From: a virus
DNA: 38,347 nucleotides
Virus record (IMG/VR): IMGVR_UViG_3300009447_001138
Coordinates: 1 to 38,347 of that record
Direction: 5' to 3' (one strand)
Every line of letters starts with the position of its first letter. Within the stretch, counting starts at the first letter, position 1. Shown piece by piece: positions 1 to 38,347 of this stretch. The notes below the pieces were generated by a model. That model did not search any database. It worked only from the letters and a program-made list of their open reading frames with translations, and was not told the DNA's origin. A program made the position numbers and the translations under genes.

Positions 1-1
1 C

Positions 2-2122
2 GAATTTGTAGGACAAGGCTCTTTTTCTAATGTAGCTGCTAACTCATCTGTTCCAGTGAGTGGAGGTTTTGATGGCAGTCTTAAAATAAGACCAAGCTAT
101 TCTAATTTTGAAAATCCTTCTTTTCCATCTGATACACAATTTTACAGAACAAGCCCTCTCTATCCTTTTAGAGGTAATAAATTTAATGAACTTATCGTTC
201 CTAATTATGTAACTGGAATAATAGGGTATCAGACAGGTCTTTTTTCCACAGTAGATAGAGGATATAATTTTTATAATGACGGACCTGATTGCAAATATAA
301 TGGAACAGGAGGGGCTTTTTCTCATGAAAGTATATTGACATTTGAATCACCAGCAACAATAACAGATATAGGTTTTCTTGCTTTTGCAACACATGGGTAT
401 ACAGGAGCTCTAAACTTACCAGATTCTTTAACAGGTGTCGGACATAAAGCTTTTATAAATTGCAGCGGATTTAGTTCTTTGTCCCTGAAATCAGGTAGCT
501 TCCAATATAAAAGTGGAGAAGCATCAATAAAAAGCGGGGTTTTTGAAGATTGCTATAATATTAAAAAAGTTGAGACTTTTCCGAATCGTTGGGTCGGTGG
601 TTTAGAGCCTGGATCTGGAAGTGGTTATATACATCCTTTAGCTTTTTCTGGATGTGATATAGAAAGACTGGTTATCTCTGAAGACATCTTTAATGTAAAA
701 TCGGGAGATTATGATTTTTATTTAAATCATTTACAAAAAACATCTTTAGGTTTTGACTATGCGTTAAACTCTATAGGTGATTCATCTTTCTCTAATTGGC
801 CATTAACTGGAGATTTAAATTTAAATTTAGTTTCAATAGTAAGTAATAATTCATTTTCTGGTTGTTCTGGTTTATCTGGTAAATTGTCTATTGGTAATGC
901 TACAGAAGTAGGAACAGCCGCTTTTAATAGTTGTCCTTTCTCAGGAGTTTTTATATCTGGTGGAGAACTTAAGACATCAGAAGATGCAATTCGAATAAAA
1001 AAAGATGACTATTTAGTTTTTGAAAATGAAGTTAAGACTCTTTCTCTTAATGGCTCTTGCCTTGACATTGATTCTGGAGCTTTTTCTGGATATAATTTTA
1101 GATCGCGTGGTTTATCTTTCCCTGATTCAATTACAGGAATAGGAATAAAAGCATTTGCTAATTGTTCTGGTATATCTGGAGACTTAAAAATGGGATGCAA
1201 TATAAACCAAATTGGCAAAAACGCATTCTCTGGTTGTAAATTTTCAGGATCATTAACCTATGGAAGTAATGCTCTAATTGGAGATGGTTTATTCGATGGA
1301 TCTTATTTTAAAGAACTTATTGTTCCTGGTTGTATTGATTACTTAAACGTAGATGCTTTTGATTTCTATAAAGATAATGGTTTTGATTCTAATAGCATAT
1401 TAAATTTTGAGGAGGGTGTTAGCGGAACACTTGGACCTACTTTTAAAGACTTTGGGTTTACTGGATCTTTGGTGTTTCCAGAATCTTTTGCTGTTATTGG
1501 TTCAGGATCTTTTCAGAACTGCTCTAATTTTAGCGGTAGTTTGAATTTTGAGAATAATAACTCTATGTTGTCAATAGGTAGCGATGCTTTCAATGGTTGT
1601 ACTGGATTAGATGGTGGTTTAACATTTAACGATAACATAGCATTGATAGGAGATAGGTCTTTTGTTAACTTAGAAAACATATCAGGAAACTTGACTTTGC
1701 CAAACAACATAAGTGAAGTAGGAGTAAGCGCCTTCGAGGGATGCTCTTCTCTTGGGCCAGATTTATCTTTTGGGGAAACAACTTTATATATTAGAAATTC
1801 AGCATTTAAAAACTGTGTGGGTATTCAAAACTTCACTTTTTTTGACAGCTCTTTAGTAAGAGAAATTAACGCCAGCGCTTTTGATGGTTGTACAGGAATA
1901 GTTGGCGACTTAATAACTCCAGCAAGTTTAGCCCAAGTTGGGGATTTTGCTTTTAGAGGGTGTAGCGGAATAGGTTCTATCTATTTAGATGTAAACAGAA
2001 ATAAAATATCAAGCACTGCTTTTGCAAACGGACCTACTGGATATTTATATGTTACAGATATTTACAGTGGCACATATCCACCTATCTATAACGGGATGGA
2101 GGTAAGAGAGTGGATTGTCTAG
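2..2122 (+). CDS. BspA-type leucine-rich-repeat protein, 5' truncated by window
   Basis: The frame is open from base 2, so the gene begins before the window; the GTG at 56 is only an internal codon. The visible part (about 706 residues) is built almost wholly of BspA/TpLRR (LRR_5) repeats of about 23 residues with the recurring core IGxxAFxxCSG, for example VGHKAFINCSG, IGIKAFANCSG, IGSDAFNGCTG and VGDFAFRGCSG; I count roughly 16-18 copies. The last 25 residues leave the repeat pattern (PPIYNGMEVREWIV). LRR_5 proteins are usually surface or adhesion proteins. In a phage, and on the edge of what seems to be a structural region (a tail tip gene lies at the other end of the window), a host-binding or virion-surface role is a reasonable inference but not shown. 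No transmembrane segment is seen in the visible part. Confidence 0.85.
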   Translation, partial: EFVGQGSFSNVAANSSVPVSGGFDGSLKIRPSYSNFENPSFPSDTQFYRTSPLYPFRGNKFNELIVPNYVTGIIGYQTGLFSTVDRGYNFYNDGPDCKYNGTGGAFSHESILTFESPATITDIGFLAFATHGYTGALNLPDSLTGVGHKAFINCSGFSSLSLKSGSFQYKSGEASIKSGVFEDCYNIKKVETFPNRWVGGLEPGSGSGYIHPLAFSGCDIERLVISEDIFNVKSGDYDFYLNHLQKTSLGFDYALNSIGDSSFSNWPLTGDLNLNLVSIVSNNSFSGCSGLSGKLSIGNATEVGTAAFNSCPFSGVFISGGELKTSEDAIRIKKDDYLVFENEVKTLSLNGSCLDIDSGAFSGYNFRSRGLSFPDSITGIGIKAFANCSGISGDLKMGCNINQIGKNAFSGCKFSGSLTYGSNALIGDGLFDGSYFKELIVPGCIDYLNVDAFDFYKDNGFDSNSILNFEEGVSGTLGPTFKDFGFTGSLVFPESFAVIGSGSFQNCSNFSGSLNFENNNSMLSIGSDAFNGCTGLDGGLTFNDNIALIGDRSFVNLENISGNLTLPNNISEVGVSAFEGCSSLGPDLSFGETTLYIRNSAFKNCVGIQNFTFFDSSLVREINASAFDGCTGIVGDLITPASLAQVGDFAFRGCSGIGSIYLDVNRNKISSTAFANGPTGYLYVTDIYSGTYPPIYNGMEVREWIV

Positions 2123-2150
2123 TTTAAAAAATAATATTTTATTATATAAC
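2123..2150 (+). promoter_or_regulatory. candidate near-leaderless promoter for the 57-aa ORF
   Basis: TATAAC (2145-2150) lies 6 bases before the ATG at 2157. The -35 match, TTTAAA at 2123-2128 with a 16-base spacer, is weak. The region is very AT-rich, so this is the least certain of the ATG-flush promoters; it is kept because its geometry matches the others. Confidence 0.35.
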
Positions 2151-2156
2151 AATTAT

Positions 2157-2330
2157 ATGGAAGACGACAAACCAAAACCAAAAATAAAAGTAACAGAAAA
2201 CGGTAGGTACGAAGTTACTATGGAGTACAGGGGAAAGATTTATTCATGTATTGGTTCAACACCAAAACATGCTTTAAATAATTTCCATCAAAAATACAAA
2301 CATATTATGCAAAGAACACAAGGCGGATGA
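2157..2330 (+). CDS. small hypothetical protein (57 aa)
   Basis: The ATG at 2157 is preferred over an upstream TTG at 2115 that would overlap the LRR gene; it sits 6 bases after a TATAAC -10-like hexamer. The 57-residue product starts with an acidic-then-lysine/proline stretch (MEDDKPKPKIKVTENG), followed by a short region that could form a three-strand beta unit (YEVTMEYRGKIYSCIGS) and a C-terminal helix with several basic residues. No known family is recognised. It faces the minus-strand FmdB-like gene convergently, 27 bases away; a 5-bp inverted repeat (CAACT/AGTTG, 2340-2355) lies between them but has no T-run. Confidence 0.6.
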   Translation: MEDDKPKPKIKVTENGRYEVTMEYRGKIYSCIGSTPKHALNNFHQKYKHIMQRTQGG

Positions 2331-2357
2331 TGTAATTAACAACTTAGGTCAGTTGAT

Positions 2358-2750
2358 CTAATCTTTAAAATCCATCTTTACGTGTTTGCCATCATGTCCT
2401 TTTTGTCTAATCTGGTCAAAATGTTTGGCTCCATTTCTTTTCTTAGAGTAATCAGAAAAATATTTTTCTTTTATAGGATCAATTCCACCATTTGAATCTG
2501 TCCTTCTTTCACTCAACTCCCTACTAAAATCCATCATATCTCCTACGGAGCCTTTTTTTGATTCTGTAGCCTGTAAGAACTGTCTCTTGTTGCTTGGGTC
2601 GATTTGAGAGTCTATTGATGCATTTGGAACAGTGAACACTCTTTTCCATTCAAGGCCATCAGAATCGAAATACACATGATCCTCGACCATTGTTTGAAGA
2701 ACTTCTGTATAGTTATCTTCTTTTGGGTGTTTATATATGTATATAGGCAT
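2358..2750 (-). CDS. FmdB-like small protein without zinc cysteines
   Basis: This 130-residue protein opens with MPIYIYKHPKEDNYTEVLQ, which follows the pattern of the FmdB zinc-ribbon family (MPIYEYKCPxCGxxFEVLQ) and continues with the family-like KRVFTVPNASID; every zinc-ligand cysteine is missing, and there is no cysteine in the protein. The C-terminal two thirds is hydrophilic and highly charged (ERRTDSNGG, SDYSKKRNGAKHFDQIRQKGHDGKH). FmdB-like proteins are common small phage proteins of unclear role. It has its own promoter (TAGAAA/TATAAT, 5 bases before the ATG) and is the last minus-strand gene, separated from the upstream operon by a hairpin at 2768-2793. Function unknown; the family assignment rests on the first 45 residues. 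Confidence 0.6.
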   Translation of the reverse strand: MPIYIYKHPKEDNYTEVLQTMVEDHVYFDSDGLEWKRVFTVPNASIDSQIDPSNKRQFLQATESKKGSVGDMMDFSRELSERRTDSNGGIDPIKEKYFSDYSKKRNGAKHFDQIRQKGHDGKHVKMDFKD

Positions 2751-2755
2751 ATTGT

Positions 2756-2784
2756 ATTATACACAAACAGTGGTAATATTTCTA
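2756..2784 (-). promoter_or_regulatory. leaderless-type promoter for the FmdB-like gene
   Basis: Read on the minus strand: TAGAAA (2784-2779), 17-base spacer, perfect TATAAT (2761-2756), then 5 bases to the ATG at 2750. Start of transcription would fall at or within a base or two of the ATG. The -35 hexamer lies in the loop of the inverted repeat 2768-2793. Confidence 0.7.
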
Positions 2785-2793
2785 CTACCACTG
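2768..2793. terminator. hairpin between two minus-strand units; terminator and/or operator
   Basis: Perfect 8-bp inverted repeat CAGTGGTA / TACCACTG with a 10-base loop. On the plus strand it is followed by CTTTTTATTTG, the layout of an intrinsic terminator for rightward transcription. On the minus strand, where the four-gene operon ends at 2815, it is followed by TTTGTG, a poorer U-tract. It also surrounds the -35 box of the FmdB-like gene, so a repressor site is equally possible. Confidence 0.5.
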
Positions 2794-2814
2794 CTTTTTA
2801 TTTGTTTGTGAAAA

Positions 2815-3882
2815 TTAAAAATCTTTAGAAATAAGTTTTAAGATGGAATCAACTGTTTTGGAATAAGTGAATTCTTCTGCTAACTTCAATCCTTCTGTAT
2901 TTATATGACCAACTCTTTTTTCAGCTTCTTCCATTGCGTTTAAGAATGCAACTTCATTAAAGTCGAAAAATACACCTTGATTAAAGTCAGAGCCTTTTTG
3001 AAAAAATCTATTATCGTAACATTCAAATGTTTCAGTTGGTTTAACTAAAATGCTATTTTCTTTGTTTGCCCAATCTTCGTGAGAAGTAGCGTTAAGAACA
3101 ACACTCCATTTACCTAAACATGTAGCATTAAATGCAGGAAGATTCCAGCCTTCTCCGCCAGATAGACCAGTTAAATCTATATCAATAGAATTCATAAATT
3201 CATTTACCTCTTTGTTTGTTTTTAGAAAAGGTATAAAGTTTATGTTTGTATATCTTTTGCCCTCAAGGGCGACATTTATCATGTTGGAATGTTCTTCATG
3301 ATTCATAAACGGATTATTAATAAGGCAAGATAATTGATATTTATTATTATTACCGTATTTTTTAGCCCATAAATTTATAATTTTAGTTGTGTTTTTTCTT
3401 TTTTCTAACTTACCCATTAAACCAAAATGGGTAACGTTTTCCAAGTATTTCTTACCAGTTATATGAAAATCAGGGTCAAAGCCAAGAGGGATGTATGGCT
3501 TTTCGAATGATTCAGCGGAATAAGAAGAGCTAAAAACAGTTTCGGTTTGACATGAAACTATTGATTTCTCAACCTCAGTAGGTTCGCTACATTCATAAAA
3601 AGTATACAAATACTGTTTTTCATTTTTTCTATCTTCGGCCCCATTAATATGCCAAAGTTTGAGAGAAGGAATATCTGAAGATAAAAATCGATGACGATCA
3701 TTTATAGCTTCTTGAATCCTAGATCTCAATTTTGGACTGATTTCGTAGGCAGATAAATCAATATCTTTATTAATAGGCCAAATACCAAAGTCATGTCCTT
3801 TTTCGTCTAGCTGCTTAATAAAGTTAATAGCTACATTTCCAAAACTCAAGCTATTTAATGGGGCTTCTAATAGAATCTTCAT
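2815..3882 (-). CDS. GT4-like glycosyltransferase
   Basis: The 355-residue protein has the two-lobe layout of GT-B glycosyltransferases: MKILLEAPLNSLSFGNVAINFI at the N-terminus (acceptor-side Rossmann with a small-residue turn), a linker with IPLGFDPDFH (compare the family PNGVD.. element), and a C-terminal lobe containing FGLMGKLEKRKN and LSGGEGWNLPAFNATCLGKWSVV, which corresponds to the E-x7-E donor-binding region of GT4 although the second acidic residue is not obvious. It is the last gene of a minus-strand operon, 3 bases after ssb. The sugar and acceptor cannot be read from sequence. It could glycosylate virion proteins or host surface glycans, like the larger glycan locus at 9476-17878. 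Confidence 0.7.
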   Translation of the reverse strand: MKILLEAPLNSLSFGNVAINFIKQLDEKGHDFGIWPINKDIDLSAYEISPKLRSRIQEAINDRHRFLSSDIPSLKLWHINGAEDRKNEKQYLYTFYECSEPTEVEKSIVSCQTETVFSSSYSAESFEKPYIPLGFDPDFHITGKKYLENVTHFGLMGKLEKRKNTTKIINLWAKKYGNNNKYQLSCLINNPFMNHEEHSNMINVALEGKRYTNINFIPFLKTNKEVNEFMNSIDIDLTGLSGGEGWNLPAFNATCLGKWSVVLNATSHEDWANKENSILVKPTETFECYDNRFFQKGSDFNQGVFFDFNEVAFLNAMEEAEKRVGHINTEGLKLAEEFTYSKTVDSILKLISKDF

Positions 3883-3885
3883 GAA

Positions 3886-4266
3886 TTAAAAAGGAATTTC
3901 TTCACTCGAAGAATTGCTCTTGTTTTCTGTGTTTTGTTGACCAGGGTTTTCTGAATCTTCTTTTTTGCCTCCAGTTGGAAGGAAAGTAAACTCGTTACCT
4001 CTAATGAAGTTTTTAGAGTACTTTTTGCCATCATGCTCCCAACTAGAAAACTTTAGTTCTCCAGTGATAAGGATGCTCCTACCTTTAGTAAGATACTGCT
4101 TGGCAATATCTGCTTGCTTTCCCCAAAGCTCAACATCAATAAAGCATTTTTCTTTTGCTCTATCTGATGAGGCGCACATGCGAATATGACAAACTTGGTT
4201 GTCTCCAAAAGATCTAATTTCTGGATCGGAAACTAGATACCCTGCTGCTGTTATTGTATTATACAT
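3886..4266 (-). CDS. ssb: single-stranded DNA-binding protein
   Basis: A 126-residue bacterial-type SSB. The OB fold is recognisable from start to about residue 100: ITAAGYLVSDPEIRSF (family VxLxGNLxxDPExR), FIDVELWGKQADIAKQYLTKG, ILITGELKFSSWEHDGKKY and the closing strands. It is followed by a polar Gln/Asn/Ser/Glu tail and ends in the acidic tip EEIPF, the conserved C-terminal peptide that bacterial SSBs use to dock replication and repair partners. Keeping this tip suggests it talks to bacterial-type partners, either the host's or the phage's own helicase/primase set encoded at 17888-27617. The start overlaps the sigma gene stop by 8 bases, so it is co-transcribed and translationally coupled. 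Confidence 0.92.
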   Translation of the reverse strand: MYNTITAAGYLVSDPEIRSFGDNQVCHIRMCASSDRAKEKCFIDVELWGKQADIAKQYLTKGRSILITGELKFSSWEHDGKKYSKNFIRGNEFTFLPTGGKKEDSENPGQQNTENKSNSSSEEIPF

Positions 4267-4873
4267 AATCTTTTTCTAATTGTTGTTTTACTTTTTTAAT
4301 AAATCTGTTGTGTATGACTATTACCCATTGGATGCTTAAATTCAGCTTTTCTGCCGACTCTCTCCAAGGTGCTAGCTTATTGGTATACGTATTATACCTT
4401 ATGTCAATAATTTCTTCAAGTCTTTTATCGTTTTCTTTATTAAGCATGTCATAAAAGAAGTCAAAAATTTCCATATTAGATATAAACTCTAATGGAGATC
4501 CCGAATTGTTAAGCAATTTTTTGCTTTCATTTAACTCTTTGCTGTTTTTGCATGATGATTCTGGATTATCAATAGAAACAGATTTGAACTTTTTGTGTTT
4601 ATTTAAGGCAGTCAAACATTTCCATTTAGCTTTGTTTGCTAAAAAAGTCGAAAACTTACTGTTCCTGTTGGGGTCGTATTCTAAAACAGATTCATAAATG
4701 ACATAGTTCTTGTCGTCTATAAACAAACTCTTATCCAAAACACTACTTGGAGATTTAGCAAACTTATCTATCACATATTGGTATACCCCAGAATGCCTAT
4801 TTATAAGCTCTGTCAAGCATTTACTATCGTTGTTTTTCTTAACTTTATCTATTAGTGACAGGTCGCTTTCCAT
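4259..4873 (-). CDS. small sigma70-family RNA polymerase sigma factor
   Basis: The 204-residue protein has the two essential sigma regions. Residues about 20-95 resemble region 2 (LTELINRHSGVYQYVIDKF; EYDPNRNSKFSTFLANKAKWKCLTAL, compare the sigma pattern FDPxxxxKFSTYAxxxIR). Residues about 169-195 resemble the region 4 helix-turn-helix (WRESAEKLNLSIQWVIVIHNRFIKKV). Region 1.1 is absent, and the linker is short, as in group 3/4 and phage sigma factors. It would redirect host RNA polymerase to phage promoters. It overlaps the dNMP kinase gene by 22 bases and ssb by 8, and a second promoter with a TAGATA -35 box lies just before its own ATG inside the kinase gene. Sequence similarity is distant, so a structure prediction would be informative. 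Confidence 0.7.
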   Translation of the reverse strand: MESDLSLIDKVKKNNDSKCLTELINRHSGVYQYVIDKFAKSPSSVLDKSLFIDDKNYVIYESVLEYDPNRNSKFSTFLANKAKWKCLTALNKHKKFKSVSIDNPESSCKNSKELNESKKLLNNSGSPLEFISNMEIFDFFYDMLNKENDKRLEEIIDIRYNTYTNKLAPWRESAEKLNLSIQWVIVIHNRFIKKVKQQLEKDYV

Positions 4874-5451
4874 AATTCAAATATATCGTTATTTATTAGT
4901 CTATCTAATATTTCGTTAGATGTCAACATAATTAATTTTTCGTCTTCAAAGTTACCAATAAAAAACTTTAAATCAACATTTTCAGAGAGTAGTTTGTTGT
5001 TTTCTTCTTCGTAGGAGTTTGCTGGGGACACTCCTTCTCTACTCAGGAAAACAGAAAGACCATCCTTTTCTTTTACCCAGTCTAGTTCATTCTCAAACCT
5101 TACATCTGTAATTATATTAACACAATCCTCAGATAGTTTTTTCTCTATAGATTTTATCCAATGTTCTGAGTCTTTCTTTCTCATTATTTCTGTACCCCAA
5201 TTCACAAGAAAAGGTCTGATTATTTTTTTCTCATCAGAGTCTTCGGTGAAAGCTGATATGCCAAGCTGTTCAATGAGAAAACCATCAACTGACTTTTTAA
5301 GTTCGTGAGCAAAAGAAAAGGTTTTTGCTTTTATACCTGAATCCGAAAGAATAGAAACCATGTTTCGGCCCAAGGTGTCCTTACCTGATCTAGCATTACC
5401 AGAGATTCCTATGATTTTGTGTTTAAATCTATTTGTAGAGTTTTTACTCAT
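4852..5451 (-). CDS. deoxynucleoside monophosphate kinase
   Basis: 199 residues with a P-loop near the N-terminus (GISGNARSGKDTLGRNM, Walker A pattern GxxxxGKD/T). This GxxxSGKDT form is typical of phage dNMP kinases and dephospho-CoA-kinase-like folds. Further family features are FLVNWGTEIMRKKDSEHW (compare LQxxGTExxR...xxxW in T4 gp1-type enzymes), then IITDVRFENELDWVK with the DVRFxNE signature, and a basic lid-like FLSREG. Such enzymes phosphorylate dNMPs to dNDPs for phage DNA synthesis, matching the adjacent divergent ribonucleotide reductase genes and downstream ssb. It is the first gene of the minus-strand operon and starts from a near-consensus promoter placed 7 bases before its ATG. 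Confidence 0.85.
   Translation of the reverse strand: MSKNSTNRFKHKIIGISGNARSGKDTLGRNMVSILSDSGIKAKTFSFAHELKKSVDGFLIEQLGISAFTEDSDEKKIIRPFLVNWGTEIMRKKDSEHWIKSIEKKLSEDCVNIITDVRFENELDWVKEKDGLSVFLSREGVSPANSYEEENNKLLSENVDLKFFIGNFEDEKLIMLTSNEILDRLINNDIFELWKATCH
4880..4907 (-). promoter_or_regulatory. internal leaderless-type promoter for the sigma gene
   Basis: Minus strand: TAGATA (4907-4902), 16-base spacer, TATATT (4885-4880), 6 bases to the ATG at 4873. It lies within the 3' end of the dNMP kinase gene and would give sigma factor, SSB and glycosyltransferase an extra start independent of the kinase. The TAGATA box belongs to the TAGAAA group seen at 2779, 30307 and 31766. Confidence 0.5.
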
Positions 5452-5458
5452 GCAGGCT

Positions 5459-5486
5459 ATTGTATTCTTTTTATTAAAGTTGTCAA
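5459..5486 (-). promoter_or_regulatory. leaderless-type sigma70 promoter for the dNMP kinase operon
   Basis: Minus strand: TTGACA (5486-5481, perfect), 16-base spacer, TACAAT (5464-5459), then 7 bases to the ATG at 5451, which puts the expected transcription start on the start codon. The -35 is inside a small odd palindrome, GTTGTCAAC on the plus strand (5479-5487). Confidence 0.75.
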
Positions 5487-5785
5487 CAAAAAAAGATAAA
5501 GTTTCTTTTGCTCTTTTTCTTTAAAATTAGAAAATTACGTATTTTTTTTAAAACTCCTCCTTTTTGTTGTTATTTATTTAAAACTTGTTTTTAAATAAAT
5601 TACGTAAAGCATATGCTTAACGAGACCTTTATTGAGTTGTTCAGTGATTAAGTTATCTATATCGTTGACTTCGACGCTTTCTTTTTCGCTGTTCGATATC
5701 TACTGATTATAAAACTTGTCGGCAATTTTTTCTACAACTTTTTTCAACTTTTTTTTCAAGTCAAAAAAATAACTATATTTCATAG
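5487..5785. other. divergent intergenic region: AT-rich, with palindrome, repeats and T-tracts
   Basis: No plausible ORF lies here. Visible structure: AATTACGTA repeated around 5533-5541 and 5598-5606; a perfect 12-bp palindrome AAGCATATGCTT (5607-5618); an inverted repeat ATATCG/CGATAT flanking 5664-5693; and a run of CAACTTTTTT-type pyrimidine tracts on the plus strand at about 5724-5760. It separates the leftward dNMP kinase operon from the rightward nrdBA unit. Together these resemble a control region or a replication origin, but no DnaA-type or phage initiator iteron set is evident. Confidence 0.4.
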
Positions 5786-5813
5786 TTGACTGTGACCAAA
5801 ATATAACTACAGT
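5786..5813 (+). promoter_or_regulatory. candidate promoter of the nrdBA unit
   Basis: TTGACT (5786-5791), 16-base spacer, TACAGT (5808-5813). Transcription would begin near 5820, giving a leader of about 80 nt before the nrdB ATG at 5901. No -10 hexamer lies within 10 bases of this ATG, unlike every other unit start in the window. Confidence 0.5.
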
Positions 5814-5819
5814 GTAAAT

Positions 5820-5900
5820 TAAATCAGCGGGAGGCATTAGGAGCTTTTGAGCGAGTCTCGCCAGCAAGAGAAACAAAAACAAACCAAAAAAAACAACAAA
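5820..5900 (+). promoter_or_regulatory. 5' leader of nrdB
   Basis: The leader carries a purine-rich segment with AGGAG at 5839-5843, the only good SD-like sequence near a start in this window. It is followed by a TTG (5847) in frame with nrdB, the odd palindrome GCGAGTCTCGC (5851-5861), and about 40 bases that are nearly all A and C before the ATG. This could be an unstructured A-rich initiation region, or a site for translational or transcript-level control. I recognise no riboswitch family in it; no B12-box sequence is present. Confidence 0.4.
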
Positions 5901-6878
5901 ATGAGTATATTCGACGAGCAGATATCAAGAAAACCTAATCATTATCCATGGGCAGAAGAATTTATTGAAGTTATGCATAATGGCTTTTGGACGGATAAGG
6001 AATTTAGTTTTTCTTCTGACATTCAAGATTTTAATATTACAATGGACGATCAGCAAAGAGAGATCATCATTAGAACTTTATCTGCAATCGGACAAATTGA
6101 GGTTGCTGTTAAAAAGTTTTGGGCCAAACTCGGAGATAACCTACCTCATCCTTCGTTAACAGACCTTGGTTATGTAATGGCAAACGTTGAAGTCGTTCAT
6201 AATAATGCATACGAAAGGCTTCTTAAGGTCCTTGGTTTAGAGGAAGTTTTCGAAGAAAACCTAAAATTGGATTTCATTGAAGGTAGGGTTAATTATTTAC
6301 GTAAATATAACCATAGATATTACAAAGATTCCAAGAAGCAGTATGTTTATTCTTTGATTTTGTTTACCCTTTTTGTGGAAAACGTATCATTAATGAGTCA
6401 ATTTTACGTGATTAATTGGTTTTCGAGAAACAAGAATGTTCTTAAAGATACAGAGCAGCAAGTTAGATATACTAGGAACGAGGAAAATATACATGCTCAA
6501 GTAGGAATCAAAATAATAAACACAATAAGAGAAGAGCACCCAGAGCTTTTCGACGAGGAGCTTGAAGAGCGGGTCAGACAAGAGGCTGAACAGGCTTATA
6601 TTGCAGAATCTAAAATTATTGATTGGATGGTGAACGGTATAAACGAAAAAGGTCTTAGCGCTCCGTTACTTAAAGAATTCATAAAAGAAAGAATCAATGA
6701 ATCTCTTGAACAAATCTCATTTAAAAAGTCATTTGATGTTGACAATACCTTGATAAAAGATACAATGTGGTTCGAAGAGGAGTTAATGGGGAATAATTCC
6801 ACAGACTTCTTCCACTCCCGTCCCGTGGAGTATTCAAAAAAATCACAAACATTTGATCTAGAGAGCGTATTTGCATGA
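5901..6878 (+). CDS. nrdB: ribonucleoside-diphosphate reductase class I, beta subunit
   Basis: 325 residues from the ATG at 5901; a TTG at 5847 would add 18 low-complexity residues and is not favoured. The di-metal carboxylate set is present: E97-V-V-H100 followed by Tyr104 at exactly the H+4 position of the radical tyrosine (E115/H118/Y122 in E. coli), E160 in FVENVSLMSQF and E195-N-I-H198. The first metal ligand appears to be Glu67 (GQIEVAVKKFW) rather than the usual Asp. The tyrosine makes this a radical-bearing rather than a class Ic-type subunit. It supplies the tyrosyl radical to NrdA for dNDP synthesis. nrdB precedes nrdA with a 4-base ATGA overlap, and the C-terminus (SQTFDLESVFA) is the peptide expected to bind the alpha subunit. 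Confidence 0.93.
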   Translation: MSIFDEQISRKPNHYPWAEEFIEVMHNGFWTDKEFSFSSDIQDFNITMDDQQREIIIRTLSAIGQIEVAVKKFWAKLGDNLPHPSLTDLGYVMANVEVVHNNAYERLLKVLGLEEVFEENLKLDFIEGRVNYLRKYNHRYYKDSKKQYVYSLILFTLFVENVSLMSQFYVINWFSRNKNVLKDTEQQVRYTRNEENIHAQVGIKIINTIREEHPELFDEELEERVRQEAEQAYIAESKIIDWMVNGINEKGLSAPLLKEFIKERINESLEQISFKKSFDVDNTLIKDTMWFEEELMGNNSTDFFHSRPVEYSKKSQTFDLESVFA

Positions 6879-8545
6879 AAAAATATTATTGGAACAACGA
6901 AACTTCGAAGCAGATCTTAAACAGGGGATATCTTGATGGCGAAAGTTTGATCGATAGAGTATTGAGCGTAGGCGAGGCTTTTCAGAAAGATTTTGTATCT
7001 CGCGCTCCTGCTGAACATAAGTGTAGTTTTTCTAACTTATGCGAGAAGTTTGAGCATTATATGTCTCTCGGCTTTTTTTCTTTATCTAGCCCTGTTTGGG
7101 CTAACTACGGTAGAGATAGAGGTTTGCCAGTTTCATGTAATGGCGTTTATGTTCCAGATACAATGGAGGGCATTCTAACAAAACAGTCTGAGGTTGGTAT
7201 GCAAACCAAGCATGGAGCTGGAACTTCTGGTTATTTCGGTGAATTAAGAGGCAGGGGCAAGTCCATCAGCACAGGAGGAAGTTCCTCTGGATCTGTTCAC
7301 TTCATAGAGTTATTTGATAAAGTTACTTCTGTGGTGTCTCAGAGCAGTGTTCGCAGAGGTTCTTTTGCTGCCTATCTTCCAGTCGACCATCCAGACATTG
7401 TAGAATTTCTTCGCATCAGGTCTGACGGTCACCCAATTCAAGACCTATCATTTGCCGTTACTATTACAGACGAATGGATGGAGGGAATGAAAGCTGGAGA
7501 CATTGAAAAGAGAAAGATCTGGGCGAAGATTGTGCAGAAGAAGTTTGAATCTGGCTATCCATATTTGTTTTTTCAAGATACCGCAAATAAAAATGCGCCT
7601 CAAGTTTATAAAGATAAAAACATGAAGATCTATGCTTCAAATCTCTGTAACGAAATTGCTTTACCTTCTTCACCAGAAGAGTCATTTGTCTGTTGTTTAT
7701 CTTCTCTCAATCTAGAGAGGTGGGATGAGATTGTCGAGACTGATGCTATTGAAACAATGGTTTACTTTCTTGATTCCGTAATGGAAGAATACATCAATAA
7801 GACTGAGGACATTCCTTATATGGAGCCTGATCACGACTTTGCAAAGCGTCACAGAGCTTTGGGGATGGGTGTTCTTGGCTGGCATTCTTATTTACAAGAC
7901 AACATGATTTCTTTTGAAAGCATGGAAGCTAAGATGAAAAATGCAGAAATTTTCAGAACCATCAGAGAAAGAGCAGATAAAGCCACTGAAGAATTAGCTA
8001 AAGTATTTGGAGAACCAGAAGTACTGAAGGGTTATGGGCGTAGAAACACTACCACAATGGCAGTCGCTCCCACTACAACGAGTTCTCTTATTCTTGGCCA
8101 GGTATCTCAAGGAATTGAGCCTACTGTAAATTATTATACAAAGAACTCAGCAAAAGGAAAATTTACAATTAGAAGCCCACATCTAGAAAGACTCCTTGAA
8201 TCCAAAGGGGAAAACACGGAAGCTGTATGGAAATCTATCTTGGTTAAGGATGGTTCGGTTCAACACTTGAGCTTTTTAGACGAACACGAAAAAGATGTAT
8301 TTAAAACATTTTCAGAAGTGTCCCAGAAAGAAATTGTAATACAAGCGTCTCAGCGCCAAAAGTATATTGATCAAGGGCAATCTCTCAATCTAATGGTTCA
8401 CCCTAAAGCATCCCCAAAGGAAGTCAGTGATCTTATGATTTTGGGTTGGGAAATGGGCCTTAAGGGTTTCTACTACCAAAGGAGCACAAACCCAAGTCAA
8501 GCTTTAGCTCAATCTATCATGGAATGTACATCTTGCGAAGGTTAA
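6875..8545 (+). CDS. nrdA: ribonucleoside-diphosphate reductase class I, alpha subunit (short form)
   Basis: 556 residues, well below the roughly 750 of E. coli NrdA; the N-terminal ATP-cone is missing, so dATP overall-activity control is probably lost. Catalytic elements are intact: Cys88 (PVSCNG) and Cys273/274 (FVCCLSS) for the redox pair, N256-L-C258-N-E260 as the thiyl-radical Cys with its Asn/Glu partners, the tandem Tyr533-Tyr534 (GFYYQRS) for radical transfer, and a C-terminal C551-T-S-C554 for re-reduction by a thioredoxin-like donor. Phage-type short alpha subunits lacking the cone are known from aquatic phages. It is coupled to nrdB by a 4-base overlap. No thioredoxin or glutaredoxin gene is seen in the window, so a host donor is likely. 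Confidence 0.93.
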   Translation: MKKYYWNNETSKQILNRGYLDGESLIDRVLSVGEAFQKDFVSRAPAEHKCSFSNLCEKFEHYMSLGFFSLSSPVWANYGRDRGLPVSCNGVYVPDTMEGILTKQSEVGMQTKHGAGTSGYFGELRGRGKSISTGGSSSGSVHFIELFDKVTSVVSQSSVRRGSFAAYLPVDHPDIVEFLRIRSDGHPIQDLSFAVTITDEWMEGMKAGDIEKRKIWAKIVQKKFESGYPYLFFQDTANKNAPQVYKDKNMKIYASNLCNEIALPSSPEESFVCCLSSLNLERWDEIVETDAIETMVYFLDSVMEEYINKTEDIPYMEPDHDFAKRHRALGMGVLGWHSYLQDNMISFESMEAKMKNAEIFRTIRERADKATEELAKVFGEPEVLKGYGRRNTTTMAVAPTTTSSLILGQVSQGIEPTVNYYTKNSAKGKFTIRSPHLERLLESKGENTEAVWKSILVKDGSVQHLSFLDEHEKDVFKTFSEVSQKEIVIQASQRQKYIDQGQSLNLMVHPKASPKEVSDLMILGWEMGLKGFYYQRSTNPSQALAQSIMECTSCEG

Positions 8546-8586
8546 TGTTTCATTATTTTAAAATTTTAGTGTAATCAATTAACATA

Positions 8587-9462
8587 ATGGAATACGATTT
8601 TTCTAAGCAAATAAAAGAATTAAACAAAGATTACAAGGTTAATTACCTTAGTTCATTCGATGTTTCTGAAATAATCTCTTCCGTTATATCTGAAAAAACT
8701 CAAAAACATAACGACCGTTATGAAAATAAAGTATCTGAAGATCAGTTAAAAAGAGTTTATTTAAGAGGTTCTCATTCTTATAATTCTACTCATAGGGTTG
8801 GCAAAACCAAAAGCCAATGGGCTATGGCCAGGGTAAATATGTTTTTAAAGTGCAACAGAGGAGAAAATGTTGACGAACAATATATTGAATCTGAAAAAGA
8901 CATTATATCTAATCGTTACCGAGAAGAAGGAGAAAATATCTGCTCGTTCTTTTCTTTCTCCGATTTAGATTTAAACTTAGCAAACCTAGATTTGGTTAAG
9001 GCTGGTTTGGAAAAATGGGATCAAGATGCTGAATGCGAAGAGCTCTTCTATTCAGAAGCTGAAAAAAAGACACTTAATAAGCCGTTTCGGCTAAAAGGTG
9101 AAAGCAAAAAATTTGGAGTTTACGTAAAAAGCCCAAAAACGGGCAACGTTATCGTAGTTAAGTTTGGTGACCCAAATATGGAAATCAAAAGAGATGACCC
9201 TGATCGTCGCCGTAGCTTCAGAGCTAGACATAAGTGTGATACAGCTAAAGACAAAACAACTCCTCGTTACTGGTCTTGCAAGATGTGGAGTAAGAAGCCT
9301 GTAAATAAATCTGTTTCTTCAGAAGCTCTTGAGTGGGACGAAGAGGAAGTTTTGAGTGAGTGGGGTTGGGATGAGTCTTCCGTTGTCAATCGTGACGAAA
9401 TACTTGAAATCAATTCAGATCTAAAATATGTAGATTATATAGTTGAAGACGAAAGCATTTGA
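8587..9462 (+). CDS. two-module phage protein of unknown function
   Basis: 291 residues. The N-terminal half contains DQLKRVYLRGSHSY followed by QWAMARVNMFL, a pattern I associate with the DUF5824-like module of many phage proteins (LKKVYxRGxxA...QWAMARVxxF). The C-terminal half contains KFGVYVKSPKTGNVIVVKFG, then DPNMEIKRDDPDRRRSF, RARHKCD and PRYWSCKMWSK, a second recurrent phage/giant-virus module with conserved Arg, His and Cys residues of unknown function. The tail is acidic. I cannot assign an activity; roles in structure/assembly or nucleic-acid metabolism are both possible. It stands alone 41 bases after nrdA. A weak TGTAAT hexamer at 8570-8575 precedes it, but I see no convincing -35. 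Confidence 0.65.
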   Translation: MEYDFSKQIKELNKDYKVNYLSSFDVSEIISSVISEKTQKHNDRYENKVSEDQLKRVYLRGSHSYNSTHRVGKTKSQWAMARVNMFLKCNRGENVDEQYIESEKDIISNRYREEGENICSFFSFSDLDLNLANLDLVKAGLEKWDQDAECEELFYSEAEKKTLNKPFRLKGESKKFGVYVKSPKTGNVIVVKFGDPNMEIKRDDPDRRRSFRARHKCDTAKDKTTPRYWSCKMWSKKPVNKSVSSEALEWDEEEVLSEWGWDESSVVNRDEILEINSDLKYVDYIVEDESI

Positions 9463-9470
9463 GGTATAAT
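9443..9470 (+). promoter_or_regulatory. leaderless-type promoter for the glycan operon, inside a palindrome
   Basis: TTGAAG (9443-9448), 16-base spacer, TATAAT (9465-9470), 5 bases to the ATG at 9476. The -10 is the centre of GAGGTATAATACCTC (9461-9475), an inverted repeat with 7-bp arms around one base that ends directly against the start codon. A repressor bound there would cover the -10 and the start site. Confidence 0.7.
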
Positions 9471-9475
9471 ACCTC

Positions 9476-10222
9476 ATGTCGAGTGTAATACTTAGTTCAT
9501 ATTTCACAAAAAAAATACATCCAAACAGTGTCGATGATAAGCATGTTGTCGGCAGGATGGAAAACAACCATATACAAAAGGATTATTTTCCATATATTGA
9601 AAAATGGTATAATTCTATTTTAGATGAAAATCTAAATGCTGTTCTTTTTTATGATGGATTATCTGATGATTTTGTATCAAAATACGAGACAGATAAAATA
9701 AAATTTCAGAAGGTAGGATACTTTGAGTATTCAAATAACGACTATAGGTTTTTTTGTTTCAGAGACTATCTCGAAAAAAACAAATTTGACACAGTATTTC
9801 ACACTGACGCTTCTGATGTTGTTGTGGTGAAAAACCCAGAACCACTTGTTAAAGGTCTTAAAAAATATTCTTACTTTACATGTAAAGATAGTATACCTCT
9901 TAGTGAGTTTCCATATTTGAAAGTGCATCAAGAATTTAATTGGGAAGACAATATAAAATTCATACTAAACAATAATTCTTGGGACCTTATAAACATGGGG
10001 GTCGTTGGAGGAAGCTGTGAAGATATGCTTTTGTTTTATGAAAGTTTTTGTGATGTCAGAATAAGAATGGGCAACCCAGAATTCAATGCGGATATGTGGA
10101 TATTGCAATATTTACTGAGATCTATCTTTTCTGAGAAAGAATTTTTATCTGGTTATCCAGTATGCAGTGAATTTAAAAAATATGAAAACAACAGGGAAGA
10201 TGTCTACTTTATACACAAGTGA
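9476..10222 (+). CDS. GT-A-type glycosyltransferase candidate
   Basis: 248 residues. DTVFHTDASDVVVVKNP provides an acidic pair (DASD) at the end of a hydrophobic strand, where GT-A enzymes carry their metal-binding DxD. It is followed by INMGVVGGS and FNADMWILQYLL, which match the order of elements in proteins of the GT8/nucleotide-sugar transferase superfamily (N-x-G-hhxG; D..hL). The last residues, VYFIHK, fit the HxxG-like metal-ligand histidine near the C-terminus. It is the first gene of the glycan operon and starts flush with a strong -10. Specific family, sugar and acceptor are unknown. Confidence 0.6.
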   Translation: MSSVILSSYFTKKIHPNSVDDKHVVGRMENNHIQKDYFPYIEKWYNSILDENLNAVLFYDGLSDDFVSKYETDKIKFQKVGYFEYSNNDYRFFCFRDYLEKNKFDTVFHTDASDVVVVKNPEPLVKGLKKYSYFTCKDSIPLSEFPYLKVHQEFNWEDNIKFILNNNSWDLINMGVVGGSCEDMLLFYESFCDVRIRMGNPEFNADMWILQYLLRSIFSEKEFLSGYPVCSEFKKYENNREDVYFIHK

Positions 10223-11225
10223 AGATGCAGTAGATTACTGCATAGAAAGCGAATTCAAAAATAACACGATAGAATTCAACAAAAGTTTTCTAGAAAAACA
10301 TGAGAAAGCCAACCCTCTTGAATTAGTTTTTGAAATTAATACCGAAGATCCATATACAAATGAAAACGGAGACGTTTCATCTATTAGGGTTATAGATGCT
10401 TTGGGAGACAAAGGCAATGAATGGAAACTTCAAAGTTTTTATGGCTTGATCCAATCAGTTATCGACACTTATAAAATCAAATTAAACTGCAGGTTTGTAG
10501 CTTGCTTGAATGACGGCCTACCAATCACAGATAAATATACAAAGTTCTCTACATTCGGTAGACATAAGTCAAGTAATCATATTGGAATGCCAGACCCATT
10601 AGTATGCGGGGTCTTGACCTTTGGTTACAAAATAAGAACTTACCTAAATGATGACATTCCTTTTTCAGAAAAAAAAGATGGCATAATATTTAGAGGGTCA
10701 GACACAAGCAAACAAAGGGAAAACCTTTTGAATCAAAGATTAACTTTTTGCATTAATAATAAAGATTGTAACTATATAGATTCTAAAATAACATTTTTTG
10801 CTCATTACTCTGATGATATGTTAAGAAGCCACAATATAAACAAAAATGAAATATATTCAGAACATACAACTTCAGAAGATCAACTAAAATATAAATATAT
10901 AGCTTATATAAACGGGAACACCGTTTCTGGAGACAGGATGATGTGGCAACTTGCTTCTAACTCTTTACTAATACAGGTAAAGCCAAAAGAAAATGAAGAT
11001 GATTATATTTGGTACCATTCTTTTTTGAATAGTCTTGGAATTTTACCTACATTTCCAGAAGAGTCTTTTCTTGATGACTTTAAGGAGTTTGAGAAAAGAG
11101 AAGACATAGAGGCGTTAATAAAAAAACAGCAATATTTTGCTTCTATTATTCTTGACAGGGGATTCCAAATGCTTTATACTAAAGAAGCTTTAGTAAAATA
11201 CAACGAAATATATAATGCTAGTTAG
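10200..11225 (+). CDS. GT90/CAP10-like glycosyltransferase
   Basis: 341 residues from the ATG at 10200; in-frame ATGs at 10167 and 10182 would extend it but deepen the overlap with the previous gene (23 bases with the chosen start). The signature is GIIFRGSDTSKQRENLL (family W/F-RGS-x(2,3)-R) and, about 70 residues on, KYKYIAYINGNTVSGDRMMWQLASNSLLIQ, which is the characteristic K-Y-hhhxGxxxSxRhxxLhhhxSvhhh block of Pfam Glyco_transf_90 (CAP10, KDELC/POGLUT family). Members transfer xylose or glucose in eukaryotes and act in capsule or LPS assembly in bacteria. It overlaps the sulfotransferase by 11 bases, so the genes are co-expressed. Confidence 0.75.
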   Translation: MSTLYTSEDAVDYCIESEFKNNTIEFNKSFLEKHEKANPLELVFEINTEDPYTNENGDVSSIRVIDALGDKGNEWKLQSFYGLIQSVIDTYKIKLNCRFVACLNDGLPITDKYTKFSTFGRHKSSNHIGMPDPLVCGVLTFGYKIRTYLNDDIPFSEKKDGIIFRGSDTSKQRENLLNQRLTFCINNKDCNYIDSKITFFAHYSDDMLRSHNINKNEIYSEHTTSEDQLKYKYIAYINGNTVSGDRMMWQLASNSLLIQVKPKENEDDYIWYHSFLNSLGILPTFPEESFLDDFKEFEKREDIEALIKKQQYFASIILDRGFQMLYTKEALVKYNEIYNAS

Positions 11226-11811
11226 TCATAAGTTAAAATTCTTATATATACATATTCCTAAAAATTGGGGATCTTCTATATACAACTCCTTCAAGAAATT
11301 AGACCCAGATCTTATAGATACCCATATGCCAACTGAAGACGGGACTATAGATAAAACTCATATGCTGCCAATGCATCATCATAAGTTCGAGGTTATACAG
11401 TCAGCTATAGATAACGGTTATAAAGTTTTTTCTACAATCAGAAACCCAGAAGAAAGGTTTTATTCTTCTCTTGCTTATGCAGCTAGGCATTTAGGAAACC
11501 CAGAACACATATTCTTTTATTACTCTTACCTTAATTCAATAAGAAATAAATATTACATTCAAAGCTGCAGCTTTATACATGGATGTCCTCAAAACGAATT
11601 TATTTTTGATGAAGAAAAAAAAGTAACTGATAAAGATTTTTTATGTGATGATAATCTTTTTGATAATTTATCTGACTATTTGGATGTAAAAGTTGAATCT
11701 TCTCATCAAAATAAAGCTGTATCCAATAAAACATTGGGTATTAAATTTGAAGAGTTTAATGACATCTACGAAAAAGATATAGAAATTTATAACAAATTAC
11801 TTTCAAAATGA
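11215..11811 (+). CDS. carbohydrate sulfotransferase-like protein
   Basis: 198 residues with both PAPS-binding signatures of the sulfotransferase fold: near the N-terminus FLYIHIPKNWGSSIYNSF (5'-phosphosulfate loop, family IPKxGGTS; Lys16 kept, one Gly replaced by Trp), and STIRNPEERFYSSL (3'-phosphate motif RNPxxRxxS; Arg76, Arg81, Ser84). The spacing and length suit the Sulfotransfer_2-type carbohydrate sulfotransferases. It would move sulfate from PAPS to a sugar hydroxyl. No PAPS synthesis gene is visible here, so the donor must come from the host. Neighbours upstream and downstream are glycosyltransferases, so the acceptor is probably the glycan built by this operon. Confidence 0.75.
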   Translation: MLVSHKLKFLYIHIPKNWGSSIYNSFKKLDPDLIDTHMPTEDGTIDKTHMLPMHHHKFEVIQSAIDNGYKVFSTIRNPEERFYSSLAYAARHLGNPEHIFFYYSYLNSIRNKYYIQSCSFIHGCPQNEFIFDEEKKVTDKDFLCDDNLFDNLSDYLDVKVESSHQNKAVSNKTLGIKFEEFNDIYEKDIEIYNKLLSK

Positions 11812-12743
11812 AAATATGTTTTATAGCTCCAGGTGAAATAGAAATACCTCCAGATGGTTGGGGGGCTTTAGAGACTGTGCTTTGGAATCAATATGAATCA
11901 TTAAGAAAGCTTGGTCATGATGTTTATTTCATAAACGAAAAATCGACAAATCTCACGCATCAAAAAGTTCTTGAAATAAATCCAGATATAGTTCATTTAC
12001 ACTACGGTAAGCATTGGGAAATGATGCCTCACCTAAAGTGTAAAAAAATCGTTACCACTCATGATGGGAGTTTTATAAACAGCTTATCTTTTCATGAAAT
12101 GTTAATAAGACAGTTTTTTTATGACTGCAACTTTTTTTGCCTAACTACATTCGAACAAGATCTTCTTTTGAAAGTAGGAATATCTTCTAGTAAAATAAAT
12201 ATATTACCAAACGGAGTTTGTTTTTCTAAATTTAATAGGGTGGATAAAGAATATGTAGAGAATCCAGAATATAGCATTTGTTTAGGCAAGATAGATCCTA
12301 GAAAGAGGCAAGCTCAACTACAAAGCCAAACATCAATGGTTAAATATGTTGGCTCTTGTTTCGATAATGATTTTAATAAAGATGATCCAAATTATCTAGG
12401 AGCTTGGGAATCTAAGAAAGTAAAAGAAGATTTAACTCATTATGCTAATTTAATACTTCTTTCGTCTTCTGAGCTTCAACCTTTAGTGTGCTTAGAGGCA
12501 ATGTCTGCTGGACTTGGGCTTGTGGTCACAGAAGCATGTGTCCAAAATCTAGACACAACAAAAGATTTCATAACTGTTATTCCCGATGATAAGATAAATG
12601 ACATAATTTACATTAACGAGAAAATAGAAACAAACAAACACATTTCTTTAAACCAAAGAGATAGTATAGTTTCTTATGCAGAGTCTTTTGATTGGATGAA
12701 CATAGCGAGAAAATTTGAAAACCTAATTCACAAAATAAAATGA
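11808..12743 (+). CDS. GT4 glycosyltransferase
   Basis: 311 residues, GT-B fold. The N-lobe starts MKICFIAPGEIEIPPDGWGALE (family GGhExxhxxLAxxLxxxGHxV), followed by HDVYFINEK and DIVHLHYGKHWEM. The C-lobe has ILPNGVCFSKF (PNGVD element), YSICLGKIDPRKRQ (the GRlxxxKG element) and LILLSSSELQPLVCLEAMSAGLGLVVTEA, the E-x7-E donor-binding motif with Glu present in both places (SELQPLVCLEA). The inter-lobe segment is short, so the protein is slightly smaller than the usual 350-400. Four-base overlaps on both sides place it in the middle of the operon. Confidence 0.85.
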   Translation: MKICFIAPGEIEIPPDGWGALETVLWNQYESLRKLGHDVYFINEKSTNLTHQKVLEINPDIVHLHYGKHWEMMPHLKCKKIVTTHDGSFINSLSFHEMLIRQFFYDCNFFCLTTFEQDLLLKVGISSSKINILPNGVCFSKFNRVDKEYVENPEYSICLGKIDPRKRQAQLQSQTSMVKYVGSCFDNDFNKDDPNYLGAWESKKVKEDLTHYANLILLSSSELQPLVCLEAMSAGLGLVVTEACVQNLDTTKDFITVIPDDKINDIIYINEKIETNKHISLNQRDSIVSYAESFDWMNIARKFENLIHKIK

Positions 12744-13441
12744 AAAACGTAGCACTTTGTTATTCTGGTCAAATTAGAGACTTTAAAAAATGCTTCGAAT
12801 CACACGTAAGGCATATTATAGACGCAAACCCAGAATATAATTTTTATATATTTTTCCACTCTTGGTCTGATAAATCTTTAGAAGGGAAAAGCCACTTTGG
12901 AGAAAGAACAGACAGAGGTTTCTATAAAGCTGAAAACGTTTCTGACATTTTAGATGTTAATCCAGATTCTTTTCTTTTGGAGAAGCCTATATCTTTTAAA
13001 AGCGATTTAATTCCAGATCCAAAGTTCCCGCATCCTATTGAAAACACACTTTCTATGTTTTATTCAATTATGATGGCTAACAGCTTGAAGATTTTATTTT
13101 CTCAAGCAAGGAATGTTAATTTTGATTGGTCCGTAAGGCTAAGGACCGACTTGTTTTTTACAAAAGATTTTAAAATCTCTGATTACAACCCAGAGAACAT
13201 GTATATTAACGATCAATTTGTTCATACAGAATATGCAGTAAATGATCTTTTTAGCTTTTCAAACAGCAAAGACATGGATGTTTATAGCCAAACATTTGTC
13301 CGTATAGAATCTATGGTGGAAAATGGTTGTGCTGTTAATCCAGAATGTTTCCTTGGTTTCGGTTTACACTCTTCAGATTTGTTCAACATTAAAAAAACGC
13401 CACTACAAAACCACTACTACAAACTTTTTAGAGACTTATGA
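12740..13441 (+). CDS. putative glycosyltransferase-like protein (paralogue of 14804-15508)
   Basis: 233 residues beginning KNVALCYSGQIRDFKKCFESH and containing YIFFHSWSD, MFYSIMMANSLKILFSQ and WSVRLRTDLFFTKDF. The same layout (hhhhxGQxRxF...hhxHxW...QxxSIxxhxxLh...RxDxhh) is found in the product of 14804-15508, so the two genes are divergent paralogues. The R-x-D at the end of a predicted strand resembles a GT-A metal site. Such proteins are common in polysaccharide loci of bacteria and phages without a firm biochemical assignment. Overlaps of 4 bases on both sides put it in the glycan operon. Confidence 0.55.
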   Translation: MKNVALCYSGQIRDFKKCFESHVRHIIDANPEYNFYIFFHSWSDKSLEGKSHFGERTDRGFYKAENVSDILDVNPDSFLLEKPISFKSDLIPDPKFPHPIENTLSMFYSIMMANSLKILFSQARNVNFDWSVRLRTDLFFTKDFKISDYNPENMYINDQFVHTEYAVNDLFSFSNSKDMDVYSQTFVRIESMVENGCAVNPECFLGFGLHSSDLFNIKKTPLQNHYYKLFRDL

Positions 13442-14802
13442 TAAAATTAATAATATTTGATTTAGATGGCGTTTTAGTTGACGCTAAAGAAATTCATTAC
13501 GACGCCTTGAACGAGTCCTTGGCCGAAGTCGGATTAGAATTTGTAATATCTGAACAAGAACATTTGAGTATTTATGATGGTCTTAAAACAACATCTAAGT
13601 TAGATATTCTATCAGAGAAAAAAGGGTTACCAGAAAAACTACACAAACAAATTTGGAATAGCAAACAAAGAATAACATCTGAAAAGATACAAGAATTAGA
13701 ACATAATCAAAACTTAATCTTAATGTTTAAGAGTTTAAGAGCTAAAGGCTTTAAGATTGCTTGTTGTTCTAACTCTATAAGAAGGTCTGTTATACTAATG
13801 CTTTCTAAAGTAGGAATAATAGAGTATTTTGACCTTATAATCTCTAACGAAGATGTAAAAAATTCAAAACCCCATCCTCAAATGTATTGGGACGCTATGT
13901 CAATACTTGGAAAAGATCCAGAAGAAACATTGATAGTCGAAGATTCTCCACACGGATTACTAGCTGCTCAAAGATCTGGCGCTAAAGTAGTTAGAGTTAA
14001 AAACGCTAAAGATTTGACCTTAGAAAAAATAGAAAGAAACCTTTTGAAAACAAAAAATATAAATACAAACACAAAGTGGCAAGATAGGAAATTGAATGTT
14101 CTTATTCCCATGGCTGGTGCAGGTAGTCGTTTTGAAAAAGCTGGCTATACATTTCCAAAACCTTTGATTGAGGTAGATGGTAAAGCAATGATACAAGTTG
14201 TTGTAGATAACTTAAACTTCGAAAGCAAACATTCTTTTATAGTTCAAAAAAGTCACAGAGAAAAATACAACCTTGACTCAATGCTTGGTATGATTGCAGA
14301 AAAACCTAACATCGTAGAGGTTGAAGGAATCACAGAAGGTGCTGCTTGTACTACTCTGCTGGCTAAAGATATTATAAACAATGACAACCCTTTAATCATA
14401 GCAAACTCAGATCAATTTGCTGAGTGGGATACAAGTGAGTTTATGTATAAAATGCAAGAACAAGATCTTGATGCTGGTATACTTACCTTCAGGTCGACGC
14501 ATCCTAAGTGGTCTTTTGCTAAAATTGATGAAAACGGTTTTGTTACAGAGGTTGCAGAAAAAAACCCGATATCAGACATAGCCACAGTTGGCATCTATTA
14601 TTGGAAGAAAGGATCTGACTACGTTAAGTATGCCGAGCAAATGATTTCAAGAAACAGAAGATTTAATAATGAATTTTACGTATGCCCTGTTTTTAACGAA
14701 GCTATAGAAGATGGAAAGAAAATTAAAACTTTTGATATAAATAAAATGTGGGGTCTAGGTACTCCAGAAGATCTAGATATCTTTTTAAAAAATCATAAAT
14801 AA
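13438..14802 (+). CDS. HAD phosphatase-sugar nucleotidyltransferase fusion
   Basis: 454 residues with two enzyme domains. Residues 1-about 190 are a beta-phosphoglucomutase-type HAD hydrolase with all four motifs: D8-L-D10-G-V-L-V-D, Ser111 (CCSNS), Lys144 (NSKPHP) and E168-D169 (EDSPHG). Residues about 219-454 are a nucleotidyltransferase: LIPMAGAGSRFEKAGYTFPKPL carries the GxGxR...K nucleotide/phosphate loop (Arg231, Lys241), IIANSDQF the metal aspartate, and MWGLGTPEDLDIFL the typical C-terminus. A plausible pairing is removal or transfer of one phosphate followed by activation of the sugar-1-phosphate to an NDP-sugar, but the order and substrate are inferred. It lies between two members of a putative transferase family. 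Confidence 0.85.
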   Translation: MIKLIIFDLDGVLVDAKEIHYDALNESLAEVGLEFVISEQEHLSIYDGLKTTSKLDILSEKKGLPEKLHKQIWNSKQRITSEKIQELEHNQNLILMFKSLRAKGFKIACCSNSIRRSVILMLSKVGIIEYFDLIISNEDVKNSKPHPQMYWDAMSILGKDPEETLIVEDSPHGLLAAQRSGAKVVRVKNAKDLTLEKIERNLLKTKNINTNTKWQDRKLNVLIPMAGAGSRFEKAGYTFPKPLIEVDGKAMIQVVVDNLNFESKHSFIVQKSHREKYNLDSMLGMIAEKPNIVEVEGITEGAACTTLLAKDIINNDNPLIIANSDQFAEWDTSEFMYKMQEQDLDAGILTFRSTHPKWSFAKIDENGFVTEVAEKNPISDIATVGIYYWKKGSDYVKYAEQMISRNRRFNNEFYVCPVFNEAIEDGKKIKTFDINKMWGLGTPEDLDIFLKNHK

Positions 14803-14803
14803 A

Positions 14804-15508
14804 GTGAAAGCTGCTTTATTATTATTTGGCCAACCAAGGTTTCTTGATGACCCTATGGTTGTGGATTCTTTTAATTATCTAAAATCTATTTTTGATTTAG
14901 ATGTTTTTGGTCATACATGGTGGTCAGAACACGAAGATGAATATTCTTTTTCTGATTGGACTAATATGGAAAAATGTCCAGTTAACAAAAACGCTCTAAA
15001 TATAATAAATGAAATATATAAACCCATAGAAATATCTTACGATTCCTCTGTTCAATTTAAAACAGATAAAAATATAAACAGGTTTATTTTAGATAAATTT
15101 CCAGACGATAAATTTTGGGACAAAAAACATTCAAACAATATACAGTCTCAGCTTTTTTCAATACAAAAAGTTTCTAGACTTTTCGAAAAGTATAAAGAAG
15201 ATTATGATATTGTTATATTGGATAGGTATGACACCTATTTAAAACATGAGCAAGATATATCAAATATAAACAAAGATTACTTTTACCTTTCTGATATACA
15301 TCCTAGGTTTCCAGATATGGTTTTAATGTATGGTACTAAATATTTAGAATGGTCGTCTAATGTTTATGATGATTTTTTTGACAAGAATGTTTATGAAAAT
15401 ATTTGGAAACCAAGATGTGAAGCTTTCAAAGCTGCATCTTTCATGAAAAGATTTGATATTAATCAAGCTCGCTCTTTAAAAATAGACTCAATAGCAATAA
15501 GAAAATGA
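14804..15508 (+). CDS. putative glycosyltransferase-like protein (paralogue of 12740-13441)
   Basis: 234 residues from a GTG one base after the previous stop. It opens KAALLLFGQPRFLDD and contains DLDVFGHTWWSEH, QLFSIQKVSRLFEKY and YDIVILDRYDTYLKH, which line up in order with the corresponding elements of the 12740-13441 product (GQIR, FFHSW, SIMMANSLKILF, VRLRTDLFF). Overall identity is low, so duplication was old or the two were acquired separately. The final 4 bases overlap the pyruvyltransferase gene. A glycan-related role is inferred from context and the R-x-D strand; no reaction can be assigned. Confidence 0.55.
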   Translation: MKAALLLFGQPRFLDDPMVVDSFNYLKSIFDLDVFGHTWWSEHEDEYSFSDWTNMEKCPVNKNALNIINEIYKPIEISYDSSVQFKTDKNINRFILDKFPDDKFWDKKHSNNIQSQLFSIQKVSRLFEKYKEDYDIVILDRYDTYLKHEQDISNINKDYFYLSDIHPRFPDMVLMYGTKYLEWSSNVYDDFFDKNVYENIWKPRCEAFKAASFMKRFDINQARSLKIDSIAIRK

Positions 15509-16452
15509 ACATAGCAGTTATAACACCTCCAAGAGAGTTTAATTTAGGTAATGGTATCTTTGCAGATGGAGGGATACATCTAGTGAATAAGTTTTTTAAA
15601 AAACATAATATATATATTATAGAGTATTTTCAGTCATGCCAGTCGCATAGATCTGAAAAAACAAAACCCTTCACAAGTGGAACTTTAAAATGGATTGATC
15701 AAAAAGCGGATCTCATTATCTTATTGGGAGGTTGTTGCTTAAGCGAAGTTATGTTTGATGGGTTTTTCAAACCAATGTTTGACATTAAGAAACCTATACT
15801 TGGATTGGGTTTGGGATGCACAACTTATGACGACAAAGAAAAAAGCATAGCGGAAGAGGTTTTCAAAAATTGCGAAGCCATAATAACTAGAGACAAATAC
15901 CTTTATGATTTCATTTCTGATTCTAAAAAATCATTAAACGGTCTTGATGGAGGTTATTTTTGTTCTGATTTTTATAAATGCACAGAAGAAGATAAAAAAT
16001 ACGCTGTTTCTAATATAGATTCTCAAGGTAAACTTTGCTTAGACAAACCAAAAGAATTCTCATGTGGGAATGCAATGGAAGAAGCCCAGAAACTTTCTTT
16101 TTTAAGTGAAGATGTATATGTTGTTTCTAATAATTCAAATTTACTACTTTTGCCTGATCATCCAAAAGTTTTACAAATTACAACGAGCCAACAGTTATGG
16201 AGTCTTTACAAGAATGCATCTATAGTTTCTACTACAAGAGCACATACAGCCATATGTTGCTTGACAGAAGGGACAAGCCTCAACTACTACGGTCATATGG
16301 ACAAGAGAGCGTTAGGCATGATTGAACAGTGCGATATAGATCTTTCTAATAATACTGTAGATCTAAAAGAATCTAAAATAAAAATAGAAAAAACAAAAAA
16401 CAAATATTTAAAAGAATTAGAAATATTTTTTAATGAAAATAATATCACATAG
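15505..16452 (+). CDS. polysaccharide pyruvyltransferase-like protein
   Basis: 315 residues. The layout fits the PS_pyruv_trans family (CsaB, WcaK): an N-terminal Rossmann-like half with ADLIILLGGCCLSE and KPILGLGLGC, then CEAIITRDKYLYDFI (family hxxRDxxSxxxL), and a C-terminal half with ASIVSTTRAHTAICCLTEGTSLNYYG, equivalent to the VVSxRLHxxIxAxxxGxPxI block. These enzymes add a pyruvate ketal from PEP to a sugar, giving a negative charge. Coupled with the sulfotransferase in the same operon, this suggests an acidic glycan product. The 3' end overlaps the GDPD-like gene by 20 bases. Confidence 0.7.
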   Translation: MNIAVITPPREFNLGNGIFADGGIHLVNKFFKKHNIYIIEYFQSCQSHRSEKTKPFTSGTLKWIDQKADLIILLGGCCLSEVMFDGFFKPMFDIKKPILGLGLGCTTYDDKEKSIAEEVFKNCEAIITRDKYLYDFISDSKKSLNGLDGGYFCSDFYKCTEEDKKYAVSNIDSQGKLCLDKPKEFSCGNAMEEAQKLSFLSEDVYVVSNNSNLLLLPDHPKVLQITTSQQLWSLYKNASIVSTTRAHTAICCLTEGTSLNYYGHMDKRALGMIEQCDIDLSNNTVDLKESKIKIEKTKNKYLKELEIFFNENNIT

Positions 16453-16846
16453 AGGCAACATTTCAGGGCCAAATAAAGAAACGGAAAACAATCCAGATCA
16501 AATATTGAAGTGCCTAGAACTTGGTTTTGATTGCGAGATAGATTTATGGCATAAAGATTCCTGCTTTTTTCTTGGTCATGATTGCCCTCAATACAAAATA
16601 GATTTTTCTTTTCTATACAATAAAGGTTTATGGATTCATTGTAAGAATCTAGACGCTTTGATTAACTGTCCTCCAAGCTGCAATTACTTTTGGCACGAAA
16701 ACGACGACTACACATTAACATCAAAAAAAATTATTTGGACTTTTCCTGGTAAAAGAGTTGAAAAAAGATGTGTTGTTGTAGATAATGATATTAACTGGAA
16801 GGAAAAAAAATACAAATGCTTTGGCGTTTGTACAGACTACGTTTAA
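16433..16846 (+). CDS. small GDPD-like phosphodiesterase
   Basis: 137 residues, about half of a typical glycerophosphodiester phosphodiesterase. The key residues of the family are still visible: IISHRG with the catalytic His-Arg, the E-x-D metal pair in FDCEIDLWH, and the second His in FLGHDCPQY. KGLWIHCKNLDAL and YFWHENDDYTLTS follow. The early end means the late barrel strands are shortened, as in a small GDPD-like family seen in polysaccharide loci. Likely substrates are glycerophosphate-type diesters or polyol-phosphate groups of glycans; this is inferred. The gene overlaps its upstream neighbour by 20 bases and ends immediately before gmd. Confidence 0.65.
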   Translation: MKIISHRGNISGPNKETENNPDQILKCLELGFDCEIDLWHKDSCFFLGHDCPQYKIDFSFLYNKGLWIHCKNLDALINCPPSCNYFWHENDDYTLTSKKIIWTFPGKRVEKRCVVVDNDINWKEKKYKCFGVCTDYV

Positions 16847-17878
16847 ATGAAAAAAGTAATTATCACAGGTGTAACAGGACAAGACGGAAGCTTTATGGCT
16901 GACTACTTGTTGGAGAATACAGACATCGATATCATCGCAGGAGTGCGCCGACTTAGTGTTAAAAATCACGAAAACATAAAACACTTGTCTGACAACTCAA
17001 GATTTAGACTCATCGACCTTGACATAACTGACCAATCAAATGTCAATCGTGTTATCGAAGAAGAGAAGCCAGATTACTTTATTAATTTTGCAGCAAATTC
17101 ATTTGTTGGTGTTAGTTGGGATATGCCAGAGAACCACATGAATACAAATTGCATGTCTGTATTGTACCAGCTTGAGGCTATCCGCAAATACTGCCCAGAT
17201 TGCCGATACTACAATGCTGGCTCGTCTGAAGAATTCGGCGACGTAGTTACCGCCCCTCAGGACGAGACGCATCCATTGCGCCCCAGAAGCCCGTATGGAG
17301 CATCCAAAGCCTCCGCAAGACACTTGGTTAAAGTTTGGAGGGACTCTTACAATCTTTATGCAATACAAGGTTGGTTATTTAATCACGAAGGAACAAGGAG
17401 AGGTGAAGAGTTTCTTACCCGAAAAGTCACTAAAGGTGTGGCTGAGATATTTTTGAAAAACAGCATCGGAGATAGTTTCAAACCTATTGAGCTTGGAAAC
17501 CTTGAAGCAAAAAGAGACTGGTCTGATGCGGAGGATTTTGTAGATGGTATTTGGAAGATGCTTAATCAAAAAGAGCCAAAGGAATATGTTCTAGCTTCTG
17601 GGGAGACCCATACAATCAGAGATTTTGTGGAAACTGCTTTTTCTTATGCTGGTTACGGTGCTGAAAAATGCAAATGGGTCGGTGAAGGTCTAGACGAGAA
17701 ATATATCCACGGTGATCAATTACTTGTTGAGATTAATCCTAGATATTACAGACCTGCCGAAGTAGAGCTTTTATTAGGGGACCCTTCCAGAGCAGAAAAA
17801 GAGCTTGGCTGGATCAGAAAAACAAATTTCCAAGGGCTTGTTAAAAAGATGGTTGACACTGATATAAATATCGGATAA
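16847..17878 (+). CDS. gmd: GDP-mannose 4,6-dehydratase
   Basis: 343 residues, the full length of Gmd. The NADP-binding Rossmann loop is TGVTGQDG (residues 7-14). The SDR catalytic set is Ser126/127 with Glu128 (AGSSEEFG) and Tyr150-x3-Lys154 (PYGASK). Family marks include NFAANSFVGVSWDMPE, NHEGTRRGEEFLTRKVT and ELGNLEAKRDWSDAEDFV. It converts GDP-mannose to GDP-4-keto-6-deoxymannose, the precursor of GDP-fucose, GDP-rhamnose or GDP-perosamine. No second-step reductase or aminotransferase lies in the window, so the final sugar depends on host enzymes or genes elsewhere. Its base composition is less AT-rich than its neighbours, with more CGC/GCC codons around 17180-17330, hinting at later acquisition. 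Confidence 0.92.
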   Translation: MKKVIITGVTGQDGSFMADYLLENTDIDIIAGVRRLSVKNHENIKHLSDNSRFRLIDLDITDQSNVNRVIEEEKPDYFINFAANSFVGVSWDMPENHMNTNCMSVLYQLEAIRKYCPDCRYYNAGSSEEFGDVVTAPQDETHPLRPRSPYGASKASARHLVKVWRDSYNLYAIQGWLFNHEGTRRGEEFLTRKVTKGVAEIFLKNSIGDSFKPIELGNLEAKRDWSDAEDFVDGIWKMLNQKEPKEYVLASGETHTIRDFVETAFSYAGYGAEKCKWVGEGLDEKYIHGDQLLVEINPRYYRPAEVELLLGDPSRAEKELGWIRKTNFQGLVKKMVDTDINIG

Positions 17879-17881
17879 GGT
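17853..17881 (+). promoter_or_regulatory. leaderless-type promoter for the replication operon
   Basis: TTGACA (17853-17858, perfect), 17-base spacer, TAAGGT (17876-17881; only the TAnnnT core of the -10 matches), 6 bases to the ATG at 17888. It overlaps the 3' end of gmd and separates the recombination/replication genes from the glycan operon. Confidence 0.55.
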
Positions 17882-17887
17882 CAACTT

Positions 17888-18340
17888 ATGCCAAGAGGTA
17901 AAAAGCAATGCCCTTCATGCAAGGAGTTTACAGGCGTAAGGTCTGTATCTTGTTTGTGTGGGCATTTATTTGCTAAAGATAAGGTTAAAATTGAAAGCAA
18001 AGAAAAAAACATAAACAAAAGATCCGTTCTTTATCGTTTAGTAGAAGTGCCAGAAAAACAAAAAAGATTTTTCTTCGCAAGGGAAATGAAGATGTTAAAT
18101 TCTTTGTGCGAAAGGTATTCTCTTGAGTTTATGAATATAGTTAATTTCGGTAAGAAATTTGATTCCTTAGCTTACTTGACAAGCCCTAAGCTTAGGGGTA
18201 AACTAGATGAGAAATTCAGAGCATTTAATTATAAGTTTGACAACAATAAATATCCAGAGTATAATATTGGAGAAAAGGTCGGAGAAGATCAAATAATAAC
18301 GAGAACAAAAAAAACAACAAAGAAATTTTTAGATGAATAA
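17888..18340 (+). CDS. zinc-ribbon protein
   Basis: 150 residues. The N-terminus KKQCPSCKEFTGVRSVSCLCGHLFA is a compact zinc ribbon (CPSC, then CLC) like the one- or two-ribbon modules CPxCx(n)CxCG found in many small phage and bacterial proteins. The rest is basic (TRTKKTTKKFLDE at the C-terminus) and contains a predicted helical stretch KRFFFAREMKMLNSLCERY. It is the first gene of the recombination/replication operon and overlaps recA by 8 bases, so a nucleic-acid-binding accessory or regulatory role is likely. The family is otherwise unknown to me. Confidence 0.6.
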   Translation: MPRGKKQCPSCKEFTGVRSVSCLCGHLFAKDKVKIESKEKNINKRSVLYRLVEVPEKQKRFFFAREMKMLNSLCERYSLEFMNIVNFGKKFDSLAYLTSPKLRGKLDEKFRAFNYKFDNNKYPEYNIGEKVGEDQIITRTKKTTKKFLDE

Positions 18341-19460
18341 AGAAGAACAAAAACAAGACTCAATCAATTTATTAGACAGATTCCTTAAGGCAAACAAGGA
18401 TGATCACTATAACTTCGAAGAAGAGATAGATTATAAAGTATCTAGCGGATCTCTACAATTCGACCTTCAGCTTGGAGGCGGCTTTGGGCCTGGACTCCAT
18501 AGATTTTGTGGTATGAATGAAGGAGGCAAGACATCAGAGGCTTTAGAGGTTATAAAAAACTTTCTATCTACAATACCTAGATCGAAAGGTGTTTACATAA
18601 AAGCAGAAGGAAGACTGTCTAAAGAGATGAGAGAAAGATCTGGTCTTGAATTTGTTTTCAGCGCAAAAGACTGGGTGGATGGAACTTGTTTTGTATTTGA
18701 ATCTAATATTTATGAAACAGCTGTAGATTTAATGAGGCAACTTGTTGCGGACAATGAAAACGACACAAAGTATTGTTTTGTTCTTGACTCTGTAGATGGA
18801 CTGATACCGAAGAATGATATGGATAAGGGGTTTGAGGACTCTTCTAAGATTGCTGGTGGGGCCGTAATTGCAGGCACTTTTATGAAGAAAATGTCTATTG
18901 CTTTGGCGAAGCGAGGTCACATGGCAATATTTATTTCTCAAGTCCGAGCAGATATCAAATTAGATCCTTATACAAAGGCCCCCATTAGACAAACCAGCGC
19001 TACAGGAGGCAACGCACTACTTCACTTTGCTAATTGGATTATCGAATTTGAACCAAGATTTAATAAGGATGTTATACTTCAAAACTCTTCTATTAAAAAA
19101 ATGGACATGAAAAAAAATCCAATTATTGGCCACTTTGCTGTTGTCACAGTTAAAAAGTCGCCCAACGAAAAAACAAACTCTAGAATAACCTACCCCTTGA
19201 GGTATGGCCGTAAAGGAGGAAACTCTATATGGATTGAAAAAGAGATTATTGATTTGATGTATGCTTGGGAGTTCCTTAAAAAAGGGGGAGCTTGGATATC
19301 CGCTACAGAAGACTTTAAAGAACTGCTCGTTGAAAACGAACTCGAGTTTCCAGAAAAAATACAAGGAGAGAACAATCTGTTTAAATTGATTGAAGACGAC
19401 GACAAACTTTCTGACTTCTTGATTAAATATTTTAAAAATGCGATAGCAGAACTGACATGA
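18333..19460 (+). CDS. RecA/UvsX-family recombinase
   Basis: 375 residues. RecA core: the Walker A loop GMNEGGKTSEA (60-70, a variant of GPESSGKTT), YIKAEG at the position of the RecA catalytic-Glu strand, Walker B YCFVLDSVDGL (Asp152), FISQVRADI (201-207, the sensor Gln strand) and SATGGNALLHFANWIIEF (221-238), equivalent to the L2-adjacent TGGNALKFYAS block. The N-terminal oligomerisation helix precedes. The C-terminal domain differs from host RecA and is closer to phage-type versions. It should form ATP-dependent filaments on ssDNA for recombination and recombination-driven replication. Neighbours are a small nuclease and the helicase. Confidence 0.9.
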   Translation: MNKEEQKQDSINLLDRFLKANKDDHYNFEEEIDYKVSSGSLQFDLQLGGGFGPGLHRFCGMNEGGKTSEALEVIKNFLSTIPRSKGVYIKAEGRLSKEMRERSGLEFVFSAKDWVDGTCFVFESNIYETAVDLMRQLVADNENDTKYCFVLDSVDGLIPKNDMDKGFEDSSKIAGGAVIAGTFMKKMSIALAKRGHMAIFISQVRADIKLDPYTKAPIRQTSATGGNALLHFANWIIEFEPRFNKDVILQNSSIKKMDMKKNPIIGHFAVVTVKKSPNEKTNSRITYPLRYGRKGGNSIWIEKEIIDLMYAWEFLKKGGAWISATEDFKELLVENELEFPEKIQGENNLFKLIEDDDKLSDFLIKYFKNAIAELT

Positions 19461-19864
19461 AATTCTTGGATCCATATGGAAAAGCAAGAAATTTAAAAGG
19501 AGCAAAAAAATATCTAATTGATTGGAATGCACTTAGCAGAAGCAAGTTCCAAAATAAAGTTAAAGATTTTTTAAAGCCTTACTGGAAGCATGATGTAGTT
19601 TTTGAAGAATTCAGAATAGTCGGAACAAGACTATCCTTAGATTTTTACAACGCCAATAAAGGCATCGCAGTTGAAGTCCAAGGTGATCAACATATTAGGT
19701 ATGTTAAACACTTTCACAAAAACAGGCTTAAATATTTAGATCAACTAAAAAGGGATCAAAAGAAGTTTGACTTTTGCGAGATTAATGATATAAAGCTTCT
19801 AGAAGTTTATACTACGGACAAAATAAACGCATCGCTTTTCAAAGACCAGGATATTAATTTATGA
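19457..19864 (+). CDS. small Vsr/PD-(D/E)xK-like endonuclease
   Basis: 135 residues. RLSLDFYNANKGIAVEVQGDQH contains the Asp...Glu-x-Gln arrangement (D-x(9)-E-x-Q) of Vsr-like/DUF559-like nucleases, preceded by VVFEEFRIVGT (an upstream Glu) and followed by KRDQKKFDFCEINDIKLLEVY, the typical R/KDxxK...GhxhhxhY closing segment. Phages often carry such nucleases in recombination modules, where they may resolve branched DNA or nick. Four-base overlaps with both the RecA-like gene upstream and the 81-aa gene downstream. The precise substrate is not predictable. Confidence 0.65.
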   Translation: MKFLDPYGKARNLKGAKKYLIDWNALSRSKFQNKVKDFLKPYWKHDVVFEEFRIVGTRLSLDFYNANKGIAVEVQGDQHIRYVKHFHKNRLKYLDQLKRDQKKFDFCEINDIKLLEVYTTDKINASLFKDQDINL

Positions 19865-20106
19865 GCAAAGAAACAGAAGAAATAGAATTCTCCATACCAG
19901 AAAATTTTATAGATAAAATTTATGAGTTTAGCGGCGGGGCAGATAAAAACAAAGGTATGATATTGGCTTTGTGTACTGAAAATGGAAGCCCTACAATATA
20001 TTCAAGGCACGATTCAACTATTATAGAGCTAGGATTAAGAAAAGCTTTAGAAAATTTTCTTTCTGACATGTCTTCTTCAATAGAAACCATCAACAATAAC
20101 AATTAG
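19861..20106 (+). CDS. small acidic hypothetical protein (81 aa)
   Basis: 81 residues, acidic at the start (MSKETEEIEFSIPENF), then a region that looks like a short beta hairpin (GMILALCTENGSPTIYSRHDSTIIELGL) and a helix (RKALENFLSDMSSSIETI). No family is recognised. It is tightly embedded in the operon, overlapping the nuclease by 4 bases and the helicase by one, so it is very likely expressed; a role as a helicase accessory or ssDNA-related factor would be pure inference from context. Confidence 0.6.
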   Translation: MSKETEEIEFSIPENFIDKIYEFSGGADKNKGMILALCTENGSPTIYSRHDSTIIELGLRKALENFLSDMSSSIETINNNN

Positions 20107-21620
20107 TGATTTATAATTTAGAACTAGAGAAGCAGCTTTTGGCTGGCTTAATCAAAGATTCAGACTCTTTCTCAGACATATCTGATTTTATTGATAGCAG
20201 TGATTTTTATTCAGAGGAATCTAATCTCCACAAGACCATCTTTACTGTTATCAAACAAGCTCATCAGTCTGGTGATCAGGTCGATGAGATAATCGTGGCT
20301 GGCAGGATATCTAGTATAGGTTTGTCTTTTGAAGATAATCTTAATCCGTCTGATTATATTAAATCTTTAGCCTTAAGGAGAGTGCCTGAAGGAAACGTTT
20401 TAAAAACAGCTAAAGAACTTAAAAAGACATCAGTAAGAAGAGGTATATATAAAGCGGCTCAAGAGGTTGCAATGGAGATGAAGAAGATGTCTCCAGAGAT
20501 ACCTTATAATGAGATTGTTGAAAAAGCAGATCATGTTTATAATTCTAAAATAAATCTTTACGAGGCTGGAGATAATCTCCCAGAAAATATTTATGATGAG
20601 ATGGAGGATCTTGTTGAAGAGCGGGGCAATAATCCCGTTGTCGAATTTGGAATGATGGGTCCGCACCCAACAGTAAATAAAATTTATGGATCTCTTTTAA
20701 GGCCAGGAAATATTACTGTTATTGTCGCTAGATCTGGGGTTGGAAAAACTCAGTTCTGCATGGATTATGCCACCAAAGTAAGTTTAAAGTATGATGTTCC
20801 AGTGCTTCATTTTGATAATGGAGAGATGAGCAAAGAAGAGTTAATAATGCGTCAGTGCGCTTCTTTATCTGGTGTTCCTATGCATTTATTGGAAAGTGGT
20901 AAGTGGAGGCAAGCTGGAGAAGAGGTGGTAGCAAAAGTAAGAAGTGTTTGGCCAAAGGTTAAAAATCTTAAATTTTATTACTATAACGTAGGAGGCTTAG
21001 ATGTAGATTCAATGGTTAATACATTAAAGCGTTTTTACTTCTCAAAAGTGGGAAGAGGTAATAAGATGATATTTTCTTTTGACTACATCAAGACTACTAG
21101 TGAATCATCGGCAAACAAAAACGAGTGGCAGATCGTTGGAGAGATGGTGGATAAATTCAAAAAGTGTGTGCAAAAAGAAATCCTTCATGAAGGAGAACCC
21201 ATCATTCCTATGATAACTTCTGTTCAATCCAATAGGCTGGGTATTACAAACAACAGGAATGCTCAGAATGTAGTGGATGATGAAAGTACTGTATCCCTTT
21301 CTGACAGAATCATTCAGTTTTGCTCTCACATGTTTATACTTCGTAGTAAAACAGCTGATGAAATTGAGATAGAGGGTTCTCATTTTGGAACTCACAAGCT
21401 TGTTGGAATTAAATCGAGACACTTGGGCAAGGACATAGCTGGAGCTTTAGAGCCTATTCAAGTTGGAGATTCCTTAAGGAAAAACTTTATAAACTTAAAC
21501 TTCGCTAATTTTAATATTTCAGAACGTGGTGATCTTAGGGATATAGTTAGATCCGCTAATGGCGGCGCTGATATCGATGGGTCAGAGCCAGGCGAACTAC
21601 CAGATTTTGACCAACTGTAA
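20106..21620 (+). CDS. DnaB-type replicative helicase
   Basis: 504 residues from a GTG overlapping the previous TAG. The N-terminal domain (1-about 120) looks like the DnaB N-domain (LEKQLLAGLI, YSEESNLHKTIFTVI, IKSLALRRVPEGNV). The RecA-like motor follows: Walker A ARSGVGKT (208-215), Glu240 in HFDNGEMSKEE (the H1a catalytic Glu position), Walker B MIFSFDYIKT (Asp326), SVQSNRLG (sensor Gln), and DRIIQFCSHMFILRSK plus GIKSRHLGK near the C-terminus (arginine-finger region). It would unwind the fork 5' to 3' ahead of the phage Pol III and recruit the adjacent primase. Length is normal for the family. Confidence 0.9.
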   Translation: MIYNLELEKQLLAGLIKDSDSFSDISDFIDSSDFYSEESNLHKTIFTVIKQAHQSGDQVDEIIVAGRISSIGLSFEDNLNPSDYIKSLALRRVPEGNVLKTAKELKKTSVRRGIYKAAQEVAMEMKKMSPEIPYNEIVEKADHVYNSKINLYEAGDNLPENIYDEMEDLVEERGNNPVVEFGMMGPHPTVNKIYGSLLRPGNITVIVARSGVGKTQFCMDYATKVSLKYDVPVLHFDNGEMSKEELIMRQCASLSGVPMHLLESGKWRQAGEEVVAKVRSVWPKVKNLKFYYYNVGGLDVDSMVNTLKRFYFSKVGRGNKMIFSFDYIKTTSESSANKNEWQIVGEMVDKFKKCVQKEILHEGEPIIPMITSVQSNRLGITNNRNAQNVVDDESTVSLSDRIIQFCSHMFILRSKTADEIEIEGSHFGTHKLVGIKSRHLGKDIAGALEPIQVGDSLRKNFINLNFANFNISERGDLRDIVRSANGGADIDGSEPGELPDFDQL

Positions 21621-21624
21621 TAAA

Positions 21625-22650
21625 ATGAAGCAAATATTAGAGGAGCTTGGTTACAATCTTGTTGATTGCGGAAACCATTGGAGGACTAGTGCTCTATATA
21701 GGTCTGGGGACAATCAGACTGCGCTAAGAATATATAAAAATACTGGAGTTTGGATAGATTTTATTCATGGAAATAAATCTAAACCTTTTGAGGCTTTAGT
21801 TAAACTTACTCTAAAAGACGATAAAAAGAAATTAAATTCTGTATTGAGATCGATAGAATCAAACGTATCAGATTTCACAGAATACAAACAGAAAGCACTC
21901 ATAGAAATGGAAAAAGTATACGACGAATCAATTTTACAAAAGTTATTTCCTAATTATAATTTTTATTTGCCCAAAAAAATATCAGAAGAAACTCAAAAAG
22001 CATTTAGAGTTGGTCTCGCTGGTTCGGGACAAATGTACAGGAGAATGGTTTTCCCTATTTACAACGAACATTCTCAGATAGTAGGTTTTTCTGGAAGAAG
22101 GGTGGACGAAAATAACTTTGCAAAGTGGAAGCACCTTGGTAAAAAAAATAATTGGATATACCCAGCTTATATACCAAATGAAGAAACTGTAGATTCCATT
22201 ATAAATGAAAAGCGTTCGGTATATCTTACTGAAAGTATAGGAGATGCAATGTCTTTATATCAAAACGGAATAAAAAACGTTTTAGTTGTTTTCGGTTTAT
22301 CAATAAGCCCATCTCTTATATCTTATTTGTCAAGCAAGGTTTTAGATGAAGTTATAATTGCTGGAAACAATGATTTCGATTCTAAAGAGAATAGAGGTTT
22401 AATTGGGTGTGTTAAAAACTACCTAAAGCTTTCTCGTTACTTCGACCTAGAAAACTTAACCATTAAACTTCCGCCAAAGGGTTTTAACGACTTTGGCGAC
22501 GCAAATGAGTCTTCTGCTAACTTCTCTTCTTGGGAAGAAAAAGAAACAGACAAAATCAAACAAAGACTATTTATTTCGAATTTCGTTAAAAACAATAAAA
22601 ACAATTTCTCTAAGTCAGACTTAAAGAAAGCTACTAAATTAAATGAGTGA
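21625..22650 (+). CDS. DnaG-type primase
   Basis: 341 residues from the ATG at 21625, which follows the helicase stop by 4 bases; an in-frame upstream ATG at 21559 would overlap the helicase by 62 bases. The core has RMVFPIYNEHSQIVGFSGRRV (the hallmark of the DnaG N-terminal catalytic subdomain) and a Toprim domain with VYLTESIGDAMSLYQNG (metal Glu) and VIIAGNNDFDSKENRG (D-x-D). The N-terminal part (CGNHWRTSALYRSGDNQTALRIY, GVWIDFI) corresponds to the CHC2 zinc domain fold but without a complete set of zinc cysteines. The C-terminal helicase-binding domain is short. It synthesises RNA primers with the upstream DnaB-type helicase. Confidence 0.88.
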   Translation: MKQILEELGYNLVDCGNHWRTSALYRSGDNQTALRIYKNTGVWIDFIHGNKSKPFEALVKLTLKDDKKKLNSVLRSIESNVSDFTEYKQKALIEMEKVYDESILQKLFPNYNFYLPKKISEETQKAFRVGLAGSGQMYRRMVFPIYNEHSQIVGFSGRRVDENNFAKWKHLGKKNNWIYPAYIPNEETVDSIINEKRSVYLTESIGDAMSLYQNGIKNVLVVFGLSISPSLISYLSSKVLDEVIIAGNNDFDSKENRGLIGCVKNYLKLSRYFDLENLTIKLPPKGFNDFGDANESSANFSSWEEKETDKIKQRLFISNFVKNNKNNFSKSDLKKATKLNE

Positions 22651-23668
22651 ACCAATAACAACATTGTCGGCAAGCAGAATCAAAACAGCAGAAAGTTGTT
22701 CTTGGCTTTACTGGTCTAAGTATAAACTAAAGCTTCCAGACAGGAGTAATGATGGAGCTAGAAGAGGTTCTATTTGTCACTTAATTTTTGAAGTTTTGGG
22801 AGAAAAAAGAAGAAGACATTACTTTGACGAAATTATCCGTACCCTTGATGTATTTAGTGTTCCGTCTATAAAAAGACTAATAATGAAACATGCAATAAGG
22901 GAGGGCGTTGATGATAAAGATAACGTTCAGATGATGAAAGAGATGACCCTTAATGGTTTGATGTATGATTTTTTTGGAGATACAGAAGTAGATCCTACTG
23001 AAGAGCATTCAGAAAAAGACTTCCACATCGTAGTTAATGACGGCACAGTAAAATATAAAATCAGAGGTTTTATTGATAAACTTTTTCTTTATAAAGATAA
23101 AAAATTCGCTTTAATTAGAGACTTTAAAACAAGCAAGGAAACATTCAAAGGTAAGGATGCAGAAGACAACATGCAGGATCTAATGTATAGTCTTGCTGTT
23201 AAACATTTATTTCCAGAATACAAAACAAAACAAAGTGAGTTTTTGTTTCTTAAGTTTGACTTAATACCAGATGTCAAAAAAAGCGGCATTGTAAGAATGG
23301 AGCCTCTTGACGAACACGACCTGAACGGTTTCGAACATCATCTTACTGAGATTCAAGAGTATCTAGATAATTTTAATGAAGAATCTGCTACAAAGAACAT
23401 GGCGGCTTACAAAGGTTTCCCTAGCGATGGTTCTTTTAGTTGCAAACTTCTTTGTGGTTTCGCTAAAGAAAAGGGACAACTTAAAAAAGATGGCACTCCG
23501 ATGTGGTATTGTGGAATGAAGTTTGATTTCTTTTATTATGAAATTAAAGATTCAAATGGCAACTTTGCAAAATCTTGTTTTGACGATGAGTTTTCAGAAG
23601 AAATGGTTCCAGAAGGAGGTTCGTATGAAATGAAGTATTATCCTGGTTGTCCTGCACATTCATCTTGA
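22643..23668 (+). CDS. Cas4/RecB-type PD-(D/E)xK nuclease, probable Fe-S protein
   Basis: 341 residues. The nuclease core contains GARRGSICHLIFE (the hxxGxxxHxxxE motif I), RGFIDKLFLYKDKKFALIRDFKTSKE (motifs II-III, D...D-x-K) and NMQDLMYSLAV (motif IV, QxxxY), the RecB/AddB/Cas4 pattern. An early cysteine (ESCSWLYWSKY) and a C-terminal group (CKLLCGF, WYCGMK, CFDDEF, YYPGCPAH) fit the four-cysteine iron-sulfur cluster seen in Cas4 and AddB, though which four bind is not certain. No Cas genes or CRISPR repeats are present, so this is a phage recombination/replication exonuclease rather than an adaptation protein. Overlaps the primase by 8 bases; it is the last gene before a new promoter. Confidence 0.82.
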   Translation: MSEPITTLSASRIKTAESCSWLYWSKYKLKLPDRSNDGARRGSICHLIFEVLGEKRRRHYFDEIIRTLDVFSVPSIKRLIMKHAIREGVDDKDNVQMMKEMTLNGLMYDFFGDTEVDPTEEHSEKDFHIVVNDGTVKYKIRGFIDKLFLYKDKKFALIRDFKTSKETFKGKDAEDNMQDLMYSLAVKHLFPEYKTKQSEFLFLKFDLIPDVKKSGIVRMEPLDEHDLNGFEHHLTEIQEYLDNFNEESATKNMAAYKGFPSDGSFSCKLLCGFAKEKGQLKKDGTPMWYCGMKFDFFYYEIKDSNGNFAKSCFDDEFSEEMVPEGGSYEMKYYPGCPAHSS

Positions 23669-23692
23669 CAAACTTATGATTTATGCTAATAT
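23665..23692 (+). promoter_or_regulatory. leaderless-type extended -10 promoter for the DNA polymerase operon
   Basis: TTGACA (23665-23670, perfect), 16-base spacer, TGC plus TAATAT (23687-23692; extended -10), then 6 bases to the ATG at 23699. A 7-bp inverted repeat TTATGAT/ATCATAA (23674-23680 and 23691-23697) overlaps the -10 and ends next to the start codon. Confidence 0.75.
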
Positions 23693-23698
23693 CATAAC

Positions 23699-24442
23699 AT
23701 GATCAAGCCGATATTTACTTCTTGCTACTCTACAGGTAAAAGTATACTAACTTTAAACAACTCTGAATCGGATGAGGGTCCAGACTCAATAATTTCAATC
23801 TGTAAAGATGAAGGTTTAAAAGATCTAGTTCTTGTTGAAGACAACCTAACAAGCTTCATGAAAGCTTTTCATGTCTGCAAAGAAAACGACATTAGATTGA
23901 CTTATGGATTAAAGATTAATCTTTGCAATAACTCTGAAAGCGAAAATAAAGATGACTCCCATAAGGCTGTAATTTTTGCTTTAGACGACGAAGGTTGTAA
24001 GCTTTTAAACAAGATTTATTCTTTTGCTTTCACTGAGTGTGATGGCAAAATTAATTATGATAACCTAATAAGGTTCTGGAATAACAAACACCTTTCTTTT
24101 GTTGTTCCTTTTTATGGTAGTTTCATACATGAAAATAACTTCTTTCTAAAAAACTGCATACCTTATTTAGAAGGTTTAAACCCTAGGTTTTGGATAGAAA
24201 GAAATAACCTCCCTTTTGATTCTCTTCTAGAAGACAAGGTTAAATCTTTTGTCGACGGCAAATATCCTATAAGCTTAGTCAAAACAATCAAATACAAAAA
24301 CAAAGAGGATGTAGAAGCATTGCAAACTTATAAAGTTTTATGTAATAGATCTTTTGGTAGGCAAGCAACATTATCTAATCCAAACTTAAGTCATTTTGGT
24401 AGTGATGAGTTTTGCTGGGAGTCTTACAAAGAACAAGTTTAA
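23699..24442 (+). CDS. DNA polymerase III alpha, PHP domain only
   Basis: 247 residues equivalent to the N-terminal PHP domain of DnaE. Matches in order: FTSCYSTGKSILT at the position of the HxHxxYS(L)LDG strand, ISICKDEGLKDLVLVEDN (family ...AxxxGhxAhAhTDH.N), AFHVCKENDIRLTYGLKINL (GIKPIhGxE), KAVIFALDDEGCKLLNKIYSFAF (hhhLAxNxxGYxNLhxLhS), and KTIKYKNKEDVEALQTYKVLCNRSFG (hATNDVHYhxxEDxxAxxxLhCIxxG), then SDEFCWESYKEQ (EhYhKSxEEM). The PHP metal histidines are lost, so the domain is probably catalytically dead, as in E. coli DnaE. It ends where DnaE would continue into the palm; that part is encoded at 25074-27617, beyond an exonuclease gene. It has its own strong promoter. Confidence 0.8.
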   Translation: MIKPIFTSCYSTGKSILTLNNSESDEGPDSIISICKDEGLKDLVLVEDNLTSFMKAFHVCKENDIRLTYGLKINLCNNSESENKDDSHKAVIFALDDEGCKLLNKIYSFAFTECDGKINYDNLIRFWNNKHLSFVVPFYGSFIHENNFFLKNCIPYLEGLNPRFWIERNNLPFDSLLEDKVKSFVDGKYPISLVKTIKYKNKEDVEALQTYKVLCNRSFGRQATLSNPNLSHFGSDEFCWESYKEQV

Positions 24443-24444
24443 TT

Positions 24445-25077
24445 ATGAATGAATCACTTCTTAGGTTTAAAAGAAACCAAAAATATATCATATTTGATAC
24501 AGAAACTGAAGGCTTGAATCTAATCAAGTCTAAGCCTTGGCAAGCAGCTTGGATTGTTGTCGAGGGAGACAGAGTTATTAAAAAATACGATAAACTTATA
24601 CATTGGGACGACTTAAACGTTTCTCCAGACGCTGCAAGAATAACTGGTTTTGATAAAGAGTATTACAAGAACAATTCGGAACCAGCAGATAAAGTTTGGA
24701 GCGAGTTCTCAAAATACCTTTATGATGATGACTATTTGATCGTAGGGCAAAACCTTCTTGCTTTTGATGTTTATATGGTTGATGTATGGAGAAATCTTAT
24801 TGGGGAAAAACTAGATCAATCTTACATCAAGAGAATCATTGACACTAAAGCTATAGCTACTGCCATAGCTAAAAACGCCCCAGTGGATAAAGATAATTTT
24901 ATTTACTGGCAATATAAATGGCTAAACTTTAGGGAGAGAGGTTTAAAAACTTCTCAGTTGACTCTGCTTAAAAAATATGATATTACTTTTGACCAGAAAC
25001 GTTTACATGATGCTCTTTATGACATCGAAATGAACTTCCAAATATTCAGAAGACAAATTTTAGAAATTGAAATATGA
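24445..25077 (+). CDS. DnaQ-like DEDDh 3'-5' proofreading exonuclease
   Basis: 210 residues from the ATG at 24445, 2 bases after the PHP gene stop; an in-frame TTG at 24412 is less likely. ExoI is YIIFDTETEGLN (Asp18, Glu20), ExoII GQNLLAFDVYMV (Asp), and ExoIII HDALYDIEMNFQIF (His and Asp), the complete DEDDh set. VSPDAARITGFDKEYY is the usual DnaQ strand-helix between ExoI and ExoII. It is the epsilon-type proofreader for the phage polymerase, and its position between the PHP and polymerase genes recalls the PolC order, where the exonuclease is inserted in the PHP domain. It overlaps the polymerase gene by 4 bases. Confidence 0.9.
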   Translation: MNESLLRFKRNQKYIIFDTETEGLNLIKSKPWQAAWIVVEGDRVIKKYDKLIHWDDLNVSPDAARITGFDKEYYKNNSEPADKVWSEFSKYLYDDDYLIVGQNLLAFDVYMVDVWRNLIGEKLDQSYIKRIIDTKAIATAIAKNAPVDKDNFIYWQYKWLNFRERGLKTSQLTLLKKYDITFDQKRLHDALYDIEMNFQIFRRQILEIEI

Positions 25078-27617
25078 ACTATCAAACGCCATTCCCAGTA
25101 GGAGTTAAGCTCCCAGAAATCGAAGTTCCTGATAAAACTTTAAAAGATTTAGATCTAGACTCTAACGCTTCTAGTTTTGATATTCTAAAACAGCTTTGCA
25201 GAAAGGGTTTGAGAGAAAGAGGCATAACTAAAAAAGAAAACAGATCTGAGTATTACGAAAGAACAGAAACTGAACTGGAAATTTTAGAGGAGCTTGGTTT
25301 TGTCGATTATATACTTTTGAATTGGGACATACTTGACTTTTGTAAATCTAAAGATATCCCAACTGGTGCTGGCAGAGGCAGTGCTGCTGGAAGCTTGGTT
25401 CTTTACCTGCTTGGGGTCACCAATATTGACCCTATTAAATACGAGCTTTTCTTTGAGCGTTTTGTTTCTAAGAGTAGGGCTAAAAAAATAGAGCATAACG
25501 GAGTAACTTATTTAGACGGTTCTCTTTTGGCTGATGTGGACAACGATATATCCTATGATAGAAGAGTTGAAGTTATTGAATATATTGAAAAAAAATACAA
25601 AGGAAAAACATCTAAGATTTTAACCTTAAACACTTTAAGTTCTAAGCTTTGTGTTAAAGAATGTGGCAAAATCGTTGATGGTTTATCTGAGATAGATGTT
25701 AATCAAATTAGTGACACTATACCAAAACACTTTGGGAAGGTAGCAAAGCTTTCGCAAGCTTACGAAGAAAGTGAAAGTTTTAGAGTTTATGCTGACAAGT
25801 ACAAGAAGTCATTTAAAATATCAAAAAAACTAGAAGGTTTAATAAAGAATACTGGAGTCCATCCTTCTGGAATATCGATTAGCTATTATAATCAGACAGA
25901 CATAATGCCTCTTCAAAAAACAAATGAAGGAGCTTTAGTGTCTGGTTATGATATGGATGACGTAGCAAGCCTTAGTGTCAAGTTCGATATACTTGGACTG
26001 AGGACGCTTTCAGTGGTTCATGACGTATGTAACCAAATTGGCATCAAAGCCTGTGACATCGACCCTAGCGACGAAAGCATCTATGCAGCGTTAGCTTGCC
26101 TCCAACAACCTAAAGGATTGTTTCAGATCGAAGCGGAAGTAAATTTCAAGGTTTGTAAGCAAGTCGCGCCCAGAAACCTTGAGCAATTGTCTGCTGTTGT
26201 CGCTATAGCTCGTCCAGGGGCTTTAGATTTTAAAGATAGTTATGCTGAATATGTAAGAACTGGAGAGTTCAATTGTGTGCATGAATTTTTTGATGATATA
26301 CTTAGTTATACAGGAGGCATTCCTCTTTACCAAGAGCAGTTAATGAAGATGGCTGTTAAAGTTGGCTTTAGTCTTGATGAGTCAGAGCAACTTAGAAGAA
26401 TAGTAGGAAAGAAAAAGGTTGAGGACATGCCAGCATGGAAAGCTAAAATTGAAGAAAAAATAAAAAGTAACAATTTAGATCCAGTAATAGGAGAAGTCTT
26501 ATGGAAGGTTGCTGAAGACTCAGCTAACTATTCGTTTAATAAGTCTCATAGTATATCGTATGCATATTTAGCTGCCCTTACAGTTTATCTTAAGTTCAAT
26601 CACCCACAAGAATTCTTCTTAAGTTTGTTGAAAATGGCGAGATTCGAACCAAATTCTCATGATGAGATTACAAGTATTTCTCAAGAGCTTTCTTTTTTTG
26701 ACATAAAGCTACTTCCTCCAGATTTAAATCTGTCAGGTTTTGATTTCAAAATTGAAGGCAAAAACATCAGATATGGATTAAATTCAATTAAAGGTGTTTC
26801 AGATAAAGTTATGGAGTCGCTGGTTGAGTTCAGAGAAGGGTCTTTTAAAAACAAGTATGACGTATTTATTACGGCAAAAGATTGCGGTGTTAATATAGGG
26901 ACTATGTCTGCGTTTGCCCAAGCTGGTCTTCTTGATTCTTTTGTTGATAAAGACAGATGTAGATTAGTTCTTGAGGCTCAAACATTCAATATATTAACTG
27001 ACAGAGAAAAAAGAAATGTAATAGAACTAGGACCTAAATTCAATTATGATATCCTAAATACAATTCATGATTGTAGATCTGAAACCACACCTGCTGATGA
27101 TGGTAGAGTTCTTTTTTCAGACAAAAGATTTAATACCTTTAAGAAAAAGTATGATCCATATAAAAGCATTTATGAACAAAACACAAGCCACTTAAAGTTT
27201 GCTAATTGGTTTTTTGAGACCAAACTACTTGGATATAGTTATTCTTATAACATAAGAGAGATATTTAGCAGTGGGGATGAAGAGTCTTTTCAGACATCTG
27301 AGGAGATTAGGCTTTCTCAAGCAAGAAGAACGGTTAAATTTGTGGGTATTATTGCAGACATAAGTAGGAGAACAAGTAGAAATGGCAACAAGTATGCTAG
27401 GCTTGATATAAATGATGAACTTGGAACTGTTTCTGGATTATTTATGGATTCAGACAGACAAGAAAGGTTGACAGACTACCTAAATTGTGGTAATAAGTTG
27501 CCGAAGAAAGGTGACGTTGTTATAGTTGTTGGTGATACCGCTGACGATTTGATATTCATCAACACCCTTCGTCCATTAAGAGAAAAAATTTATATGAAAC
27601 TTTCAGAACTAAAATGA
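25074..27617 (+). CDS. dnaE: DNA polymerase III alpha, polymerase (C-family) part
   Basis: 847 residues starting just where the PHP domain ends in DnaE (LPEIEVPDK, FDILKQLCRKGLRERG). Palm: PTGAGRGSAAGSLVLY and LLADVDNDISYDRRVEVIEY, the D-x-D catalytic pair, with SVKFDILGLRTLSVV supplying the third Asp (E. coli D555 region). Fingers and tandem helix-hairpin-helix: LYQEQLMKMAV, LRRIVGKKK, NYSFNKSHSISYAYLA, RYGLNSIKGVSDKVM. An OB fold is near the C-terminus (VKFVGIIADISRRTSRNGNKYARLDINDELGTVSG). An insertion of about 15 residues sits before the catalytic D-x-D. Together with the 247-aa PHP protein the total is about 1,094 residues, close to standard DnaE. It should work with the adjacent exonuclease; no clamp gene is in the window. 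Confidence 0.93.
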   Translation: MNYQTPFPVGVKLPEIEVPDKTLKDLDLDSNASSFDILKQLCRKGLRERGITKKENRSEYYERTETELEILEELGFVDYILLNWDILDFCKSKDIPTGAGRGSAAGSLVLYLLGVTNIDPIKYELFFERFVSKSRAKKIEHNGVTYLDGSLLADVDNDISYDRRVEVIEYIEKKYKGKTSKILTLNTLSSKLCVKECGKIVDGLSEIDVNQISDTIPKHFGKVAKLSQAYEESESFRVYADKYKKSFKISKKLEGLIKNTGVHPSGISISYYNQTDIMPLQKTNEGALVSGYDMDDVASLSVKFDILGLRTLSVVHDVCNQIGIKACDIDPSDESIYAALACLQQPKGLFQIEAEVNFKVCKQVAPRNLEQLSAVVAIARPGALDFKDSYAEYVRTGEFNCVHEFFDDILSYTGGIPLYQEQLMKMAVKVGFSLDESEQLRRIVGKKKVEDMPAWKAKIEEKIKSNNLDPVIGEVLWKVAEDSANYSFNKSHSISYAYLAALTVYLKFNHPQEFFLSLLKMARFEPNSHDEITSISQELSFFDIKLLPPDLNLSGFDFKIEGKNIRYGLNSIKGVSDKVMESLVEFREGSFKNKYDVFITAKDCGVNIGTMSAFAQAGLLDSFVDKDRCRLVLEAQTFNILTDREKRNVIELGPKFNYDILNTIHDCRSETTPADDGRVLFSDKRFNTFKKKYDPYKSIYEQNTSHLKFANWFFETKLLGYSYSYNIREIFSSGDEESFQTSEEIRLSQARRTVKFVGIIADISRRTSRNGNKYARLDINDELGTVSGLFMDSDRQERLTDYLNCGNKLPKKGDVVIVVGDTADDLIFINTLRPLREKIYMKLSELK

Positions 27618-30052
27618 GTGTAAACAACAACGTGATATTTAAAGACTTTAACCTTACCCCTAGAGCAAAAAAAGCATATACAGATGCTTATTCAGTTTCA
27701 AAAGAACTTGGGCATAAAAACATAACTAACTTGCACGTTTTATATGGCTGTTTAAAAAATGCATCTACAGAAATCACCAATTTTTTAATGATTAATGGCT
27801 TTTTGATAAATCATCATGAAGCTTTAGATATTATAAAAGAATCTGCTGAAAAAGATAGCAAGCATTTTTTTGTAAATAAAAACTCTGACCCTTGGAATAA
27901 AGAAGTAGTTTATACAATTGGAGAAGCTAACAAAATATCTCATAAGTTAGATCAACACTATATAGGTGTAGAGCATATAATCTTAGCTTTATTAAATACA
28001 TCTGTACATGTATCTGAATGTATTAGTGATAATATTTTAGAGTACGAATCTTTTGTAGAAAAACTAGCTAATTTTGTTAATGGTGATTTTGATCTGTCTG
28101 AAGAGGACAATTCAGATTTTGGAATGGAAGATTTAGTTGATGAAGTTCAAGTTTTGGAAACTTATAACGAACAAGAAGAAGAAACTCCAGATTTTGTAAC
28201 TCATTTAAACAGTGTTTATATGGAGGGCGGACTTCCAGATGTCTATGGCAGGGACGATGAGGTCTCGCTGCTTATAGAAACAATATCTAAAAAAAATAAA
28301 AGCAATGCAATATTAACTGGTAATGCTGGTGTTGGAAAAACAGCGATTGTAGAAGCTCTTGTTGCTAAAATATGCAAAGCAGAAATACCATCTAATATGT
28401 TTGGTATGGAAATACTTAGTGTCAATATAGGATCAATGCTTGCTGGTACTCAGTATAGAGGTCAATTCGAGCAAAAGTTTAAATCTCTATTACAGATGGC
28501 TAAAAAGTCTACTAATACAGTTTTATTTTTTGACGAGATACATACTATATTTGGAGCAGGAGGCAACCAAGAAGGTAGCATAGATGCAGCGAACATGATG
28601 AAACCTTATTTAGCTAGAGGAGAAATTAAATGTATAGGAGCTACAACAACTGAAGAATATAATAAAATATTCAAAAAGGATAGCGCGATGAAGCGTAGAT
28701 TCTTTGAGGTTAAAGTAGAAGAGCCCACAAAAGATGAAACAAAACAAATACTTTACAAATGCAAAAGCAAGTATGAAGAATTTCACAACGTAATTTTCAC
28801 TAAACCCATTATAGATTGTGTTGTTGATTTTTCTTCTAGTTTAATTAGTAATAAAAAGTTTCCAGATAAAGCTTTTGATATAATAGACCAAGTTGGATCT
28901 AGAGTTAAAATTAAGAACTCAAAGCCTTGTAAAGATATAATGGATAAGCACGACGATCTAATAAAATGCTTAACAGAAAAAGAAATCAGCGAAACTTTAA
29001 TAAAAGAAAAACTAAACTACTTTCTTAATGATCTAGATGACGTTAGGAATAACAAAGATGTAAAACCTATAAAAATAAAGAAAGAAGATATAATTGATGT
29101 TATAGCTGAACATGCAAAAATTTCAGCTGATCAAGTTAAATCTGGAAGTCAAAACTTCACTTCTTTCTCTTCAAGGATTAAAAAAGAAGTATTCGGTCAA
29201 GATAAAGCAATAGATACTATTACAGACTTACTTTCTTGCGCTAAAGCAGGTTTAACAGAGGAAAACAAACCTTTAGCTAGCATGTTTTTTGTTGGGCCTA
29301 CTAGTGTTGGTAAAACTTACACGGCTAAAAAAATAGCAAAAAACTTTTTTGGTAATGAAAAAGCTATTCTCCAAATCAACATGAGCGAGCTTTATGATAA
29401 GACAGGAATTAGTAAACTTATTGGTTCTAACTCTGGCTATGTTGGTTACGAAGAAGGGGGTTTATTGACTAATTTTGTTAAAGATAATCCCAACTGTGTC
29501 GTTTTGTTTGATGAGGTTGAAAAAGCTGACCCTCAAATACTAAATATATTGCTTCATCTTCTAGATGAAGGTTACGTTGAGGATAACAAACATGAAAAAG
29601 TAGACTTTTCTAAATCTATAGTAATACTTACTAGTAATATAGGTCATAAAGAAGCTAAAAAAAGAAGTATGGGTTTTGTCCAAAATGATGAGAGCGAAGA
29701 GGATTCTTATAAAAACTCCGTAAAAAAAGAATTAAAACCAGAACTATTAGCAAGGATAAATGATGTTTTGGTTTTTGATGAGCTATGCGACTCTGACATG
29801 AAAAGAATCATAAAACATGAGGTTGATAAAGTTAAAAACAAGTTGCACGATAGAGGTCTTGAAATAAACGTAAAAGCATCATCAATTAACTGCATTTTTC
29901 AGGATATTACTAATAAGAAAATGCATGCAAGAGATATAAAAAGGTATATCTACGATAAAATCCACATACCATTGGCTAAAATAGTTATTTCAAATTCTAA
30001 AAAATCAAAAATAACAATAAAAGATGTTGACAATCAGATCAAGATAGTTTAA
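27614..30052 (+). CDS. ClpA-like Hsp100 unfoldase with apparent ClpP-docking loop
   Basis: 812 residues, two AAA+ modules. A Clp N-domain (1-about 150, double repeat with LTPRAKKAYTDAY, ITNLHVLYGCL and HYIGVEHIILALL) is followed by an acidic linker. D1: Walker A GNAGVGKT (236-243), Walker B LFFDEIHT (D307/E308), RRFFEV arginine finger. D2: Walker A GPTSVGKT (561-568), Walker B LFDEVEKADP (D633/E634), ELLARIND arginine finger. The long ClpB-type coiled-coil is missing. In D2, SMGF (685-688) lies exactly where ClpA has SIGL, the tripeptide that plugs into ClpP. The gene overlaps the polymerase by 4 bases. It could deliver substrates to host ClpP or remodel replication or virion complexes. Confidence 0.88.
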   Translation: MSVNNNVIFKDFNLTPRAKKAYTDAYSVSKELGHKNITNLHVLYGCLKNASTEITNFLMINGFLINHHEALDIIKESAEKDSKHFFVNKNSDPWNKEVVYTIGEANKISHKLDQHYIGVEHIILALLNTSVHVSECISDNILEYESFVEKLANFVNGDFDLSEEDNSDFGMEDLVDEVQVLETYNEQEEETPDFVTHLNSVYMEGGLPDVYGRDDEVSLLIETISKKNKSNAILTGNAGVGKTAIVEALVAKICKAEIPSNMFGMEILSVNIGSMLAGTQYRGQFEQKFKSLLQMAKKSTNTVLFFDEIHTIFGAGGNQEGSIDAANMMKPYLARGEIKCIGATTTEEYNKIFKKDSAMKRRFFEVKVEEPTKDETKQILYKCKSKYEEFHNVIFTKPIIDCVVDFSSSLISNKKFPDKAFDIIDQVGSRVKIKNSKPCKDIMDKHDDLIKCLTEKEISETLIKEKLNYFLNDLDDVRNNKDVKPIKIKKEDIIDVIAEHAKISADQVKSGSQNFTSFSSRIKKEVFGQDKAIDTITDLLSCAKAGLTEENKPLASMFFVGPTSVGKTYTAKKIAKNFFGNEKAILQINMSELYDKTGISKLIGSNSGYVGYEEGGLLTNFVKDNPNCVVLFDEVEKADPQILNILLHLLDEGYVEDNKHEKVDFSKSIVILTSNIGHKEAKKRSMGFVQNDESEEDSYKNSVKKELKPELLARINDVLVFDELCDSDMKRIIKHEVDKVKNKLHDRGLEINVKASSINCIFQDITNKKMHARDIKRYIYDKIHIPLAKIVISNSKKSKITIKDVDNQIKIV

Positions 30053-30055
30053 TAT
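30027..30055 (+). promoter_or_regulatory. strong leaderless-type promoter for the 75-aa protein
   Basis: TTGACA (30027-30032, perfect), 17-base spacer, TAATAT (30050-30055), 8 bases to the ATG at 30064. It overlaps the last codons of the Clp gene. This is among the best -35/-10 pairs in the window and argues for the second of two nearby ATGs (30058, 30064) as the start. Confidence 0.75.
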
Positions 30056-30063
30056 ACATGAAT

Positions 30064-30291
30064 ATGAGTACAAGAACACAAAACCAAATTATGAAAGCAA
30101 TCCGTTCAAGTAAAGGTCGTTATTTCGGTCTATACACAAAATCGGGAAAAGCTATTAATGCTCAGTTCGTTTCTGAGACGGCATCTTACATCAATGTGTA
30201 CGACAGAAACAGCGGATCTCGCACCAAGCTGGCAAAAACAAGCGTCACGGGCATCCGTTTGCAGGGAAAGAAAATAGGAACCGCTTCATAA
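30064..30291 (+). CDS. small basic protein, probably abundant (75 aa)
   Basis: 75 residues from ATG 30064 (30058 would add two). It is strongly basic with short predicted strands (RYFGLYTKSGKAINAQFVSET, ASYINVYDRNSGSRTKLAKT, SVTGIRLQGKKI), suggesting a small beta-barrel of SH3/Sm-like size; I do not recognise a family. It is monocistronic by position, with its own near-consensus promoter. Its codons are visibly less AT-biased than those of its neighbours (for example AGC GTC ACG GGC ATC CGT), which usually marks high expression. A nucleic-acid-binding or host-takeover role is possible but only inferred from charge and expression signals. Confidence 0.65.
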   Translation: MSTRTQNQIMKAIRSSKGRYFGLYTKSGKAINAQFVSETASYINVYDRNSGSRTKLAKTSVTGIRLQGKKIGTAS

Positions 30292-30306
30292 GTATATAGA
30301 AATATA

Positions 30307-30334
30307 TAGAAAAAAAATGCTCTCCCAGTATAAT
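30307..30334 (+). promoter_or_regulatory. leaderless-type promoter for the kinase-like/FN3 gene
   Basis: TAGAAA (30307-30312), 16-base spacer, TATAAT (30329-30334), 8 bases to the ATG at 30343. The -10 immediately follows, and partly overlaps, the left arm of a 12-bp inverted repeat whose right arm is in the coding region. Confidence 0.65.
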
Positions 30335-30374
30335 ATAATTATATGAATTCATCTCAAATTTTTACTGGGAGGGC
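30319..30374 (+). repeat. 12-bp inverted repeat bracketing -10 box and start codon
   Basis: GCTCTCCCAGTA (30319-30330) and TACTGGGAGGGC (30363-30374) are complementary over 12 positions, counting one G-U pair in RNA. The 32-base loop holds the rest of the -10 and the ATG at 30343. The right arm encodes residues 8-11 of the protein. A transcript started at the near promoter would lack the left arm; a read-through transcript from 30062 would contain both. Confidence 0.7.
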
Positions 30375-31764
30375 TTTTATCAACGAAGAGAAAGCAATAG
30401 ACTTGCTAGATAAAAGGTATGGTAAAATTTTTCACGCCATACTCTCAAAAGCCAAACAAACATTAGACATCGTAGAAATAAAACAAATCAAAGGAGATGA
30501 AAACTTTGACTGCTTTATGGTAAAAACTGGATTCATTCCAATGATTACCACCCTCAAAATAAAAATTTCTTACGACAAAAACTGCAAAAGCATAATAAGT
30601 GAAACTGTTTTTTTAAGAGCCAACGATGCGATATTAAATGAACGCATTATAGACTCTGGTATTGTAGAAGTCGGCACAAAAATAAGATATATAATTACAG
30701 CGGTAGACAGAGCAGATACTTTAGAAGAGCTTGGTAGAGGCTATCTTTTTGACAACATGAAATCGTTCATGTACACCTTCGTATATTTTTCGTCTCTAAA
30801 CTGCGATGTAACATTTGAAGAATATTTCAGCAACTTTTTAAAAGAAAAAGATTTTTCAGATTCATCAGAATATGTATCTGAAATGTTAGAGATTAATTAC
30901 GGCCTAGAAAATGTTTTAAATGTTTTTGAGGACTTAAAAAACAAAGCTAAAGAAAACTACAAAGGCTCTTTGTTATCGGCGGAAACTGCTTGCCATGGAA
31001 ACCTTTCTTTAGATAATATAATTTCTAGAGAATTTCTTTTTAAGTTCATTGATTGCCAGCAATGTTTTTTAGGGAATAAGCTTTTAGATATTTGTTTTTT
31101 ATGTCTCAACTTGGGTCTCAGCAAGAACGTATCAAAAATTATTGTACGTGAGTACTCTATGGCTTTTAATCTTGATGAAGAAAAAGTTCAAGAAGAATTC
31201 TTGGATTGCATGAAGGTTGCTGCTCCGATGTTTTTTATGAAAATACTTCATTCTTATATTATAGAATCTTGTGTGTTTTTAGGGGAGAGAAAAGACTCTG
31301 TATTAGAATTGGTTTCAAAGTTTAGCAGATCTTTTGATTGGTTGCTTTTCATAGGAATAAAAGAACAAAACTTATTTTCAATTAAATCTATTCTTTTAGA
31401 ACCAATATTAGGCGATTCATCTAAAGCTTTAGAGGTTCCTTCTGAAATAGAATCTAAAGATAGACGAACAAAACCGACACAAGCCAAGAAGCCGATTTTG
31501 AAAACTGAATTTAAAAGAAGTGAAAGCGGCAGTGCTTATATAAAAATTTCTTGGGAAAAAATAAGCAGTCATAATAATTATCTTTGTTATGTAAGAAAAC
31601 CAAATGGCTTTTTCAAGAAATATAAAGAATCTCAAAAAACAACTTATATTTACGATGACTTAGATTTGATTGGTGTTTATGGAATTGGGGTCAGGTCTAT
31701 TGGAGATAAAAATTCTGACGATTCTGATTTTGACATAGCAACAGTTGAAGTTTTTGATATTTAA
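30343..31764 (+). CDS. APH/choline-kinase-like pseudokinase with C-terminal FN3 domain
   Basis: 473 residues. The middle contains ACHGNLSLDNII, the brenner-type catalytic loop of aminoglycoside phosphotransferase-like kinases (HGDxxxxN), but with the catalytic Asp changed to Asn220; Asn225 is kept. FKFIDCQQCFLGNKLLDICFL follows, with Asp237 (metal) and Asp249 in the usual APH places. The N-lobe is divergent. From about residue 390, KISWEKISSHNNYLCYVRK and YIYDDLDLIGVYGIGVRSIG resemble a fibronectin type III domain. This looks like a kinase-fold protein that may have lost phosphotransfer, joined to a binding domain. It is preceded by its own promoter and an inverted repeat. The kinase call is moderate and the FN3 call fair. 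Confidence 0.55.
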   Translation: MNSSQIFTGRAFINEEKAIDLLDKRYGKIFHAILSKAKQTLDIVEIKQIKGDENFDCFMVKTGFIPMITTLKIKISYDKNCKSIISETVFLRANDAILNERIIDSGIVEVGTKIRYIITAVDRADTLEELGRGYLFDNMKSFMYTFVYFSSLNCDVTFEEYFSNFLKEKDFSDSSEYVSEMLEINYGLENVLNVFEDLKNKAKENYKGSLLSAETACHGNLSLDNIISREFLFKFIDCQQCFLGNKLLDICFLCLNLGLSKNVSKIIVREYSMAFNLDEEKVQEEFLDCMKVAAPMFFMKILHSYIIESCVFLGERKDSVLELVSKFSRSFDWLLFIGIKEQNLFSIKSILLEPILGDSSKALEVPSEIESKDRRTKPTQAKKPILKTEFKRSESGSAYIKISWEKISSHNNYLCYVRKPNGFFKKYKESQKTTYIYDDLDLIGVYGIGVRSIGDKNSDDSDFDIATVEVFDI

Positions 31765-31765
31765 G

Positions 31766-31793
31766 TAGAAAAATCATCTTTTTTACCTATCAT
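31766..31793 (+). promoter_or_regulatory. leaderless-type promoter inside a palindrome
   Basis: TAGAAA (31766-31771), 16-base spacer, TATCAT (31788-31793), 7 bases to the ATG at 31801. The -10 lies in ACCTATCATAATAGGT (31785-31800), with perfect 6-bp arms and a 4-base centre, ending directly against the start codon, as at 9461-9475. Confidence 0.65.
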
Positions 31794-31800
31794 AATAGGT

Positions 31801-32268
31801 ATGATTAACTTTTATAAACCTAACTCACAAAGTACTGGTTGTGCTTTTGGTTTCCGTATGGGAACTCAAGGTAAAAACTATGAGCCTTGTGTATATATGA
31901 CGGCTGTAAAACAGTATTCTTGGGACTCTAATAAGAAAACTGGATCCTTTTCTGGTAATCACAAGAATCCAGAAAAATCACTATCTGTTAAATTTAACGA
32001 AACAGAAATTAGTGGTTTTATATATGCCGTCGAAAAGTATGAAAAATTTAGTGCTTATCATACTTTTGATAGCAACTCAACATCTATTCTGTTCAGCCCT
32101 TATAAGAAAAAAAGTGGAGAAGATGCTTTTTCTTTTACAGTAACAAGAAACTCCTCAAATAAATTTGGGATGGGGGTGGAAATGTCCGAAGCTTATTTAA
32201 TTTGTCAGTTTTTCAAACATGCATTAGATAAATTGTTTACTCACAGAATAGAAGCTAATAAAAAATGA
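31801..32268 (+). CDS. possible whirly/PC4-like single-stranded nucleic-acid-binding protein
   Basis: 155 residues with a strand-rich first two thirds (FGFRMGTQGKNYEPCVYMTAV, KSLSVKFNETEISGFIYAV, STSILFSPYKKK, AFSFTVTRN) followed by one long helix (MSEAYLICQFFKHALDKLF). This beta-sheet-then-helix order, and the GSFSGNHKNPEKSLSVKFNETEI segment, resemble the whirly/MRP-type ssDNA/RNA-binding fold. I cannot confirm this without a structure search, and no catalytic motif is visible. It begins a new transcription unit with a palindromic promoter and overlaps the glycosyltransferase gene by 4 bases. Confidence 0.5.
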   Translation: MINFYKPNSQSTGCAFGFRMGTQGKNYEPCVYMTAVKQYSWDSNKKTGSFSGNHKNPEKSLSVKFNETEISGFIYAVEKYEKFSAYHTFDSNSTSILFSPYKKKSGEDAFSFTVTRNSSNKFGMGVEMSEAYLICQFFKHALDKLFTHRIEANKK

Positions 32269-34121
32269 GAAAAAAAAGAGTATTAATTCATTCTAATTTT
32301 TGCAAAGCTTTTACAGGTTTTGGTAAAAACCAAAAAAATATTTTAAAGTACCTTTATAAAACTGGCAAATACGAGGTTTTCGAAGCCGCGAATATGAAGT
32401 CGGTTGATGATAAAACTTTAAACTCTTTACCTTGGGATTGTTATGGGACTATACCTGAAAACTACCAAGTTTTAAATGAACAAGAAAAAAGAGATGCTGG
32501 CTACGGATCTCTTGAGATAGACAATATTGTTAATAAAGTAAGGCCAGATATATACATAGGAATTGAGGATATTTGGGGGTTTACAAATTACCACCATAAA
32601 CCTTGGTGGAATAAGATAAAATGCATGGTTTGGACTACTCTTGATAGTCTTCCTATTTTACCGCAAGCAGTTGAATATGCTCCTAAAATAAAAGACTACT
32701 ACGTTTGGTCTAGCTTTGCTGAAAAAGCATTTAAAGAGTTGGGTTATGATCATGTTAAAACATTAAGAGGGTCTCTTGATACTGATCACTTTTTTAAATT
32801 AGAAGACCAAAAAAGAATTAACTTAAGGAGGCATCAAAACATAAAAGATGAAGATTTTGTGATAGGTTTTGTTTTTAGAAACCAATTAAGAAAATCTGTA
32901 CCTAATTTGCTTGATGGATTCAAAAGATTTAAAGAAAAAAATACAAGTGCCAAGCTCCTTTTGCATACTCATTGGCAAGAGGGTTGGGATATATTGAGGT
33001 TGATTGAAGAAAAAAACATTAAAAAATCAGATATTTTAACTACATACTTTTGTCACTCATGTAACTCTTTTGAGATAAAACCTTTTTCTGGTGAAAATCA
33101 AAAATGCAGATATTGTAATAGCGAAACTCTTAATACCACAAACGTAAAGTATGGTGTATCAGAAGAGCAGTTGAATGAGGTATATAACTTAATGGATGTT
33201 TACTGTCACCCTTTTACAAGTGGTGGCCAAGAAATACCTGTTCAAGAAGCTAAATTGACTGAGCTTATAACCTTGGTCACAGATTATTCGTGCGGCGAAG
33301 ATAGCTGCACAGAAGAGAGCGGAGGCTTGCCTCTTAGTTGGCATGAATATAGAGAACCAGGCACTCAGTTTATAAAAGCTTCTACAGACGCAGAATCTAT
33401 TGAACAAATGCTTCAATCAGTTTTTGATATGACTAAGGAGGAAAAAGATTCTCAGGGAAAAAAATCAAGAGAATGGGTTGTCGAAAATTTCTCTACTGAA
33501 GTTATTGGTAAAAAACTAGAAAAAATCATTGATGATGCTGAATACTTAGATGAAAAAGTTGATTTAAAAAACAATTATTACGATGAGTTTTACAACATGC
33601 CTCAAAATTTAACTGACGAGGAACTTGTTATAGATTTATATAAGAATGTTTTAAATGACGATGTTGATTTCCGCACGGAAGGTTACAAAACTTGGGTTAG
33701 CAAATTAAAAAACAGAGAGATAAGTCAGCTCCAAATTTATCATCATTTTATACATGTAGCTAAAAAACAAAATTCAAAAGAAGAAACTTCTTTTGAGGAT
33801 GCGTTATCGAAAGAAGATAAAGGTAAAAGAGTCGCTGTTGTAATTCCAGAGTCTGGAACAGATCTTATTTTTATAAACTCCCTTTTGAGAAACTTAAAAA
33901 AGAAACATAAGAATCATAATATATATATTTTTACAAAACCACAGTTCTTCGAATATATAGAAGATAACCCTAATGTTTTCAAATGTTTGCCTTACTCCCC
34001 TTCGCTTGATAACCCGATCAGCATGGAAGGTTTTGGGAAAAATGAGGGTTTCTTCGAGGCCGCTTATTACCCAGCAACGACCACTCAAAAAGTACCCTGC
34101 TACATCCATAACGGAAAATAA
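32265..34121 (+). CDS. GT4 with zinc-ribbon insert, DUF4214-like linker and N-terminal half of a GT9 domain
   Basis: 618 residues in three parts. 1-about 425: a GT4-type GT-B enzyme (VLIHSNFCKAFTGFGKNQ, GFVFRNQLRKSVPNLLDGFKRF, VYCHPFTSGGQEIPVQEAK as donor site). Between its lobes' strands a zinc ribbon is inserted, CHSC at 263-266 and CRYC at 281-284. About 448-500: DEELVIDLYKNVLN, GYKTWVSKLKN and YHHFIHVAKK match the DUF4214 pattern (LYxxhLxRxxDxxGxxxWxxxL...F). From 521: RVAVVIPESGTDLIFINSLLRNLKKK and IYIFTKPQFFEYI begin a GT9 heptosyltransferase-like N-lobe that is cut off by TAA at 34119. The missing C-lobe is in the next gene, in another frame. Sugar specificity unknown. Confidence 0.75.
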   Translation: MRKKRVLIHSNFCKAFTGFGKNQKNILKYLYKTGKYEVFEAANMKSVDDKTLNSLPWDCYGTIPENYQVLNEQEKRDAGYGSLEIDNIVNKVRPDIYIGIEDIWGFTNYHHKPWWNKIKCMVWTTLDSLPILPQAVEYAPKIKDYYVWSSFAEKAFKELGYDHVKTLRGSLDTDHFFKLEDQKRINLRRHQNIKDEDFVIGFVFRNQLRKSVPNLLDGFKRFKEKNTSAKLLLHTHWQEGWDILRLIEEKNIKKSDILTTYFCHSCNSFEIKPFSGENQKCRYCNSETLNTTNVKYGVSEEQLNEVYNLMDVYCHPFTSGGQEIPVQEAKLTELITLVTDYSCGEDSCTEESGGLPLSWHEYREPGTQFIKASTDAESIEQMLQSVFDMTKEEKDSQGKKSREWVVENFSTEVIGKKLEKIIDDAEYLDEKVDLKNNYYDEFYNMPQNLTDEELVIDLYKNVLNDDVDFRTEGYKTWVSKLKNREISQLQIYHHFIHVAKKQNSKEETSFEDALSKEDKGKRVAVVIPESGTDLIFINSLLRNLKKKHKNHNIYIFTKPQFFEYIEDNPNVFKCLPYSPSLDNPISMEGFGKNEGFFEAAYYPATTTQKVPCYIHNGK

Positions 34122-34123
34122 AA

Positions 34124-35320
34124 ATGTCACACCTATTAACAGAATATTCTAAAAACTTAGAGGTGAAACCTTCTAACGTAATTGTAAATAAGCACTTTTT
34201 TCCAGTTGTTCCTAAAGACTACATAGTAATATATAACGAGCAAGATATCGACGCTAAATGCTATAATTATTACGGTCTTTTTTGCGATTTGATAAAACAA
34301 GAACTTGATAAGTTTAACATTAAAATACTAATCATAGGTTCGGAAAAAAATGCAACCGATAGGTTTGACTACCTTTATCCAAATTTAAGTTTTAGACATA
34401 ATGCTTATATTGTTTCAAAAGCAAAAGCTTTAATTTCTGTAGATAACGCGATTACTCAGTATGCGAGTAGCCAAGGCGTCCCAGTAGTCAGCCTTTATGG
34501 TAACATATATCCATCTATAACCACACCTTACTGGTCTAAACCTCACCAAAAAATAGATCTAAAACCAGACTGGGACAAAAAACCATGTATGTCTACTTTT
34601 GACCCTGATGGATCTATAGATAGAATAAAAGCTGAAGAAGTTTCCGAATCTTTGTTACTTATTTTAAGTTCTAATTATAAAAAATATAAAGGAAAACTTA
34701 TAACAAAACCCAACTTCAAAACAAAACTTATAAACAAAAAAAAATCATATTGTATAGACGTTATACCAACTCAATATGTAAATCTTCCCATTTTCGAAAA
34801 CAACATCTTAAATATAAGGTTGGATAAGGATTTAGGTAACATGGCTTCGCTGCAAAATTATTGTAACAACCATGAATGCGTGTTATTTCTTAAGGATTCA
34901 TTGCTTCAAATAGATTCAATTAATAGTTTTTCAAAAAACATAAAATCTATAAATGTAATAACAACAGTAAAGCCCCAGAGTATCCCCAAGAAATATTTTT
35001 CTATACTTAAGTCACTGGGTATTGATTTTTGTTTTTTAGTTTCGAATAAAGATATATTGGATGATATGAGGTTTGAATACTTCGATAGCGAAGTCCAGTA
35101 TTACAACCCTCCAAAAGACAAACCAAAAAACATAGATACAGATAATAAGTTTTTATCTTTCAAACTTGTGGTTGAAGGAGAAAAAATATACCAATCCACA
35201 TATCATTGGAAAAAAAACCTTGACTCTGAAGATGATATAGTCGATAATCCTGATTACTGGGAAGAACTAGATTACTTTTATATTTATGAACAAAAAAGAG
35301 GACAAAAACAAAGCAGTTAA
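34124..35320 (+). CDS. C-terminal half of a GT9 heptosyltransferase-like domain plus unknown tail
   Basis: 398 residues. The first half is a GT9 C-lobe: YIVIYNEQDIDA, IKILIIGSEKNA, then NAYIVSKAKALISVDNAITQYASSQGVPVVSLYGN and PYWSKPHQ, matching the GT9 element hhxxAxhhIxxDSxxxHhAxAxGxPhVxLFG...P. The N-lobe is at the end of the preceding gene, 2 bases away and one frame off; reading through would give HNGK-IK-MSHLLTEYSKNL without a gap. From about residue 200 a second segment begins (SYCIDVIPTQYVNLPIF, VLFLKDSLLQID) that may be another transferase-like domain; I do not recognise it. Either a separate subunit, a -1 frameshift product or a recent frameshift. Confidence 0.65.
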   Translation: MSHLLTEYSKNLEVKPSNVIVNKHFFPVVPKDYIVIYNEQDIDAKCYNYYGLFCDLIKQELDKFNIKILIIGSEKNATDRFDYLYPNLSFRHNAYIVSKAKALISVDNAITQYASSQGVPVVSLYGNIYPSITTPYWSKPHQKIDLKPDWDKKPCMSTFDPDGSIDRIKAEEVSESLLLILSSNYKKYKGKLITKPNFKTKLINKKKSYCIDVIPTQYVNLPIFENNILNIRLDKDLGNMASLQNYCNNHECVLFLKDSLLQIDSINSFSKNIKSINVITTVKPQSIPKKYFSILKSLGIDFCFLVSNKDILDDMRFEYFDSEVQYYNPPKDKPKNIDTDNKFLSFKLVVEGEKIYQSTYHWKKNLDSEDDIVDNPDYWEELDYFYIYEQKRGQKQSS

Positions 35321-36119
35321 AAAATCTGCAAAAAAAGCTGTAAAAAAACAAACAGCCAAGAAACAAGCGGTTAAAAAATTATATGGCCCAGATCTTTACA
35401 AGAGAGATGGACATGGCCTTCTTGAATGCGTTGATTATATTTTTAACGAAGATGGTTCTGTTAACTGGAGGGCTATGATTAAACCAGAATTCCTTTACCC
35501 AAATAAGGGTTGGTTTGAAATGCGTGGCCAACAAACTCCGACATCTACAGAAGGTCTCAGAGACAACCAATTACTAATTATGCTTGGTGGCATTAAAGAT
35601 TTGGCTAAACTTAGAGGTTTCCATGCTGTTGCTTATGATGCTAGAAATGTAGAAGATGGTTATGTTACGGCTCGTTGTGATATTGAATGGATTGGCAATT
35701 ATGAATCTTCAAACAAAATCGTTTCTTACGAAGATTATGCCAACGCGTCTTTAGAAAATACGGATACCTTTTGCGAAAAATTTCTAGAAACCATCGCGTG
35801 TAATAGAGCTTTTGTTCGTTGTGTAAGGAACTTTCTAAACATTAATATTGTAGGTGCTGATGAAATTGATAAGTCTGAAAACACAAAGACATCATCTAAA
35901 TCGTCTGGCGAAAACTTTGCCCCTATAACTCCCTCTGGGTTGCTTGAGAAGACCTTAAGAGAAAAGCACAGTGTGGAATCGTTTGATGGTTTCAAGGAGC
36001 TTCTAAGAGACTTATGGAAGTCTGAGAAGTATATTAATGAAGACGTTAAGGACTGGAAAGATTTCGACAATATACCTGCAAAAGAAGCCAGAAAACTTAT
36101 AGGTATTATTTCTAAATGA
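35286..36119 (+). CDS. protein with basic Lys/Ala tail, possibly Rad52/annealase-like
   Basis: 277 residues. The first 30 are histone-tail-like (KKSAKKAVKKQTAKKQAVKK), suited to nonspecific DNA binding. The core has LGGIKDLAKLRGFHAVAYDA, GYVTARCDIEWIGNYE and FLETIACNRAFVRCVRNFLNINIVGADEI; the last resembles the A/K-R-A-h-R-x-F-h-h helix of phage Rad52/Sak-type annealing proteins, and the strand before it the conserved charged strand of that fold. The similarity is suggestive only. The C-terminal 80 residues look like a separate helical domain (GLLEKTLREKH, KELLRDLWKSEKYI). The start overlaps the previous gene by 35 bases. If correct, it would complement the RecA-like recombinase as an ATP-independent annealase. 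Confidence 0.45.
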   Translation: MNKKEDKNKAVKKSAKKAVKKQTAKKQAVKKLYGPDLYKRDGHGLLECVDYIFNEDGSVNWRAMIKPEFLYPNKGWFEMRGQQTPTSTEGLRDNQLLIMLGGIKDLAKLRGFHAVAYDARNVEDGYVTARCDIEWIGNYESSNKIVSYEDYANASLENTDTFCEKFLETIACNRAFVRCVRNFLNINIVGADEIDKSENTKTSSKSSGENFAPITPSGLLEKTLREKHSVESFDGFKELLRDLWKSEKYINEDVKDWKDFDNIPAKEARKLIGIISK

Positions 36120-36574
36120 TAAAAAGGATTACTAATCCAGATGAGTTCTGTTCTGTCGTCGACTGCATGAGGGGATTAATACCTCATGGAGACAACTACG
36201 AATCTCACGCATTAGGTTTAAAACACGACACTGAATCTATAAAGCTAAATTATGCGAATAAACATTTATTAGCATGGGATTTTTTTGTTTGGGCTAATAA
36301 AGAGAACGATGAATACGACGCTTGTATTATTTTCGTTAACGACAAAAATATAAAGTTCGGTGTTAAAATTTTCTCTGAATATGTTTGGGTGTCTAAGAAT
36401 CCTAAAGTCGGATTTAAGATTTTAAAGAAGGCTATTCAATTCGCAAGAGACAGCAAATTTAAATACATTTCAATGAGTGCTTTATGTAACAACCCAAACT
36501 TCGATAAATATGAAAAATTTTACAATAAACTTGGATTCATTAAAGACTCATCTACATTTATAGCAAAAATATGA
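36116..36574 (+). CDS. GNAT-like acetyltransferase
   Basis: 152 residues. The C-terminal half gives the GNAT signature in outline: KFGVKIFSEYVWVSKNPKVGFKILKKAIQFARDSKFKYISMSALCNNPNFDKYEKFYNKLGFIK, that is, strand 4, the acetyl-CoA loop region (weak; the usual RxxGxG/A is replaced by KNPKVG), helix 3, strand 5, and the final KFYxKLGF that closes almost all GNATs. Substrate unknown. Short GNAT genes are common near phage DNA-processing or glycan genes. It overlaps both neighbours by 4 bases. Confidence 0.65.
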   Translation: MIKRITNPDEFCSVVDCMRGLIPHGDNYESHALGLKHDTESIKLNYANKHLLAWDFFVWANKENDEYDACIIFVNDKNIKFGVKIFSEYVWVSKNPKVGFKILKKAIQFARDSKFKYISMSALCNNPNFDKYEKFYNKLGFIKDSSTFIAKI

Positions 36575-36738
36575 ACAATAAAATAGCAAAAAAACTAAGA
36601 GAGATAATCAAACCTGACGACGCTATTAGCAGAAGGGTCTATAGAAGAGCTAAGGAACAATACAAAAAAGTCCCCAAAAATTTAAAAGAAGATTTCATAA
36701 AAAATCTAGAAAAAGTTATGGGTGTTACTGAAGAATGA
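36571..36738 (+). CDS. small basic helical protein (55 aa)
   Basis: ATG at 36571 overlaps the GNAT stop (ATGA), and the frame stays open for 55 codons to TGA at 36738. The product (MNNKIAKKLREIIKPDDAIS, then RRVYRRAKEQYKKVP, KNLKEDFIKNLEKVM) is highly basic and predicted all-helical; the RRxYRxxKxxYxxxP segment resembles a short motif I have seen in other small phage proteins of unknown function. Tight coupling and good coding character make it credible despite its length. It is the last gene of the rightward operon. Confidence 0.6.
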   Translation: MNNKIAKKLREIIKPDDAISRRVYRRAKEQYKKVPKNLKEDFIKNLEKVMGVTEE

Positions 36739-36747
36739 TTTATTCTT
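36731..36747. terminator. weak AT-rich hairpin between convergent genes
   Basis: AAGAAT (36731-36736) and ATTCTT (36742-36747) with a 5-base loop, followed by TTATTA, between the rightward operon end (36738) and the leftward tail gene end (36751). It could act as a bidirectional terminator, but the stem is only 6 A/T-rich base pairs. Confidence 0.3.
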
Positions 36748-36750
36748 TTA

Positions 36751-38346
36751 TTACAAGTCCTTATATTTACCTGTGTTGTATTGTTTTGCTACAATATTAA
36801 ATTCGTTATCTGCCTCTTCTTTCAGTGAAGTGATCTTAAATACACTTTCTGATTTGTTTTTCAATTGGAATCTATAAGTTGTTCCTTCTGGCACAAATTT
36901 AAGTAACGATGCGTTGTAGTGGTTTTTGTCTATATAAACCTCATCGCCATAATCTGATCCTGCCCAGCCAGTAACGGGGACTCTGAATATTTGTACATTG
37001 CTTCCTATTTTTGAAGTTAGGGATTCATTTCCATATGTATAAACAAGATCTGTAAGTGGGTTTTCGTAGTAAAATCTTCCAGTAAAGTTAGTTATAAAAG
37101 ACCCTCTTTTGTCGGGAGAGTTTACATCGTAATACTTAATAGCAGTTACATCTAAATTATTTACATCGAAAAGTTGCAAATCTAAAAAGCTAAATATTTC
37201 TGGTTCTAATATAAATAAATTATTGTTTTCTAAATTTCCACTTGCAGAATAGTCTCCAGTAGAAAAAACCCAACCTCTTGCTTCTGTATTGAACCAAATT
37301 GTAGACCTATCTGATTGGTTTGGATAAAGGTCGTCTTTTCTTGTGTATACTGCGTAATCTTGCTGAAGAGGAGAAATATAATTATTATTCAAATCGAAAA
37401 CGTTGTATCCGCTTGTGTAAGAATCAAAATTCCACGGCCCTGCCATATAGTCCCAACCACTTACTCCGTTTAGAAAATCGCCGCTACTATTTGTTATTGT
37501 GAATTCTTGAAGTCTTGATCTTATACTTGAACTGGTTTCAGTTATAGTTTCTACATCAGTAATCTCCGACGGCTTGAAAAGTGTTATTTCTGATACGTAA
37601 TCTACGTTATTGAATTTATTAGATATCCTTATAGATTTTTTATTTTCGTCTGTATTTAAAACTTTTCCGAAGTTTGATTTAAATGATTTTAAATCGTCCT
37701 CTACAAGAATTAAATCTCCAGGCTTGCATAGTAATCCTTCTAATCCGCAAATAAATGAAACGTTTTGGTTGTCTTTTGTTGTTTCTGACAGTATGTGTTC
37801 TCCATGCCTTCTGGCCATGGATTTTGATGTAACTCCAAAAGCATTAACTGTTTTTTTGAATATTCCTCTTTTTGATACATCATCCCTATTTTCTACAATT
37901 TCTAATTTATTTTTCCACTCGTTAAATCTATCTATATAAGAAACCTCTACAGTATTTATTTGTTCGTCTCTTTTAAAGTTTGAGTAAGTAAAGATGCCTT
38001 GTTTTACGTTTGCGTTTGTAAAAATACAAACAGGTTCTTTTGGCCTATCATCAGAAAATTCTATGGTTCTGTTGTTATAGTAAACAACTCCTCTAAACAT
38101 ATTTGCGATAGTGTTTATGGCGTCAAATATTTTAGTTTCTTGAGAGAACATTATATTACATGCAAACCTTGGCTCTATGCCACCTCTTCCATCTGGAAGA
38201 CCATCAAAATAACCCTTGTCGTCTACAGAATCACAGAATTTTCCTATTTTATAAAGATCCCATTTATTTACTTCAGACTCTTTTATGAATGAACCTAAAC
38301 CATATCTTGGATTAGTTATCATGTCATATAGGATCCAGGCTGGATT
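36751..38346 (-). CDS. tail tip / host specificity protein J-like, 5' truncated by window
   Basis: The frame is open to the right edge, and the residues upstream of the first in-window Met read NPAWILYDMITNPRYGLGSF, the lambda gpJ hallmark (NPAWIhYDhLTNxRYGLG). The visible 532 residues continue with CDSVDDKGYFDG, RFACNIMFSQETKIFDAINTIANMFRGVVYY, NVKQGIFTYSNFKRDEQINTVEVSYID and GLEGLLCKPGDLILVEDD, the phage-tail_3/TipJ pattern. The C-terminal 250 residues diverge and hold a beta-rich region (GWDYMAGPWNFDSYTSGY, DRSTIWFNTEARGWVFSTG), probably the receptor-facing part. It sits at the tail tip and is the main host-recognition candidate. The protein would be much longer; the N-terminal part lies beyond the window. 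Confidence 0.88.
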   Translation of the reverse strand, partial: NPAWILYDMITNPRYGLGSFIKESEVNKWDLYKIGKFCDSVDDKGYFDGLPDGRGGIEPRFACNIMFSQETKIFDAINTIANMFRGVVYYNNRTIEFSDDRPKEPVCIFTNANVKQGIFTYSNFKRDEQINTVEVSYIDRFNEWKNKLEIVENRDDVSKRGIFKKTVNAFGVTSKSMARRHGEHILSETTKDNQNVSFICGLEGLLCKPGDLILVEDDLKSFKSNFGKVLNTDENKKSIRISNKFNNVDYVSEITLFKPSEITDVETITETSSSIRSRLQEFTITNSSGDFLNGVSGWDYMAGPWNFDSYTSGYNVFDLNNNYISPLQQDYAVYTRKDDLYPNQSDRSTIWFNTEARGWVFSTGDYSASGNLENNNLFILEPEIFSFLDLQLFDVNNLDVTAIKYYDVNSPDKRGSFITNFTGRFYYENPLTDLVYTYGNESLTSKIGSNVQIFRVPVTGWAGSDYGDEVYIDKNHYNASLLKFVPEGTTYRFQLKNKSESVFKITSLKEEADNEFNIVAKQYNTGKYKDL

Positions 38347-38347
38347 A

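Follow-up and report, generated by a model that had tools for sequence, protein, structure and literature searches.

In a large group of uncultured phages, two adjacent and probably translationally linked genes most likely encode a single GT-B glycosyltransferase of GT9 type in two halves. The genes lie on the plus strand of the window, which is the whole 38,347-nucleotide stretch of IMG/VR record IMGVR_UViG_3300009447_001138 that we analyzed. Across their relatives, the two genes are conserved, the split point is fixed, the frame relation varies, and both halves are under purifying selection; in the window, the halves are complementary.

The junction in the window

ORF1 (32265–34121, 618 residues) ends with the TAA stop at 34119–34121, and ORF2 (34124–35320, 398 residues) starts with the ATG at 34124 in the -1 frame relative to ORF1. 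At the junction (34115–34126, AAAA-TAA-AA-ATG), the stop of ORF1 is followed by two bases and the start of ORF2. These positions and the -1 frame had been given in a preliminary description of the sequence, and they agree with both the window sequence and its list of open reading frames. The description also proposed that a slip by -1 on AAAA would be translated as K-I-K-M and run on without loss of residues into a fused protein of about 1,018 residues; we reproduced the read-through, and the length adds up (618 + 2 + 398 = 1018). Its junction string, GGA AAA TAA AAA ATG, needs correction, as the actual string is GGA AAA TAA AA ATG with one A fewer. Tight gene meetings are common among the neighbors in the window, for example at 11808/11811 and 27614/27617 in the list of open reading frames.

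Domain composition of ORF1 and ORF2

ORF1 is mainly a GT4-like glycosyltransferase (residues ca. 15–424). This region matches phrog_2170 (8.2e-20) and, slightly under the cut-off, Pfam Glycos_transf_1 (8.8e-6). It is followed by a DUF4214 domain (residues 440–496; Pfam, 5.9e-5) and then by a Rossmann-type tail (residues ca. 520–618, 33825–34118), which profile, Foldseek, and VIA-align comparisons tentatively identify as the start of a GT9 domain. The profile of the tail matches residues 8–65 of 3tov weakly (E 0.037), with GT9 chains ranking first. The AlphaFold model of the tail, built separately from ORF2, has a mean pLDDT of 83.6, and Foldseek places GT9 chains on top of its matches (best 3tov, 2.4e-3). 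Its VIA alignment to residues 1–121 of 1psw is modest (Z 6.1, rmsd 3.6, 89 aligned), and the tail also aligns to residues 1–132 of 2h1h (chain B) and 2–125 of 3tov. The Z score of 6.1 is tied with those of unrelated Rossmann folds, though GT9 enzymes hold the first ranks. None of 19 tails was matched by the Pfam GT9 models. Asp533 of ORF1 is invariant in all 75 aligned tails and sits at the place of what we take to be the GT9 ‘GD’ motif. No source on the catalytic base of WaaC was found in the open-licence literature.

ORF2 consists of the last N-lobe helix and the C-lobe of GT9 (residues 1–186), followed by a confidently folded C-terminal part (residues ca. 190–390). It matches Pfam Glyco_transf_9 (PF01075) above the cut-off (5.7e-7), covering positions 97–222 of the 247 in the model, and 19 of 20 ORF2 heads from relatives match Pfam GT9 at E≤0.1 (best 7.2e-9). 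The AlphaFold model of ORF2 has a mean pLDDT of 93.7. Residues 2–186 align to residues 129–348 of 1psw with a Z of 17.8 (rmsd 3.0, 171 aligned), and ORF2 also aligns to residues 134–345 of 3tov and 139–322 of 2h1h (chain A). Met1, His3, and Tyr8 are conserved in 76/76 sequences and Asp107 in 73/76. When the ORF2 model was compared with the structures of viral proteins, the matches listed included single-chain GT9-like proteins and other glycosyltransferases. The region at residues ca. 190–390 (window positions ca. 34690–35290) is modeled as alternating strands and helices, in blocks mostly above 90 pLDDT. Among the matches listed for the whole-ORF2 structure comparison, the part beyond residue 190 is without a counterpart, which has no bearing on its novelty.

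By these comparisons, the two genes each hold a portion of a single GT-B domain, the one completing the other, with a modest match for the N-terminal half. In the models, the two halves would tile one GT9 enzyme without overlap, and the cut is predicted to lie just before the last helix of the N-lobe. The preliminary description had divided the domain into an N-lobe and a C-lobe. The presence of GT9 halves in both ORFs is supported, for ORF1 by modest matches, but the cut falls inside the N-lobe, between residues 121 and 129 of 1psw.

Conservation of the two-gene arrangement

Relatives were collected by searches of IMG/VR and one scan of genome contigs, giving 343 sources with the window included. 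Both halves are present in 341 of them; of the two exceptions, locus L014 ends right after the match and the match in L047 begins at base 67. Grouping by exact junction DNA yielded 171 distinct junctions, near-identical contigs being counted separately whenever they differ by even one base in the stretch that was compared. As the viral scans gave the best 80 of 186, 198, 122, and 516 relatives, these junctions are part of the family and more distant members lie outside.

No fused junction was found among the 171, and the break is at the same point in every one of them, a recurrence beyond chance. As a control, the same pipeline was applied to a boundary inside ORF1, which was fused in 165/165 cases (6/171 were untestable). 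In contrast to the break point, the frame is variable: ORF2 is in the -1 frame relative to ORF1 in 122 junctions, in the +1 frame in 44, and in frame 0 behind an in-frame stop in five. A FastTree tree of 167 gene pairs, from which four of the 171 were left out for having fewer than 300 joined residues, requires at least 17 changes of the frame relation. The spacing is likewise diverse, comprising a 10-nt overlap (34 junctions), ATGA (33), TAAnATG (31), TAATG (28), the two-base spacer of the window type (14), a 13-nt overlap (10), and other forms with fewer junctions each. These are forms common between adjacent genes.

Among pairs limited to equal ORF2 length, dN/dS has a median of 0.041 over 70 pairs of ORF1 tails and of 0.069 over 82 pairs of ORF2, values which indicate that purifying selection acts on both halves. 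Greedy thinning of 110 complete ORF2 sequences left 36 below 60% mutual identity. The genome-contig scan, a single scan with one pattern that leaves room for fused relatives in bacteria, found two loci, both split, in metagenome-assembled bins of Cytophagaceae and Verrucomicrobiales. A tblastn search with the two proteins as queries gave no match among 50,697 phage records, hence no cultured relative. The matches of the window’s polymerase are all below 60% identity.

The co-occurrence of the halves bears on an improbable alternative, in which the ORF1 tail would serve as a small accessory of Rossmann type, ORF2 would be a protein in its own right, and the two genes would not rebuild a GT9 enzyme. 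It would fit the weak structural score of the N-terminal half, tied with other Rossmann folds, and the lack of a Pfam GT9 match for the tail, and joint assembly of the halves is our inference. Against it, the halves cover adjoining stretches of the same GT9 entries without overlap, they co-occur in nearly all sources, and Asp533 of ORF1 and Asp107 of ORF2 are conserved to the extent given above. We prefer the reading of two genes for the halves of one GT9 enzyme.

Frameshifting, base error, and decay

The preliminary description had considered a programmed -1 frameshift, a real break, or a base error for the junction. In the first case, ribosomes would shift on A-AAA at the ORF1 stop and produce the fused protein of 1,018 residues. 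The geometry of the window does allow such a slip, and AAAA stands right before the ORF1 stop in 25/171 junctions. A -1 slip there would enter ORF2 in eight of the 171, the window’s included, which could yield some fused protein, but would miss it in the other 17 of the 25. A general mechanism of this kind is at odds with the 44 junctions in the +1 frame, the five in frame 0 with an in-frame stop, and the 12 that carry an extra gene between the halves. The ATG of ORF2 is retained in all 171. The two-codon slippery heptamer is absent from the junction string of the window, and none of six folded junctions has downstream structure beyond chance in pseudoknot-free folding (z from -0.82 to +0.96; window +0.30). 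Hence, we found neither a conserved shift direction with a slippery site nor a downstream stimulatory structure. The preliminary description had named separate, non-contiguous genes with clear starts of their own in relatives as evidence against frameshifting, and such genes exist. In favor of frameshifting, recoding and coupling have both been reported for the same gene cluster in a few bacterial families (PMC3711429). Taken together, we regard programmed frameshifting as very improbable.

A base error in the assembly has a negligible probability: the junction does adjoin a short A run, the usual site of such errors, but an independent contig, IMGVR_UViG_3300025621_001322, is 99.96% identical to the window over 12,083 bases (five mismatches, no gaps) and carries the same junction, with the mismatches elsewhere, and none of the relatives’ junctions is fused. 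The junctions of the relatives and the independent contig exclude frameshifting and base error as general explanations. Decay was also rejected, given the absence of fused forms among the 171 junctions, the drift of frame on the tree, and the low dN/dS in both halves. Of the three earlier proposals, the real break is left, and it represents a conserved arrangement of two genes rather than damage.

A gene between the halves

A whole gene of 128–140 residues separates the halves in 12 of the 171 junctions, and no slip can join halves that have a whole gene between them. Eleven of the 12 intervening genes are alike and DUF6165-like, and all four that were scanned match DUF6165 (2.7e-7 to 8.7e-10); the twelfth, in locus L321, is a cupin. 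The presence of an intervening gene changed at least three times on the tree of 167 pairs. A profile of ten inserts run against the 343 sources found the gene only between the halves, save five hits with negative domain scores. In L268 (5911–6312) and ten similar loci, the DUF6165 gene lies exactly between the GT9 halves, and its product is a candidate third partner. We found no report on DUF6165 in the open-licence literature.

Start of ORF2 and likely host

An ATG is found at the aligned ORF2 start in 171/171 junctions, at model position 1 in 166 and three bases further on in five. The leader of ORF2 in the window (34109–34123, plus strand) is A-rich (10 of 15 bases), has A at -3 and -6, and lacks a Shine-Dalgarno motif. 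A at -3 occurs in 69% of the 171 ORF2 starts vs. 31% of 630 internal Met codons. Shine-Dalgarno-like motifs are present at 0/112 ORF2 starts and 1/23 gene starts of the window. An A at -3 without a Shine-Dalgarno motif corresponds to the initiation style described for Flavobacterium, of Bacteroidota type (PMC6847099). This start context makes a Bacteroidota host likely for the phage, as judged from the sequences. Against this reading, A is not strongly enriched at -12/-13 of the ORF2 starts (47% and 30%) and is found at -3 in only 9/21 other starts of the window, and the bins of Cytophagaceae and Verrucomicrobiales do not settle the host.

Proposed two-subunit enzyme

We propose that ORF1 is translated into a GT4-like enzyme bearing the first part of GT9 at its C-terminus. 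After terminating at the TAA, ribosomes would begin translation of ORF2 at its own ATG two bases downstream, by stop/start coupling or reinitiation. The product of ORF2 would supply the remainder of GT9 together with the C-terminal part. The two chains probably come together in trans to form one GT9 active site, by analogy to Alg14/Alg13 or EpsE/EpsF, and the resulting enzyme is predicted to be an active glycosyltransferase. As to a more specific picture, we see even chances that it is a phage-specific, obligately two-subunit GT9 with an origin separate from Alg14/Alg13, in which a GT4-like protein with half a GT9 is paired with a completing subunit, the DUF6165 protein may be a third subunit in some phages, and keeping the parts separate allows control through subunit assembly or brings two transfer steps together by docking.

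Alg14/Alg13 and EpsE/EpsF are split GT-B enzymes of MurG type, which resemble the phage pair in that the N-terminal and C-terminal parts come from two genes (PMC4973528). The phage pair differs from them in belonging to the GT9 family, in being encoded by phage genes, in having the N-terminal half on a GT4-like enzyme, and in being cut inside the N-lobe. Fused Alg14-Alg13 forms are reported, whereas the 171 distinct junctions include no fused relative of the phage pair. As the best matches are GT9 enzymes, descent from the Alg14/Alg13 split is not likely, and these matches suggest that the phage split is independent. The GT9 heptosyltransferases WaaF (1psw), WaaC (2h1h), 3tov, and TibC (4rb4) resemble both phage halves in fold and profile, modestly so for the N-terminal half; they are single chains, whereas the phage enzyme would be made of two. 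A conserved change of reading frame has been attributed to a downstream start and not to recoding (PMC3711429). The phage junction is like those coupled transitions in changing frame via a downstream start, and is unlike them in that one domain is cut and a gene sometimes lies in between. No report of a split GT9, or of a split glycosyltransferase in a phage, was found in the open-licence literature.

With its conserved position inside a single catalytic domain, its freely drifting frame, and the occasional gene in between, the cut provides a clean natural example of a split enzyme. It shows clearly why annotation as a frameshift, pseudogene, or error would be wrong for junctions of this kind. 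Should the halves assemble, they would bring a GT9 member to the known group of divided GT-B enzymes, and the constant break point would mark a site, already tried by nature, at which enzymes of the GT9 family can be divided.

Genome neighborhood

The window contains a sugar cluster at 10167–17878, which encodes a GT90-like protein, a sulfotransferase-like protein, a GT4, a HAD and nucleotidyltransferase protein, a pyruvyl transferase, and a GDP-mannose 4,6-dehydratase. The cluster suits a glycan-building role for ORF1 and ORF2, which may act within the sugar cluster of the phage. At 23699–27617, the functions of DNA polymerase III alpha are spread over three adjacent genes, namely a PHP domain (just under the Pfam cut-off), an RNase_T exonuclease, and an 847-residue polymerase core without PHP. 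With this trio, the same genome has another multi-domain enzyme whose parts are distributed over separate genes. A BspA-type leucine-rich repeat protein of 706 residues is encoded at 2–2122 and is open at the window edge.
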